Source: Gemmatimonadota bacterium (GTDB lineage Bacteria > Gemmatimonadota > Gemmatimonadetes > Gemmatimonadales > Gemmatimonadaceae). From it: 63,534 bases of DNA. Below the pieces are notes generated by a model that saw only the letters and a list, made by a program, of their open reading frames with translations, did no database searches and was not told the DNA's origin. Positions 1 through 63,534 of the stretch are shown here, piece by piece. How positions within the stretch are numbered: position 1 is the first letter of the stretch; every line of letters starts with the position of its first letter. The stretch lies in assembly GCA_023249375.1 (NCBI GenBank), contig JAHFCT010000018.1:1-63534 (forward strand). The letters are read 5' to 3'. The position numbers and the translations under genes were made by a program.

Positions 1-590
1 CGCTGCGCCCGCAGGACGGCCCCAACGGCGGCCACCTTGTCATCGCGGCGGACTGCACCGACGCTGGCGACGTCTCGCGCATGGCGGCGGCCGTTTCCGC
101 CTGGGCGAACGGCGCGCCCGACATCCTCGTCAACAACGCGGGCGTCTATCCGCGCGCCAAGCTGCACGAGCAAGACCCCGACGAGTTCGCCTCCACGCTC
201 GACGTGAACCTCGCCGCGCCGTTCCGCGTGCTGCATGCCTTTCTGCCCGCGATGCGCACGCGCGGCAGCGGCCACGTGGTCACCATCGGCACCGTCGCCG
301 ACCGCAACATCTGGCCGATGAACGGCGCCTACAGCGCGTCCAAGTACGGCCTGCGCGGGCTGCACGAAGTGCTGTACGCCGAGTCGCGCGGCTCGGGCGT
401 GCAGGCGACGCTCATCGCGCCGGGCGCCGTCGACACCGACATCTGGCAGGCACACGAAGCCGAACTCGGCAAGTCGCTGTCGACGCGCGATCGGATGCTC
501 AAGCCCGATGACGTCGCGCGCGCCGTGCTGTTCGCGGTGACGCAGCCGCCGCACATGACCGTGCACGAGCTGCGCCTCTCGCCGGCGTAG
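1..590 (+). CDS. SDR-family NAD(P)-dependent oxidoreductase, 5' end missing
   Basis: The reading frame is open from base 3 to the TAG at 588-590, so the N-terminus with its glycine-rich nucleotide loop lies outside the window. Visible Rossmann features of classical short-chain dehydrogenases are an acidic DCTD segment, the NNAG motif, and the YxxxK pair in YSASKYG, followed by an APGAVDTDIW segment typical of the substrate loop. Thirteen residues before the catalytic Tyr, where the family has Ser, this protein has Thr (IGTVADRN). The protein is soluble, with no signal or membrane segment in the part seen. Substrate cannot be told. It ends 6 bases before the next gene, so the two are probably co-transcribed. 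Confidence 0.9.
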   Translation, partial: LRPQDGPNGGHLVIAADCTDAGDVSRMAAAVSAWANGAPDILVNNAGVYPRAKLHEQDPDEFASTLDVNLAAPFRVLHAFLPAMRTRGSGHVVTIGTVADRNIWPMNGAYSASKYGLRGLHEVLYAESRGSGVQATLIAPGAVDTDIWQAHEAELGKSLSTRDRMLKPDDVARAVLFAVTQPPHMTVHELRLSPA

Positions 591-596
591 CGCCGC

Positions 597-1241
597 GTGC
601 TCGTCGACCTTATCGACCGGCTGCGCTGCCCAAACGTCCACGCCGATGCGTGGCTCGTGGCGGCGGCCACGCACATGGCCAATCGCCATCTCATGGAGGC
701 AACGCTGGGCTGCCATGAGTGCGGCGCCGAATTTGCGGTGCGTAATGGCGAGGTCTGGTTCGGCGAGCACGTTGAGCACGCGCCGATGCGGGTCAGCGGG
801 GACGAAACGCTGCGCGCCGCGGCCTTGCTGAATCTCGAAGAGCACGGTCAATACCTGCTGGAGGGCGGGTGGGGGAGTCTCGCGGACTCGCTGCAGGCGA
901 TGCTCGATATCACCCTCTTTCTCGCTGATCCGCCCGTCGACGAGCAGCGCGGCGCTGCCGGCACTGATGCCTCAAGGCCGACCGGCGCACATGGAACTCT
1001 GCGTGGCGTCGGTGACCGCTTGCCGCTGGCGCCTTCGTCAATGCATGGCATCGCACTCGACCGCACGTCCGATGCGCGTCTCCACGACGCCGTGCGCGTG
1101 CTGCGTGCCGGAGGCCGACTCCTCGCTCCGGCTGGCGCCATGCTTCCCGCCGGCGCTTACTTGCTCGCCCGCGACGAGCGTCACTGGGTGGCCGAGAAGC
1201 GCGGCGAGGTCGTGACGCTGGAGCGCGCCGCACGGCTCTAG
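597..1241 (+). CDS. Trm112-like zinc-ribbon protein with methyltransferase-like C-terminal part
   Basis: The start is a GTG six bases after the previous stop. The 214-residue product opens with LVDLIDRLRCP and has a CHEC pair near residue 38, then EFAVRNGEVWF. This matches the shape of Trm112-like ribbons (LLxxLxCP ... CxxCxxxYPVxxGIP), but the first knuckle keeps only one Cys (CPNV), so zinc binding is doubtful. The C-terminal third (VRVLRAGGRLLAPAGAMLP) resembles the end of a class I methyltransferase fold, but no SAM-binding GxGxG is seen. A role in helping or mimicking a methyltransferase is only a guess. Function unknown. Confidence 0.6.
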   Translation: MLVDLIDRLRCPNVHADAWLVAAATHMANRHLMEATLGCHECGAEFAVRNGEVWFGEHVEHAPMRVSGDETLRAAALLNLEEHGQYLLEGGWGSLADSLQAMLDITLFLADPPVDEQRGAAGTDASRPTGAHGTLRGVGDRLPLAPSSMHGIALDRTSDARLHDAVRVLRAGGRLLAPAGAMLPAGAYLLARDERHWVAEKRGEVVTLERAARL

Positions 1242-1558
1242 GAAGGCTTCGCAAGCGGAGGTGCGAGGGCGCGCGGTGGCCTCGCCCGTGCCGGTGAGGG
1301 AAAAGCGCCGACAAGATCGGGGAAACGCCGGATGCTCGTACGTTCGGCCCCTCTCAGATTGGGCGGGACCTGCGGTGACATCCGACGCATGGGTTGGCGT
1401 CGGGTCCCCATTTCAGGCGATAATGAAGACGGTCCCTCTTTTCACGTTGGCGTGCGGTCCCTTGCAATCGCTGGCAGCGCTCGCAGACGGCTGACTCGGC
1501 ATCTCAGGCCAAACAACTAATTCCCCGCTCGCCGCTCGCCGGCCGAGGACAATAGGAT
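1242..1558. other. 317-base intergenic region before amt
   Basis: No convincing gene is seen. Short open frames here lack a ribosome site and any recognisable product. A weak sigma-70 like pair is TTGGCG (1394-1399) and GATAAT (1419-1424) with a 19-base spacer. A GAGGAC at about 1541-1546 sits a suitable distance from the amt ATG. I looked for a sigma-54 site, as expected for a nitrogen-controlled amt gene, and found no GG-N10-GC match. Confidence 0.4.
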
Positions 1559-2806
1559 ATGCCGCATCTCGACACCGGAAACACCGGCTTCATGCTGCTC
1601 TGTACCAGCCTGGTGATGCTGATGACACCCGGGCTGGCGTTCTTCTACGGCGGACTCGTCGGACGCAAGAACGTCCTGGCGATCATGATGCAGAGCTTCG
1701 CCTCGATGGGATGGACCACTGTGCTCTGGTGGGCGTTCGGCTTCTCCCTGTGCTTCTCCGGCGATCACAAGAGCGGTACCGACCTTTTCGGCATCGTCGG
1801 TAACCTCGATTGGGCCGGATTGCGCGGCATCACGCTTGCCACGCCGTCGCCCAACGAGTCGATCCCGATGATCGTCTTCTGCGCCTACCAGATGATGTTC
1901 GCGATCATCACCCCGGCGCTCATTACCGGCGCGTTCGCCAACCGCATCACGTTCAAGGCGTACATGCTGTTTCTCACCGCCTGGTTGATCTTCGTCTACT
2001 TCCCGTTCGTGCATATGGTGTGGGGCGGCGGCATTCTCGGCGAGTGGGGCGTGAAGGACTTCGCGGGCGGCATCGTCGTGCACAACATCGCGGGCATCGC
2101 GGCGCTGGCGTCCATCCTGTATGTCGGCAAGCGCAAGGTGGCCGATCGTGGCCCGCACAGTATTCCGCTCGTGGCGCTGGGCACCGGCCTGCTGTGGTTT
2201 GGCTGGTACGGCTTCAATGCGGGCTCGGAGTTCCGCGTCGACTCGACGACGTCGGTCGCGTTCCTCAATACCGACATCGCGGCGTCGTTCGCGGCCATCT
2301 CCTGGCTGCTCGTTGACTGGCGGGTCTCGCGCAAGCCGAAGTTCCTCGGTCTGCTCACCGGCGCGGTGGCTGGCTTGGCCACCATCACCCCGGCCGCCGG
2401 CTACGTGTCGCCGTCGACGGCCGGCCTCATCGGCCTCATCGCCGGCGTCGTCTGCTTCTATGCCGTCTCGCTCAAGAACAAGCTCGGATGGGATGATGCG
2501 CTCGACGTGTGGGGTGTGCACGGCGTCGGCGGCTTCCTCGGCATTGTGCTGCTCGGCGTTTTCGCCTCGACCGAGTGGAACTCGGCGGCCAACGGCGGCG
2601 TCGATGGCTTGCTCCGTGGCAACAGCCACTTCTTCTTCGTGCAACTCGGTGCCACCGTCTTCTCGACGATCTGGGCGTTCGTCTTCACGCTCGGCATGCT
2701 GTGGCTCATCGACAAGGTCACGGTGGTGCACGTGGATGACGCGGGTGAAGAGAAGGGGCTCGACGAGGCATTGCACGGCGAGACGGCATACGTCGAGGCG
2801 TTGTGA
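1559..2806 (+). CDS. amt: Ammonium transporter, Amt/MEP/Rh family
   Basis: A 415-residue integral inner-membrane channel that conducts ammonium or ammonia. It carries MTPGLAFFYGGLVG near residue 22, Trp155 in HMVWGGG (equivalent of the recruitment-site Trp), and the twin pore histidines His175 (GGIVVHN) and His321 (DVWGVHGVGG). About eleven membrane segments fit the family. The N-terminus begins directly with the DTGNT segment, so there is no extra cleaved signal as in E. coli AmtB. No glnK/glnB gene is next to it, which is unusual. The next gene, a porin, overlaps its stop by one base (TGATG), suggesting translational coupling and a joint role in nitrogen uptake across both membranes. Confidence 0.97.
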   Translation: MPHLDTGNTGFMLLCTSLVMLMTPGLAFFYGGLVGRKNVLAIMMQSFASMGWTTVLWWAFGFSLCFSGDHKSGTDLFGIVGNLDWAGLRGITLATPSPNESIPMIVFCAYQMMFAIITPALITGAFANRITFKAYMLFLTAWLIFVYFPFVHMVWGGGILGEWGVKDFAGGIVVHNIAGIAALASILYVGKRKVADRGPHSIPLVALGTGLLWFGWYGFNAGSEFRVDSTTSVAFLNTDIAASFAAISWLLVDWRVSRKPKFLGLLTGAVAGLATITPAAGYVSPSTAGLIGLIAGVVCFYAVSLKNKLGWDDALDVWGVHGVGGFLGIVLLGVFASTEWNSAANGGVDGLLRGNSHFFFVQLGATVFSTIWAFVFTLGMLWLIDKVTVVHVDDAGEEKGLDEALHGETAYVEAL

Positions 2807-3891
2807 TGCATGGAATCATCCGTAGCGCGACAGCCATTGTTGCTGTCGCGCTGTCGGCGAGTGTCGCGGCCGGACAGGGAGTCACGTGGCATGCGTTCGC
2901 GTCGCTGAGCGACGTGTACAACGCCAATCGGCCGGGCGACAAGCGGAATGACGGACGCGTCTTCGACTTCGACGACAACCGGCTTCGCCTCGATGATGTG
3001 GAGCTGTCGGTGGCGCGGGCCGTCTCGAAAGCGGGCGCGTTCGGATTTCGCGTCGACCTCGAGGCGGGGCGGGGAGTGCCGCGGGTCGCCGCCGCCTCCG
3101 GCCTGTTCCGGGATGCCAACACCGGCCACGCGAAGGACGTCGACCTGAAGCAGGCGTACGTCAGTTACGGCCTTCGAGGCGGCTGGCGCGCCGATGCCGG
3201 GAAGTTCGTGACGCCGCTTGGACTTGAAGTGATCGAAGGGTGGGACGGCTACAACGACAATGCCTCGCGGTCATTCTTGTTCGGTTACGCGATTCCGTTC
3301 ACCCATACGGGCGTTCGGCTGAACTACGGCGGCTCTCGCGCCTCCGGCATCGTCATGCTCGTGAACGGCTGGGACAACGTGAAGGACAACAACCTCGGCA
3401 AGACCGCCGTCGTGCAGCTGAGCGTCACGCCGGCCGCCCCGCTGATGATTGCCGTGTCCGGCATCACTGGACCCGAGCAGACGGCCGAAGGGAACAACCA
3501 CCGGACGGTCTTTGACATCGTGGCGACGCTCAAGCTCTCATCGACCTCGACGCTTGGCTTCAACGCCGATCTCGGCGACGAAGGTCATGCGGCGCTCGAT
3601 GGCGGACAGGCCCGTTGGCGCGGCGCTGCGGGCTACGCGAGGCTCGGCGTCACGCCGAAGTTCTCGCTCTGCCTCCGGGGCGAGCATTTCAGCGACCCCG
3701 ACGGCGCACGAACCGGCGTGGCGCAGCAGATGAGCGAGTTTACGCTCACACCCGAACTGCGCCTGTCGTCGCACGTGCTTGTGCGCGCGGATCTTCGAAA
3801 GGACCAGTCGAATCGACCGGTGTTCGACGCCCACGACGGCATCCAGCGGTCGCAGTTCACCACGGGCATCAACCTGCTGCTGGTCTTCTGA
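2806..3891 (+). CDS. Outer-membrane beta-barrel porin (OmpL/BBP2-like)
   Basis: The ATG at 2806 overlaps the amt stop; a GTG at 2803 is the alternative. The 361-residue product has a Sec signal peptide (hydrophobic run ending SVAAGQG, cleavage near residue 22). Many alternating amphipathic strands follow, with aromatic ends, repeated glycine/asparagine turns and a C-terminal INLLLVF, the usual terminal aromatic of barrel proteins. The LKQAYVSYGLRGGWRADAGKF and PLGLEVIEG segments resemble the putative beta-barrel porin-2 family. Coupling to amt suggests that it lets ammonium or small nitrogen compounds through the outer membrane. Selectivity is not evident from sequence. Confidence 0.8.
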   Translation: MHGIIRSATAIVAVALSASVAAGQGVTWHAFASLSDVYNANRPGDKRNDGRVFDFDDNRLRLDDVELSVARAVSKAGAFGFRVDLEAGRGVPRVAAASGLFRDANTGHAKDVDLKQAYVSYGLRGGWRADAGKFVTPLGLEVIEGWDGYNDNASRSFLFGYAIPFTHTGVRLNYGGSRASGIVMLVNGWDNVKDNNLGKTAVVQLSVTPAAPLMIAVSGITGPEQTAEGNNHRTVFDIVATLKLSSTSTLGFNADLGDEGHAALDGGQARWRGAAGYARLGVTPKFSLCLRGEHFSDPDGARTGVAQQMSEFTLTPELRLSSHVLVRADLRKDQSNRPVFDAHDGIQRSQFTTGINLLLVF

Positions 3892-3926
3892 CGCGCGGCC
3901 GTCGGTGGCGCACCGGCGGCCGCGCG
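3892..3926. terminator. Two-tier hairpin between convergent genes
   Basis: The hairpin fills the space between the porin stop (3891) and the acyl-CoA synthetase stop (3932). Outer arms CGCGCGGCCG (3892-3901) and CGGCCGCGCG (3917-3926) pair over 10 bp. After one T-G wobble, CGGTG and CACCG pair over 5 bp around a 3-base loop. There is no T-run on either strand, so it is a factor-assisted or U-less bidirectional terminator candidate. Confidence 0.6.
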
Positions 3927-3931
3927 AGCCG

Positions 3932-5770
3932 CTACTCCAGCGTCCCCGGTCCCTCGTACAGCTTCTCGATCAGCACCGCGTAGTTCTTGTCGATGACGCG
4001 ACGTTTCACCTTGAGCGTCGGCGTCATCTCGCCGCGCTCCACCGTGAAGTCGTGCTCCAGCAGTGCCACCTTCTTGGGCGTCTCGAAGCTCGCGAGCTTC
4101 AGTTTCTCGCACTCCTCGCGAATCTCCTGCTCCATCTTCTGCTGGATCGTGGGCATCTGCAGCAGCTGCGCGCGCTCCGTCCAATAGATGTTGTGCAACG
4201 CTGCCCACCGCTCGAGCGCGGCAAATTCCGGCACGATCAGCACCACCGGGAACTTGCGCTTGTCGCCGATCATCACGGCCTGCGACACGTACTTGTTGGT
4301 CTTGAATCCGTTCTCGATAGGCTGCGGCGCGATGTTCTTGCCGCCGGCCGTCACGATGATGTCCTTCTTGCGGTCAGTGATCCGCAAGAACCCGTCCTCG
4401 AGCACGCCGATGTCGCCGGTGTGGAACCATCCCTCCGCATCAATGGCCTCGGCCGTCGCATCCGGACGGTTCCAATAGCCCTGCATCACGTGCGGGCCGC
4501 GCGTCAGCACTTCGCCGTCGCTCGCAATCTTCACCTCGACGCCGGCAATCGGGCGCCCAATCGTCCCGATGCGGAACGCCGACGGTGAGTTCACGCCAAT
4601 CACCGGCGACGTCTCCGTGAGGCCGTACCCCTCCAGAATCGTCAGCCCCGCGGCGTAGAAGAACTTGTTGATCTCCGGCGACAGCGGCGCGCCGCCGGAC
4701 ACGAAGTAGCGAATGTGCCCGCCCGTGCGCGCCTTGATCTTGCTGAATACCAGCTTCTGCGCCAGCGCGTACTGCCAGGCAATCGGTCCCATCGGCGTGT
4801 GGCCAGCCAGCACCGTGTCGGCCCACCGGTCGGCAACCGCGCGCGCCCAGAAGAAGATGCGCTTCTTGAACGCACCGCTGGCCAGCGCGTTTTCGAAGGC
4901 GCGGGCATACATCTTCTCGTAGAGGCGCGGCACCGACATCGCAAACGTCGGCTGCGCTTCCTGCAGCGCAATGGGCACCGTGTCGAAGCTGTCGACGTAG
5001 AAGATCGACGCCCCCATCGCCCAGTACAGGTAGTCGCCCATCCGCTCGAAGATGTGGCACAGCGGCAGGAAGCTGAGCGCCACTTCCTCGCCAACGTTCA
5101 ACGGGAGCACCTTCATCGACGCTTGCACGTTGGAATAGATGTTGTCGTGCGACAGCATCACGCCCTTGGGCAGGCCCGTGGTGCCGGACGTGTAGATGAG
5201 CGTTGCCAGCTCACCCGGCAGTACGGCGAGCGCCGCCGCCTTCCACTGCGCCGCGCCCTCCGGCGTATCGGCCGCGGTGCCGCACGCTTCGACCTCGGCC
5301 AGCGTCAGGTCGGCGCCGGTGCACAGCTGAGCGCCAAACGTGATCACGTGCTTCAGCGCGGGACACTGCGCGCGAACGGCCGCGATCTTCGCCCCGTGCA
5401 CCTCGCCCGACACGAAGACCGCGACCGCGCCGGAGTCGGTCAGCGGGTGCACCACTTGCTCGGCCGGCAGCGACGGATAGATGGGCACGTCGGCGAAGCG
5501 CCCGGTGAGGCACGCCCAGTCGGCGAGTGCCCACTCGGGACGGTTCTCCGAGATGATCGCAATGCGGTCGCCCGGTTGAAAGCCGAGGGCCACGAGGCCG
5601 AGGGAGATCTGCCGCACTCGTCGTTCGGTCTCGCGATGCGAGATGGCGCGCCAGCGGCCCGGGGCCTCGCGATAGTTCATCGCATTCGGTCGGTCGAACT
5701 GCGCCATGGCGTCGAAGTACAGGTGATTCAGCGTGCCCGGGGCAGGGCGTGGGCCTCCCTGTGCGATCAT
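3932..5770 (-). CDS. Long-chain acyl-CoA synthetase (AMP-forming)
   Basis: This enzyme activates a fatty acid with ATP and CoA for lipid synthesis or beta-oxidation. The ATG at 5770 is chosen because GGAG lies 6 bases upstream; a GTG at 5782 is an in-frame alternative. The 612-residue protein has the AMP-binding P-loop TSGTTGLPKG near residues 194-203, the adenylate motif EGYGLTETSPV, and the hinge GWFHTGDIG...DRKKD. A C-terminal TPTLKVKRR carries the expected catalytic Lys. Length and motif spacing fit the FadD15-type group. It has no signal peptide and probably associates with the inner membrane. It is convergent with the porin and stands alone. Confidence 0.93.
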   Translation of the reverse strand: MIAQGGPRPAPGTLNHLYFDAMAQFDRPNAMNYREAPGRWRAISHRETERRVRQISLGLVALGFQPGDRIAIISENRPEWALADWACLTGRFADVPIYPSLPAEQVVHPLTDSGAVAVFVSGEVHGAKIAAVRAQCPALKHVITFGAQLCTGADLTLAEVEACGTAADTPEGAAQWKAAALAVLPGELATLIYTSGTTGLPKGVMLSHDNIYSNVQASMKVLPLNVGEEVALSFLPLCHIFERMGDYLYWAMGASIFYVDSFDTVPIALQEAQPTFAMSVPRLYEKMYARAFENALASGAFKKRIFFWARAVADRWADTVLAGHTPMGPIAWQYALAQKLVFSKIKARTGGHIRYFVSGGAPLSPEINKFFYAAGLTILEGYGLTETSPVIGVNSPSAFRIGTIGRPIAGVEVKIASDGEVLTRGPHVMQGYWNRPDATAEAIDAEGWFHTGDIGVLEDGFLRITDRKKDIIVTAGGKNIAPQPIENGFKTNKYVSQAVMIGDKRKFPVVLIVPEFAALERWAALHNIYWTERAQLLQMPTIQQKMEQEIREECEKLKLASFETPKKVALLEHDFTVERGEMTPTLKVKRRVIDKNYAVLIEKLYEGPGTLE

Positions 5771-5822
5771 CCTGTACTCCACTCAGCGAAGGGTCGTGCG
5801 CCCCGCTCGGCCGTGGCCGCGG

Positions 5823-6617
5823 TCAGCGCGCCGTCTTTGGACGGAAGTGAATTACGAACTTCACCGGACTTCCCGCTACCACCGCGCCGCGGTAGCGGAC
5901 GTTGGCGTACACGAGAAACGAGTCGGCCAAGGTCGGCAGGGCGTTGGAGCGAATGCGCAGGGTGCGCGCGGCCAAACCTCCGTCGCCGGTGGTGTCGAGC
6001 ATGCTGACCTTTCGCGTGCTCGCGTCTTCCCACAGCGAGGCGAGGGTGGTGTCGTTCTTCAGGACCGTCTGTCCGCGAAACTGCACGAGCCAGCTCACCA
6101 GGAAGCCGGGCACGGCCACCACGGCGCCCGCGCTGTCGCGCGTCAGCTTCACGGTCATCGGCTTGCTGACGTTGGTCGCGGCGTCCGGCGACGCGTACAG
6201 CAACGTGTCGACGGCTGCCCCGCTGACGCTCAGCAGCGTGGGGGCATGCGTGATCGTCACGATCTTCTGCAGTGACTGCAGCGCCGCCGCAGCCGCGACC
6301 ACGCGCACCGTGCCGCCGATGCGTGTCGTCGCCACCAGATAGCCCGTGCTGTTGATGTCCACGCCGGTATCAAGCGCGAGATAGCGCAGGGCGGGATTGG
6401 CAATGATGTTGCCGCTGGCGTTGTACGCCACCGCGCTCAGCGGCGCGGCGTGCCCGAGCGAATCGCGCATCGTGTCGCCGGCTACCACGGACGGGTAGGG
6501 CAGCGTGTCGAACGCGAGCGCCACAATCGCATCGGGGGCCGTGCCGACATCGGTGCAGGCTCCAATGCACGCGGCGGCCACGAACGCCGCCGCCGCCCAG
6601 CGAGGCGCGCGCGTCAT
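5823..6617 (-). CDS. Hypothetical lipoprotein
   Basis: The ATG at 6617 overlaps the parA stop (ATGA). The 264-residue product has a short signal peptide with a lipobox IGAC and lipidated Cys21, so it should be anchored in the membrane facing the periplasm or in the outer membrane. The rest is rich in beta-prone segments of the type seen in Ig-like or invasin-like domains (for example RYLALDTGVDINSTGYLVA, then VVAAAAALQSLQKIVTI). No enzyme motif was found. The overlap with a ParA-like ATPase suggests co-expression, though the two proteins act on opposite sides of the membrane. Function unknown. Confidence 0.8.
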   Translation of the reverse strand: MTRAPRWAAAAFVAAACIGACTDVGTAPDAIVALAFDTLPYPSVVAGDTMRDSLGHAAPLSAVAYNASGNIIANPALRYLALDTGVDINSTGYLVATTRIGGTVRVVAAAAALQSLQKIVTITHAPTLLSVSGAAVDTLLYASPDAATNVSKPMTVKLTRDSAGAVVAVPGFLVSWLVQFRGQTVLKNDTTLASLWEDASTRKVSMLDTTGDGGLAARTLRIRSNALPTLADSFLVYANVRYRGAVVAGSPVKFVIHFRPKTAR

Positions 6618-7393
6618 TCGTTGTCCGACGCGAGCCGTTCGGCGAGGCGCAGCGAGAGATTCACGTAGGCTTGGCTGGCCGGATCGGCCGGTTCGCGCAC
6701 CACGGCCGGCTGACCGGCGGCGAACGCTTCGGCGAGGGCAACGGAACGCGGGATCACGACGTCGCATACCATCGCGGCGGGCAAGTGTTCCCGGATGTAC
6801 TTCACCGTGCGCTCGCAGGTCGGATTGCCGGCCTCGTACATCGTCAGCAGGATGCCGTCGAGCGTCAGCGCGGGGTTGACGCCCACCACATCCTGAATAC
6901 TCCGCAAAATCTGCGGCGTCGTCTGCAGGGCGAGCGGTTCCGCCTGCAACGGCACGAGCACGCGATCGGTGCTCTCGAGCACGCGCCGCGCGATGGGCCC
7001 CAGCCCCGGCGGCGTGTCCACCACCACCACATCGCAGCGGTCGCGCGCGGCCTTCAGCATGCGCGGCAGCAGGTCGCTGGCCGCCACGCGCGCCTGGTAA
7101 TCGCTGTGGTCTGCACCGTCGGTCACGGTGCCGACGAGCATCACGCGCAGCCACGGCATCGCCGTCGGCAGAATCACTTCGCGCAGCGTGCGCGCGCCGC
7201 GCAGGTAGTCGGCGAAACCGCGCGTGTCCGCTCCCTGCCGCAGGCCGACGCCGTAGCGCACGGAGCCCTGCGGATCAACATCCACCAGCAGCGTCTTCAT
7301 GCCGCGCTTGGCGAACGCGGCCGCGAGATTCACCGCCGAGGTCGTCTTGCCGACCCCGCCCTTCTGACTAACGATCGAGAGAACCTTGCCCAC
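6614..7393 (-). CDS. ParA/MinD-family ATPase (orphan)
   Basis: A 259-residue P-loop ATPase with the deviant Walker A motif KGGVGKTT at residues 11-18, the DVDPQGS segment near residue 40, and a Walker B-like VVVVDTPPGLG near residue 121. These mark the ParA/Soj group that forms nucleotide-dependent dimers on DNA or membranes. The GTG start follows the TPR gene stop with no gap, and its own stop overlaps the lipoprotein start. No parB or parS-like gene is adjacent, so a role in positioning some other cargo is as likely as chromosome partition. Operon order is TPR, ParA, lipoprotein. Confidence 0.92.
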   Translation of the reverse strand: MGKVLSIVSQKGGVGKTTSAVNLAAAFAKRGMKTLLVDVDPQGSVRYGVGLRQGADTRGFADYLRGARTLREVILPTAMPWLRVMLVGTVTDGADHSDYQARVAASDLLPRMLKAARDRCDVVVVDTPPGLGPIARRVLESTDRVLVPLQAEPLALQTTPQILRSIQDVVGVNPALTLDGILLTMYEAGNPTCERTVKYIREHLPAAMVCDVVIPRSVALAEAFAAGQPAVVREPADPASQAYVNLSLRLAERLASDNE

Positions 7394-7855
7394 CTAGCCC
7401 TCGCTCGGCTCGGCCGGCGCCCCGCCGACCGACGGATTGCGCAGTGATTCCAGAGTCGCCTCGGCGTGCCGCACCCAGCGCTCCGATTCGGCACCGTCGG
7501 GCGGCCGCGCGAGAAACGCTTCGAGGTGCTTCTCCGCGGCGGCGGCATCGCCGCGCTTGATGAGCAGGAAGGCCAGGCCGTAGTGCGCGCCCGAGAGCGA
7601 CGGATCGATTTCGAGCGACCGGCGGTACGCACGAATCGCCTCTTCAAGACGTCCCGTGCGAGAATACGCGATGGCCATGTTCTGCAGCACGCGCAGGTCG
7701 TCGGGATGGTCGCGCAGCGCCAGTCGATACGACGTAATGGCCGCGTCATAGTCGCCCTGACGCTCGAGCAGCAGGGCCTCGTTCAGATAATCGAGGCGCT
7801 GCGGTCGGGCGACGTTGTCTGCCTTGCCGCCGAACAGGCGGTTCAACCAGGACAT
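7394..7855 (-). CDS. TPR-repeat protein
   Basis: The ATG at 7855 (MSWLNRLFGGKAD) is preferred to an upstream in-frame ATG at 7951, because the extra 32 residues look non-coding. The 153-residue product contains about three tetratricopeptide repeats (LNEALLLERQGDYDAAITSYRLAL; LQNMAIAYSRTGRLEEAIRAYRRSLEIDP; AHYGLAFLLIKRGDAAAAEKHLEAFL). It has no signal peptide, so it is a cytoplasmic scaffold. Its direct junction with parA suggests it may be a partner or adaptor of the ATPase. The partner is an inference. Confidence 0.85.
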   Translation of the reverse strand: MSWLNRLFGGKADNVARPQRLDYLNEALLLERQGDYDAAITSYRLALRDHPDDLRVLQNMAIAYSRTGRLEEAIRAYRRSLEIDPSLSGAHYGLAFLLIKRGDAAAAEKHLEAFLARPPDGAESERWVRHAEATLESLRNPSVGGAPAEPSEG

Positions 7856-8091
7856 AGGGCGCGTCGGGTTCGCAGGGGAAAGACCAACTGCCGCCATGCG
7901 CACACCGCTGGCGGAACCAACTATAGACGCGCAGAAGGCGTCCAACGGCACAACCTACGCGCCCCCCACAGGGGGAGCAACCGCGCGCCGCCGCACGGGG
8001 CTGCCGACTGGCAACCGTGCTTCCGCGCCCTTGGGCCGACGGGTACCTTCACCACCGGAGGCACGCGCCCCCTCACCGAGTTGGAGAAGCC

Positions 8092-8634
8092 ATGTCGCCC
8101 CGCAAGACCGACGTCGATCCCGCCAAGGGTGTCCTGCATGTCGAGTGGCCTCTCTTTGGCGAGTTGTCGCGCGCGCTCGCCCTCAAGGTCGCGCGCGATT
8201 TCATCCCCGAAGTGGTCGTGGGCGTAGCCACGGCGGGCGTCGTGCCGGCCTGTGTGGTGGCCGCCATCCTCGACTGCGAGTTCCACTCGATCATGGTCAG
8301 CCGGCGCTTTGGCGCCACGCACGTGCGCGAGACGCCAGCGGTGCTCGGCGGCGCCCCCGGCCAGGTGCGCGGCCGGCGCGTGCTGCTGGTGGACGAAACG
8401 TGCGATAGCGGCGAGACGCTGCGGCTGGCCAAGGCAGCGCTCATCAACGCCGGCGCGGTGGATGTGCGCACGGCGGTGAGCTTCCGCTGCGGCGCGTTCG
8501 AGCCGGAGTACTATGCGCTCTCCACCGAGAGCACGATTGTGCTGCCGTGGGATCGTGAGATTCTGTTGAACGGCGAGCTCGTGGCGAATCCCAAGTACGA
8601 GGCGGTGTACCTGGATGATCCGGGCGGATACTAA
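8092..8634 (+). CDS. Phosphoribosyltransferase
   Basis: The ATG at 8092 has GGAGA a few bases upstream (8083-8087); a longer frame from 8017 is unlikely. The 180-residue protein has the PRPP-binding loop in RVLLVDETCDSGETL (usual form VLLVDDVxDTGxTL) and an early PEVVVGVATAGVVPA segment that fits the pyrophosphate loop region. It resembles xanthine/hypoxanthine-type salvage enzymes, but the base specificity cannot be assigned. Its TAA overlaps the stop of the convergent V4R gene by four bases. Confidence 0.82.
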   Translation: MSPRKTDVDPAKGVLHVEWPLFGELSRALALKVARDFIPEVVVGVATAGVVPACVVAAILDCEFHSIMVSRRFGATHVRETPAVLGGAPGQVRGRRVLLVDETCDSGETLRLAKAALINAGAVDVRTAVSFRCGAFEPEYYALSTESTIVLPWDREILLNGELVANPKYEAVYLDDPGGY

Positions 8635-9188
8635 GCCAGCTCCGACACCGCCGTCACGTAGTCCACACCCTCGCTCATCCGCTGATAGATCTGCCCGATC
8701 ACCTCGGCGCTCCCCAGCAGGAACCGGCAGCGCTCGCCGCCGTTCGAGCGGCATTCGACTTCGTAGCACGCCAGCGGCGCGTCGGCCAAGCGGCCGAAGA
8801 AATCGGCCAGCAGTCCCATCGAGTAGTAGCAGGCGGGAAAGCCGATGTTCAGCGTCGGGTCGGCCTCGGCCCAGTCGGAAGAATCAAGCGTGATGACGAC
8901 ATCGTTCAGGCTGCCAACCTCCAGTGTCCCCCACCCGGTCTCGCGGAAGAACTCGGTGGCGAGTCCCTGGAACTCGGCGAAACCCACGGCGTCCGCATTT
9001 CCGTCGCGCGACGCCAGCCAGTCGCGGAACGACGCGAACACGGCATCACCGCCGGCATAGCCGGCTTCCTGCAGATAGGTGGCATAGCCGCCGCCCAGGT
9101 CGCGCATGAGCGCGGAACGCAGCGCGGCGAGGGATTGGCGCGGAAGCGCGACGAGTGGCGTTGAGGCGAGCGCGAAGTTGGTGGCCAT
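8631..9188 (-). CDS. V4R (4-vinyl reductase) domain protein
   Basis: The 185-residue product starts at ATG 9188. Its C-terminal part (FPACYYSMGLLADFFGRLADAPLACYEVECRSNGGERCRFLLG) matches the V4R/hydrocarbon-binding pattern of an early Cys, a small helical bundle, then EC...G...CRF. In known proteins this fold binds small hydrophobic molecules or metals and often works as a sensor input. Here no output domain is attached. It is convergent with the phosphoribosyltransferase, sharing four bases at the stops, and lies 17 bases downstream of ligA on the same strand. Confidence 0.7.
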   Translation of the reverse strand: MATNFALASTPLVALPRQSLAALRSALMRDLGGGYATYLQEAGYAGGDAVFASFRDWLASRDGNADAVGFAEFQGLATEFFRETGWGTLEVGSLNDVVITLDSSDWAEADPTLNIGFPACYYSMGLLADFFGRLADAPLACYEVECRSNGGERCRFLLGSAEVIGQIYQRMSEGVDYVTAVSELA

Positions 9189-9205
9189 ATCCGTCAAAGA
9201 AGGGG

Positions 9206-11233
9206 TCAGCGCCCAATCCGGCGCAAGAGCTCGGCTTCGTCGATCACTTCCACTCCCAGCGCGTGCGCCTTGTCGAGCTTGCTGCCGGCGTCCGCGCCAA
9301 CGACCAGAAAATCGGTGTTCTTCGACACCGAATCGGTCACCTTGCCGCCCGCGCCTTCCGCCAACTCCTTGGCTTCGGTGCGCCCCAGCGTCGGCAAGGT
9401 CCCGGTGATGACGATCTTCTTGCCCAGCAAGGCACCCTCGCTCTCGGCCCGCCGCGGTTCCGTCATGTTCACGCCGTGACGCGCCAGCGCCTTCACCAGC
9501 GCGCGGTTCTCGGCGTCCGCGAACCACGCGGTCACCGAGGAAGCAATCGACGGCCCGATGCCGTGAATGCCCTCGATGTCGTCGGACGTCGCGGCAGCCA
9601 ACTCGTTCGCGGTGCCAAAGCGCCGCGCCAGCAACTTGGCGGTCTCCTCGCCGACGTCGGGAATGCCGAGTCCGAACAGCAATCGCGACAACGGCTGCGA
9701 CTTTGATGCATCAATTGCCGCCACGAGCTGCTGCGCGCTCTTGTCGCCGAGCCGAGGCAGCGCGGCGAGCACGTCTTCGGTGAGGCTGTACAGCGTCGCC
9801 GGATCGCTGATGAGCCCCGCCTCGAGCAGTTGGCGCACGCGCTGCTCCGATAAGCCGCGAATATCCATCGCACCGCGCGCCGTGAAGTGAATCAGTTCCT
9901 CGAGATGGCGCGCCGGGCAGCGGTCGTTGGGGCAGCGAATGGCGACCTCACCTGCCAAGCGCACCACCGCGGTGCCGCATTCGGGGCACTTCTTGGGTGC
10001 GCGGAACGGCACCGGTGGATTGGCCGCGTCGCGCTTGTCGGGCACCGGGCCGAGCACTTGCGGGATGACCTCACCGGCGCGTTTCACTTGCACCACGTCG
10101 CCGATGCGAAGGTCCTTCTCGGCGATGAGGTCAAAGTTGTGCAGCGTGGCGTACGTCACGGTGGTGCCGCCGATCTCCACCGGCTCGAGCACCGCGCGCG
10201 GCGTCAGCACGCCCGTGCGTCCCACCTGAATCTCGATGTTGACGAGCCGGGTCTCTGCCACATCCGGTGCGAACTTGCGGGCGATCGCCCATCGTGGCTC
10301 GCGGCCGCCGGCGGTGGAACCGAGCTCCGCCTGGGTGGCGAGCACGTTCACCTTGACCACGCCGCCGTCGATCGCAAAGGCGAGACTGGCGCGGTGCGTC
10401 GTCTCCAGCGCGTGCGCCCACGCGTGCACGTCGGCCAGCGTCGCACAGCGTGCGCGATGCGGCGCCACGGGCACACCCCAGCGTGCGAGCGTGTCGAGCA
10501 GCTCCCACTGCGTGTTAAACGGCAGCGAGGCGACGCCGGGCACGGCATACGCGTACCCGAAGAATCGCAGCGGGCGCTTCGCCGTGACCGAGGGGTCCTT
10601 CTGCCTCAACGCACCGGCCGCGGAGTTGCGCGGGTTCGCGAACACCGGCTCGCCGGCCTTGGCGCGTTCCACATTCATCGCCTCAAATCCGTCGAAGGTC
10701 ATGTAGACCTCGCCGCGGATTTCGATGAGCGGCGGCCAGCCCTTGCCCGCGAGCCGCAGCGGGATGTCGCGAATGGTCCGCACGTTGGCCGTCACATCCT
10801 CGCCCACGCTCCCGTTGCCGCGCGTCGCGCCGGTGATCAGCACACCGTTCTTGTACGTGAGGCTCATCGACGCGCCGTCGATCTTCAGCTCGCAGCAGAA
10901 GCCCGACGCATCGAAGTCCGCGCCGGCGACGTCGCGCCCCGACGCGGCCCAGTCCTCAAGCTCCTCGTCGTTGAACGCATTCGAGAGCGACCCCATCGGC
11001 ACGAGGTGTGCGTACTTGGCGAGGTGCGATTCACCCACCTCGGCGCCGATGCGAAGCGTCGGCGAGTCCGCCGTGCGGAGCTCGGGGTAGGTGCGCTCGA
11101 GGTCGCGGAGCTCGCGAAAGAGCGCATCGTACTCGGCGTCACTCAGCGAGGGACGGTCGAGCACGTAGTACTCGCGCGAGGCCTGTTCCAGCGCCTCGCG
11201 CAGCCACGCCGCCCGCGCGGCTTTGTCGCTCAC
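9206..11233 (-). CDS. ligA: NAD-dependent DNA ligase
   Basis: The enzyme seals nicks in DNA during replication and repair using NAD. The 675-residue length is typical. In order: the Ia domain with YYVLDRPSLSDAEYD, the adenylation site Lys117 in CELKIDG, the OB fold, a four-Cys zinc finger (CPECG...RCPNDRCPARH), helix-hairpin-helix repeats and a C-terminal BRCT domain (GKKIVITGTLPTLGRTEAKE). The start is a GTG at 11233. No better Met is available near the conserved N-terminus. It is 11 bases downstream of the ferritin stop. Confidence 0.97.
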   Translation of the reverse strand: MSDKAARAAWLREALEQASREYYVLDRPSLSDAEYDALFRELRDLERTYPELRTADSPTLRIGAEVGESHLAKYAHLVPMGSLSNAFNDEELEDWAASGRDVAGADFDASGFCCELKIDGASMSLTYKNGVLITGATRGNGSVGEDVTANVRTIRDIPLRLAGKGWPPLIEIRGEVYMTFDGFEAMNVERAKAGEPVFANPRNSAAGALRQKDPSVTAKRPLRFFGYAYAVPGVASLPFNTQWELLDTLARWGVPVAPHRARCATLADVHAWAHALETTHRASLAFAIDGGVVKVNVLATQAELGSTAGGREPRWAIARKFAPDVAETRLVNIEIQVGRTGVLTPRAVLEPVEIGGTTVTYATLHNFDLIAEKDLRIGDVVQVKRAGEVIPQVLGPVPDKRDAANPPVPFRAPKKCPECGTAVVRLAGEVAIRCPNDRCPARHLEELIHFTARGAMDIRGLSEQRVRQLLEAGLISDPATLYSLTEDVLAALPRLGDKSAQQLVAAIDASKSQPLSRLLFGLGIPDVGEETAKLLARRFGTANELAAATSDDIEGIHGIGPSIASSVTAWFADAENRALVKALARHGVNMTEPRRAESEGALLGKKIVITGTLPTLGRTEAKELAEGAGGKVTDSVSKNTDFLVVGADAGSKLDKAHALGVEVIDEAELLRRIGR

Positions 11234-11244
11234 GCGCGCACCGG

Positions 11245-11772
11245 CTACGCGGCTCCCTCTCCGCCTTCGCCGCCGTCCGCTTCGGCGAGGCCGCCGCCCT
11301 TCAGGAACTGCTCGACGAAGAACATGCCGCTCTCGCCGGCGCGCTTCACCATCTGCACCAGCGTGCTGGCCGAAGTGACTTCTTCGCGCTGTTCATTCAC
11401 GAACCACTCGAGTGCGTTGCGGCTCAGATGGTCCTTGTCGGCGATCGCCTGGTCCTGCAGCGCGTTGATCTGTGCCGTGACGCGCAGTTCGCTGGTGAGC
11501 GCCAGCTGCACCGCTTCGAGCGAGCTCTTGAACCCCATCTTCGGTGCCGGAACGGCCGGAATCTTCAGATCGCCGTCGGAATCGAGGATGAGCTTCACGA
11601 GGCGCATGGCATGGTCGCGCTCCTCGAGCCCCTGCGCGTAGTAATGCTTGGCGAGCGTGAGCAGTGCCGCCTGTTCGAAGTAGGTCGCGATGGCCACGTA
11701 CTGATGCGACGCGAACAGCTCGTGTCCCACCTGATCGTTGAGCCCGGTATTGAGTTTCTTGCTGATCAGCAT
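11245..11772 (-). CDS. Ferritin (FtnA-like iron storage protein)
   Basis: A 175-residue four-helix-bundle protein that would assemble into a 24-mer cage and oxidise and store iron in the cytoplasm. Ferroxidase ligands are visible: Glu18 in VGHELFASHQY, the EERDH motif on helix B and the QREEV segment on helix D. AGGAG lies about 8 bases before the ATG. The C-terminus carries a low-complexity GGLAEADGGEGGEGAA tail not usual in FtnA. It sits between ligA and a GAF protein on the same strand. Confidence 0.94.
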   Translation of the reverse strand: MLISKKLNTGLNDQVGHELFASHQYVAIATYFEQAALLTLAKHYYAQGLEERDHAMRLVKLILDSDGDLKIPAVPAPKMGFKSSLEAVQLALTSELRVTAQINALQDQAIADKDHLSRNALEWFVNEQREEVTSASTLVQMVKRAGESGMFFVEQFLKGGGLAEADGGEGGEGAA

Positions 11773-11792
11773 GATGTCGACTCCTGGTCGGT

Positions 11793-12584
11793 TTAGCCCT
11801 TGGCTTCTTCGGCAACAACGTTCAGCGCCACTTCCACGAGGCGCTCCAGCTCTTCATCCGACGCCTTCGGCAGCAGCGTCTCGGCCCACATGTGGTCCTG
11901 CGTGCCCGCATAGCGGTCGAGCAGGCGGCGCAGGAATGCCACCAGCGCAATGCGCTCGAGGTCGGCCTGCCGCGACTCCGCCTGCTTGCTCTCGGTCGAG
12001 CGCAGCAGCGCCTCGAAGCGGTGGGCGTTGCGCAGCGCCTTCGCGGTGAGCTCGGCGACGACCTGCGTGAACCGCACGTCGGAATCCGAGAACGGCATCG
12101 CATCACGCTCCGTCCGCAGAAAAATCGCTCCAATCACGTCCTGCCGCCACCGGATGGGCACGACGATGATCGACCGCACATTTCGCGCGTCCAGCGCCGA
12201 GCGGACGTTGAGATACGCCGGGTCATTCATCGCGTCGGGAATAAAGACCGTCTCGCCGCTCTCGAAGGCCCGCTTGAGCTCCGGATACCGATCGAGATCG
12301 ACGACGAGATTGCGGATCGACGGGTCTTCGTAGCTCGCCACCAGCCGTACGCCTTCGCGTTCGCCAGCCAGGAAGATCGAGCAGCGATCGAGTCCGAACG
12401 TCTGGCCCATCTTGCCGGCAATCGCCTGCAGGATGTCCACGAAGTGCAGCGAGTTCGACACATCCTGCAGGATGTCGACGATCGCAACCAGATGTTCCTT
12501 CTCGCGCGTGAGTTCCCGGACGCGGGCCTGAAGGCGGGAGATTTCCTCCCCCGCATCCACCGGATTCGCCGTGGGGCTGGTCAC
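11793..12584 (-). CDS. GAF-domain protein
   Basis: The GTG at 12584 is supported by GAGGA eight bases upstream; the ATG between them runs straight into a stop. The 263-residue product has an N-terminal coiled coil (EISRLQARVRELTREKEHL), then a single GAF domain (LQAIAGKMGQTFGLDRCSIFLAGE ... SIIVVPIRWRQDVIGAIFLRTERD), then a helical C-terminal part. GAF domains bind small ligands such as cyclic nucleotides or haem. No histidine kinase, cyclase or phosphodiesterase output is fused. It is probably a soluble sensor acting through a partner. Confidence 0.85.
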   Translation of the reverse strand: MTSPTANPVDAGEEISRLQARVRELTREKEHLVAIVDILQDVSNSLHFVDILQAIAGKMGQTFGLDRCSIFLAGEREGVRLVASYEDPSIRNLVVDLDRYPELKRAFESGETVFIPDAMNDPAYLNVRSALDARNVRSIIVVPIRWRQDVIGAIFLRTERDAMPFSDSDVRFTQVVAELTAKALRNAHRFEALLRSTESKQAESRQADLERIALVAFLRRLLDRYAGTQDHMWAETLLPKASDEELERLVEVALNVVAEEAKG

Positions 12585-12624
12585 TCAGTCATTCCTCCGT
12601 TGGGCGGCCCTGCGCCGTGACAAT

Positions 12625-12652
12625 TTGCCGAACTGGTCGTAGTGCGTATGAC
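12625..12652 (+). promoter_or_regulatory. Possible promoter for the phosphorylase/PTS genes
   Basis: TTGCCG (12625-12630) and TATGAC (12647-12652) are separated by 16 bases in the divergent gap upstream of the pyrimidine phosphorylase. The match is moderate and would give a leader of about 55 bases. Confidence 0.3.
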
Positions 12653-12713
12653 CGGGGGTGTGCGCCCGCCCCGGCCCACGAGGGAACGTACGGGGCGCGT
12701 TGCCACACGGTCA

Positions 12714-14042
<1,329 letters not shown>

Positions 14043-14150
14043 TGCTCGAAGGGTAGCTGCGGTGTTTGACCAGCGGCGCGCGCCGCACCGGTGACTACAG
14101 TGCCCGCGTACCCGGTGCATATTTCGGGCTGACCGATTCGCGCCCCCCGC

Positions 14151-15245
14151 ATGGCGTCTTTCCGGCAGCCCGTGATGCAACAAGCGCTGCGGCAGCACAA
14201 GCAGTATCTCCTCACCGGCGTGTCGTACGTGATCCCGATGATCGCGTGCGGCGGCATCCTCATCGCGTCGGCCATCGCGCTGCTGACGTTCCTGCACCCC
14301 GAGGCGATGACGAGCACGGGCGGGCCGGACTTCTCGGCGGCGCCGACGCTCAAGGTGATTCTCGACATCGGCGTGGCGGCGTTCACGCTCGCGCTCCCCG
14401 TGCTCGCCGGCTACATCGCGTACGCGATGGCCGGACGCCCGGGACTCGTGCCGGGACTCATCGGCGGATACCTCGCGGGCACTACGAAAGCCGGATTCCT
14501 CGGCGCGCTCCTCGCCGGTCTGCTGGCCGGGCACGTGGTGTCGCTGCTGAAGAAGATGCCGGTCCACAAGTTCGTGCGGCCGATCCTGCCGATCATCATC
14601 ATCCCCATCGTCTCATCGCTCGTCGTGGGCATCGTGATGCTGAAGGTGCTGGGCGTGCCGATCGCCGAGTTCATGACCTTCCTCGGCGGTTGGCTGACGA
14701 CGATGAGCCAGGGCAACGCGCTCGTGCTCGCGGCGATTCTGGGCGCGATGATTGCGTTCGACATGGGCGGGCCGGTGAACAAGGCGGCGTTCTTCTTTGG
14801 CGCCGCCATGATCAAGGAAGGGAACTATGCGGTGATGGGCGCGTGCGCCGCGGCCATTTGCACGCCGCCGCTCGGCCTCGCGCTGGCCACGCTCACCGGC
14901 AAGCGCCTGTGGACGGAAGAACAGCGCGAGTCGGGGCTGGCCGCGCTCGGCATGGGCATGGTCGGCATCACCGAAGGCGCCATTCCATTCGCCGCGGCTG
15001 ATCCCCTGCGCGTCATTCCATCCATCATGGCGGGTTCCATCGTTGCGGCGGTCGTTGCGATGATGGGCGGCGTGGGCGACCACGCGCCGCACGGAGGACC
15101 GATCGTCCTTCCCGTCGTTGATCATCGCTGGATGTACGTGGCGGCGATTCTCGCCGGCTCCGCGGTGACCGCGCTGGTGATCAACGTCCTGAAGACCACG
15201 ACCGACGAAAAGCCCGCGGCGGACGCCGCTGGAGCTGCCTCGTGA
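14151..15245 (+). CDS. PTS fructose-family EIIC membrane component
   Basis: A 364-residue inner-membrane sugar channel with about nine to ten hydrophobic segments. It opens with HKQYLLTGVSYVIPMIACGGILIA, the standard start of fructose-type EIIC domains. It also holds AIPFAAADPLRVIPS (family GAIPFxxxDPxRVIP) and NKAAFFFG motifs. In most fructose systems EIIB and EIIC are fused; here they are separate genes joined by a GTGA overlap. No specificity for fructose versus mannosyl substrates can be read from sequence. The adjacent GH38 gene favours a mannose- or mannoside-related substrate. Confidence 0.92.
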   Translation: MASFRQPVMQQALRQHKQYLLTGVSYVIPMIACGGILIASAIALLTFLHPEAMTSTGGPDFSAAPTLKVILDIGVAAFTLALPVLAGYIAYAMAGRPGLVPGLIGGYLAGTTKAGFLGALLAGLLAGHVVSLLKKMPVHKFVRPILPIIIIPIVSSLVVGIVMLKVLGVPIAEFMTFLGGWLTTMSQGNALVLAAILGAMIAFDMGGPVNKAAFFFGAAMIKEGNYAVMGACAAAICTPPLGLALATLTGKRLWTEEQRESGLAALGMGMVGITEGAIPFAAADPLRVIPSIMAGSIVAAVVAMMGGVGDHAPHGGPIVLPVVDHRWMYVAAILAGSAVTALVINVLKTTTDEKPAADAAGAAS

Positions 15246-15535
15246 GAATCGTCGCCGTCACCGCCTGCCCGACGGGCGTTGCCCATACGTACATGGCGGC
15301 CGAACAACTCGAGCAGACCGCACGTGCGCTCGGCCACTCGATCAAAGTCGAAACGCAGGGCGCCATGGGCATCGAGAATGAGTTGAGCCAGGCCGATGTG
15401 GACGCGGCCGATGCCGCGATCATCGCCGCCGATATTTCCATCGAACAGCCCGAGCGGTTTTCGCGCATTCGCAAGATCGAGGTGCCCGTGCACGCCGTGC
15501 TCAAGGACCCTGGAGCGCTGTTCGCGAGGCTATGA
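15242..15535 (+). CDS. PTS fructose-family EIIB component
   Basis: A 97-residue stand-alone EIIB domain, which passes phosphate from EIIA to the incoming sugar. The phosphorylated residue is Cys9 in the canonical loop ACPTGVAHTYMAAE. GTG at 15242 overlaps the EIIC stop (GTGA), so translation is probably coupled. The full domain length and conserved ETQG segment indicate a working protein. Confidence 0.95.
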   Translation: MRIVAVTACPTGVAHTYMAAEQLEQTARALGHSIKVETQGAMGIENELSQADVDAADAAIIAADISIEQPERFSRIRKIEVPVHAVLKDPGALFARL

Positions 15536-15538
15536 TCC

Positions 15539-18052
15539 GTGGCTCGTGATTGCGCCTTCGTCTGCCAGCTTGCGAGCGGCTTCCACGCGCGACCGGCGAG
15601 CGCGCTCGAGCAGGCGACACGGCGTTTCGCGGCCGAGCTGACGCTTCACAACGAGCGCACCGGCGCATTGGCGAACGCCAAGAGCGTGCTCGGCATCGTC
15701 GGACTCGACATTCGGCATGGTGACGGCTGTCGCATTGTGTGCGAGGGCCCGGATGAGTACGAGGCGGCGGAAGCGCTCACGCGCTTCGTTACCGACGAGT
15801 TGCTGCGCGCCGACGCGGCGATGCCGCCAGTCCCGTCGTCAGCGGCGCTTCCGCTGCCTCGCTTGCTGGAGCAGGCCCACGCCACCGTGTTGCGCGGTTC
15901 ACCGGTTGTCCGCGGCATTGGTCACGGTGGCGCGATGCGTGTGCACGGGTTCGTCATACCCGAACCTCTCGTTTCGGCTCGAACGGATGATCCCCACGCC
16001 GAATGGGAACGCCTGCAGGACGCGCTGCGCGCGCTCGACGCGCAGTACGAGGCCGAACTTGCGGTGGACGGCACCGGCGTCGCGGCCGAGGTGCTGCGTG
16101 CGCACCAGGCCATTGCGCGGGACCCGGCACTGGCCGAGCATCTGCAGCGGTCCGTGCGGCAGCATCAACTCGGCGCGGCGGGCGCCATTGTGGCGGCGGA
16201 AGCGAACTTCGCCGCCATGCTCGCGGCGTCCGAAAGCGCGCCCCTGCGCGAGCGCGCGCTCGACGTCCGCGACGTTTGTCGCCAACTGTTCGAAGCCATG
16301 TACGGCGCGAACCACGCGTCAGCGCCCAGGCCGTTGACGTGCGATACCGTGTGCATCGCCGAGAACCTGACGCCGCGCGAGTTCCTCTCGCTGGACCGTC
16401 GGTTCCTGCAGGGGTTGGTGCTCGAGCACGCCGCCGCGACGTCGCACACGATCGTTCTCGCTCGTTCGTTCGGCGTGCCGACGCTCAGCGGAGTGGCTGG
16501 ACTGCGCGCGACGGTGAGCGACGGCGATGACGTCACGGTGGATGCGGATCTCGGCGTCCTCGTGACGCGCGGCAATGCCGCGACGCGCCGCTACTACGCC
16601 ATGGAGCGCGCGCGCATCGCCGGCCGGCGTGAGCGGCTGCTGCGCGCTGCGGCAAAGCCCGCCGCCACCTCGGACGGCCGCATAGTGGAGATTGGCGTCA
16701 ACGTTGCGACGGGTGCCGAAGCGGCCGCCGCCGTTTCGGCCGGTGCCGACGGCATCGGCCTGTTCAGGACCGAACTGCTGTTCATGCATCGCGGCGATGC
16801 GCCCAGCGAGGACGAACAGTTTGAGGACTACCGGCGCGCACTCGCGGGTGCCGCGGGCAAGCCGGTGATCATTCGCACGCTCGATATCGGCGGCGACAAG
16901 CCCATTGCGTACCTGCGTCTTCCGCGCGAAGAGAATCCGTTCCTCGGGTTCCGCGCGGTGCGGATGTACGCGCGCTTCGAGGATGTCGTGCGCACGCAGC
17001 TACGCGCTCTCGTGCGGGCGTCGGCGTTTGGCAATCTCAAGGTGATGGTGCCCATGGTGTCGCGCCTCGATGAGGCCGAGTATGTGCGGCGCCTGATTTC
17101 CGAGGAGCAGGCGCGCTGCGCGGCGGCTGGCGTGGCGTTCGATGCGTCCATGCAGGTCGGCGCGATGGTCGAAGTGCCGTCCATGGCATATCAGATGGCG
17201 CAGTTCAGCCGCGTCTTTGATTTCTTCAGCATCGGCACCAACGATCTGCTCCAGTATTTCAGCGCGGTCGATCGCGGCAATCAAACCGTCGCGCACCTGC
17301 ACGACCCGCTGTCGCCGGCGTTTCTCCAGTTGCTGCGGCAGATCGTGGACGGCGCGCACGCGGCCGGACGTTGGGTGGGAATGTGCGGAGAGCTTGCCGG
17401 CGATGCCCAGGCGTTGCCGCTCCTGGTCGGACTTGGCCTCGACGAACTCAGCATGGCCGCGTCGCGTGTGGCAGAGACCAAGGCGGCCGTGCAGTCGCTG
17501 GGCGCCGCGCAGTGCCGCGCGCTTGTCGCGACGGCGATCGAATGCGCGACGAGCCGCGACGTCGCTGCCGCTGTGGAGTCATTCGATGGATGGCGGCCTG
17601 TTCCGCTCATCACCCCCGATCTCGTCGTCGTGGACGCCGACTGTGACTCCCGTGAGGAAGCCATCAAGGCCGTCGTTGACCGCCTCTACGTCACGGGCCG
17701 CACCGATCACCCGCGTGACGTCGAAGCGGCGGTCTGGCAGCGCGAGGCGGTGTACTCGACGGCGTTCGGCCACGGCTTCGCGATCCCGCACTGCCAGTCG
17801 GACGCGCTCAAGGCGAATTCGCTGGTCATCCTGAGAACGAGGCAGCCGGTGGCATGGGAGTCGCTCGATGGTCAGCCGGTGTCGGTGCTGCTGCTCCTCG
17901 CCATTCGATCGGCCGAGCACGCCACGGCGCACCTGAAGATCCTCGCGTCGCTTTCGCGAAAGCTGATGCACGCGTCCACCCGTGAACAGGTGTTGTGCGA
18001 GCAGGACCCGGCGGCGCTCTGCCGCTATCTGATGGAATGCGTTGGTGAGTGA
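15539..18052 (+). CDS. Fused PTS phosphotransferase HPr-EI-EIIA (fructose family)
   Basis: An 837-residue cytoplasmic protein that holds the entire phosphoryl chain from PEP to EIIB. The HPr domain has His16 in ASGFHARPAS. The EI domain (about residues 110-680) has active His303 in ATSHTIVLARS, the PEP-binding segments LFRTELLFM and IRTLDIGGDKP, and the GMCGELAGD motif. The EIIA domain has His751 in GHGFAIPHCQ. All three phosphorylation sites are intact. The GTG start lies 3 bases after the EIIB stop. Known FruB-type proteins join some of these domains; this order with EIIA at the C-terminus and with EIIB and EIIC separate is less common. No 1-phosphofructokinase gene is present in the cluster. 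Confidence 0.94.
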   Translation: MARDCAFVCQLASGFHARPASALEQATRRFAAELTLHNERTGALANAKSVLGIVGLDIRHGDGCRIVCEGPDEYEAAEALTRFVTDELLRADAAMPPVPSSAALPLPRLLEQAHATVLRGSPVVRGIGHGGAMRVHGFVIPEPLVSARTDDPHAEWERLQDALRALDAQYEAELAVDGTGVAAEVLRAHQAIARDPALAEHLQRSVRQHQLGAAGAIVAAEANFAAMLAASESAPLRERALDVRDVCRQLFEAMYGANHASAPRPLTCDTVCIAENLTPREFLSLDRRFLQGLVLEHAAATSHTIVLARSFGVPTLSGVAGLRATVSDGDDVTVDADLGVLVTRGNAATRRYYAMERARIAGRRERLLRAAAKPAATSDGRIVEIGVNVATGAEAAAAVSAGADGIGLFRTELLFMHRGDAPSEDEQFEDYRRALAGAAGKPVIIRTLDIGGDKPIAYLRLPREENPFLGFRAVRMYARFEDVVRTQLRALVRASAFGNLKVMVPMVSRLDEAEYVRRLISEEQARCAAAGVAFDASMQVGAMVEVPSMAYQMAQFSRVFDFFSIGTNDLLQYFSAVDRGNQTVAHLHDPLSPAFLQLLRQIVDGAHAAGRWVGMCGELAGDAQALPLLVGLGLDELSMAASRVAETKAAVQSLGAAQCRALVATAIECATSRDVAAAVESFDGWRPVPLITPDLVVVDADCDSREEAIKAVVDRLYVTGRTDHPRDVEAAVWQREAVYSTAFGHGFAIPHCQSDALKANSLVILRTRQPVAWESLDGQPVSVLLLLAIRSAEHATAHLKILASLSRKLMHASTREQVLCEQDPAALCRYLMECVGE

Positions 18053-18097
18053 TGTGACACGAAGTGCACGCTGGAATCCTCTCTGGAGATGCAGGTC

Positions 18098-21000
18098 ATG
18101 CCCCGATATCTGAAGTGGTTGGCGGTCTTCCTTGCCGCTGTGTTGGCTCTGCCCACGGCCGCGCGCGCCCAAGGCGCGCCCCGCGTCGCGCCCGACTTGT
18201 CCAAGGACGCCACGCTGTACGTGGTGCCCTATGCGCATCTCGATACCCAGTGGCGCTGGGACTACCCGACGACGATTCGCGAGTATCTGTCCGCGACGCT
18301 GCGCGACAACTTCGCGCTCTTCGAGAAGTACCCGAACTACACATTCAATTTCAGCGGCGCCAACCGCTATCGGATGATCAAGGAGTACTACCCGGCCGAC
18401 TACGCCAAGATGAAGGCGTACATCGCGGCCGGCCGCTGGTTCCCCTCCGGCTCCTCGATGGAAGAGAACGACGTCAACTCGCCGTCGGCCGAGTCGACCA
18501 TTCGCCAGATCCTCTATGGCACGCAGTATTTCCGGAGCGAGTTCGGCAAGACCAGCGCCGAGTACATGCTCCCCGATTGCTTCGGTTTTCCGGCGTCACT
18601 ACCGAGCATTCTCGCGCACATGGGCCTCAAGGGATTCTCCACGCAGAAGCTGAGCTGGAACTCCGCGATGGGCATTCCGTTCAATGTCGGGTACTGGGAA
18701 GGGCTCGACGGCAAGGGTATCGTCGCCGCGCTCAACGCGATGACGTACAGCGGCGACGTGCGGCAGGACATCACGCAGAGCCCGCCGGCGTCGGCGCTCG
18801 CGAATCCGCGCGGCGCCCCCACCGATTGGCCCAAGCGCATCCAGGAGAACGCCCAGAAGGGCGGACTCCTCACGGACTATTACTACTACGGCACCGGCGA
18901 CATCGGCGGCTCCCCACGCGAACCCTCGGTGGCGCTGATGGAGGCGATCATCACGAAGGGCTTGGGCATCATTCCGCCGCCGCAGGTCCAGCGTGCGCCG
19001 GGCGCGCCTGCGCCCGCACCAGTCGAGGCGCCACGGCCGGTGAAGGTCGGCCAAGGTGCGTTGCACGTGGTGCAAGGCAGCGCCGAGCAGATGTTTCTCG
19101 ACATCAAGCCTGAACAGATCGCGGGTCTGCAGCACTACAAGGGCGACCTGCTGCTCATCGAGCACTCGGCGGGCTCGCTCACGTCGCAGACGTATCTCAA
19201 ACGTTGGAATCGACAGAACGAAGTGCTCGCCGATGCCGCCGAGCGCGCGTCGGTGGCGGCCGCGTGGCTAGGTGCGCGTCCGTATCCAATGAAGCGTCTG
19301 AACGACGCATGGACGCTCGTGATGGGCGGGCAGTTCCACGACGTGATTCCGGGCACGTCGATTCCCAAGGCGTACGAGTATGCCTGGAACGACCAACTCT
19401 TGGCGCTGAATCAGTTCTCGACGGTGCTGACCAGCGCCACGGATGCCGTGTCATCGGCCATGAACACCCAAGTGAAGGGTGTGCCGGTGACGGTGTTCAA
19501 CCCGCTGAACATCGCGCGCGAGGACGCGGTGGAAGCAGCGGTCACGTTCGCGAACGGAACACCAAAGGCGGTGCGCGTCACTGGGCCCGACGGCAAGGAC
19601 GTGGCGGCGCAGCTCACGCTCGCCGGCAAGGTGCTCTTCCTCGCCAAGGTGCCGTCGTCGGGCTACGCCGTCTTCGACGTGCAGCCTGCGGACGTGGCGG
19701 CACCCGCCAAGGCGATGTCGGTCTCGGAATCATCGCTCGAAAATGCCCGCTACCGCATTGCCATCGACCAGAACGGCGATGTGTCCAGCGTGTACGACAA
19801 GCTGGTCAAGAAGGAACTGCTCTCGGCGCCGATTCGCCTCGCCATCAAGACCGACAAGCCGGTGGACTGGCCCGCGTGGAACATGGACTGGGCCGATCAA
19901 CAGAAGGCGCCCCGCGCTTTTGTGCAGGGCCCGGCGAAAGTGCGCGTCGTCGAACGCGGTCCGGCGCGCGTCGCGGTTGAGATCTCGCGCCAGACCGAAG
20001 GGTCCATGTTTGTACAGACCATTCGCCTTGCGGCCGGCGATGCGGGCAATCGCGTGGAGTTCGGCAACGTCATCGACTGGAAGACCGCCGAGGCCAACCT
20101 CAAAGCGACGTTCTCGCTGAGCGCGGAGAATTCGCTGGCCACGTACAACTGGGACATCGGCACGATCCAGCGCGGCAACAACAACGAAAAGAAGTTCGAA
20201 GTGCCGTCGCATCAGTGGCTCGATCTCACCGACAAGAGCGGCGCATTTGGCGTGACGGTCCTGTCGGACAGCAAGAACGCCTCTGACAAGCCCGACGATC
20301 ACACGCTGCGGTTGACCCTGATGCGCACGCCCGGCATCGGCACCGGCAATGGGCGGTCGTACGCCGACCAGTCGAGCCAGGACTGGGGGCATCACGAGTT
20401 CGTGTTCGGGCTGGCGGCGCACGCCGGCGACTGGCGGCAAGGCCAAACCGACTGGCAGGCCTGGCGTTTGAACCAGCCGCTGCTCGCGTTCGAAGTGCCC
20501 AAGCATGCCGGCGCACTTGGCCAGAGCTTTTCGCTCTTTACGCTCAGCAACAATCGCGTGCGCACGCTCGCCGTGAAACACGCGGAGCAGAGTGAGGAGA
20601 TCGTCGTGCGCTTGGTGGAACTCGATGGCAAGCCGGCCAAGGGCGTGCGTCTCGCGTTCGCCGGCCCCATCGCGTCGGCGCGCGAAATCACCGGCGCGGA
20701 ACAGCCGCTGGGCGTCGCCACGTTGACGGCGGGCGCGCTCGTGACGGATTTCACACCCTATCAGATCCGAAGCTTCGCGCTCACGCTCGGCGCGGCGCCA
20801 ACGACGGCCACCGCAGCCGCGTCACAGTCCGTCGCGCTTGCCTACGATCGCAAGGTCGCCAGCACCGATCACTCCGTGAGTGGTGGCACCTTCGATGGAG
20901 CGGGTCGCAGCTTGCCAGCCGAGATGCTCCCCCGCGATCTGCCATTTGGCGCGATCCACTTTGCGCTCGCACGCGCCGACTCGTTCAATGCCGTGGTCGC

Positions 21001-21499
21001 GCAAGGCCAGACGATCGCGCTGCCGCCGGGAGCGTTCAACAAGGTCTACGTGCTGGCCGCGTCCGACGGCGACCAGAAGGCGACGTTCCGTGTCGGCGAC
21101 GCGCCAGTGGAAGTCACGGTGCAGGATTGGGGCGGCTACGTCGGGCAGTGGGACAACCGCATCTGGAACAAGCGGGAAGAGCAGGTGCCGCCGCGGCCCG
21201 ACGCTCCAGCGGGCACACCGCTGCGCACGCGCACGGTGCAGGACTATGCCGGTCTCACGCCGGGATTCGTGAAGCGTGCGCCAGTGGCATGGTTCGCGTC
21301 GCATCGGCATTTGAGCGACGGCAGCAATGATCCGTATGCGTACTCGTACCTGTACGCGTACGCGTTCGACGTGCCGGCCGGAGCAACGACGCTCACGCTG
21401 CCGGTGAACAGCCGCATCCGCGTGATGGCAGTCACCGTCGCCAAGGACGGCGGCACGGTGCGCGCGGTGTCGCAGTTGTACGACGCATTGGAGAAGTAA
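18098..21499 (+). CDS. Exported GH38 alpha-mannosidase
   Basis: ATG 18098 is chosen because GGAGA lies 8 bases upstream; the ATG at 18089 sits on that ribosome site. The 1133-residue product has a Sec signal ending near AARA-QG (residue 24), so it acts in the periplasm or outside. The catalytic N-terminal domain has the zinc ligands His47 and Asp49 (AHLDTQWRWD), the likely nucleophile Asp160 (PDCFGFPASLP) and the zinc-binding His414 in QFHDVIPGTS. Middle and C-terminal mannosidase beta domains follow. It begins 45 bases after the PTS gene and is probably co-transcribed with it. The pairing recalls E. coli mngA-mngB, but MngB is cytoplasmic, whereas this enzyme is exported and would act before uptake. 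Confidence 0.92.
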   Translation: MPRYLKWLAVFLAAVLALPTAARAQGAPRVAPDLSKDATLYVVPYAHLDTQWRWDYPTTIREYLSATLRDNFALFEKYPNYTFNFSGANRYRMIKEYYPADYAKMKAYIAAGRWFPSGSSMEENDVNSPSAESTIRQILYGTQYFRSEFGKTSAEYMLPDCFGFPASLPSILAHMGLKGFSTQKLSWNSAMGIPFNVGYWEGLDGKGIVAALNAMTYSGDVRQDITQSPPASALANPRGAPTDWPKRIQENAQKGGLLTDYYYYGTGDIGGSPREPSVALMEAIITKGLGIIPPPQVQRAPGAPAPAPVEAPRPVKVGQGALHVVQGSAEQMFLDIKPEQIAGLQHYKGDLLLIEHSAGSLTSQTYLKRWNRQNEVLADAAERASVAAAWLGARPYPMKRLNDAWTLVMGGQFHDVIPGTSIPKAYEYAWNDQLLALNQFSTVLTSATDAVSSAMNTQVKGVPVTVFNPLNIAREDAVEAAVTFANGTPKAVRVTGPDGKDVAAQLTLAGKVLFLAKVPSSGYAVFDVQPADVAAPAKAMSVSESSLENARYRIAIDQNGDVSSVYDKLVKKELLSAPIRLAIKTDKPVDWPAWNMDWADQQKAPRAFVQGPAKVRVVERGPARVAVEISRQTEGSMFVQTIRLAAGDAGNRVEFGNVIDWKTAEANLKATFSLSAENSLATYNWDIGTIQRGNNNEKKFEVPSHQWLDLTDKSGAFGVTVLSDSKNASDKPDDHTLRLTLMRTPGIGTGNGRSYADQSSQDWGHHEFVFGLAAHAGDWRQGQTDWQAWRLNQPLLAFEVPKHAGALGQSFSLFTLSNNRVRTLAVKHAEQSEEIVVRLVELDGKPAKGVRLAFAGPIASAREITGAEQPLGVATLTAGALVTDFTPYQIRSFALTLGAAPTTATAAASQSVALAYDRKVASTDHSVSGGTFDGAGRSLPAEMLPRDLPFGAIHFALARADSFNAVVAQGQTIALPPGAFNKVYVLAASDGDQKATFRVGDAPVEVTVQDWGGYVGQWDNRIWNKREEQVPPRPDAPAGTPLRTRTVQDYAGLTPGFVKRAPVAWFASHRHLSDGSNDPYAYSYLYAYAFDVPAGATTLTLPVNSRIRVMAVTVAKDGGTVRAVSQLYDALEK

Positions 21500-21513
21500 G
21501 GTTCAGGATTGAC

Positions 21514-21635
21514 GGCAGGAATCACGGATCCCGATCGCGGACGACGACGGCCGATGGCGATTGCCGATAAACCAATCGCGATCCAAGTCCGTAGTCTGTA
21601 TCATCAATCGAAATCCGTGATCCCTGTCCTCAGTC
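21514..21635. repeat. Dispersed ATC-phased repeat, copy A
   Basis: It fills the space between the mannosidase and the serine hydrolase. The right end holds the invariant core AATCCGTGATCCCTGTCC (21612-21629). The left end (21514-21530, GGCAGGAATCACGGATC) is nearly its inverse complement, with two mismatches and one gap. Between them a 7-bp hairpin pairs GCGATTG with CAATCGC. The element stops about 8 bases before the hydrolase ATG, so it forms the leader of that gene. Confidence 0.8.
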
Positions 21636-21643
21636 GAGGCCCC

Positions 21644-23032
21644 ATGCTCGCGCGCCGATCATTGCTCGTCTTCGCCGCCGTCTTCGCCACCGTCTTTGCC
21701 GCCGTCTTCGCGGCTCCGCTGCTGGCGCAGTCACCCAACGATTCCACGATTCGCGCCATCCTCAAGGAGCGCGTCGATGCCGGCCGCTTTGTCGGCGTCG
21801 TCGTGGGCCTCGTGACCCGCGAGGGCACGCGCCGAGTCATCGCCTACGAACACAACGCGGGCGTGCAGCCGTTCGACGGCAACACCGTCTTCGAGATCGG
21901 CTCCATCACCAAGACGTTTACCGCGGCGATTCTCGCCGACATGGTGAGGCAGGGTGAAGTCTCGCTGGACGACCCGGTGGTGAAGTTCCTCCCGGCTGGC
22001 ACTGTGATCCCGGCTCGCGACGGCAAGCAGATCACGCTGCTCGATCTCGCCACGCAGTCGTCGGGATTGCCGGGGATGCCCGACAATTTCAAGCCGAAGG
22101 ATGCCACCAACCCGTACGCGGACTACACGGTCGCCCAGATGTACGAGTTCCTCGGCCGCTACCAGCTGACGCGCGACATCGGATCCAAGTACGAGTATTC
22201 CAATCTTGGCGTCGGGCTGCTCGGGCATGCGCTCGCGCTCAAAGCCGGCAAGCCGTACGAAGCGCTCGTGACGGAACGCGTGCTCAAACCGCTCGGAATG
22301 AACGACACGCGCATTACGCTCACGAGCGCAATGGAGAAGCATCTCGCCCCCGGGCATGCTCCCGACGGCGCGCCGGCGCACAACTGGGATCTGCCCACGC
22401 TCGCCGGCGCCGGTGCCCTCCGCTCGAGCGTGAACGACATGCTCATCTACATTCACGCCAACGCGGACTCGATGTCCAGGCCGCTCGGCGCCACGCTGGC
22501 GATGACGCATTTCGCACGGCGTCCCGGCCCATCGACGCAGCTCATGCTCGGCCTGGCCTGGCATCGTCTCAAGGGACCCGGTGGCACCACCCTCGTCTGG
22601 CACAACGGCGGCACGGGCGGCTACCGCACCTTCACTGGCTACAGCGAGGCGACGGGCGAAGGTGTCGTGGTGCTCTCAAACACCGCCCAAAGTGTTGACG
22701 ACATCGGCATGCATCTGCTCGACGCGAGCTTCCCGCTCGCGCCCGTGCCGAAGCAGCGCACGGCAATCTCGCTCGCGGCCGACGTGCTCGACCGCTACCT
22801 CGGTACCTTCGCCATCACGCCCGCCTTTGCGTTGACCATTACCCGCGAAGGAACGCAGCTCTACGCGCAGGCCACCGATCAGCCGCGCTTCGCGCTCTTC
22901 GCCGAAAAGGAGGACGAGTTCTTCCTGAAGGTGGTGGACGCGCAGGTCTCGTTCACGAAGGACAGCACGGGCGCGGTGACCGGGCTGGTGCTCCACCAGA
23001 ATGGGGCAAATATGAAAGCAGTGAGGAAATAG
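21644..23032 (+). CDS. Exported serine hydrolase (class C beta-lactamase/PBP-like)
   Basis: ATG 21644 is preferred because it starts directly with a signal peptide; an open frame upstream runs through the repeat. The 462-residue product has a Sec signal cleaved near LLAQS (residue 29). The catalytic Ser87 and Lys90 are in GSITK, Tyr185-Ser-Asn187 in EYSNLG, and the third motif is HNGGTGG in place of KTG. This combination is shared by class C beta-lactamases, DD-peptidases and esterases. A C-terminal beta domain of about 100 residues follows. True antibiotic hydrolysis is not implied. The signal peptide contains a 12-base tandem repeat. Confidence 0.87.
   Translation: MLARRSLLVFAAVFATVFAAVFAAPLLAQSPNDSTIRAILKERVDAGRFVGVVVGLVTREGTRRVIAYEHNAGVQPFDGNTVFEIGSITKTFTAAILADMVRQGEVSLDDPVVKFLPAGTVIPARDGKQITLLDLATQSSGLPGMPDNFKPKDATNPYADYTVAQMYEFLGRYQLTRDIGSKYEYSNLGVGLLGHALALKAGKPYEALVTERVLKPLGMNDTRITLTSAMEKHLAPGHAPDGAPAHNWDLPTLAGAGALRSSVNDMLIYIHANADSMSRPLGATLAMTHFARRPGPSTQLMLGLAWHRLKGPGGTTLVWHNGGTGGYRTFTGYSEATGEGVVVLSNTAQSVDDIGMHLLDASFPLAPVPKQRTAISLAADVLDRYLGTFAITPAFALTITREGTQLYAQATDQPRFALFAEKEDEFFLKVVDAQVSFTKDSTGAVTGLVLHQNGANMKAVRK
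21668..21715 (+). repeat. Four 12-base tandem repeats in a signal peptide
   Basis: Four in-frame copies of a GTCTTCGCCGCC-type unit encode VFAA, VFAT, VFAA and VFAA, forming nearly the whole hydrophobic core of the serine hydrolase signal peptide. Gain or loss of a unit would change the signal length without a frameshift. Confidence 0.9.
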
Positions 23033-23171
23033 ATCACGGATCACGATGAGGGATCACGAATTGGGAATTGGACAAGCGATGGGCCCGTATGCCAGGAGGC
23101 ATCCGGGCCCATCGCAATCGCAATCCTCAATCACGATCCTGAATCGCAATCCGTGATCCCTGTCCTAAATC
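23033..23171. repeat. Dispersed ATC-phased repeat with two-tier hairpin, copy B
   Basis: It starts at the base after the serine hydrolase TAG and ends 4 bases before the stop of the convergent gene. The left arm is made of 6- and 7-base ATCACGG/ATCACGA/ATTGGGA units (23033-23073). The hairpin 23076-23115 pairs GCGATGGGCCCG with CGGGCCCATCGC over 12 bp; after one T-C mismatch, ATGCC pairs with GGCAT around a 4-base loop. The right arm (23111-23171) is a run of units that begin with ATC and ends with the core AATCCGTGATCCCTGTCC. Inner inverted ends 23050-23063 and 23147-23160 match in 13 of 14 positions. Confidence 0.88.
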
Positions 23172-23175
23172 GCCC

Positions 23176-23643
23176 TCACGCTCCAACGGCGCCGCTGAAC
23201 AGCGAGTGCATATCCAGCGCCGGCGCCTTCACCTTGCTCGCCAGCGACACATACGCGCGGGCCAGCGCGTCCTTGCCCGCGCCGAGTACCGTGCTCACGA
23301 GGCCCAGCGCCTCCGCGTACTGCTCCGGTGCGAGTTCTTTGATGATGCGCGTCCAGATCGCCTCCTCGAGCACATTGAACGCCGTCTGCACTTCCCAGAG
23401 GTCAAAGCCGGACGCAAACCGCTCGTGCGCGACTGACTCGGCATGCGCGATCATCGTACCCAGTGTCCGCTCGGCGACCGCTTCGACCGTGAGAAGGTAT
23501 AACGCGTCGAGGCGCGCTCGTGCGCGATCCATGCCGTCTTGCTCGTAGCTCTTCAAGTGCGATCGTTGCATGGCCTGGAAGGCGTCGTCAACGATGATCG
23601 TCGCTCGGTCGCGCAGAAGTTGTGAAAGTTCCATGGTGCCCAT
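23176..23643 (-). CDS. Small helical protein resembling RsbRD N-terminal sensor domain
   Basis: About 155 all-helical residues without signal peptide or membrane segment. The pattern LSQLLRDRATIIVDDAFQAM, then a gap, then ARGFDLWEV-like SGFDLWEVQTAFNVLEEAIWTRI recalls the RsbRD N-terminal domain that senses stress in stressosome proteins or histidine kinases. No STAS or kinase domain is attached. Start choice is uncertain: ATGs at 23643 and 23634 are both possible. It is divergent from the NlpC/P60 gene and convergent with the serine hydrolase. Confidence 0.6.
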   Translation of the reverse strand: MGTMELSQLLRDRATIIVDDAFQAMQRSHLKSYEQDGMDRARARLDALYLLTVEAVAERTLGTMIAHAESVAHERFASGFDLWEVQTAFNVLEEAIWTRIIKELAPEQYAEALGLVSTVLGAGKDALARAYVSLASKVKAPALDMHSLFSGAVGA

Positions 23644-23848
23644 GTCCAGTGAGGTCGGACGAATCAAGGGTTGTTCGCGCAGTGTGGAAAATCACGCCAC
23701 GCACGAATGGCGCCGCGATGCACTGCGCAGCCACGGTGAAATATACCATGTGGCCTGGCGACGCTCGTTCGATCGCCGCTGGCGGCGCGGTCGCCAAACG
23801 ACCAATTTCGAAGCTGCACTCTCCACACTGGCACACTCGCAAGATCCC

Positions 23849-25024
23849 ATGACATCCCGCATGAAGCTCAGCACGCTGTTCGTCCTCGCGCTGCTGGCGC
23901 CGCTCGCGCCGCGCACCGCCGCCATCGCGCAAGACGATCCCTGCAAGGCCATCATCGCCCCGCTTCGCGCGCGCTTCGCGCCCGACCGCCGCGTCGCCGT
24001 CTTCGACGTTGCCTGCGCCCAGCAGGCGGCGCAGCTCGTCGTGAAGGGCGACGTCGATCAGGACGCCGCGCGCCGTGACGTCATCGCGGCGCTGACCGCG
24101 GCGAAACTGACCGGCATCGTCGACAGCATTCGCGTCCTCCCCGATCCGGCCCTCGCCGCGACGCCGGTGGGTATTGTGAAGGTCAGCGTCGGCAACGTGC
24201 GCTCCAACCCTGCGCATTCCGCCGAACTTGCCACGCAGGTCATGATGGGAATGGTCGTGAAGGTGCTCAAGCGACAGGGCGACTGGTATTACGTCCAGGG
24301 CCCCGACAAGTACCTCGGCTGGCTCGAGGGCGCCGCGATGCATCTTACCAGGCAGTCCGTCGCCGATGCGTGGCAGAGCGGGCCTCGCGTGATCGTCACG
24401 GGCTACTTCGGCGTCGTGCGCACGAAGCCCGATGCCGCCGCGCTGCCCGTCAGCGACGCCGTGCCCGGCGTGCTGTTCAAGGACGATGGCCTCAAAGGGC
24501 AGTGGCGCGCCGTGGAGACGCCCGACGGACGCAAGGGCTTCATCGAGCGGCAGCTCGTGAGCGAATACGCCGCGTGGAAGGCGTCGCGCTCCCTGACCGG
24601 CGAAACCGTTGAGGAAACCGCCAAGCGATTCATCGGTGTGCCCTACCTCTGGGGAGGCACGTCGCCCAAGGGCATGGACTGCTCGGGTTTCACCAAGACG
24701 GTCTTCCGGCTGAACGGACTGGAACTGAATCGCGATGCCAACCAGCAGGCGCAGATGGGAAACGAGGTGCCTACTGATGACGATCTGCGGCAGCTCACCA
24801 AGGGCGACCTGATGTTCTTTGGCCAGCGCGCAACGGCCGAACGCCCCGAGCGCATCACGCACGTCGGGATCTACTTGCAGGACAAGCAGATCATTCACAC
24901 GCCGGGCGGCGCGGGCGTACGCATCGACAGCTTCGACCCGATGGCGCCGAACTTCAACGACGGACTGGTGCGGTCGTTGGTGCGCGCACGGCGCATCATC
25001 GTCTCGCCGCGGACGCAGCCGTAG
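23849..25024 (+). CDS. Exported NlpC/P60 peptidoglycan endopeptidase with SH3-like domains
   Basis: The 391-residue product has a signal peptide (LSTLFVLALLAPLAPRTAAIAQ). An N-terminal domain of about 100 residues with BON-like secondary structure follows, then two SH3b-like segments (VGNVRSNPAHSAELATQV and GYFGVVRTKPDAAALPV). The C-terminal NlpC/P60 domain has catalytic Cys278 (GMDCSGFT), His338 (RITHVGIY) and a third polar residue His350 (QIIHTPGG). It would cut peptide stems of peptidoglycan in the periplasm. ATG 23849 is used; ATG 23861 is close behind. Confidence 0.9.
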   Translation: MTSRMKLSTLFVLALLAPLAPRTAAIAQDDPCKAIIAPLRARFAPDRRVAVFDVACAQQAAQLVVKGDVDQDAARRDVIAALTAAKLTGIVDSIRVLPDPALAATPVGIVKVSVGNVRSNPAHSAELATQVMMGMVVKVLKRQGDWYYVQGPDKYLGWLEGAAMHLTRQSVADAWQSGPRVIVTGYFGVVRTKPDAAALPVSDAVPGVLFKDDGLKGQWRAVETPDGRKGFIERQLVSEYAAWKASRSLTGETVEETAKRFIGVPYLWGGTSPKGMDCSGFTKTVFRLNGLELNRDANQQAQMGNEVPTDDDLRQLTKGDLMFFGQRATAERPERITHVGIYLQDKQIIHTPGGAGVRIDSFDPMAPNFNDGLVRSLVRARRIIVSPRTQP

Positions 25025-25126
25025 GCACAGCTGGATTCGGCGCACCGGGTACCGGTGCGCCAGACGCGGCACTCACTCTCTCGGCGCGCATTGCCCGCCA
25101 CCGGTGCCGGGCCATACATTCGCCGC

Positions 25127-26734
25127 ATGCATCCCATCGACTCCGCCCTCGGCGGCCGATACCGTGTGGAGCGCGAACTCGGACGAGGCGGCATGGGCAC
25201 CGTGTATCTCGCCCGCGACGTGCGGCTCGACCGGCCGATCGCGCTCAAGGTGCTCCCGGCCGAGTTGGCGAGCGACGCGGCGCTGCGCGAACGGTTCCTG
25301 CGCGAGACGCGCATGGCGGCGTCGTTCTCGCATCCCAACATCGTCCCGGTGCACGCCATTGAGGAGAGTGAAGAGCTCCTCGCCTTCGCCATGGGATTCA
25401 TCGAGGGCGAGAGTCTCGCCGAGCGTGTCCGGCGCTCTGGATCACTCGACGCGCGCACCGTCGCGCGCCTGCTCGTGGACGTGGCGTACGCCCTCGCGTA
25501 TGCCCACGGACGCGGCGTCGTGCATCGCGACATCAAGCCCGACAATATCATGATCGAGCGCGCCACCGGACGCGCGCTGTTGATGGACTTCGGCATCTCC
25601 CGCACCATCACCGCCGCGGTGGAAGGGCAGGGACTCACCCGCGTCGGCGAAGTGGTGGGCACGCCCGAGTACATGAGTCCGGAGCAGGCGTCGGGTGATC
25701 GCGTAGACGGCCGTAGCGACTTGTACTCCCTCGGACTGGTCGCGTTGTTCGCGCTGACGGGTCGGACGCCCGTCACCGGCGAGTCCACGCAGCAGATCAT
25801 CGTGCGTCAGCTCACCGAGCCGTTGCCCCCCGCGATGTCGCTGCGCGCCGACCTCCCGTCCGCGCTCGCCGAGGCGATTGACCGCTGCGTGTCCAAGGAT
25901 CCCGCGGTCCGCTATGCGTCGGCGGAAGCGCTCGTCGACGTACTCGATCGCGCGCAGCTTGCGGCGCCAGATATTCCGCTGCCGATTCGCCTCTTCGCGC
26001 AAGAGTTGGGCACGGTCGGGCTCGTCCTGGTGTTCATTCTGATCGTCAGCACCATGCTCTACGATCGTGGGCGCGCGTCGCGCCTGAGTTCCATCGACTC
26101 GATCATTCCGGTGATGGTGCTCATCGGCGTCGCGATCACGCGTGTGCTGCAGGTGCGATTCGAAGCACGCCGGCTCGCCGCGTCCGGTTTCTCGGTGAAC
26201 GACATCCTCAAGGGCATGCGCGCGGTGCTCGCCGAGCACGAAAGCATGCGCGCCGTACTGCGCGCGGATGCCGAGACGCACCGGCGCCGCCGGCGCACGG
26301 TGAAACACGCGCTATTCCAGTTGCCCATCGCCGTCGGGCTGATCGCGCTCGCGCTCTCGATGCGTGAGCAAGTCGGACCGGCGCAGTTCCGCATCGGCGC
26401 GCTCGGCGGCACGCTCGTGATCACCGGTTTGGTGATGCTCGGCGTCGCGTTCATTCTGCTCGCGCGGAGCCCCTTCCGGTCACCACCGGGCGAACGCCTC
26501 TTCCGGCTCGTGTGGCTGGGACCCGTCGGCAGGGCATTCGTGCGGAGCGCGGCACGCGGCACACAACCCGCTGCCACGGCCTCGACAGGAAACACCGGTG
26601 CGCCCGCGATGCCGGCTGCACCCGAGAGGCCTGCATCCGTCACGATCAGCAAGAACGGCGACACGCGACTGGCCGAACTCGAGCATCGCGTGCGCACGCT
26701 CGAGGAGTGGCGGGACCAGCGATCATCGCCGTGA
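25127..26734 (+). CDS. Ser/Thr protein kinase with multi-pass membrane tail
   Basis: The 535-residue protein begins at ATG 25127. The kinase domain covers about residues 11-275: glycine loop GRGGMGTV, Lys41, catalytic loop HRDIKPDN with Asp135, DFG with Asp154, and the activation segment GTPEYMSPEQ. The PknB-type fold indicates an active kinase. Four hydrophobic segments follow, and the C-terminus (about residues 508-535) is a short coiled coil, LAELEHRVRTLEEW. There is no PASTA domain, so the sensor is presumably the membrane part or a partner. It is convergent with the epimerase gene. Confidence 0.93.
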   Translation: MHPIDSALGGRYRVERELGRGGMGTVYLARDVRLDRPIALKVLPAELASDAALRERFLRETRMAASFSHPNIVPVHAIEESEELLAFAMGFIEGESLAERVRRSGSLDARTVARLLVDVAYALAYAHGRGVVHRDIKPDNIMIERATGRALLMDFGISRTITAAVEGQGLTRVGEVVGTPEYMSPEQASGDRVDGRSDLYSLGLVALFALTGRTPVTGESTQQIIVRQLTEPLPPAMSLRADLPSALAEAIDRCVSKDPAVRYASAEALVDVLDRAQLAAPDIPLPIRLFAQELGTVGLVLVFILIVSTMLYDRGRASRLSSIDSIIPVMVLIGVAITRVLQVRFEARRLAASGFSVNDILKGMRAVLAEHESMRAVLRADAETHRRRRRTVKHALFQLPIAVGLIALALSMREQVGPAQFRIGALGGTLVITGLVMLGVAFILLARSPFRSPPGERLFRLVWLGPVGRAFVRSAARGTQPAATASTGNTGAPAMPAAPERPASVTISKNGDTRLAELEHRVRTLEEWRDQRSSP

Positions 26735-26742
26735 CTCAGGCG

Positions 26743-26777
26743 CGCGAGGCGTCGCGCCGTGCGCCTGACGCCTCGCG
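26743..26777. terminator. Hairpin between convergent genes
   Basis: CGCGAGGCGTC (26743-26753) pairs with GACGCCTCGCG (26767-26777) over 11 bp. Inside, GCGC pairs with GCGC around CGT, with a 2-base bulge. It lies between the kinase stop and the epimerase stop. No T-run follows on either strand. Confidence 0.55.
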
Positions 26778-26786
26778 ACGCGCCGC

Positions 26787-27938
26787 CTAGCCCTTCAGCT
26801 TGCGCACACCGATCCCCGGCCGATTCCGCAGCGTCATCTTGCCGTCCAGCACCTGTGTGCCGTCGAACACGTCATTGCTGATCAGCAACGCGCCGTCGAG
26901 ATCGGCCCAGTCCACCATCGGCGAGAGGTGCGACGCGGCGGAAATGCCGCACGACGTCTCGGTCATGCAGCCGAGCATGACCTTCATGCCAAGCGAACGC
27001 GCCAGCACGATCATCTTGTGCGCTTCGCGCATGCCCGTGCACTTCATCAGCTTGATGTTGACGCCGTGGTACACGCCCTTTGCCTTGGGAATATCGGCGA
27101 GGCGCTGCACGCCTTCATCACCGATGATGGGCAACGGGCTGCGCTCGGTCAGCCACGCGAGGTCGTCCACCTGCTCCTTCGGCATCGGCTGTTCCACCAT
27201 CACCACGCCCCTGTCCTTCAGCCAGTGCACCATGTCCAACGCGGCGGCGCGGTCCTTCCACCCCTGATTCACATCCGACGTGATCGGCTTGTCCGTCACC
27301 GAACGGATCGTCTCGATCATCATCTTGTCGGTGTCACGCCCCAGCTTGACCTTCAGCACCTTATACTCGGCCGCTTCCTTCGTCTTGGCGCGCACCACGT
27401 CTTCCGTGTCGATGCCGATCGTGAATGACGTGTAGGGCGTCTTCGCCGCGCTGAAGCCCCAGATGTTGTACCACGGCTGCTTCAGCAGCCGGCCGACGAG
27501 ATCGTGCAGCGCGATGTCCACCGACGCCTTGGCCGCCGGATTGCCGGGTGCCAGCATGTCGATGTCGTGCAGGATCGTCTCGAGTTCAAACGGATTGTCA
27601 TACTTCGACAGATCCACCTTCGAGAGAAACGCGGTCGCCGACTCGTGCGACTCGCCGAGGTACGGCGGCATCGACGCCTCGCCGTAGCCGGTGATGCCTT
27701 CGTATTCGATTTCCGTCAGCACGACCGGCGTGGTCGTGCGCGACGAGGTGGCAATCGTGAAAACGTGCTTGAGTTGAATGGTGAACGGACGGAAGCGGAG
27801 CTTCATGCGTCCGCCGGAGCGCGGCGCTTGCGCCGCGGCCGCCTCCGGAGTGCGCACGAGATTGGCGGCGAGTGCCGAGCCTGCCAGCACGGAGGAGTGC
27901 TTCAGGAAGTCACGTCGGTTATGTGTCACTGGAGTCAC
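26787..27938 (-). CDS. TAT-exported dipeptide epimerase, enolase superfamily
   Basis: The 383-residue product has a twin-arginine signal (NRRDFLKHSSVLAGSALAANLV), unusual for this mostly cytoplasmic family. It shows the muconate-lactonizing/dipeptide epimerase pattern: catalytic KxK (LKVKLG, about residue 195), metal ligands in SDVNQGW, VEQPMP and IGDEGV, a second-side Lys in NIKLMKCTG, and a terminal DLDG. The likely reaction is L-Ala-D/L-Glu epimerization of cell-wall dipeptides, which fits the nearby NlpC/P60 peptidase. The substrate is inferred from the subfamily. The start is GTG 27938; a second GTG at 27929 is possible. Confidence 0.87.
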   Translation of the reverse strand: MTPVTHNRRDFLKHSSVLAGSALAANLVRTPEAAAAQAPRSGGRMKLRFRPFTIQLKHVFTIATSSRTTTPVVLTEIEYEGITGYGEASMPPYLGESHESATAFLSKVDLSKYDNPFELETILHDIDMLAPGNPAAKASVDIALHDLVGRLLKQPWYNIWGFSAAKTPYTSFTIGIDTEDVVRAKTKEAAEYKVLKVKLGRDTDKMMIETIRSVTDKPITSDVNQGWKDRAAALDMVHWLKDRGVVMVEQPMPKEQVDDLAWLTERSPLPIIGDEGVQRLADIPKAKGVYHGVNIKLMKCTGMREAHKMIVLARSLGMKVMLGCMTETSCGISAASHLSPMVDWADLDGALLISNDVFDGTQVLDGKMTLRNRPGIGVRKLKG

Positions 27939-28110
27939 GCGGAATTGGATGTGCGATCACCGGGCGACGCTCACCGATCGTCAGGTGCCACGCGCCGAAC
28001 GGCGGGGCGCGACGCGCCCTGACGGTGAGTCTACGGCCGTCGCGAGGCACCTGCAAGCACGGCGCAATGCGCCGCACACTGTGCCACGACGCGTGAGGGC
28101 CGCAACGTAA

Positions 28111-28147
28111 ACGGTGGCGCGGCACGCACGATGCGCCGCGCCACCGT
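28111..28147 (-). terminator. Terminator of the sigma/HEAT operon
   Basis: A 13-bp perfect stem pairs ACGGTGGCGCGGC (28111-28123) with GCCGCGCCACCGT (28135-28147), 15 bases after the last gene's stop. On the minus strand it is followed by TTTACGTT, a short T-rich tract. The remaining gap to 27938 shows no gene. Confidence 0.65.
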
Positions 28148-28161
28148 GGAACTCGCGCCGG

Positions 28162-29316
28162 TCAGCGCTCGATCAGGCCCTTCAGCGCGTCCTTCACACG
28201 TGGATCGTCTGACCGGCCGAGCAGCGAGATGGCGCGCCGCCGCCGCGCCGGCGGCTCGGTGGGCGACTGCGCGATGCCCAGCAGCCACTGCGTGTTCTCC
28301 GTGCCACCCGCGGTCGCCAGCGTCGAAATGGCCGCGTCGCGCTGCCGGTCGGACGTGAACGTGGCGTACAACTCGCGCAGCAGTTTGTAGTCTGCGCCGC
28401 TGGCGTACTCGCTGCCGAGGCCGCGAATGGCGGCATCGCGGCTGTCATCGTCGAGATCGGCACGACGCACCGCTTGTCGCGTGAAGGCGCGCGCCCGCGG
28501 ATCGCCGGAGCGCGTCAGGTTCGCGATCGCCTGCTTGGCGAGCCAGCCGTCGGCATCGGCCGCGTACGTGATCAACGCGGGAATGCCCTCGCCGCGGTCT
28601 AGCGACGAGATGGTGGACAGCGCACTCTGCCGCAGGCTCTCGCTCTCCGTGCGGTTGCGCACGAGTTGATCGAGCGTGCCTTCCACGGCGGCCGCGCCGA
28701 GCCCACCCGGTTCAGCGCGCCGCCGCGCGAGCCACGACAGCGCGCTTCGGCGCACGTCGCGCGCACGATCCTGGTCTTTCGCGAGCACGGCGAGCGCCGG
28801 CGTCAGCACGGCGCTGTCGGCCAGTATCGCCGGTAACAGCGCCTCACGCGCCGGACGGCCATCAAGCGTCGCGGCCAGCGTGAGCAGGTACGTTGCCGCC
28901 TCACGCGCGCCGACCGCACCGAGGTCCTGGCTCACCGACGCATCGGCGGCCAGCGGTCCGGCAAACGTCTCGATGCGCACGACGTCGCGGCCGGCGCGCG
29001 TCAGCACCACGCGCACCGGACCAGCGAGGCAGGTGTCGCCGCCGCCGTTGCCGTTGCCGTTGTACGAGCCGTACCAGCTTGCGTCATCCGCCCGCAGCCA
29101 GCTGCGCCCGTTGCCGCACACGCCGTCGCGGGCCGCAAAGTGGAACTGCACGCCATCACCCGGCGCGGCAGCCACACGCCGGTCGAGTGATTGCGCGCCG
29201 GCGGTCGTCGCGGCGACCGCCGCGCACGCCGCGGCAGCTACGCACGCCATCGCCACCACGCGCGCCGTGGCGGACACACACGCCGTGCGCAGTCGCCAAC
29301 GCCGTAGGGTGGTCAT
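28162..29316 (-). CDS. Exported HEAT-repeat protein (second of pair)
   Basis: The 384-residue product has a long arginine-rich start and a signal peptide (VVAMACVAAAACAAVAATTAGAQS). A region of about 120 residues without known domain contains the Cys-bearing DGVCGNGRSW and GGDTCLAG segments. Helical HEAT/PBS-lyase-like repeats follow (SALSWLARRR, IPALITYAADADGWLAKQAIANLTRSGDPRARAF, and so on). The ATG overlaps the previous stop (ATGA). Such repeats bind proteins. The two HEAT proteins share helices such as TENTQWLLGIAQSP and NNQWLLAIAKNE and are probably paralogues. Confidence 0.82.
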   Translation of the reverse strand: MTTLRRWRLRTACVSATARVVAMACVAAAACAAVAATTAGAQSLDRRVAAAPGDGVQFHFAARDGVCGNGRSWLRADDASWYGSYNGNGNGGGDTCLAGPVRVVLTRAGRDVVRIETFAGPLAADASVSQDLGAVGAREAATYLLTLAATLDGRPAREALLPAILADSAVLTPALAVLAKDQDRARDVRRSALSWLARRRAEPGGLGAAAVEGTLDQLVRNRTESESLRQSALSTISSLDRGEGIPALITYAADADGWLAKQAIANLTRSGDPRARAFTRQAVRRADLDDDSRDAAIRGLGSEYASGADYKLLRELYATFTSDRQRDAAISTLATAGGTENTQWLLGIAQSPTEPPARRRRAISLLGRSDDPRVKDALKGLIER

Positions 29317-31106
29317 TTTTCGATGAGCTCCATGAGCAGCTTGGTGGTCCGCGGATCCTTCTTGCGGCTCAGCACGTTGATCGCGTAACGGCGCAGATTC
29401 GGATCCGTGCCGGTCTTTACGATGTCGAGCAGCTTGTCGGTCGCCTCGGGCTCCTTGCGATTGCCAAGCACGCCGATCAGCGACTCGCGCAGCGGCCGCT
29501 GGCTCACGCCGTCGTACAGCTTGGAGAGGCTCGCGACATCCAGAAACTCGCCGGCCCGGTTGATCGCCTGCATGCGGGCGTCCATCGACTCGTCCTCATT
29601 CTTCGCGATGGCGAGCAGCCACTGATTGTTTGCCTCGCCGCCCAGTCGGCCGACGGCCGACGCAATCCGCGACTTGATGCGCACACTCTCGGTCTTGCCG
29701 TACAGGCCGCGCAGCCACGCGGCGTCGTCGGCTCCAATCTTGTCGCGGTCAAGTCCTTCGAGGGCGGTGAGGCGCAGCGCCTCGGAGGCGTCGTTCCGCT
29801 CGACCAGCGCATGGATCTCGGCTTTGGCGCGCGCGTTCGCCGAGCCGGCCAGCGCCCGCACCACCGCGCGCTGCAGCTGCTCGTCGTCGCTGGAGCGCGA
29901 CATCTCGATCAGCGCGTTCACGCCGTCGTCGCCCCCCACGCGCGTCAGCCAGTTCACCGCTTCGCCGCGCACCTCGAGCGACGGATCGCTCTTGGCGACC
30001 GCCAGCAGCGTCGCCGCGGCCGAAGCGTCGTGCTTGTTGCCAACGATAAACACCGCGTTGCGCCGCAGGGGCACCGAGCATTCGTCGCGACGGGCGAGAA
30101 TCTTCTTGGTCATTTGCTGCGCCCCTTCGGCATCAACTTGCATGAGCGCGCTCAGCGCCTCGGCGCGCACCGAGAGTTCCTCACGGTCGCAGACCGCGCC
30201 GTCGGTGGCGAGCGCGCGTTTCACCGCGGCATCGGTACCGAGCCCACGCGTGCTCAAAACACCGGCAATGCGCGCCGCCAGCGCACTCGCGTCCGCCTGA
30301 ATGCGTTCGCGCACCGGGCTCTGCGCCGTCGCCGCTCCCGCGCCTGCACCAGCGCCTCTACCAGCCCCCGCCTTGTTCACGGCGGTGACGCCGCCGCCGT
30401 ACACCCTGGTCTCGCCCTCTGCGAGCGTGCGCGCCCCGGGATACTTGGCTTTCTGCGCTTCAAGTGCCGCGAGCGCTTCCTGCAACTCCGCCGTGCCGCC
30501 GATGCGATACAGCGCAAACGCCTGCCAATACGGAGAGTCCGCGGCGTACGACGAGCTGGGATACTTCTGCGGCAATTCCTTGAACAGTTGCGCGGCGCGT
30601 CGATAATCACCGCGGTTCAGCTGCTCGCGCGCCATGCGGTACAGCGAGTCCGCCGGATCCTGCTGCGCCCACGGCGAGCGCGGCGACTCGGCGAACGAGC
30701 GTCCCGACGAGAATGGCGCGTAGGCCATGCCCTCGATCGTGACGGCCCGCGTCGCGGCGCGCGCGAACTCATCCACCTGCAACGCCTCGGCCCGCGCGTA
30801 TTCACGCGCCTGCAGCGCCTCGGCACGCGCCTGTGCGCTGATCGCCCGCCCCTCGGCGCGCACGGCGTCACTGGCGGCCATCGCCTGCGCGCGCGCGTCC
30901 TCGGCCATCATCATTTCGCCGGCGCGCGATATCGCTGGCATCGGTCGCGCCGAAGGCGCGGGCGCGGCTGCGGCCGCGGGCGCCACGGCTGGCGCCGGAG
31001 CGACGGGCGCCGGCGCTGGAGCCGGTCGCACCGGCACACCCTGCGCACCGAGCGCCGCCGCCGTGAGCATCGACATCAGAATCGTGGTCGTTCGCATGCG
31101 AGTCAT
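29313..31106 (-). CDS. Exported TPR plus HEAT-repeat protein (first of pair)
   Basis: The 597-residue product has a signal peptide (TTILMSMLTAAALGAQG), then an Ala/Pro-rich linker and an Ala-rich helical stretch. Near residues 150-220 lies a YbgF/BamD-like TPR segment (LYRMAREQLNRGDYRRAAQLFKELPQKYP). The C-terminal 350 residues are HEAT repeats (VNWLTRVGGDDGVNALIEMSR; RRYAINVLSRKKDPRTTKLLMELIEK). It would act in the periplasm as a binding scaffold. It starts 2 bases after the anti-sigma gene; a second ATG lies at 31097. Confidence 0.83.
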   Translation of the reverse strand: MTRMRTTTILMSMLTAAALGAQGVPVRPAPAPAPVAPAPAVAPAAAAAPAPSARPMPAISRAGEMMMAEDARAQAMAASDAVRAEGRAISAQARAEALQAREYARAEALQVDEFARAATRAVTIEGMAYAPFSSGRSFAESPRSPWAQQDPADSLYRMAREQLNRGDYRRAAQLFKELPQKYPSSSYAADSPYWQAFALYRIGGTAELQEALAALEAQKAKYPGARTLAEGETRVYGGGVTAVNKAGAGRGAGAGAGAATAQSPVRERIQADASALAARIAGVLSTRGLGTDAAVKRALATDGAVCDREELSVRAEALSALMQVDAEGAQQMTKKILARRDECSVPLRRNAVFIVGNKHDASAAATLLAVAKSDPSLEVRGEAVNWLTRVGGDDGVNALIEMSRSSDDEQLQRAVVRALAGSANARAKAEIHALVERNDASEALRLTALEGLDRDKIGADDAAWLRGLYGKTESVRIKSRIASAVGRLGGEANNQWLLAIAKNEDESMDARMQAINRAGEFLDVASLSKLYDGVSQRPLRESLIGVLGNRKEPEATDKLLDIVKTGTDPNLRRYAINVLSRKKDPRTTKLLMELIEK

Positions 31107-31108
31107 CC

Positions 31109-31720
31109 TCAGTATTCGTTGGTGGCGAGGTCGGCAACCGCGGACCGCACGCGCGGCACGAGGTCGCGCTCCTCGAGCGCGTTGGTGATCAAGGCGATGT
31201 CGGCACGCTGTCGCGGAGATTGCAGCCGCGCGACCTGCGCGAGGACGAGTTCAAGGTCTTGCAACAGGTCACGCATCCGCGGATCCGTTCCGACCGGCGA
31301 GTCGAGCAGGCGCCTGGTGGTGGTGAGCAACTGCCCGGCTTGCGCCGACAGTTCCGCGTTCGGTTTCGACGCGCTCGGCGTTCGCAGCCCCGTCAGCAGC
31401 ACGGCCGTGCGGCCCAGCAGTTCAACCGTCGTCCGTTGATAGGGATCGTTCGCGCCCGTCATCGGCGAGGTGGCAATCGATGCCTCATGCGGCCGGTCGA
31501 TTGGCGCGGTGTACCGGCCGACCGCCACGCCCAGCAGCAGCACCGCGGCGGCAGCGGCGGACAGCAACGTCCATCGCACCGCGCGGTGCGGACGCGCTGA
31601 TTCGGCGAACGCCTCGCGTTCAATGCCCGCCCACATGCTGTCCAGCGGCGCCGCGGGCGGCACGCGGTAGCTTCGCGCCGCATCGTTGAGCAGTTGGTCG
31701 AGTTGCCGGTCGTCGATCAT
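31109..31720 (-). CDS. Single-pass membrane anti-sigma-like protein
   Basis: A 203-residue protein. Residues 1-48 are cytoplasmic (DRQLDQLLNDAARSYRVPPAAPLDSMWAGIE), one membrane segment follows (WTLLSAAAAAVLLLGVAVG), then a helical outer part. There is no HxxxCxxC zinc motif, so it is not a ZAS anti-sigma. Its role is inferred from position: the ATG overlaps the sigma factor stop (ATGA), the usual arrangement of an ECF sigma with its membrane regulator. Confidence 0.75.
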   Translation of the reverse strand: MIDDRQLDQLLNDAARSYRVPPAAPLDSMWAGIEREAFAESARPHRAVRWTLLSAAAAAVLLLGVAVGRYTAPIDRPHEASIATSPMTGANDPYQRTTVELLGRTAVLLTGLRTPSASKPNAELSAQAGQLLTTTRRLLDSPVGTDPRMRDLLQDLELVLAQVARLQSPRQRADIALITNALEERDLVPRVRSAVADLATNEY

Positions 31721-32292
31721 CGTGCCTCCCAGTGGTTCGCGAGCGCCTCGCGGAGCAGGGCTCGCGCATCGAACACTCGGCTCTTGCTCGTCCCTTCGGC
31801 GATGCCGAGCGCTTCGCCAATCTCCGTGTGCGTGTAGCCCTCGATGGCGTGCATCACGAGCGCCACCCGCAGTCCTTCCGGCAGGGCATCGATCGCCCCC
31901 GCCAGCGCGGCCCGCAGATCCGGATCTGCCGCCGCCGTGCCGTCGATGACGTCGCGCGCGTCATCAAGCGCTGTTTCCCGCTCCCGCAGCCGCCGCACCT
32001 TGCGCATCGAGTTCAACGCGGTGGTCAGCGCCACCCGGTGCAGCCAGGTGGAAAAACTTGATTCTCCGCGAAACGACTTCAGCCCTCGGAACACCTGCAC
32101 GAACACATCCTGCGTGAGATCCTCCGCCATGTCGGCGTCGCCGCAGAGACGGAACGTGAGCCGGTGCACGCGTGCCGCATGCCGGTCGTACAAGGCACGC
32201 GCCGCCCCACGGTCGCCGTCCGCCGCGCGGGCGATCAGCGATCGTTCATCATCTCCCGTTCCTGCGGCGACTGCGATGGCGGATCCTGTCAT
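31717..32292 (-). CDS. ECF RNA polymerase sigma factor (RpoE-like)
   Basis: The 191-residue product has region 2 (ALYDRHAARVHRLTFRLCGDADMAEDLTQDVFVQVFRGL...STWLHRVA) and region 4 with its helix-turn-helix (LPEGLRVALVMHAIEGYTHTEIGEALGIAEGTSKSRV). Region 1.1 and region 3 are absent, as expected for group IV factors. It heads a four-gene operon with overlaps of 4 bases. A TGAACC on the minus strand at 32341-32346 could be the AAC-type -35 of an autoregulated promoter, but no clear -10 is seen. Confidence 0.94.
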   Translation of the reverse strand: MTGSAIAVAAGTGDDERSLIARAADGDRGAARALYDRHAARVHRLTFRLCGDADMAEDLTQDVFVQVFRGLKSFRGESSFSTWLHRVALTTALNSMRKVRRLRERETALDDARDVIDGTAAADPDLRAALAGAIDALPEGLRVALVMHAIEGYTHTEIGEALGIAEGTSKSRVFDARALLREALANHWEAR

Positions 32293-32428
32293 CGTCTCGG
32301 CAAGTTGGACACAGGGTGCGCGAAAAGCGTTGGGCGCGAAGGTTCACGCGAGGGCAGACCGTCCATCAACCTGCGCGCGCCAACCTCGCGGCGGGAGTAG
32401 AACCACGCCACGCACCGGCTGCAACGCA

Positions 32429-32520
32429 GATGGCCCCGAACGCCAGTCGGCATTCGGGGCCATCGCCATCGAAATCCGCAATCACAATCCTAGATCGTAA
32501 TCCGTGATCCCTGTCCCAAA

Positions 32521-32522
<2 letters not shown>
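32429..32522. repeat. Dispersed ATC-phased repeat with two-tier hairpin, copy C
   Basis: The hairpin 32429-32464 pairs GATGGCCCCGAA with TTCGGGGCCATC over 12 bp. After a C-A mismatch, GCC pairs with GGC around a 4-base loop. The right arm (32462-32522, 61 bases) matches copy B at 53 of 61 positions without gaps and ends in the core AATCCGTGATCCCTGTCC. Its last two bases are the first two of the gyrB stop codon read on the plus strand. The left arm is not recognisable. Confidence 0.87.
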
Positions 32523-34593
<2,071 letters not shown>

Positions 34594-34607
34594 TTATTGA
34601 CAACAAG

Positions 34608-34916
34608 TTACCGCAGAAGCTCCCAGCGGATCTTGCGAACGACGTCTTTCCCGGCGCTCTTGTTCACTTTCGCGACCAGCGATCGCTCCATCATTTGCAG
34701 TTCCTGCAGCCACGCGTTGGTCTTCACGCCAACCGTCAGCGTGCCGTTCTCTGCGATGGCCCGTGCGTGCGTCACGGCGGCGATCTGCGGCCCAACGGCC
34801 CCCGCCCAGTGTCCCAGCACCTCCGCCCGCGCGATGCGCGCGCCCAGCGCACTGCCGGCCAGCATTTCGGCCAGCGCATCGCCGACCTTGGCGGGACCGC
34901 GGCGCCGTTCACTCAT
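34608..34916 (-). CDS. dciA: DciA-like protein (DUF721)
   Basis: The ATG at 34916 overlaps the recF stop (ATGA). The 102-residue product has the DUF721 pattern: VGDALAEMLAGSALGARIARAEVLGHWAGAVGPQIAAVTHARAIAENGTLTVGVKTNAWLQEL, with the conserved tryptophan and the short NAWLQEL helix. DciA is the widespread helicase operator that works with DnaB at replication start in bacteria without DnaC. Position between recF and gyrB is the common one for this family. Confidence 0.88.
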   Translation of the reverse strand: MSERRRGPAKVGDALAEMLAGSALGARIARAEVLGHWAGAVGPQIAAVTHARAIAENGTLTVGVKTNAWLQELQMMERSLVAKVNKSAGKDVVRKIRWELLR

Positions 34917-36061
34917 GCGCCCTCCGACAGGTCGCCGCCGGCAATCCGGTAGCGCGCCAGGCGCGTGAATCGGTCGGGGATCTCCTCCGGGCGCGGAACG
35001 CAAAGCACCACCTGCCCGACGCCGGCTTCGAGCAGCAGGTCGAGTACGCGCGCCGCACGCCGATTGTCGAGTTCCGCGAACGGGTCGTCGAGCAGGAGCA
35101 CCGGCAGCGTGCCTCGCCGCGCACGCAGCGTGGCTGCCTCGAGCAAACGCAGCGCGATCGCGCCCGTGCGCTGCTGTCCCGCGGACCCGACGACGCGCAA
35201 GTCGCGGCCGTCGAGCGACAGTGCCAGGTCGTCGCGATGCGGTCCGGTGTGCGTGCTGCCGCGCCGCAGGTCATGCTCGCGCGACCGTTCGAGTGCCTCG
35301 CGCAGCGCCGCGTGGCCGTCGCCGTCGGCGGTCAGCGTCGTGGCATAGGCAATCGTCGCGCGCCCCGGCTCGCCGATGGCGTGCGACAAGCGCGTGAACT
35401 CGTCGGCGTGCTGCCGCACCCAGGCGCGCCGTTCCTCCACCAGCACCGCGCCGTGCTCGGCGAGCGCCGGCTCCCATGCGGCCGCGGCATCAGCGCCGCG
35501 GCGATGGCGCTGCGCGTCGCGCAGCGCGGCGTTGCGCCGCTCGAGCGCGGCGCGGTAGTGGCGCAGCGCGCGCAGGTAGCGTGCCGACGTCAGCGCGAGC
35601 GTGATGTCGAGAAAACGCCGCCGCTCGCCCGGCCCGTCGCTCACGAGCGTCACGTCGCGCGGCGCCAGCAGCACGGAAGGCAGCGCGCCCAGCGCGTCGG
35701 TGATGCGCGCCATCTCCACGCCGTCGCGCGTCACCCGCTTGCGCCCCGCGCGATCGGCGCCGGCGCCAAGCTGCAGCACGCCCTCGGGGCCGTGGACCGT
35801 CGCGTGCACGTGAAACGCGCCCGCGTCGAATCGCACGAGGTCGCGGTCGCGCGCGCCGCGCACGGAACGCAACTGCTCGACGTAGGCGACGGCCTCGAGA
35901 AAAGACGTCTTGCCCTGTCCGTTCTCGCCGACGATCGCAATGCCCTCGGGCGGCAGGGTGACATCCACCCGCGAGAGATTGCGGAAGTCGCGGACCGCGA
36001 GCTCCGCGACGCGCGTCGGTGCGTCCTCCGGCGCTACCAACGCCGCCGGTTCCGCGTGCAC
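34913..36061 (-). CDS. recF: DNA replication and repair protein RecF
   Basis: The GTG at 36061 comes one base after the enoyl-CoA hydratase stop; a longer frame to 36139 would overlap that gene. The 382-residue SMC-like ATPase has ELAVRDFRNL, Walker A GENGQGKTS (residues 45-53), a signature region GSAGQQRTGAIALRLLEA and Walker B VLLLDDPFAELD. It binds gapped DNA and helps load RecA. The gene order is recF, dciA, gyrB without dnaA or dnaN nearby. Confidence 0.94.
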   Translation of the reverse strand: MHAEPAALVAPEDAPTRVAELAVRDFRNLSRVDVTLPPEGIAIVGENGQGKTSFLEAVAYVEQLRSVRGARDRDLVRFDAGAFHVHATVHGPEGVLQLGAGADRAGRKRVTRDGVEMARITDALGALPSVLLAPRDVTLVSDGPGERRRFLDITLALTSARYLRALRHYRAALERRNAALRDAQRHRRGADAAAAWEPALAEHGAVLVEERRAWVRQHADEFTRLSHAIGEPGRATIAYATTLTADGDGHAALREALERSREHDLRRGSTHTGPHRDDLALSLDGRDLRVVGSAGQQRTGAIALRLLEAATLRARRGTLPVLLLDDPFAELDNRRAARVLDLLLEAGVGQVVLCVPRPEEIPDRFTRLARYRIAGGDLSEGA

Positions 36062-36062
36062 G

Positions 36063-36842
36063 CTACTCGCCCGTGAACTGCGCAGGACGCTTGGCGAGGA
36101 ACGCGGCGGTTCCTTCGGCCATGTCCCTGGTTGCGCCAAGCGAGCCGAAGAGCCGCGCCTCGAGCGCCATCGCGTCCTCCGGCAGGCGGTCGATGCCGTC
36201 GTTCACCGCTTCGATGGCGCGCGCCACGGCCATCGGACCGTTCTTGATCACCTGCAGCGCCAGCGAGCGCGCCACTTCGTGCAACGTCGCCGCCGTCGCG
36301 ACGACGTCCACCAGCCCGATACGGTGCGCCTCGGCGGCGTCGACTTGTTCGCCGGTGAGAATGAGCTGCAACGCGCGCGACTTTCCGATGAGGCGCGGTA
36401 GCCGCTGCGTGCCGCCGTAACCTGGAATCAAGCCCAGCTTCACCTCGGGGAGTCCGAGCTTGGCGTGTTCGGACGCGACGCGAAAGTGGCACGCGAGGGC
36501 GAGCTCACAGCCGCCGCCAAGGGCAAAGCCGTTGACCGCCGCAATCACCGGCTTGGACAGCCGTTCGATTCTATTGAAGATGGCCTGCCCGGCGGCCGAG
36601 AGGCGCTCGAGGCCGGCGACGTCGTTGGCGGCGATTTCGGCGATGTCGGCTCCGGCTACGAAGGCGCGTCCCGCGCCCGTGACGATGACGGCGCGGACCG
36701 TGCGGTCGGTCGCGATCGCGGTGAAGACGCCGTCCAGTTCTTCCAGCACACGCCCGTTGAGCGCGTTCAGCTTGTCCGGTCGATTGACGGTGACCGTGGC
36801 GATGTGGTCCGCGACGTCGACGGTGAGGAATTCGTAGGGCAT
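36063..36842 (-). CDS. Enoyl-CoA hydratase/isomerase
   Basis: A 259-residue crotonase-fold enzyme that adds water to enoyl-CoA. The oxyanion-hole segments are GAGRAFVAGADIAEI and NGFALGGGCELALACHFRVA, and Glu residues in GGCELA and PEVKLGL match the catalytic pair of hydratases. The C-terminal FLAKRPAQFTGE is standard. It is the first gene of the recF-dciA-gyrB run, with a single base before recF, an unusual neighbour for replication genes. Confidence 0.93.
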   Translation of the reverse strand: MPYEFLTVDVADHIATVTVNRPDKLNALNGRVLEELDGVFTAIATDRTVRAVIVTGAGRAFVAGADIAEIAANDVAGLERLSAAGQAIFNRIERLSKPVIAAVNGFALGGGCELALACHFRVASEHAKLGLPEVKLGLIPGYGGTQRLPRLIGKSRALQLILTGEQVDAAEAHRIGLVDVVATAATLHEVARSLALQVIKNGPMAVARAIEAVNDGIDRLPEDAMALEARLFGSLGATRDMAEGTAAFLAKRPAQFTGE

Positions 36843-36913
36843 GGTGGGCGTGCCGAATTGAGGATGGTTGAAGTTACCATCGGCCGCACACGGTGGTGCA
36901 GGGGAAGGGGTCT

Positions 36914-38062
36914 ATGGAAACGGCAAACGCGGATTGCCGCGGCGCCGCTGCCCTGCATCTTACCTCTCACGCCGCGCCGCACTCTGCCTCTTCCCCTGCA
37001 CCCCACTCTGCCTCTTCCCCTGCACCCGCCGTGCCACTCTCCCTGCATCACGTCCCACGCGCGCTCACCTGGCATCCCGAGACCCGCACGCTTCGCATCA
37101 TCGACCAGCGGCGGCTTCCCGAGGCGCTCGTCGAGCGAGAGCTGTGCACCATCGATGAAGTAGACGACGCCATTCGCACGCTGGCCGTGCGTGGGGCGCC
37201 CGCCATCGGGGTCGCGGCCGCACTGGGGCTCGTCGCGTCGGCCGCGCGCGAAGCACACCCGACGCGGGCATCGATCATCGCGGCCATCGCGCGGCTCGCG
37301 CGGTCGCGCCCGACGGCGGTCAACTTGCCCTGGGCGATGGCGCGGATGCGGCAGGTGATCGACGCGGGCGACGCCGACGGTGCACTGCTGCTCGATGCAC
37401 TCGCCGCCGAAGCGGCGCGCATTCTCGCCGAAGACATCGCGATGTGCGAGGCGATCGGGCGTCACGGGGCGGCGCTGCTTGCCGACGAAGCGTGCGTGCT
37501 CACGCACTGCAATGCGGGCGCGCTTGCCACCGCCGGCATCGGCACCGCGCTCGCACCGGTGTATGCCGCGATGGCCGAGGGACGGCGCGTCGAAGTCATC
37601 GCCTGCGAGACGCGCCCCCTGCTCCAGGGCAGCCGCATCACCGCCTGGGAGCTGCAGCGTGCCGGTGTGCCCGTGACCGTGTGCACCGACAGCATGGCGG
37701 CGTCGCTCATGCGCGACGGCCGCGTCGATTGCGTCCTCGTCGGCGCGGACCGCATCGCCTCCAACGGCGATACCGCCAACAAGATCGGCACGTACTCGCA
37801 CGCGGTGGCGGCGCGCCATCACGCACTGCCGTTCTACGTCGCCGCGCCGTCCTCGAGCATCGACGCGGCTGCACCACGCGGCAGCGCCATTGTCATCGAG
37901 CAGCGTGACGCTGACGAGGTGCGGCGTGTTGGTGACCGCGCGCTCGCCCCCGCCGACGTGCGCGTGCACAATCCGGCCTTTGACGTCACGCCCGCCGAGC
38001 TCGTGACCGCGATCATCACCGATCGCGGCATCCGCCGGCCGCCGTTCCGGTTCACCGCGTGA
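36914..38062 (+). CDS. mtnA: S-methyl-5-thioribose-1-phosphate isomerase
   Basis: The enzyme of the methionine salvage pathway converts methylthioribose-1-phosphate to the ribulose form. ATG 36914 follows a strong purine tract (GGGGAAGGGG). An in-frame GTG at 37031, nearer the usual start, has no ribosome site. The 382-residue product has GAPAIGVAAALGL, the catalytic Cys in THCNAGALAT and the catalytic Asp in LVGADRIASNGDTANKIGTY. The first 40 residues are an extra, low-complexity tail with the repeat HSASSPAP. Confidence 0.92.
   Translation: METANADCRGAAALHLTSHAAPHSASSPAPHSASSPAPAVPLSLHHVPRALTWHPETRTLRIIDQRRLPEALVERELCTIDEVDDAIRTLAVRGAPAIGVAAALGLVASAAREAHPTRASIIAAIARLARSRPTAVNLPWAMARMRQVIDAGDADGALLLDALAAEAARILAEDIAMCEAIGRHGAALLADEACVLTHCNAGALATAGIGTALAPVYAAMAEGRRVEVIACETRPLLQGSRITAWELQRAGVPVTVCTDSMAASLMRDGRVDCVLVGADRIASNGDTANKIGTYSHAVAARHHALPFYVAAPSSSIDAAAPRGSAIVIEQRDADEVRRVGDRALAPADVRVHNPAFDVTPAELVTAIITDRGIRRPPFRFTA
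36980..37027 (+). repeat. Exact 24-base tandem duplication in mtnA
   Basis: Two identical 24-base copies (36980-37003 and 37004-37027) starting CACTCTGCCTCTTCCCC encode the repeated peptide HSASSPAP in the N-terminal tail of MtnA. Perfect identity suggests a recent event. Confidence 0.92.
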
Positions 38063-38069
38063 ACGCGCC

Positions 38070-38390
38070 GTGCATCTGACGCTGGCCTTCCTCCTGTTCA
38101 CCGGCGGTGCGCCGCGGCGCGCCGGTGACGCCTGGCTTGGCCGCGACAAGCTGCTGCACTTCGCCGTCTCCGCGGTCGTGCAGGGCGCGGCGTACTCGGC
38201 CTTTCGGCGGGACGCCCGATACGCGGTGGCGGCGCAGCGCGCGTCGCTGGTGACGGTCGCCGTTGGTGTGGGCAAGGAGCTGTACGACGCGCGACATCCA
38301 GCGCGGCACACAGCCAGCTGGCGCGATCTCGCGTGGGACGGAATCGGCGGCGCCGCGGCCACGGTGGTGGCGCACCAGGCCGATCGGTGA
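38070..38390 (+). CDS. Small YfiM-like hypothetical protein
   Basis: A 106-residue product from a GTG 8 bases after mtnA. It shows WLGRDKLLHFAVSAVVQGAAYSA, a central hydrophobic segment with VGKELYDARHP, and SWRDLAWDGIGGAAATVVA. The DKxxHF...KExxD...S..DL..D..G pattern resembles YfiM/DUF2279-type small membrane-associated proteins. It probably spans or lies on the inner membrane. Function unknown. Confidence 0.65.
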   Translation: MHLTLAFLLFTGGAPRRAGDAWLGRDKLLHFAVSAVVQGAAYSAFRRDARYAVAAQRASLVTVAVGVGKELYDARHPARHTASWRDLAWDGIGGAAATVVAHQADR

Positions 38391-38451
38391 TCGCGTCCAT
38401 TTGGAATTTGCCGCGCGAAGCGACAAATTCGACGCATCCCATCAGGACCGT

Positions 38452-38664
38452 ATGACTGACACCCAGACGCAGACTCCCGACCACACCAAGCGCCGCAGCA
38501 ATTTCATCCTGCGCGCGCTCATCGACGAGATGCTCGACCAGGTGCGCACGCTCCAGCGCCAGACGGAGCGCATGTCCGATGAGGAGCGGGCCGTCGCGGA
38601 GCAGGCACTCGACGAGCTGATGGCGCGCGTGCGGCGCGCGGCCACGAAAGGGCCCGCCGCCTGA
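38452..38664 (+). CDS. Small charged coiled-coil protein
   Basis: A 70-residue product from ATG 38452 with AGGA just upstream. A hydrophilic N-terminus is followed by one long amphipathic helix (ILRALIDEMLDQVRTLQRQTERMSDEERAVAEQALDELMARVRRA). No known family is recognised. Its stop TGA overlaps the likely CTG start of the next gene, suggesting coupled translation with the CcmF-like protein. Confidence 0.7.
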   Translation: MTDTQTQTPDHTKRRSNFILRALIDEMLDQVRTLQRQTERMSDEERAVAEQALDELMARVRRAATKGPAA

Positions 38665-40196
38665 TCCTGCTCGGGCAGCTGTCGCTCTGGCTTGCACTCC
38701 TCTTCGCCGCGTGGGGTGCCGTGCTTGGCCTGTCCGGGGCGCTGACGGCGCGCGCCGACCTCAGTGCGAGCGGCGAACGCGGTGTGCACGCGTCAACGGC
38801 CTTCGCCGTGCTGGCCGCCGTCGGCCTTGGTTGGGCGCTCGCGGCCGGCGACCTCACGTATCGGTACGTCGCCAGCTGGACGTCGTACGCCACGCCGCTG
38901 CCCTATCGCATCGGGGCGCTCTGGATCGGCCCGTCCGGCGTGCTGCTCTGCTGGGCGATCGCCGCGGGAGCCTGGGGATCGGTGGCGGCCCCCAGCGTGC
39001 GTCGCGGCAGCGCGATGCGCGCGTGGACCTCGGCGCTGATGGCGCTGCTTCTCCTCGCCGTGCTGGCGATGGCCGCCCTCGACGTGAATCCGTTTCTCCG
39101 CCTTCCGTTTCCGCCCGATGACGGACGCGGCCTTGCGCTGGAGTTGATGCGCCCGGTCACGCTGATCGCGGTGCCGTTCGGCTACCTCGCCATGGTGATG
39201 CTTGTCGTGCCTTCCGTGATGACGGTCATGGGCGCACTCGGCGCATCGAGCTGGCGCGACGACACGCGGCGCTGGGCCACGGCGTGCTGGGCGCTCATCG
39301 GGACGGCGATGCTGCTCGACTGGCGCCGTCGCTATGGCGACGCGGCGTGGGCAGACGACTGGCGCTGGGCGCCCGTGCACGCGGGGACGGCGTTTGCGTG
39401 GGCGGGCGCGTGGCTGTTGATGCTGGCCGCGCGACGGCCGTGGCGCGCGAATGCCGCGGCCGTCGCCGGATTCGTCGCGTTCACACTCGGCATGACCGGC
39501 CTGGCGCTGCGCCGGGCGATGGGCTGGGAAGGCGTGCACGACTTCGCCGCATCAGGCGCCGGGCGCGCCGCGGCATGGACGGCGTTGCTCGTGGTGGCGG
39601 TGCTCGCGGCCGATGAACTCATCGCGCGACGCGGGGCGAGCGGTCGCGTGGCGCACGCCATGCGCACGGCGCAGGTGGCGGTGCTCGTCGGCGCCGTGGC
39701 GCTCGTGTCAGCGGGCTTCGGGCGCAGCGCTGAGGTCGCCGTGCGCGAAGGGGGGCGTGTGCCCGTGAGCGACGTGTTCGGCACGGCGTGGACGCTCTCG
39801 CTCGAGGGTGTCTCGACGGTGGGCCGCGAAGACGTCGTCGCCAACGTCATCGCCGTGCGCGCGGCGGTGAAGGGGCGCGGCCGCGGTTTTGTCGCGCCCG
39901 AGGTGCGCTCACGCTACGCGGGCGAAGGGCGTGAGCCGGCCGACCAGCTGCAGATCTCCGGCATCGCGGCCGGACTCGCGCAGGACCTGCGCGTCGACGT
40001 GCGCGAAGCCAATACGGCGGACGCCGTGCTCACCGTGCGCTTCGTCCCGCTGGCAACGTGGCTCTGGATCGCGGGCCTGATCGCGGCGCTTGCGGCGCTC
40101 GTTGCGGCGATGACGTCGCCCGCGTCGGAGAATGCGGCCTCGCCCACCGCCGCCAGCGACACGGTCCCGGCACCGCCCGCCACGGAGGGCGCGTGA
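38661..40196 (+). CDS. Divergent CcmF/CcsA-like membrane protein
   Basis: About 511 residues with some 12 hydrophobic segments. The CcmF N-terminal pattern (LGQLSLWLALLFAAWGAVL) begins upstream of the first GTG (38721). The only fitting start is CTG at 38661, in a CTGA overlap with the previous stop. LTYRYVASWTSYATPLPYRIGALWIGPSG matches the CcmF segment with HSN...LP...AxWGGHEGS, and the end FVPLATWLWIAGLIAAL matches its last helix. The haem-handling WWD motif is not recognisable: the equivalent region reads YGDAAWADDWRWAPVHAG. It is shorter than the usual 640 residues. A changed or lost cytochrome c assembly role is inferred. Confidence 0.65.
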   Translation: MILLGQLSLWLALLFAAWGAVLGLSGALTARADLSASGERGVHASTAFAVLAAVGLGWALAAGDLTYRYVASWTSYATPLPYRIGALWIGPSGVLLCWAIAAGAWGSVAAPSVRRGSAMRAWTSALMALLLLAVLAMAALDVNPFLRLPFPPDDGRGLALELMRPVTLIAVPFGYLAMVMLVVPSVMTVMGALGASSWRDDTRRWATACWALIGTAMLLDWRRRYGDAAWADDWRWAPVHAGTAFAWAGAWLLMLAARRPWRANAAAVAGFVAFTLGMTGLALRRAMGWEGVHDFAASGAGRAAAWTALLVVAVLAADELIARRGASGRVAHAMRTAQVAVLVGAVALVSAGFGRSAEVAVREGGRVPVSDVFGTAWTLSLEGVSTVGREDVVANVIAVRAAVKGRGRGFVAPEVRSRYAGEGREPADQLQISGIAAGLAQDLRVDVREANTADAVLTVRFVPLATWLWIAGLIAALAALVAAMTSPASENAASPTAASDTVPAPPATEGA

Positions 40197-40282
40197 CGCT
40201 CTCGTTGCTGACTGGCGGCGTGCTTGGCGCGCTCGCCGTGGTGTACGTGCTCTGGCCGCTGCTGCGGCGTCCGACGCGATAA
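40193..40282 (+). CDS. 29-residue single-helix membrane peptide
   Basis: GTG at 40193 overlaps the preceding stop (GTGA). The product is one hydrophobic helix ending in WPLLRRPTR. The LxVLWPLLRR ending is like the N-terminal anchor of CcmI/CycH proteins, so it may be a remnant or a CcmD-like small subunit of a cytochrome c assembly complex. Confidence 0.5.
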   Translation: MTLSLLTGGVLGALAVVYVLWPLLRRPTR

Positions 40283-40290
40283 CGCGCGCG

Positions 40291-40770
40291 CTACGCCGCG
40301 GCCGACCGATCCTCGCGCAGCGTGCGAATGAAGCAGTGCTTCTCCGCCATCTCCACCTCGGTGCGGTCGATGCGCGTGTAGCGCAGCACTTTCTCGGGGA
40401 AATGGTCGAGCGTCATCTTCGTGAAGCCGCACGCTTCGAAGATCCGCTCCGAGAACGACGTCGCGAACAGCTCGTCGTAGCCGCGGCGGCGCGCGAGGTC
40501 GGCAATCTCCTCGATGAGCAGTATGCCGTAGCCGCGGCCGCGCGCCGACGGATGCACGGCGAGCCCGACCAGCTCGGCCAGTGACGGCGAATACTCGTCG
40601 ATCGCCACGCAGCCAAGTATGCGCCCGTCTTCGCCGCGGATCACGCGATAGTCTGGGAGATGCTCTTCGACGAACTGCGGCGAGCGGTGCAGCGTCTTGC
40701 CTTCGGGGGCGAAGAGGTTGTTCAGCGCGGCAATCGCCGCAATGTCACGTTCGGTGGGACGGCCGATCAT
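40291..40770 (-). CDS. GNAT N-acetyltransferase (ArgA-like domain)
   Basis: A 159-residue single GNAT domain. Motif A binds acetyl-CoA in LVGLAVHPSARGRGYGILLIEEIADLARRRGYDELFA; then comes FEACGFTKM. The overall pattern and length resemble the acetyltransferase part of N-acetylglutamate synthase and short ArgA-like enzymes, but the substrate is not certain. Its ATG overlaps the ABC permease stop (ATGA), so it is the last gene of the exporter operon. Confidence 0.85.
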   Translation of the reverse strand: MIGRPTERDIAAIAALNNLFAPEGKTLHRSPQFVEEHLPDYRVIRGEDGRILGCVAIDEYSPSLAELVGLAVHPSARGRGYGILLIEEIADLARRRGYDELFATSFSERIFEACGFTKMTLDHFPEKVLRYTRIDRTEVEMAEKHCFIRTLREDRSAAA

Positions 40771-42503
40771 CCGCGCTCCGTTTCTTCGAGGCGGCGCAGC
40801 GCCACCCGTATTGGTACGACCGTCGACGCCACGCAGAGCAGCGCCGCCGCGCCAAACCCGAGCACCATCTCGAGCGGGTTGGCGGTCTGGTGGAAGGCGC
40901 GCGCCGCGAGGTAGCCGTACACCGGCCGGGCCTCGAGGATGATGGTGCCGCCAATGATGCCCACCGACGCCATCATGAACAGCAGGCCTCCGAACGACGT
41001 GGGAATCTGTGCCGCGTTCTCCGTCTCGAACTGCGGGAACATCGTCCCGAATCCGATGGCCAGGCCGGCGATGGCGAACGTCATGAAGGTGATGGTAAGC
41101 ACCGAGACGAGAAACATGAAGACGGAGACTTGCAGCAGGTAGTCCGTCACCCCGACGATGCCCAGCGCGAGGATGAGCAGCGGGAGCGTCCCGACCCAGA
41201 ACTTCGCCCAGAGCAGGTCGCGCATCGCCAGCGGGCTCGATCGCAGCAGCCAGAGCGTGCGCCCTTCGAGCGACACGCCGGGGAAGATGAACCGCGCGGC
41301 AATCGACGCCAGCACGAAACCGGCCAGCACGAGGTTGAGGAACGGCACCACGTTAATCAGGAAGAACGTGATCCCTTCGCCCTTGAGCGGCAGGTACTTG
41401 ATGTTGAAGACGTACACCACCACGAGCACGGCGAGCAGGATGAGCTGGCTCCATTGCGTGGTGTCGCGGAAGAACAGCCGCACTTCCTTCATGATGAGTT
41501 CGCGCTTGAGCGTGCCCACCGGCCGGAGCACGCGCATCGCGACGCGCTGCAGCATGCCCGCATGCGCCCAGCGCTCGGCGCTCTCCTGCGCCTTGCTGAA
41601 GCCTGCGGCGTACAGCGCGCGGTGCAGCAGCGCGCCGAGCACGACGAAGGCCGCCGCGGTGGACCAGAGCAGGTAGAGCGAGAGCATGTCCGGCTTGTGC
41701 GACAGCCAGCCCATCACCGCCTTCTGCACCCACTCGCTCGGGAGCAGCGGCGACGTGGGGCCGCGCAGGACCGCAATGAAGTCGACGAGCGAGCGGAAGC
41801 CTTCGGGGCGCGCCAGCTTCTCCGGGCGCACCAGGCGGAAGAGCAGGATAATGCCGCCCGCCGTCAGCACCGCGATCACGCTCAGGATGTCGCGCGTGCG
41901 CCGCGCCGGGAAAATGTTCACGAGCAGCAGCGTCGTCGCGCTGCCGAGCACCGACGGGATGACGAGGAACGGCACGATCACAAAGGCGACGAAGAGGCCG
42001 AACCCCCAGCCGCCGTGATACGCGATGCCGTACGCCGTGAACATCGGAATGGCCATCAGCACCACCATCCAGCTCGAGAAGACGGTCGTCTCCACGAGCT
42101 TCGCCGCGTACACCCGCAGCCAGTCGACGGGGGCGGAGACCAGCAGATCGAGATCCTTGGCGAGGAAGAACGACGAGAGCGCCGTGATGACGTTGGAGAG
42201 CAGCAGCAGTGAGAAGAAGCTCACGAGCATCAGGCCCATCAGCTTGCCGGCCAGCAGCTCGCCGATTTCGGGGACGCCCTTGAAGTAGCTCAGCAGCCGG
42301 TAGAGCAGGCCGAAGATGAATCCCCAGAACAACAGCCCCACCACGACGAGCACGGTGATGCGCGCGCCGCGCCCGCGCTCGTCCGCCAGCGCGCGCGCGC
42401 GGGCGGTGAGCACCTTGGGCGTCAAAATCCAGAGCAGTGGCGCGTCGGGCGTGTCAACCGTGGCGTGCAGCTCTTTCGATACGCGGGCCTGGCTTTCGGT
42501 CAT
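40767..42503 (-). CDS. ABC exporter permease
   Basis: A 578-residue integral membrane protein with about 12 to 14 hydrophobic segments in two halves, joined by a cytoplasmic region (RRALYAAGFSKAQESAERWAHAGMLQRV). It has ITALSSFFLAKDLDLLVSAPV and LLRSSPLAMRDLLWAKF, typical of large ABC-2 type permeases of the putative ABC exporter group. The ATPase gene is just upstream. The exported substrate is unknown. Confidence 0.88.
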   Translation of the reverse strand: MTESQARVSKELHATVDTPDAPLLWILTPKVLTARARALADERGRGARITVLVVVGLLFWGFIFGLLYRLLSYFKGVPEIGELLAGKLMGLMLVSFFSLLLLSNVITALSSFFLAKDLDLLVSAPVDWLRVYAAKLVETTVFSSWMVVLMAIPMFTAYGIAYHGGWGFGLFVAFVIVPFLVIPSVLGSATTLLLVNIFPARRTRDILSVIAVLTAGGIILLFRLVRPEKLARPEGFRSLVDFIAVLRGPTSPLLPSEWVQKAVMGWLSHKPDMLSLYLLWSTAAAFVVLGALLHRALYAAGFSKAQESAERWAHAGMLQRVAMRVLRPVGTLKRELIMKEVRLFFRDTTQWSQLILLAVLVVVYVFNIKYLPLKGEGITFFLINVVPFLNLVLAGFVLASIAARFIFPGVSLEGRTLWLLRSSPLAMRDLLWAKFWVGTLPLLILALGIVGVTDYLLQVSVFMFLVSVLTITFMTFAIAGLAIGFGTMFPQFETENAAQIPTSFGGLLFMMASVGIIGGTIILEARPVYGYLAARAFHQTANPLEMVLGFGAAALLCVASTVVPIRVALRRLEETERG

Positions 42504-42526
42504 CGTGCTCAGTCAGCGGTTGCGGT

Positions 42527-42560
42527 CAACCATCTACCATCGGCCCTCTGCCGTCTGCCC

Positions 42561-42561
<1 letters not shown>
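42527..42561 (-). repeat. Seven-base repeat array after the ABC ATPase gene
   Basis: Five consecutive 7-base units on the minus strand (types ACGGCAG, AGGGCCG, ATGGTAG, ATGGTTG) begin inside the TAG stop of the ABC ATPase and run toward the permease gene. The unit type is shared with arrays at 50311, 57486 and 58766. Confidence 0.75.
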
Positions 42562-43319
<758 letters not shown>

Positions 43320-43332
43320 GTCCTCGCCGTGT

Positions 43333-43398
43333 GTCGATGGTTCACGTGCGACCGCCCGCCCACGAGTCGATCGTTCATGTGCTACCGCCCGCTCGCGA
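43333..43398 (-). repeat. 33-base tandem duplication across a stop codon
   Basis: Copies 43333-43365 and 43366-43398 agree at 28 of 33 positions. The second copy holds the last codons and TAG of the transglutaminase-like gene. In the first copy the matching triplet is TCG, a sense codon. The period is a whole number of codons. Confidence 0.9.
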
Positions 43399-44947
43399 GC
43401 GTCTTGATGTCGAGATTGCCAATCAGCCGCAGCAGTTCGGCCTGACGCGCGAGCCCGCCGACGACGAAGCGCAGGTGCGCGGCATCCGCCGGGAACTGAC
43501 CGAACGTGGGATCCACCGGCACCCAGTCATCAAGCCACACCTCGGGCCACGCGTGGTAGTAGAACTTGCCGCGCACATAGGCCAGCCCCGTGGCAATACG
43601 TGCAGGAATGCCGACGGCGCGCGCCAGCGCAACGTAGAGCTGCGTGTGTTCGTTGCAGTCGCCGCGCCTGGTGCGCAGCACCTGCAGCGCATTGGGCACG
43701 CTGAACGTCACTTCCTTGGCGAGCGAATCGTACACCCAGCGGTTCAGCTTCTCCGCCACGCGTCGCGCGTCGCGCTCGAGGCCCGTGATCGCGATCGCCT
43801 TCTGCACGATGGCAATGTCGTTGCTCTGCAGCAGCGGCTCGGCGGCCAGTTCGTTCTTGAACCGGGCGAGAAATTCCGGCGCGCGCGTCGTGAGCGAAAA
43901 GGACGAGGCCGGCACCGGCTTCCGCTCGCTGAGCAGCGTGTCGCCGCGCAGCGACTGCCGGCCGCCATCGAGGTCGTAGCCGGCGAGCGTCACGCCGGTG
44001 AGCCGCACCCGCAGCTGCTGCAGCGACGACGCCTTCAGCGACACGCCGGCCGAAATGGCGGTGCTCTCGAAGATGTCGCGCGTCTCGCCGCCGGTGGCGG
44101 CCGCCGCATCACGCGCAATGCGCCAGTTCTCGAACGCGAGTTCGTACGCCATCCTTCGCAGCGTGATGCCCGCGCTCTGCTTTGCCTGCACGACGCGCCC
44201 CTGCGCATCTACCCATCCGTCAAATCCGGCGCCGTCCACGCCCGTCACGTGCCACGCGCGCACCGTGTCCGTGAGCGCGCTCTTCCACACGCGTGCCGCC
44301 GCGTCAAAGCGCGCCGAGTCGTCAATCACGAACAGGCTCTCGGCGGTGACGGTCATCGCCACGTCGCGCGAACGCATCTGCTGCGGATCGAAGGTGGGCA
44401 GGCGGTACGTCTTCCCGCGCTTCGGTGCTTCGCCCAGCGCGACGGCGAGCGGGGCGAGCGTCGGCACGAGGACGGGGCCGCGCACCGCCACGCGCTGCGT
44501 GTCCGTCGGCTGGCCCGGCACGTCCATCGCGAAGATCACGACGCTGTCACCCTCCGTGCGGCCGACCACACGCATCGGCGTCTCCGCCGCCTCCGCCTGG
44601 ACGTCAAAGGTGCGCAGGGCGAGGGCGCGCGAGAGCAGCACCACCGATCGCGCCGACGCGCGGTGCACCTTGCCCGCGAGCGGCAGGTCGGCCACGAAGT
44701 AGTCGGTCACTTCGATGCCCTGCGCCACGGTGTCGATGGTCGTGGACGCGAAGCCGATGCGCGTGCCGTTCTGCTCGACCATATAGAAGGCCGCCCCCGG
44801 GCTCAGCCGAAGCGCTGCTTCGGCCAGCCGCTCCGCGCTCCCCTGAAAGAACTCGCGCCGCACGAGGAAGGCGAGTCCGCCCGCCCAGGCCGCAAGCAGC
44901 ACAAGTGCCACGGTGATGCGGTATCGGCCGCGTCGAAGCAGCGTCAC
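43382..44947 (-). CDS. Membrane-anchored transglutaminase-like protein
   Basis: GTG 44947 overlaps the glycosyltransferase stop (GTGA). The ATG at 44989 would overlap that gene much more. The 521-residue protein has an N-terminal membrane anchor (ITVALVLLAAWAGGLAFLV), a long outer beta-rich region, and a C-terminal transglutaminase-like domain. That domain has a visible triad: Cys in RRGDCNEHTQLYVALARA, His in YYHAWPEVWL and Asp in WVPVDPTFGQ. It would be a peptidase or amidase in the periplasm. Substrate unknown. The gene end lies in a 33-base tandem duplication. Confidence 0.85.
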   Translation of the reverse strand: MTLLRRGRYRITVALVLLAAWAGGLAFLVRREFFQGSAERLAEAALRLSPGAAFYMVEQNGTRIGFASTTIDTVAQGIEVTDYFVADLPLAGKVHRASARSVVLLSRALALRTFDVQAEAAETPMRVVGRTEGDSVVIFAMDVPGQPTDTQRVAVRGPVLVPTLAPLAVALGEAPKRGKTYRLPTFDPQQMRSRDVAMTVTAESLFVIDDSARFDAAARVWKSALTDTVRAWHVTGVDGAGFDGWVDAQGRVVQAKQSAGITLRRMAYELAFENWRIARDAAAATGGETRDIFESTAISAGVSLKASSLQQLRVRLTGVTLAGYDLDGGRQSLRGDTLLSERKPVPASSFSLTTRAPEFLARFKNELAAEPLLQSNDIAIVQKAIAITGLERDARRVAEKLNRWVYDSLAKEVTFSVPNALQVLRTRRGDCNEHTQLYVALARAVGIPARIATGLAYVRGKFYYHAWPEVWLDDWVPVDPTFGQFPADAAHLRFVVGGLARQAELLRLIGNLDIKTLASGR

Positions 44948-46326
44948 GCCGGCACCCGCCGCGCGCCGGGCGCGAGCTGCTGGTACCATGCCAGGTACGT
45001 GCGTTCCATCTCGCGCGCGTCAAAGCGCAGCTGGGCGTCGTCGCGGGCCGCGGCGCGCATGCGCGCTTGCGAGGCGGGATCGAGGCTCAGCAACTGCTCG
45101 ATCGCGGCGGCCAGTCCCTCGGCGTCAAAACTCGGGACGAGCGCGCCCGTCCCGTGGCTCGCCGACGGGCCGTCGACGGGACGCACCTGTTCGGGGACGC
45201 CGCCGACCGCGGTCGCAACCACGGGCGTGCCGCAGGCGAGCGACTCCATGATTGCGTTCGGGTAGTTCTCGAATCGCGACGGGTGCACAAACACATCGGC
45301 CGCGCGGTAGCACGCCGCCATCGTCGCATCATCATTCACGGCGCCGACAAACCGAACCGGAAGTGTGGACGTCCACTCCATGCCCACCGTGCCGCCGACC
45401 GCCAGCAGCGCCGTGTGCTGCCCGTGCGCCTTGGTCACGAAGCGGTCGAGCGCCTCGCGAACCCACGCGCCGCCCTTCCAGCTCAGGTCGCGCAGCGAAT
45501 CGGCGAGCAGCAGCACGACCGGTCGGTCGAGATCGGTAGGCAAGCCGAGCCGCGCCCGTGCCGCGACGCGGTCGCCGGGCGAGAACATCCCGAGGTCCAC
45601 GCCCTGTCGGATGAGCCGCAAGCTCTTGAATGAGCGCGCCATCTGCGAGCGCGAGACGAGATTGAACAGCCACATCGACGGCACCGCGACGTGCAGCGCA
45701 CTTTCCGCCGCCAGCCGATGCTTGCGCGACCAGTTGTAGTGCGTGGCATCGCGCAGCACCGACGGATACGTGTCGAGATGCGGGCACTGTCCGCACCCCG
45801 TCTCCCAGCGCGTGCAGTCGAGGGCGTGCGCACAGTGCCCGGTGACAATCCACTGGTCGTGCAGCGTCAGCACCGTCGGCACGGCGCGAGAGAGCGCGGG
45901 CAGCTCGCGTACATCGAAATACTGGTTGTGCAGATTGTGCAGGTGCAGCACTTCCGGCGTTCGCGGCGGCAGCTCGAGCAGCACGCGCGTGCCGGGATAA
46001 TGGAAATCCTCAATGCCCACCTGGCCCGAAATCCAGCGCACCGGATCGCCGATCGGTCCGCGCGCCACCCGCGCCGCGACCGACGTGCCGAGTCCGCGCA
46101 GGTCGAGCCGTTCGGCAAGCGACAGCCAGCCGCGCGTCCATGCCGAACGCAGCGCCTCGTTGGGAATGGTGAGCGCGCCGCGCACGCGGCCCTCGGTGCG
46201 CCCCACCGCCAGCCACGACTCACCGCCGCGCGCCACGATCGCCTCGTGCAGTTGGCGCGCGATGCGTTCGGCTCCTCCCAGGACGTCGGCCGTGCTGACA
46301 TGCAGCACCGACGGCAGTCGGCGCAT
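44944..46326 (-). CDS. Glycosyltransferase family 4
   Basis: ATG 46326 overlaps the TPR stop by one base. The 460-residue GT-B protein has an N-terminal domain with GGAERIARQLHEAI and HNLHNQYFDVRELP, a cysteine-rich segment CAHALDCTRWETGCGQCPHL seen in some GT4 enzymes, and the donor site FVHPSRFENYPNAIMESLACGTPVVATAVGGVPE with both Glu residues. It probably adds a sugar to a surface polysaccharide or glycolipid, which the ABC exporter downstream might carry. The link is inferred. Confidence 0.92.
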   Translation of the reverse strand: MRRLPSVLHVSTADVLGGAERIARQLHEAIVARGGESWLAVGRTEGRVRGALTIPNEALRSAWTRGWLSLAERLDLRGLGTSVAARVARGPIGDPVRWISGQVGIEDFHYPGTRVLLELPPRTPEVLHLHNLHNQYFDVRELPALSRAVPTVLTLHDQWIVTGHCAHALDCTRWETGCGQCPHLDTYPSVLRDATHYNWSRKHRLAAESALHVAVPSMWLFNLVSRSQMARSFKSLRLIRQGVDLGMFSPGDRVAARARLGLPTDLDRPVVLLLADSLRDLSWKGGAWVREALDRFVTKAHGQHTALLAVGGTVGMEWTSTLPVRFVGAVNDDATMAACYRAADVFVHPSRFENYPNAIMESLACGTPVVATAVGGVPEQVRPVDGPSASHGTGALVPSFDAEGLAAAIEQLLSLDPASQARMRAAARDDAQLRFDAREMERTYLAWYQQLAPGARRVPA

Positions 46327-47384
46327 CACCGGCCTTGCGTCTCGCGCATGTGGCGATACGCCACGGCGGCGTCCGCCGGACGGCCGAGCCGGTCGAGCAC
46401 GATGCCGACGCCCTTGAACGCGCGCCAATTCGCCGGATCAAGCGCGGTCGCGCGCTCGTACGCGTGAAGCGCCGCCGTCAATTGGTCCACGTGATTAAGT
46501 GCCTCGCCAAGGTAGAAATGTGCGAGCGCATCCTCGCTGCGCTGCGCCGCGGCCTTCTGCAGCGGTTCCACCGCGTCGCGCCAGCGCGCCCGGCGGCACG
46601 ACAGGATTCCCGTCTGCAGCTGCACCTCGGGATCGTCGGCCCGCAGCTTCGACGCGCGCTTCAGCTCGGCCTCGGCCAAGTCGTACTTTAGTCGGCTGCC
46701 CAGGAGGAACGCGCGCGCGCAGATGATGCGCAGTTCGTCGCCGCCGGCGGCCAGGCAGTCATCGAGTGCCGCCAGCGCCGCGCTGGCATTCCCGTGCTTC
46801 TCGAGTGCGTTCGCGTACGCGATCGCCGCCTCGGCGTCGCGCGGCGACATCTCGGTGGAACGCTTCAGCGGGTCGAGCGCGGCACTCGGCATCGCCGTGG
46901 GTGTCGGGCGCAACGGTGCGATCATCGCGGCCGGCAGCGGATGCGGACCTGAGTTGCGCATCGAAGTCACGGGCCGTGACGTCGCCGGGCGCGACGTGTC
47001 TCCCGCCGCCGGCGCGCTCGCGGCGGGCTTCGGTGCAGCCGCGGCCGTCCACGAGGCCGACGGTCGCGCCGGCGCCGATGGCTGGGGAATCGCCGGTCGC
47101 GGCGACGTGGACGGGCGCTGGCGCTGCGCCGCCGGCGCCGACTCCGCCTCCTGCACGATGCGCACCGACCAACTCGGCCCCGCATCCTCGACATCATCGT
47201 ACGACGACTCACCGCAGACCGGCGGTTCGCGAAATCCAACCGCGGTTGAGGCCTGCGCGTCGCCCCCTCCGTCGGCGATCTGGTCCACCCGCAGCTGCGG
47301 CACGGCCGAGACGTCGCCGAAGGAGAGCTGGGCGGGGTCGTAGCCGGGGACGGCTGGGGTCGGGCGCGGGTCTCGCGTGGTCAC
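46326..47384 (-). CDS. TPR protein with long disordered N-terminus
   Basis: A 352-residue product from GTG 47384, with GAGG upstream. Residues 1-170 are Pro/Ala/Ser-rich and likely disordered. Residues 180-350 hold about five TPR units (AAIAYANALEKHGNASAALAALDDCL; AHFYLGEALNHVDQLTAALHAYERATALDP; FKGVGIVLDRLGRPADAAVAYRHM). There is no signal peptide. It is the first gene of a minus-strand run that includes the glycosyltransferase. Confidence 0.8.
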   Translation of the reverse strand: MTTRDPRPTPAVPGYDPAQLSFGDVSAVPQLRVDQIADGGGDAQASTAVGFREPPVCGESSYDDVEDAGPSWSVRIVQEAESAPAAQRQRPSTSPRPAIPQPSAPARPSASWTAAAAPKPAASAPAAGDTSRPATSRPVTSMRNSGPHPLPAAMIAPLRPTPTAMPSAALDPLKRSTEMSPRDAEAAIAYANALEKHGNASAALAALDDCLAAGGDELRIICARAFLLGSRLKYDLAEAELKRASKLRADDPEVQLQTGILSCRRARWRDAVEPLQKAAAQRSEDALAHFYLGEALNHVDQLTAALHAYERATALDPANWRAFKGVGIVLDRLGRPADAAVAYRHMRETQGR

Positions 47385-47505
47385 GAGCCTCAGGGATTAA
47401 GGGGGGAACAAACAATCTAGCCAGCGCGGCGCCCGGTCGGCCAACGGAACCCGGATAGTACGCCCGGCTCCCATCTTGGCCTTCCCGCTGTCATCTTACA
47501 AAGCT

Positions 47506-50310
<2,805 letters not shown>

Positions 50311-50366
50311 ACGGCTGACGGCAAACGGCAGACGGCAGACCGTAGACGGCTGAGTCCAGACGGCAG
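50311..50366 (+). repeat. Eight 7-base repeats directly after uvrA
   Basis: The first unit begins at the base after the uvrA TAG, and eight units follow with no phase change. Unit types are ACGGCTG (2), ACGGCAA (1), ACGGCAG (3), ACCGTAG (1) and AGTCCAG (1). The array runs into copy D of the dispersed repeat. Confidence 0.88.
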
Positions 50367-50379
50367 ACGCGCCCCCCCG

Positions 50380-50443
50380 ATCGATCGCGATCGCATTCCT
50401 CAGTCGCGATCCCGATCCCAATCCGTGATCCCTGTCCCAAATC
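50380..50443. repeat. Dispersed ATC-phased repeat, copy D
   Basis: A run of ATC-led units ends with the invariant core AATCCGTGATCCCTGTCC (50420-50437) and AAATC at 50439-50443, 6 bases before the sdaAB ATG. No two-tier hairpin is present; the left part is the 7-base array after uvrA. Confidence 0.8.
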
Positions 50444-50449
50444 GCAGTC

Positions 50450-51124
50450 ATGGTCTCCATCCTCGACATCATCGGCCCCGTCATGGTCGGCCCGAGCAGC
50501 AGCCACACTGCCGGCGCCTGTCGGCTGGGGCTCCTCGCGCGCAATCTCGTGGGCGGCACGCCGCAGCGCGCCCGCATCGAGCTGCACGGCTCGTTCGCCC
50601 GCACCGGCGAAGGGCACGGCACCGACAAGGCAATTGCCGGCGGACTGCTCGGCTTCCGCCCCGATGATGACCGCCTGCGCACCGCCCTCGAGATCGCCGA
50701 GCGCGAAGGCCTCGACTACGCCTTCGAGAAGACGAAGCTCGGCGAAGAGAACGAAGTGCATCCAAACTCGGTGCGCATCACCGTCGAGCGCGATGGACGC
50801 AGCTCCGTGATGGTGGGTTCATCGATCGGCGCCGGCCGCATCCTGGTGAACGAGATCGACGGCTTCCCGGTCGAGGTGCACGCGGACCACCACACCATCG
50901 TGCTCGTCGCCGAGGATATTCGCGGCTCGATTGCGCGCATCACGACGCTGCTCGCCGACGACGGCGTGAATATCGCCACCATTCGCGTCAGCCGCCGCCG
51001 CCGCGGTGGCGATGCCTTCATGGTCATTGAACTCGACGAGCCTCCCGGCGACAACGTGCGGGATCACATTCGCGCCCTCGACTGGGTGCGCTGGGCATTC
51101 GCGCTGGAGAAGGTGAACGCGTAG
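50450..51124 (+). CDS. sdaAB: L-serine ammonia-lyase, iron-sulfur type, beta subunit
   Basis: With the alpha subunit it deaminates L-serine to pyruvate. The 224-residue product has the SILDIIGPVMVGPSSSHTAGA start with the conserved SSHTAG motif, HGSFARTGEGHGTDKA, and a C-terminal ACT domain (IRGSIARITTLLADDGVNIATIRVSRRRRGG) that probably binds serine. Copy D of the dispersed repeat forms most of its leader, so ribosome binding may be affected. Confidence 0.95.
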   Translation: MVSILDIIGPVMVGPSSSHTAGACRLGLLARNLVGGTPQRARIELHGSFARTGEGHGTDKAIAGGLLGFRPDDDRLRTALEIAEREGLDYAFEKTKLGEENEVHPNSVRITVERDGRSSVMVGSSIGAGRILVNEIDGFPVEVHADHHTIVLVAEDIRGSIARITTLLADDGVNIATIRVSRRRRGGDAFMVIELDEPPGDNVRDHIRALDWVRWAFALEKVNA

Positions 51125-51181
51125 TCCCGAACGTTTCGTCCGTCCGCTCCTCACTCGTCCCCCCGCTTTCGCCTCCCTGTC

Positions 51182-52060
51182 ATGTACACCTCGCTCAACG
51201 CCGCGATCACCGACGCCGAAGCACGTGGCCTTCGGCTGAGCGAACTCGCCCTCGAGGCGGAGTCGCTCGATCAAGGCCGCGCCGTCGCGGACATTCGCGA
51301 TGCCCTCGGCCGCGCCCTTGCCGTGATGCGCGAGGCGGTGGCGCGCGGCGCCGCCGGCGATCTGCGCAGCGCCTCGGGGTTGGTTGGCGGTGACGCGGCC
51401 AAGTTGCGCGACGGTCCAGCCGGCCCGCTCAGCGGCACGCCATTCCGCGACGTTCTCATGCGCGCGCTCGCCGTGCAGGAAGTCAACGCCGCGATGGGTG
51501 TCATTGTCGCCGCGCCCACCGCGGGAGGTGCGGGTGTGCTGCCCGCGGTGCTCACCGGGCTCGCCGACGCGCGCGGGCTCTCCGACGACAAACTCATCGA
51601 CGCGCTCGCCACCGCCGGCCTCATTGGCGCCGTCATCGCCGAGCGCGCGTCGTTGAGCGGTGCCGAGGGCGGCTGTCAGGCGGAGACCGGCGCGGCCGCC
51701 GGCATGGCGGCGGGCGCCGCGGTGGAGATGCTCGGCGGCACGCCGTCGCAATGCGGTCACGCCGTGGCACTCGCACAACAAGGCACGCTCGGTCTTGTGT
51801 GTGATCCGCTGGGCGGGCTCGTCGAACTGCCGTGCGTCTTCCGCAACGCCACCGGCAGCGCCATTGCACTTGCCGCCATCGAGATGGCGCTCGCCGGCAT
51901 CGAGTTCGCGATTCCTGCCGATGAGGTCATCGATACCATGGGCCAGATCGGCCGCGAGATGGACGTGCGGTATCGAGAGACGGCGGGCGGCGGCCTGGCG
52001 GCAACGCCCACCGGACGGCGCCTTGCCCGCGAGCGGCTCTATCAATTGAAGCGGCAGTAG
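51182..52060 (+). CDS. sdaAA: L-serine ammonia-lyase, iron-sulfur type, alpha subunit
   Basis: The 292-residue catalytic subunit carries the oxygen-sensitive [4Fe-4S] cluster. Candidate Cys ligands are in EGGCQAETGAAAGMAA, SQCGHAVALA, GLVCDPLGG and LPCVFRNA, all conserved in the family. The Gly-rich AAPTAGGAGVLPAVLT segment is typical. It follows the beta subunit by 57 bases, so the two are co-expressed as separate chains, as in Bacillus, not fused as in E. coli. Confidence 0.95.
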   Translation: MYTSLNAAITDAEARGLRLSELALEAESLDQGRAVADIRDALGRALAVMREAVARGAAGDLRSASGLVGGDAAKLRDGPAGPLSGTPFRDVLMRALAVQEVNAAMGVIVAAPTAGGAGVLPAVLTGLADARGLSDDKLIDALATAGLIGAVIAERASLSGAEGGCQAETGAAAGMAAGAAVEMLGGTPSQCGHAVALAQQGTLGLVCDPLGGLVELPCVFRNATGSAIALAAIEMALAGIEFAIPADEVIDTMGQIGREMDVRYRETAGGGLAATPTGRRLARERLYQLKRQ

Positions 52061-52150
52061 CCCCCACTCTGGCGCCGTCCCCGTGTCAGTGTGAAACTTC
52101 CAGCCACGGGGCCGACGTAGGAATGCCCACACGCTGACGCAGGAACGATC

Positions 52151-52555
52151 ATGGTCAACCGCGAAGATCTCGAAAAATTCCTCGACCGCCTCGCGAGCGA
52201 AGGCGGCTCGTATCAGGAAGTCGAACCGGGCCTGTGGACCGTCAACCCTGGCGGCGAACTCGACCTGAGTGTCGTCGTCCATCATTCGCCGCCGGTCGTG
52301 GTGCTGCGTGTGAAGGTCATGGACACGCCGGGCGACGACTCGACGGCTGCGCGGCTCAACCGCCGCCTGCTCGAGCTCAACGCCACCGACCTGCTGCATG
52401 GGTCGTACGGCATCGATGCCGACTCGATCGTGCTCACCGAGGCCCTCGAACTCGAACACCTGGACTTCCAGGAGTTCCTGGCCGCATACGAAAGCATCAC
52501 GCTCGCCCTCGCCTCGCACCTCCGCGAGCTGGCGACGATCCGCGAGGCAAAGTGA
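52151..52555 (+). CDS. YbjN-domain protein
   Basis: A 134-residue product with AGGA 7 bases before the ATG. The pattern REDLEKFLDRLASEGGSYQEVEPGLWTV, then VVVLRVKVMDTP and LLELNATDLLHGSYGIDADSIVLTEALELEHLDFQEFLAAYESI, fits the YbjN/type III chaperone-like fold. It starts 3 bases before pspA. The same pair occurs in other bacteria, which suggests a role in membrane-stress response. Confidence 0.8.
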   Translation: MVNREDLEKFLDRLASEGGSYQEVEPGLWTVNPGGELDLSVVVHHSPPVVVLRVKVMDTPGDDSTAARLNRRLLELNATDLLHGSYGIDADSIVLTEALELEHLDFQEFLAAYESITLALASHLRELATIREAK

Positions 52556-52557
52556 CG

Positions 52558-53331
<774 letters not shown>

Positions 53332-54399
53332 TTGACGCCCGCTGAAGCGCCGCGCCGTTTCGGCATGGCGCTCGCCGGTGTGGCCGCGGCGGCGCTCCTC
53401 GTCTGGTTGGCGGGGCGCGTCGCCGACCTGCTTCTGCTGTTCTTCATCGCCGTCCTGCTCGCGGTCTACCTCGGCGCCACCACGGACTTCCTCGTGGCGC
53501 GCACGCGCTTGCCACGCTCGGCGGCGTTTGCGCTCGCCATCGTCGGCACAATCTTGATCGTGCTCGGCATCGCGTCGCTCCTCATGGGTCCGGTCGTGGC
53601 GCAGACGCACGAACTGATCGACGTCCTGCCTCGATACGTGCCCACGTGGGAATCGCAGCTCGAGACGCTGATCGCGAGTATCCCGGGCGCGGGAGATGTG
53701 GTGCGCCCCGGCGAACACCGCCTCGTGCAGCTCGCGCTCGAGGAGGCGAAGAGCTTTGCGGGCGGCGTGGTGCCTCGCGTCTTCAGCGTCCTGCACGGCT
53801 TCATCAACCTCGTCTCGGTGCTCGTGATGGCGCTGTATCTCGCGCTGCACCCGGGCACCTATCTCGACCTGTTCATCTCGCTCATCCCGCCGCGCCACCG
53901 CGACGCGGCACGCGACGTCATTGGCGGCGCCACACAGGCGCTGCGCGCGTGGACCTTCGCCCAGCTCCTCGCGATGTTCGTCCTCGGCGCACTCTCGGCG
54001 CTCGGCCTCTGGGCACTCGGCGTCCCGTACTGGCTCACCTTTGGCATCTTCACGGGCGTGGTCGCGCTCGTGCCGTTCTTCGGCACGCTCATCTCGTCGC
54101 TGCTCCCAGCGCTGTTCGTGCTGACCGACGGCGACTGGGTGCGGGCCCTGCTGGTGGTCGCGTTCGGGTTCGTCATTCACTTCGTCGAGAACAACGTCGT
54201 GAATCCACTGATCATGCAGAAGCACGCGAGCTTGCCGCCGGTGCTCACCATCATGAGCGTGCTCATTTGCGGCAAGCTGCTGGGCCCGATGGGCCTGCTC
54301 GTCGCCGTGCCGGGACTCTCGGTGTTGCTCGTCGTGCTTCGCAAATTGCTCGTCGAGCGTGGCTACGGTGACGCGTCTGCGCCGAGCGTCAGCGCCTGA
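53332..54399 (+). CDS. AI-2E family transporter (PerM/YdiK-like)
   Basis: TTG at 53332 comes immediately after the pspA stop, with GAGGAGAAG upstream in the end of pspA. The 355-residue membrane protein has about eight hydrophobic segments and the family motif FGIFTGVVALVPFFGTLISSLLPALFVL, then ENNVVNPLIMQKHASLPPVLTIMSVLICGKLLGPMGLLVAVP. Members export varied small molecules or act as Na+/H+ exchangers. Autoinducer-2 transport should not be assumed. Confidence 0.9.
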   Translation: MTPAEAPRRFGMALAGVAAAALLVWLAGRVADLLLLFFIAVLLAVYLGATTDFLVARTRLPRSAAFALAIVGTILIVLGIASLLMGPVVAQTHELIDVLPRYVPTWESQLETLIASIPGAGDVVRPGEHRLVQLALEEAKSFAGGVVPRVFSVLHGFINLVSVLVMALYLALHPGTYLDLFISLIPPRHRDAARDVIGGATQALRAWTFAQLLAMFVLGALSALGLWALGVPYWLTFGIFTGVVALVPFFGTLISSLLPALFVLTDGDWVRALLVVAFGFVIHFVENNVVNPLIMQKHASLPPVLTIMSVLICGKLLGPMGLLVAVPGLSVLLVVLRKLLVERGYGDASAPSVSA

Positions 54400-54432
54400 T
54401 TCGTGTGGCGGGCAGGAACTGCAGCTGCCTAC

Positions 54433-54570
54433 CACGGATGCATCGGATGTTGCACGGATTCGCACGGATCAAGCAGCGAAAAGGGGGAACTGCGTTGGCC
54501 CACGCCAAGCAGTTCCCCCAAGTTCTTTGCCGTATCCGTGCCCATCCGTGCCGTTTCCGATTCATCCGTG
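54433..54570. repeat. Inverted CACGGAT-unit element with two-tier hairpin (in 54400-54722)
   Basis: This occupies a 323-base gene-free region; the rest of it shows nothing else. Left side: CACGGAT at 54433, 54453 and 54463 and ATCGGAT at 54442. Right side: the inverse ATCCGTG at 54534, 54544 and 54564. In the centre GGGGGAACTGC (54483-54493) pairs with GCAGTTCCCCC (54509-54519) over 11 bp; inside, TTGGC pairs with GCCAA around CCAC with a single bulged G. It shares ATCCGTGA with the other dispersed repeats and may also end the pspA transcript. Confidence 0.8.
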
Positions 54571-54722
54571 ACTCGCAGTAAGCGCCCGCACCTCCACGAC
54601 GTCATCGGACGAATTCGACCATCGAAAGCGCTCGCGTGTTTTCGATGCCACCTGCACCCGATCGGTGATGGCCGACGCACGCTGATCGTGCACACTCGGC
54701 GCACTTCCACCGGAGTGCGCCC

Positions 54723-55634
54723 ATGGACGACAGCGTCGTTTCATTTTCCAACATCCGCAAGACATACGGCGCCGGCATCTACGGCACGCGCGGCGGCGTC
54801 GTTGCGCTCGACGGCGTGAGCGGCGAGATCGCCGAGGGCGAGATCGTCGGTGTCGCGGGAACGTCAGGCGCAGGGAAAAGCACGTTGCTGCGCATCGCCG
54901 CCGGCATGCTGCGCGTCGACTCCGGCACGGTACAGTGGTGCGGTGCGGCGGAGTGTCCGCCGCGCTATGCCGCCTTTGTCCCGTCGCACGCCGTGCTCCA
55001 CGATTTTCTCACGGTGCGCGAAGCGCTGCGCTTTGCCGCGGTGCAGCGCGAACTGTACGGCGCCGTGCGCGTCGTCGCCGAGGATCTCTGGCCGGCGCGG
55101 CTTGGTCTCGCGCCGCGGCTCGAGACGCGGGTCGGTGTGCTCCCCACCGCCGAGCGGCGGATGGTCGCGCTCGCCGCCGCGCTTCAGGGCGGACCATCCC
55201 TCGTGGCGTTTGACGGTGCGCTCGACGGGCTCGATCCTGCCGCCCGCCGCGAGATGTGCCGCGCGCTGCACGTCGTGGCGGCTGGCGGCGTGTCCGTGCT
55301 TCTTGCCGCCGCCGACCTCGGCGTGCTTGCCGGCGTTGCGCATCGCGGTGCGCTGCTGCGCGAGGGGCGTGTGGTGGCGTGGATCGATCCGCGCGTCGCC
55401 GCGCCGCGCAATTCACTCGAACTCGCCGTCGGCGCCCCGCGTGTTGCCGCCGCCCGGCTGCGCCGCCATGTCGCCGCGTCGTGCCGCCGTGACGGTGCGG
55501 TGCGCGTGGTGCTCGCCGACCGCTCCGCCGAGGAAGTGCTCGCGCTCTGCCGCGCCGAGGGCATTCGCGTGCTTCGATCGCGCGTGGTGACTGAACCGGC
55601 CGGGCGGTGGACGGTACCCCCGGCGCCCGGCTAG
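54723..55634 (+). CDS. Degenerate orphan ABC ATPase
   Basis: A 303-residue protein with GGAG before the ATG. Walker A is intact (GTSGAGKST, near residue 51). The signature LSGGQ is replaced by LPTAERR. The Walker B-equivalent VAFDGALDGLD has Gly where the catalytic Glu should be. A C-terminal domain of about 80 residues follows, similar in place to regulatory ends of DrrA-like ATPases. No permease gene is adjacent. It may bind but not turn over ATP. It starts just upstream of cysS on the same strand. Confidence 0.78.
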   Translation: MDDSVVSFSNIRKTYGAGIYGTRGGVVALDGVSGEIAEGEIVGVAGTSGAGKSTLLRIAAGMLRVDSGTVQWCGAAECPPRYAAFVPSHAVLHDFLTVREALRFAAVQRELYGAVRVVAEDLWPARLGLAPRLETRVGVLPTAERRMVALAAALQGGPSLVAFDGALDGLDPAARREMCRALHVVAAGGVSVLLAAADLGVLAGVAHRGALLREGRVVAWIDPRVAAPRNSLELAVGAPRVAAARLRRHVAASCRRDGAVRVVLADRSAEEVLALCRAEGIRVLRSRVVTEPAGRWTVPPAPG

Positions 55635-55643
55635 CTTTCGGGC

Positions 55644-57056
55644 ATGCCCGAGTTCCGCCTCTACAACTCGATGACGCGCAGCGTCGAACCGTTCGCTCCG
55701 GCCGACGGCGAAACCGTGCGCATGTATGCCTGTGGCCCCACCGTCTACAACCCCGCGCACCTCGGGAACTTCCGCACCTTCCTGTTCGCCGACTTGATGC
55801 GGCGTTCATTGAAGCTCGCGGGCTTCAAGGTGCGCCAGGTGATGAACCTGACGGACGTGGACGACAAGATCATCAAGCGCGCGACCGAGCAGAAGAAGAC
55901 GGTGCGCGAGGTCACCGAGCCCGTCATCGGCATGTTCATCGCCGACCGCGACTACCTGCGCATCGAGCCGGCGGAGCATTATCCGCGCGCCACCGACTTC
56001 ATTGTCGAGATGGTGGATCTCGTGCGGCGCCTCGAGATGAAAGGCATCGCCTATCAGGCCGACGACAAGTCGGTCTATTTTGCCATCGACCGGTTTCCCG
56101 GCTATGGGCGGCTCTCGCGGCTCGACACGCGCGAGCTCAAGACCGGTGCGCGCGTGGCGCAGGACGACTACGCCAAGGAAAACGCGCAGGACTTCGCGCT
56201 CTGGAAATCCGCAACGCCCGACGATGAAGCGTGCGGCGCGGCGTGGGATTCGCCGTGGGGCCGTGGACGCCCCGGCTGGCATCTCGAGTGCTCGGCGATG
56301 GCGATGAGCCTGCTCGGCGAGACCATCGACATCCATACAGGCGGCGTCGACCTGCAGTTCCCGCATCACGAGGACGAGATCGCGCAGAGCGAGGCCGCAA
56401 CGGGCAAGCCGTTCGCGCGCTTCTGGTGCCATGGCGAGTTCCTGCTCACCGACGGGGCCAAGATGGCCAAGCGCGTGGGCAACGTGTCGACGGTCGAAGA
56501 CTTGCGTTCGCAGCAGGTCAGCGCGGCCGCCGTGCGGCATCTCATGTTCTCGACGCACTACCGCAAGCAACTCAACCTGTCGGGTGCGGCCCTCGAAGCG
56601 AGCATGGAGGCGGTGCGCCGCGTCGGCGATTTCGCGGGGCGGCTGGCCGCGGCGCCGGGCGGCACGCCCGCGCTGGCGACGGTGGCGGAGACGTTTCGCG
56701 CCGAGTTTGATGACGCGTTGCGCGATGATCTGAATGCGCCGCGCGCGCAGGCCGCGCTGTTTGTATTCATCAATCACGTGAATGCGGAACTCGACAAGCG
56801 CGGCAGCGATGTGGCCGGTCTGGCCGCGGCGCGCGAGGCATTTGCACGGGCCGATGCGGTGCTGAACATCGTTCCCGAGCGCGAGGGCGTTGACGCATCG
56901 CTCGAGCCGTGGGTGGAGCAGCAGATGCTCGCGCGGAAGGCAGCGCGTGGGCGTCGGGATTTTGCGGCGGCCGATCAGATCCGCAAAGCGTTGGAAGAAA
57001 AGGGGATAGTGGTTGAGGATACCGCCGAGGGCGCGCGTTGGAAGAAGGTGCGCTGA
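55644..57056 (+). CDS. cysS: Cysteinyl-tRNA synthetase
   Basis: A 470-residue class I enzyme that charges tRNA-Cys. Zinc ligand Cys in [10 protein letters not shown], the HIGH-equivalent HLGN, then ECSAMAM and [13 protein letters not shown] with further zinc ligands, and the KMSKS-equivalent KMAKRVGN. The C-terminal anticodon-binding helices end in [20 protein letters not shown]. It starts 9 bases after the ABC ATPase stop, so expression is probably shared. Confidence 0.97.
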
Positions 57057-57097
57057 GGCGCCCCTGAAGCCGCCCTAAAGCCAACAATTGCAACGGC

Positions 57098-57126
57098 TTG
57101 ACACCTGTGCGCGAGCTGAGTATTCT
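57098..57126 (+). promoter_or_regulatory. Sigma-70 promoter of the tRNA cluster
   Basis: A perfect TTGACA (57098-57103) and TATTCT (57121-57126) are 17 bases apart, the best promoter seen in the window. Transcription would begin near 57133, about 20 bases before the first tRNA. Confidence 0.85.
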
Positions 57127-57152
57127 ACGAGTCTCGCACAATTAGGCCAGTC

Positions 57153-57225
57153 GCTGACGTAGCTCAACTGGCAGAGCACTTGATTTGTAATCAAGCGGTT
57201 GCGAGTTCGACTCTCGCCGTCAGCT
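57153..57225 (+). tRNA. tRNA-Thr (anticodon TGT)
   Basis: The acceptor arms GCTGACG and CGTCAGC pair fully. The anticodon stem CTTGA/TCAAG encloses the loop TTTGTAA, so the anticodon is TGT (codon ACA). The T-loop TTCGACT is standard. CCA is not encoded. Confidence 0.96.
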
Positions 57226-57269
57226 CTGTTGGCGAATGGTGTTGGGAAGGGGCACGGTGCAGGGAAATT

Positions 57270-57352
57270 GGTGGGGTACCCAAGTGGCCAACGGGAGCAG
57301 ACTGTAAATCTGCCGGCGTATGCCTTCGAAGGTTCGAATCCTTCCCCCACCA
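57270..57352 (+). tRNA. tRNA-Tyr (anticodon GTA)
   Basis: The acceptor arms GGTGGGG and CCCCACC pair fully. The anticodon stem GCAGA/TCTGC encloses CTGTAAA, anticodon GTA. A long variable arm gives 83 bases, as expected for bacterial tRNA-Tyr. CCA is not encoded. Confidence 0.96.
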
Positions 57353-57403
57353 CTTGTATAGCGGCGGAAGGGCAGGGATTTCGAAAGGGAACGTGAAAGA
57401 CCC

Positions 57404-57476
57404 GCGGGAGTAGCTCAGCTGGTAGAGCGCAAGCCTTCCAAGCTTGATGTCGCGGGTTCGAGCCCCGTCTCCCGCT
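57404..57476 (+). tRNA. tRNA-Gly (anticodon TCC)
   Basis: The acceptor arms GCGGGAG and CTCCCGC pair fully. The anticodon stem CAAGC/GCTTG encloses CTTCCAA, anticodon TCC (codon GGA). The T-loop is TTCGAGC. A 7-base repeat array follows 9 bases later. Confidence 0.96.
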
Positions 57477-57485
57477 CTGTAATAG

Positions 57486-57527
57486 ATGGCAGATGGTCGA
57501 GAGCAGATGGCAGTCGGCAGTGGGTCG
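57486..57527 (+). repeat. Seven-base repeat array between tRNA-Gly and tRNA-Thr
   Basis: Six units in strict 7-base phase: ATGGCAG twice, with ATGGTCG, AGAGCAG, TCGGCAG and TGGGTCG variants. It lies in the spacer of the tRNA transcript. Confidence 0.7.
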
Positions 57528-57576
57528 CCGCGCAGTCATACCAGTGCGGCGATTTGTTGTCCGTGGGACCGGAGTT

Positions 57577-57649
57577 GCTGGCGTAGCTCAGTCGGTAGAG
57601 CACACCCTTGGTAAGGGTGAGGTCATCGGTTCAATCCCGATCGCCAGCT
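57577..57649 (+). tRNA. tRNA-Thr (anticodon GGT)
   Basis: The acceptor arms GCTGGCG and CGCCAGC pair fully. The anticodon stem CACCC/GGGTG encloses TTGGTAA, anticodon GGT (codon ACC). It is the fourth tRNA in the order Thr-Tyr-Gly-Thr also found before tufB in E. coli. Confidence 0.96.
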
Positions 57650-57655
57650 CTGGTG

Positions 57656-57699
57656 CAGCAGTAGTAGCAGAAACAGTAGCAGTAGCAGTAGCAGGGCAG
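57656..57699 (+). repeat. CAG/TAG triplet-hexamer run where tufB would be
   Basis: A 44-base run built of CAG and TAG triplets, mostly as the hexamer CAGTAG, starts 7 bases after tRNA-Thr. No gene is seen between it and rpmG. Confidence 0.75.
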
Positions 57700-57784
57700 T
57701 GCATGAGCATCACCTGGCACGGAGTGCCACGGGGGCGGTCAACCGTGAACCGCCAATACTTGATGGACCAACGAGGTTATTGAA

Positions 57785-57937
57785 ATGCCCCGCGACAAGA
57801 TCATCCTCGCGTGCAGCGATTGTAAGAACCGCAACTACTTCACCACCAAGAACAAGCGCCTGCATCCCGAGCGCGTCGAGTGGAAGAAGTACTGCCCGCG
57901 CTGCAACAAGCACGTCGTCCATAAGGAGACGAAGTAG
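57785..57937 (+). CDS. rpmG: Ribosomal protein bL33
   Basis: A 50-residue large-subunit protein starting [13 protein letters not shown]. It is the zinc-binding (C-plus) form with Cys10, Cys13, Cys37 and Cys40 in two CxxC pairs. GAGG lies about 10 bases before the ATG. It precedes secE by 2 bases, replacing the tufB gene common at this place. Confidence 0.96.
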
Positions 57938-57939
57938 CC

Positions 57940-58158
57940 ATGGCCGTCGAGGTGGTGCAGCAGGGTCCCGTGCAGAAGGTGGTCACGTTCTATCATGACG
58001 TGATGGCCGAAATGCGGCGGGTGACCTGGCCCGACGTGCCGCAGGTGCGGCAACTCTCGGTCGGCGTGGTGTTGCTCTCGCTGTTCATCGGAGGCGTCAT
58101 CGCGCTGATGGACGTGGTGCTCCAGCAGTTGCTGGTGCGCCTCCCCTCGGCGTTCTAG
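57940..58158 (+). CDS. secE: Preprotein translocase subunit SecE
   Basis: The 72-residue essential small subunit of the SecYEG channel. It has the amphipathic helix with EMRRVTWPD (family EhxKVxWP) near residue 24 and a single membrane helix (LSVGVVLLSLFIGGVIALMDVVLQQL). This is the short one-helix form. It starts 2 bases after rpmG and 8 bases before nusG. Confidence 0.95.
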   Translation: MAVEVVQQGPVQKVVTFYHDVMAEMRRVTWPDVPQVRQLSVGVVLLSLFIGGVIALMDVVLQQLLVRLPSAF

Positions 58159-58166
58159 GAGCCTTC

Positions 58167-58706
58167 GTGCATCGGTTTTACGCGATCCAGACGACCTCTG
58201 GACACGAGAACAAGGTGCGCTCGCTGATCCAGCGGAAGATTGACGCGGATCCGGCGGCGCCCGAGGCGCGTGCCATTCGGCAGGCGCTCGTGCCCACGCA
58301 GGACGTCGTCGAGATCAAGAACGGCAAGAAGGTGACGGTCGAGCGCAAGGTGTACCCCGGCTACGTGCTGGTCGAGATGGTGCCGCATGAAGATGCGCTG
58401 CACACGATCGGCAGCATCCAGGGCGTCATCAAGTTCGTCGGCAAGGACCGTGACCCGCAGCCGTTGCGTGAAGATGAAGTGCGCCGCCTCCTCGGCATCG
58501 CCGACGAGGCGGAAGAAGCGCCGCCCAAGGAGGAGATCCCGTTCCTCATCGGGCAGGCGGTGGCCATCACCGATGGTCCGTTCACGGACTTCAACGGCGT
58601 GGTCGAAGAAGTGATGCCCGACAAGGGCAAGGTGCGGGTGTCGGTGTCGCTGTTCGGACGGCCGACGTCCGTGGAGCTGGATTACCTGCAGTTGCGGGCG
58701 CACTAG
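58167..58706 (+). CDS. nusG: Transcription elongation and antitermination factor NusG
   Basis: A 179-residue protein from GTG 58167, with AGGAG upstream. The NGN domain has FYAIQTTSGHENKV and VYPGYVLVEM. A charged linker follows, then the KOW domain GQAVAITDGPFTDFNGVVEEVMPDKGKVRVSVSLFGR. It binds RNA polymerase and links it to Rho or the ribosome. An inverted 7-base repeat array lies between it and rplK. Confidence 0.97.
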   Translation: MHRFYAIQTTSGHENKVRSLIQRKIDADPAAPEARAIRQALVPTQDVVEIKNGKKVTVERKVYPGYVLVEMVPHEDALHTIGSIQGVIKFVGKDRDPQPLREDEVRRLLGIADEAEEAPPKEEIPFLIGQAVAITDGPFTDFNGVVEEVMPDKGKVRVSVSLFGRPTSVELDYLQLRAH

Positions 58707-58765
58707 GCGGAGCGCCCACGGTGGCGTGGATCCTCAACCACGTCGACCGCTAAGCCGCCAAAGAG

Positions 58766-58838
58766 ATGGCAGATGGCAGACGGTAGACGGTAGATGAAGA
58801 CATCTACCATCGACCTTCCACCCTCTACCCTCTGTTAT
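58766..58838. repeat. Inverted 7-base repeat array with hairpin after nusG
   Basis: Forward units ATGGCAG (two) and ACGGTAG (two) run from 58766. GGTAGATG (58789-58796) pairs with CATCTACC (58801-58808) around AAGA. Then come reverse-direction units of the CTACCAT and CTACCCT type to 58838. It may act as a processing or termination signal between nusG and rplK. Confidence 0.8.
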
Positions 58839-58911
58839 TCGCCGCCGCACACCGGTTGATCGACGTGTGCACGAGGTCCACCACCGCCTCGCTAATCACA
58901 CCGTGGGAGTC

Positions 58912-58934
58912 GGCGGGGCGATTGGCGCCCCGCC
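58912..58934 (+). promoter_or_regulatory. Hairpin in the rplK leader
   Basis: GGCGGGGCG (58912-58920) pairs with CGCCCCGCC (58926-58934) around ATTGG, extendable by three pairs with a bulge. It ends 8 bases before the ribosome site AGAGGAG of rplK. The L11 operon is often controlled by L1 binding to its leader; whether this hairpin is that site is not shown. Confidence 0.5.
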
Positions 58935-58953
58935 CGAACGTCAGAGGAGCACC

Positions 58954-59376
58954 ATGGCAAAAAAGGTCGTCGGTTTCGTCAAACTGCAGATTCCTGCAGG
59001 CAAGGCGAATCCGGCCCCGCCGGTCGGCACCGCGCTCGGCCCGCAGGGAATCAACATCATGGCATTCTGCAAAGAGTTCAACGCTCGGACGCAGGGCCAG
59101 GACACGATTCTCCCGGTCGAGATCACGATTTTCGCCGACAAGTCCTTCACCTTCATTCTGAAGACGCCGCCTGCGGCGATCCTCATCATGAAGGAGCTCG
59201 GACTGGACAAGGGGTCGGGTCAGCCCAATCGCAACAAGGTCGGCGCCATCAGCAAGGCGCAGATCAAGAAGATCGCCGAGCTCAAGATGCCTGACCTCAA
59301 CTGCGATTCGATCGAGTCGGCAATGGCGATGGTGGCCGGTGCCGCGCGCTCGATGGGCGTGGAGGTCAAGGACTGA
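58954..59376 (+). CDS. rplK: Ribosomal protein uL11
   Basis: A 140-residue protein. ATG 58954 ([43 protein letters not shown]) has AGAGGAG upstream; an open frame to 58867 is not conserved. The C-terminal RNA-binding domain has [25 protein letters not shown]. It forms part of the GTPase-associated centre. Confidence 0.98.
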
Positions 59377-60068
59377 TGCCCGGCACACATGGCAAGAAGT
59401 ATCGCGCGGCAGCCACCAAGCGCGAAATCGAAAAGGCGTACGCCGCCAAGCAGGCGCTCGAGTTCGTGAAGAGCGGCGCCTACGCGAAGTTCGACGAAAC
59501 GGTTGAGGTGGTGGTGCGCCTCGGCGTCGATCCGCGGCACGCGGACCAGGTGGTGCGCGGCACCGTCGTCCTGCCTGCGGGCACGGGCGCGACCGTTCGC
59601 GTGCTGGTCATCGCCGTCGGCGACAAGGCGAAGGAAGCCGAGGCGGCCGGCGCCGATTATGTCGGCACCGAGTACATCGCGAAGATCAAGGAAGGCTGGA
59701 CCGATTTTGACGTCATGATTGCCACCCCGGACCAAATGGGCCAGGTCGGCCAGCTGGGTCGCGTGCTCGGCCCCCGTGGCCTGATGCCGAATCCGAAGGC
59801 GGGCACCGTGACGATGAACGTTGGCCAGGCCGTGAAGGAAACGAAGGCGGGCAAGATCGAGTTCCGCGTCGACAAGGGCGGCAACGTGCACGCCAAGATC
59901 GGCAAGGTCTCGTTCGGGCTCGACGCCCTCGAAACGAACTTCTCCGCGTTCATGGACCAGATCGTCCGGTCCAAGCCGGCGGCGTCGAAGGGTGTGTACG
60001 TGCGGAACCTGTCGGTCTCGGCGACGATGGGCCCTGGGGTGAAGGTCGACACCACCCCCTACCGGTAA
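59376..60068 (+). CDS. rplA: Ribosomal protein uL1
   Basis: The 230-residue protein of the L1 stalk. It starts [22 protein letters not shown] and has [16 protein letters not shown] and the end [19 protein letters not shown]. The ATG overlaps the rplK stop by one base (TGATG), so the two are translationally coupled. In other bacteria it represses its own operon. Confidence 0.98.
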
Positions 60069-60074
60069 CGAGCC

Positions 60075-60563
60075 ATGAAGCGCACTGACAAGGAAAAGCT
60101 CGTCGCCGAGCTGAGCAAGAAGATCAAGGGCGCCAATGCCCTGTACTACACCGATTTCACGGGCTTGAACGTGAAGCGGATGACCGACCTGCGGCGCCGC
60201 TTGCGGCGCGCGGGCGTCGAGTACGTGGTGATCAAGAACTCGCTGGCCATCCGCGCGGTCAATGAGTGCGGTCTGGTGGGGCAGCCGATCAAGGGCCCGA
60301 CGGGCGTCGTGGTGGCGAAGGACGCCATCGCCGCGGCCAAGGTCCTGACGGAGTTTGCCAAGGCCAACGACCAGCGCCCGGCGGTGAAGGGCGGCGTGTA
60401 TGAAGGGGCGGTGATCGATCAGGCGATGGTGAGCAAGCTCGCCACGATGCCGACCCGTGACGAGGCGCTCAGCATGTTCGCCGGGTACCTCAATAGTCTG
60501 ATGATGTCGTTCGCGCTCGCCCTCGAGGCGAGAAAGACCCAGCTCGAAGGCAGCAGCAACTGA
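60075..60563 (+). CDS. rplJ: Ribosomal protein uL10
   Basis: The 162-residue base of the L7/L12 stalk. MKRTDKEKLVAELSKKIKGANALYYTDFTGLNVKRMTDLRRRLRRAGVEYVVIKNSLAIRA is the standard N-terminal RNA-binding domain. The C-terminal helix (LNSLMMSFALALEARKTQLEG) binds bL12 dimers. It is 6 bases after rplA. Confidence 0.97.
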   Translation: MKRTDKEKLVAELSKKIKGANALYYTDFTGLNVKRMTDLRRRLRRAGVEYVVIKNSLAIRAVNECGLVGQPIKGPTGVVVAKDAIAAAKVLTEFAKANDQRPAVKGGVYEGAVIDQAMVSKLATMPTRDEALSMFAGYLNSLMMSFALALEARKTQLEGSSN

Positions 60564-60629
60564 TTCCCCAGGCGTCCGCCTGATCCACAACGCCCCAGGA
60601 CTCCTGGGAGACACACGGAGAACGAAACC

Positions 60630-61010
60630 ATGGCTAGCACCACCCTGAGCAACGACGAGATCCTCGAAGCGATCGGCAACAAGACGGTCATCGAACTGGT
60701 CGAGCTCATTGACGCGTTCAAGACGAAGTTCAACGTCACCATCGCCGCCGTCGCGGCTGGCGGCGCGGCCGCTCCGGCCGCCGCCGCTGTTGAGGAGCAG
60801 ACCGAGTTCGCGGTCGTCCTCAAGGCTGCCGGCGCCAAGAAGATCCAGGTCATCAAGGTCGTCCGCGAAATCACCGGGCTTGGGCTGAAGGAAGCCAAGG
60901 ACCTGGTCGATGGCGCGCCGCAGACGGTGAAGGCCAGCGTCTCGAAGGACGAGGCGGCTGGTCTCAAGGCCAAGCTCGAGGCCGAAGGCGCCGAAGTCGA
61001 AGTCAAGTAA
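60630..61010 (+). CDS. rplL: Ribosomal protein bL12
   Basis: A 126-residue protein with a dimerising N-terminal domain, an Ala/Gly hinge ([12 protein letters not shown]), and the C-terminal factor-binding domain ([39 protein letters not shown]). GGAG lies about 9 bases before the ATG. The 66-base gap to rplJ is typical. Confidence 0.98.
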
Positions 61011-61026
61011 GGCCGGGGGTTGCCGT

Positions 61027-61047
61027 CGGCGCGGGCTGTCCGCGCCG
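61027..61047 (+). terminator. First rplL-rpoB hairpin
   Basis: CGGCGCGG pairs with CCGCGCCG over 8 bp around a 5-base loop, 17 bases after rplL. No T-run follows. It could be an RNase site or partial attenuator. Confidence 0.4.
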
Positions 61048-61135
61048 CCGGGTTCCCACCCTCAGCCCCAACGACCGCCGTGATCGCACCTTTCGCCCTG
61101 TACGACAACTGACGTGATGCACGCCCTGACCCGCG

Positions 61136-61174
61136 CGCCCGGCAAATCGCCGTGCGGCGGGCCTGGGCGGTTTT
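61136..61174 (+). terminator. Attenuator-like hairpin before rpoB
   Basis: An outer stem (61136-61143 with 61161-61169, one bulged T) and an inner stem CGCC/GGCG around GTGC are followed one base later by TTTT (61171-61174). It lies 30 bases before the rpoB ATG. A partial terminator here would lower rpoB expression relative to the ribosomal genes, as known in E. coli. Confidence 0.5.
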
Positions 61175-61204
61175 CGCCTGTCCACCGGTAGCCCCGGACC
61201 AGAC

Positions 61205-63534
<2,330 letters not shown>

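Follow-up and report, generated by a model that had tools for sequence, protein, structure and literature searches.

Gene content of the locus

The stretch of DNA analysed here (the window) is the first 63,534 nucleotides of contig JAHFCT010000018.1 of a Gemmatimonadota bacterium (GCA_023249375.1). Its genome (3.81 Mb, 120 contigs, completeness 95.9%) was also searched for specific families. Between positions 14151 and 21499 the window codes for the EIIC and EIIB subunits of a PTS, an HPr-EI-EIIA fusion protein and a GH38 alpha-mannosidase whose N-terminus resembles a signal peptide, all of them with intact catalytic residues, and the four open reading frames lie where an earlier note on this DNA had placed them. 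Together with a pyrimidine-nucleoside/thymidine phosphorylase gene located upstream (12642–14042, forward strand; NF004490, 534 bits) they form a row of five genes in one direction. The phosphorylase gene is 108 bp from that of EIIC, the genes of EIIC and EIIB overlap by 4 bp, and the spacers between EIIB and the fusion and between the fusion and GH38 are only 3 and 36 bp long. The earlier note had pointed out the phosphorylase in front of the PTS, but none of the 81 related loci described below contained a match (0/81) and we take it to be an incidental neighbor outside the unit. On the other side, roughly 150 bp beyond the GH38 gene, comes the gene of a serine beta-lactamase/AmpH-like protein with a DUF3471 domain (21509–23032; from about 21.65 kb); this gene had no consistent place across the related loci. 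No AraC regulator was found beside the PTS in the window.

A Frw-like PTS with its own HPr and EI

EIIC (14151–15245, forward strand, 364 aa) carries the PTS_EIIC domain and falls within the fructose-family subfamily TIGR01427 (290 bits, cut-off 157.55). EIIB (15242–15535, forward strand, 97 aa; PTS_IIB domain) was recognized by TIGR00829 with 110 bits (cut-off 76.85) and has its phosphocysteine, Cys9, within the motif TACPTG. The third protein (15539–18052, forward strand, 837 aa) is a multiphosphoryl transfer protein in which a PTS-HPr domain (15557–15793; PF00381, 74.9 bits) is followed by PEP-utilisers_N, PEP-utilizers and PEP-utilizers_C and by a fructose-class EIIA domain (PTS_EIIA_2, 17606–18034; PF00359, 111 bits). 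The three phosphorylatable histidines, His16 (GFHARP), His303 (TSHTIVLARS) and His751 (AIPHCQ), are found, like Cys9, exactly at the residues where they had been noted before, and they are also conserved among the relatives (68/68, 65/65 and 64/64 sequences respectively, and 79/80 for Cys9).

The fusion aligns end to end with PtsA (39% identity) and FryA (38%) of E. coli and shares their HPr-EI-EIIA order, whereas in FruB the HPr comes after the EIIA. Having this order and all three histidines in one protein, it belongs to the Fry/Frw type of multiphosphoryl transfer proteins. The identity of EIIC to its E. coli K-12 counterparts decreases from FrwC (48.5%) to FruA (42.5%), MngA (34%) and FryC (29%), and that of EIIB to FrwB is 49%. 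Therefore, the closest E. coli relatives of the three PTS proteins are FrwC, FrwB and PtsA (FrwA) rather than FruA or MngA, the latter of which had previously been cited as the E. coli parallel. EIIC scored 373 bits against the FrwC equivalog (PRK10478/NF007787), below its cut-off of 426 bits and the 720 bits of E. coli FrwC itself. On these scores, the identity to FrwC and the EIIC tree, we classify the system as a Frw-like PTS of the fructose family.

The E. coli Frw cluster differs from the window in having no mannosidase nearby (its neighbors are pflD, pflC, fsaB and gldA), but it is adjacent to an AraC-type gene, yijO, which has relatives among the AraC genes found at GH38-linked loci. 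Its substrate is given only as “fructose-like” (PMC10305011). The FruBKA fructose PTS has in common with the window a TIGR01427 EIIC and an EIIA of the EIIA_2 class but, in addition to the different domain order and the EIIC identity given above, it possesses fruK, which is absent from the window genome. The imported sugar cannot be fixed from the EIIC sequence alone, and none of the solved structures searched by sequence matched EIIC.

A predicted exported GH38 mannosidase

The gene that follows the fusion (18089–21499, forward strand, 1136 aa) codes for a protein with the N, middle and C domains of the GH38 family (four Pfam domains). The metal and nucleophile residues His50, Asp52, Asp163 and His417 are present and conserved in the relatives, and the protein would be expected to act as an alpha-mannosidase. 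The sequence of the junction with the fusion makes an ATG at position 18098, with GGAG upstream, the likelier start. The N-terminus, MPRYLKWLAVFLAAVLALPTAARA followed by QG, is signal-like, combining a positive end and a hydrophobic core with an ARA/QG junction. The best solved relatives are Ams1-type and bacterial GH38 enzymes (7vqo, 6lz1, 7ufs), with which the zinc and nucleophile residues align. Compared with these structures, the window protein is of exported type, has no long N-terminal domain like theirs and carries an additional C-terminal beta-sandwich. This last part, 251 residues long (20744–21496, forward strand), is conserved as a domain in the exported type according to an alignment of 29 sequences, and was predicted as a beta-sandwich by AlphaFold2 (pLDDT 86). 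Its only strong fold match, with Z 22 and 22% identity, was an unexpected relative, the AziU2/U3 complex from the biosynthesis of azinomycin. The next matches resembled carbohydrate-binding modules, with Z of about 7–8, values that may just reflect a common arrangement.

A fructose-family PTS also adjoins a GH38 mannosidase in the mannosylglycerate system MngA-MngB of E. coli. MngB works in the cytoplasm, on a substrate that is already phosphorylated, and the existence of this adjacent pair is the reason to consider that the window cluster could likewise process phosphorylated mannosides in the cytoplasm. However, MngA is a single IIABC protein that uses the general EI and HPr, and MngB has only nine residues ahead of its catalytic motif region, which leaves no room for a signal peptide. 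By contrast, the window GH38 is signal-like, and so were, in a heuristic test, the N-termini of all the linked GH38 proteins that could be tested in the related loci (46/46). The identity of the window GH38 to MngB is also low, 22% in an alignment of 187 residues, and its score against the mannosylglycerate hydrolase equivalog was 71 bits, for a cut-off of 1138. The contrast with the intracellular MngB that the earlier note had drawn thus holds, and we reject cleavage in the manner of MngAB, which we regard as very improbable given the export signal and the family scores.

Conservation of the pairing across phyla

A scan of named genomes provided 80 related loci (EIIC 53–82% identical) that, together with that of a second Gemmatimonadota genome (G273), make 81, mainly from Acidobacteriota, Planctomycetota, Verrucomicrobiota and Aminicenantes. 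Many of them are cut by contig ends; we have considered as complete the 39 loci in which the fusion gene is whole and the flanks reach 3 kb or more in both directions. A GH38 gene was found within 1 kb in 29 of these 39 and within 10 kb in 31, while over the 81 loci it was present within 1 kb in 44. The linked loci belong to Acidobacteriota (12), Planctomycetota (14), Verrucomicrobiota (4) and Aminicenantes (6), and also to Ignavibacteriota, Bacteroidota and bacteria labeled as Chrysiogenota or unclassified, these labels being those of the MAG records, some of which may be wrong. None of the eight related loci of Bacillota (Firmicutes) had a GH38. The mannosidase is directly downstream in most loci and upstream or divergent in others. 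The same PTS clade has two distinct types of GH38 linked to it, that of the window (42–82% identical) and an Ams1-like one found in Aminicenantes (about 27%). In nine loci, of Aminicenantes and a few others (L030, L034, L038, L045, L048, L050, L074, L075 and L078), an Ams1-like GH38, signal-like where its start is readable, is located directly upstream. The pairwise distances of EIIC and GH38 were correlated (r 0.73, a value not reached in any of 2000 permutations). Joint inheritance would produce such a correlation, although the history shared by the species also contributes to it.

The recurrence of this linkage over many phyla, in numerous unrelated bacteria from soil and sediment, and with two exported types of GH38 leads us to consider that the PTS and the exported mannosidase form a unit, as had been proposed from the window alone and now has strong comparative support. 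That a fructose PTS of the ordinary kind and a mannosidase unrelated to it came to be neighbors by chance in one genome might be argued from the genomes in which GH38 and EIIC are found apart, but is already contradicted by their adjacency in so many complete loci with several gene orders, and we give it hardly any credence. In the literature searched, outside which most subscription papers fall, we found no description of a Frw-type PTS paired with an exported GH38.

The related loci showed some other features. An AraC-type regulator is located beside the PTS in 24 of them, mostly divergent and upstream, and the regulators share 28–37% identity with YijO, encoded next to frw in E. coli, and 27–36% with YpdC, encoded next to fry. 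In seven loci (L042, L060, L076, L079, L086, L097 and L098) a gene for a HupE/UreJ-like membrane protein comes directly after a longer GH38 of about 1460–1520 aa. Loci without GH38 can have other glycan enzymes: GH76 and GH43 are found in L065, and in L054 EIIB and the fusion are separated by an NPCBM protein and an MGH1-like glycosidase domain. EIIC, EIIB and GH38 are adjacent in L096 (1346–6882), where an HPr-EI-EIIA fusion gene is missing both between these genes and next to them, and an Oligoflexia locus without GH38 (L061, 4781–5782) codes for a short HPr-EIIA protein of 333 aa that lacks the EI part.

Distribution within the Gemmatimonadota

Within the phylum the EIIC was found in only two of 298 genomes, that of the window and G273, which belongs to another family of the same order and has an EIIC 88% identical; seven genomes of the same genus as the window lack it. 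In a quick version of the EIIC tree, with very long E. coli branches and an uncertain exact root, these two sequences group with three from Acidobacteria. Although base composition is not unusual (GC 0.663 versus 0.672, with similar GC3) and gives no compositional sign of recent transfer, the patchy distribution and the tree suggest that the system was probably acquired horizontally.

Relatives of the GH38 are found in eight of the 298 genomes. Those without a Frw-type PTS (L116, L117, L118, L119, L120 and L121) count against the model of a unit, as does the lack of an AraC regulator in the window. One of these genes, in L117, is oriented divergently to a sugar ABC transporter whose binding protein is of the Peripla_BP_4 family, and in L120 the relative adjoins a GH116 enzyme. 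It may be that the exported GH38 feeds whatever sugar importer is at hand, and the L117 arrangement would fit this.

Other PTS and sugar enzymes in the genome

The PTS had been described as self-sufficient, and it does contain its own HPr, EI and EIIA, but these are not the only EI and HPr of the genome. A search for separate ptsH and ptsI genes found both on contig 103 (L011, 4600–9984), where hprK, the EIIA, EIIB, EIIC and EIID of a mannose/sorbose-class PTS, HPr and EI are in a row, with riboflavin and metK-like genes near. Three further EIIA_2 proteins were found in the genome. On contig 114 (L014, 1153–1980) there is an excisionase-like HTH_17 domain fused to EIIA_2, possibly a PTS-linked regulator.

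The absence of a 1-phosphofructokinase, noted before for this region, extends to the genome. There is none in the window, no gene exceeds the TIGR03828 cut-off in this 95.9% complete genome, and the four PfkB-family kinases detected are ribokinase-like or KDG-kinase-like and all far below the FruK cut-off; the FruBKA gene set is thus not present. Most carriers of the PTS also lack FruK, which passed the cut-off in only three of the 40 examined; two of these three are Firmicutes that have no GH38 linked to the PTS. Five more carriers gave weaker hexose-kinase-like hits. Hence fructose is a poor fit, and its use through fructose-1-phosphate was judged unlikely.

A mannose-6-phosphate isomerase, also checked for, was not found in the window genome: there was no type I enzyme (PF01238, PF20511), no PGI/PMI (PF10432) and no credible type II enzyme. 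A PF01050 match was rejected since it covered 57 residues of a small secreted cupin. This could be explained by the missing parts of the genome, by an isomerase that is not recognized, by a promiscuous phosphoglucose isomerase or by the use of mannose-6-phosphate for GDP-mannose. Among the 40 carriers, a type I phosphomannose isomerase was found in only 19, so that the use of mannose-6-phosphate is unexplained in many of them.

These results bear on two other readings of the unit. In one, the PTS would import, in place of mannose, either a short oligosaccharide or the other product of the cleavage, an aglycone that might be fructose, as could be thought from the fructose-family EIIC and from the lack of a recognized phosphomannose isomerase in this genome and many carriers. 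We consider this unlikely, given that FruK is missing from most carriers, which could therefore not use fructose-1-phosphate by the usual route, that the conserved partner is of a mannose-releasing family and that there are EIIs of the fructose family able to take mannose. One, established experimentally, is the V. cholerae ManP, which is activated by the neighboring AraC-type ManR, a protein that binds mannose-6-phosphate at about 152 nM (PMC9392796). Judged by its published description alone, this system resembles the 24 related loci with an AraC-type regulator beside the PTS, but differs from the window in that ManP is a single IIABC protein, manA is in the operon and no mannosidase is described (PMC9392796).

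In the other reading, less probable still, the PTS would act mainly as a sensor, the released sugar altering how the fusion is phosphorylated and, through this, the expression of genes, while little of it would be taken up as a nutrient. The genome has no clear catabolic enzyme for the product and has the separate mannose-class PTS with HPr kinase and the three additional EIIA_2 proteins, all of which would suit a sensor; but EIIC has been retained in complete form and is conserved at every locus, and the GH38-linked clusters examined contained no PTS-regulated (PRD) regulator.

Proposed function and significance

With the domains, intact sites, export-type N-terminus and cross-phylum genetic linkage that are present in these sequences, we think it rather probable that the locus is an alpha-mannoside-scavenging unit in which the exported GH38 would free mannose and the Frw-type PTS would import it as mannose-6-phosphate. 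The mannosidase would be secreted across the inner membrane and would trim terminal alpha-linked mannose from extracellular or periplasmic glycans. Since it is exported, cleavage should precede import and the PTS should meet free mannose. The earlier idea of a system that frees and imports a mannose-containing compound is thus retained as regards the pairing of a PTS with an exported GH38, but mannose itself is the likelier cargo. EIIC would bind the freed mannose, its entry being coupled to phosphorylation, with the phosphate passing from PEP to His303 of EI, His16 of HPr and His751 of EIIA, all in the fusion protein, then to Cys9 of EIIB and finally to the sugar, most likely giving mannose-6-phosphate. 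We infer the activity of the proteins, mannose as the imported sugar, the co-transcription of the genes in this organism and the downstream use of the product.

A broader proposal, for which we would put the chances at slightly under even, is that exported GH38 and self-contained Frw-type PTS constitute a widespread, horizontally mobile module found in several phyla not usually linked to PTS uptake, with mannose as the first substrate for a Frw system and possibly a route for mannose-6-phosphate without the known isomerases. The PTS and GH38 families are themselves of known kinds, and what is new here is the conservation of their linkage over phyla. The many carriers without mannose-6-phosphate isomerase raise the question of the catabolic step. 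The cross-phylum association would provide the orphan Frw/PtsA-type PTS with a candidate substrate, mannose freed from alpha-mannosides, and points to a way in which mannose-bearing glycans may serve as a food source for some Acidobacteriota, Planctomycetota, Verrucomicrobiota and Aminicenantes.
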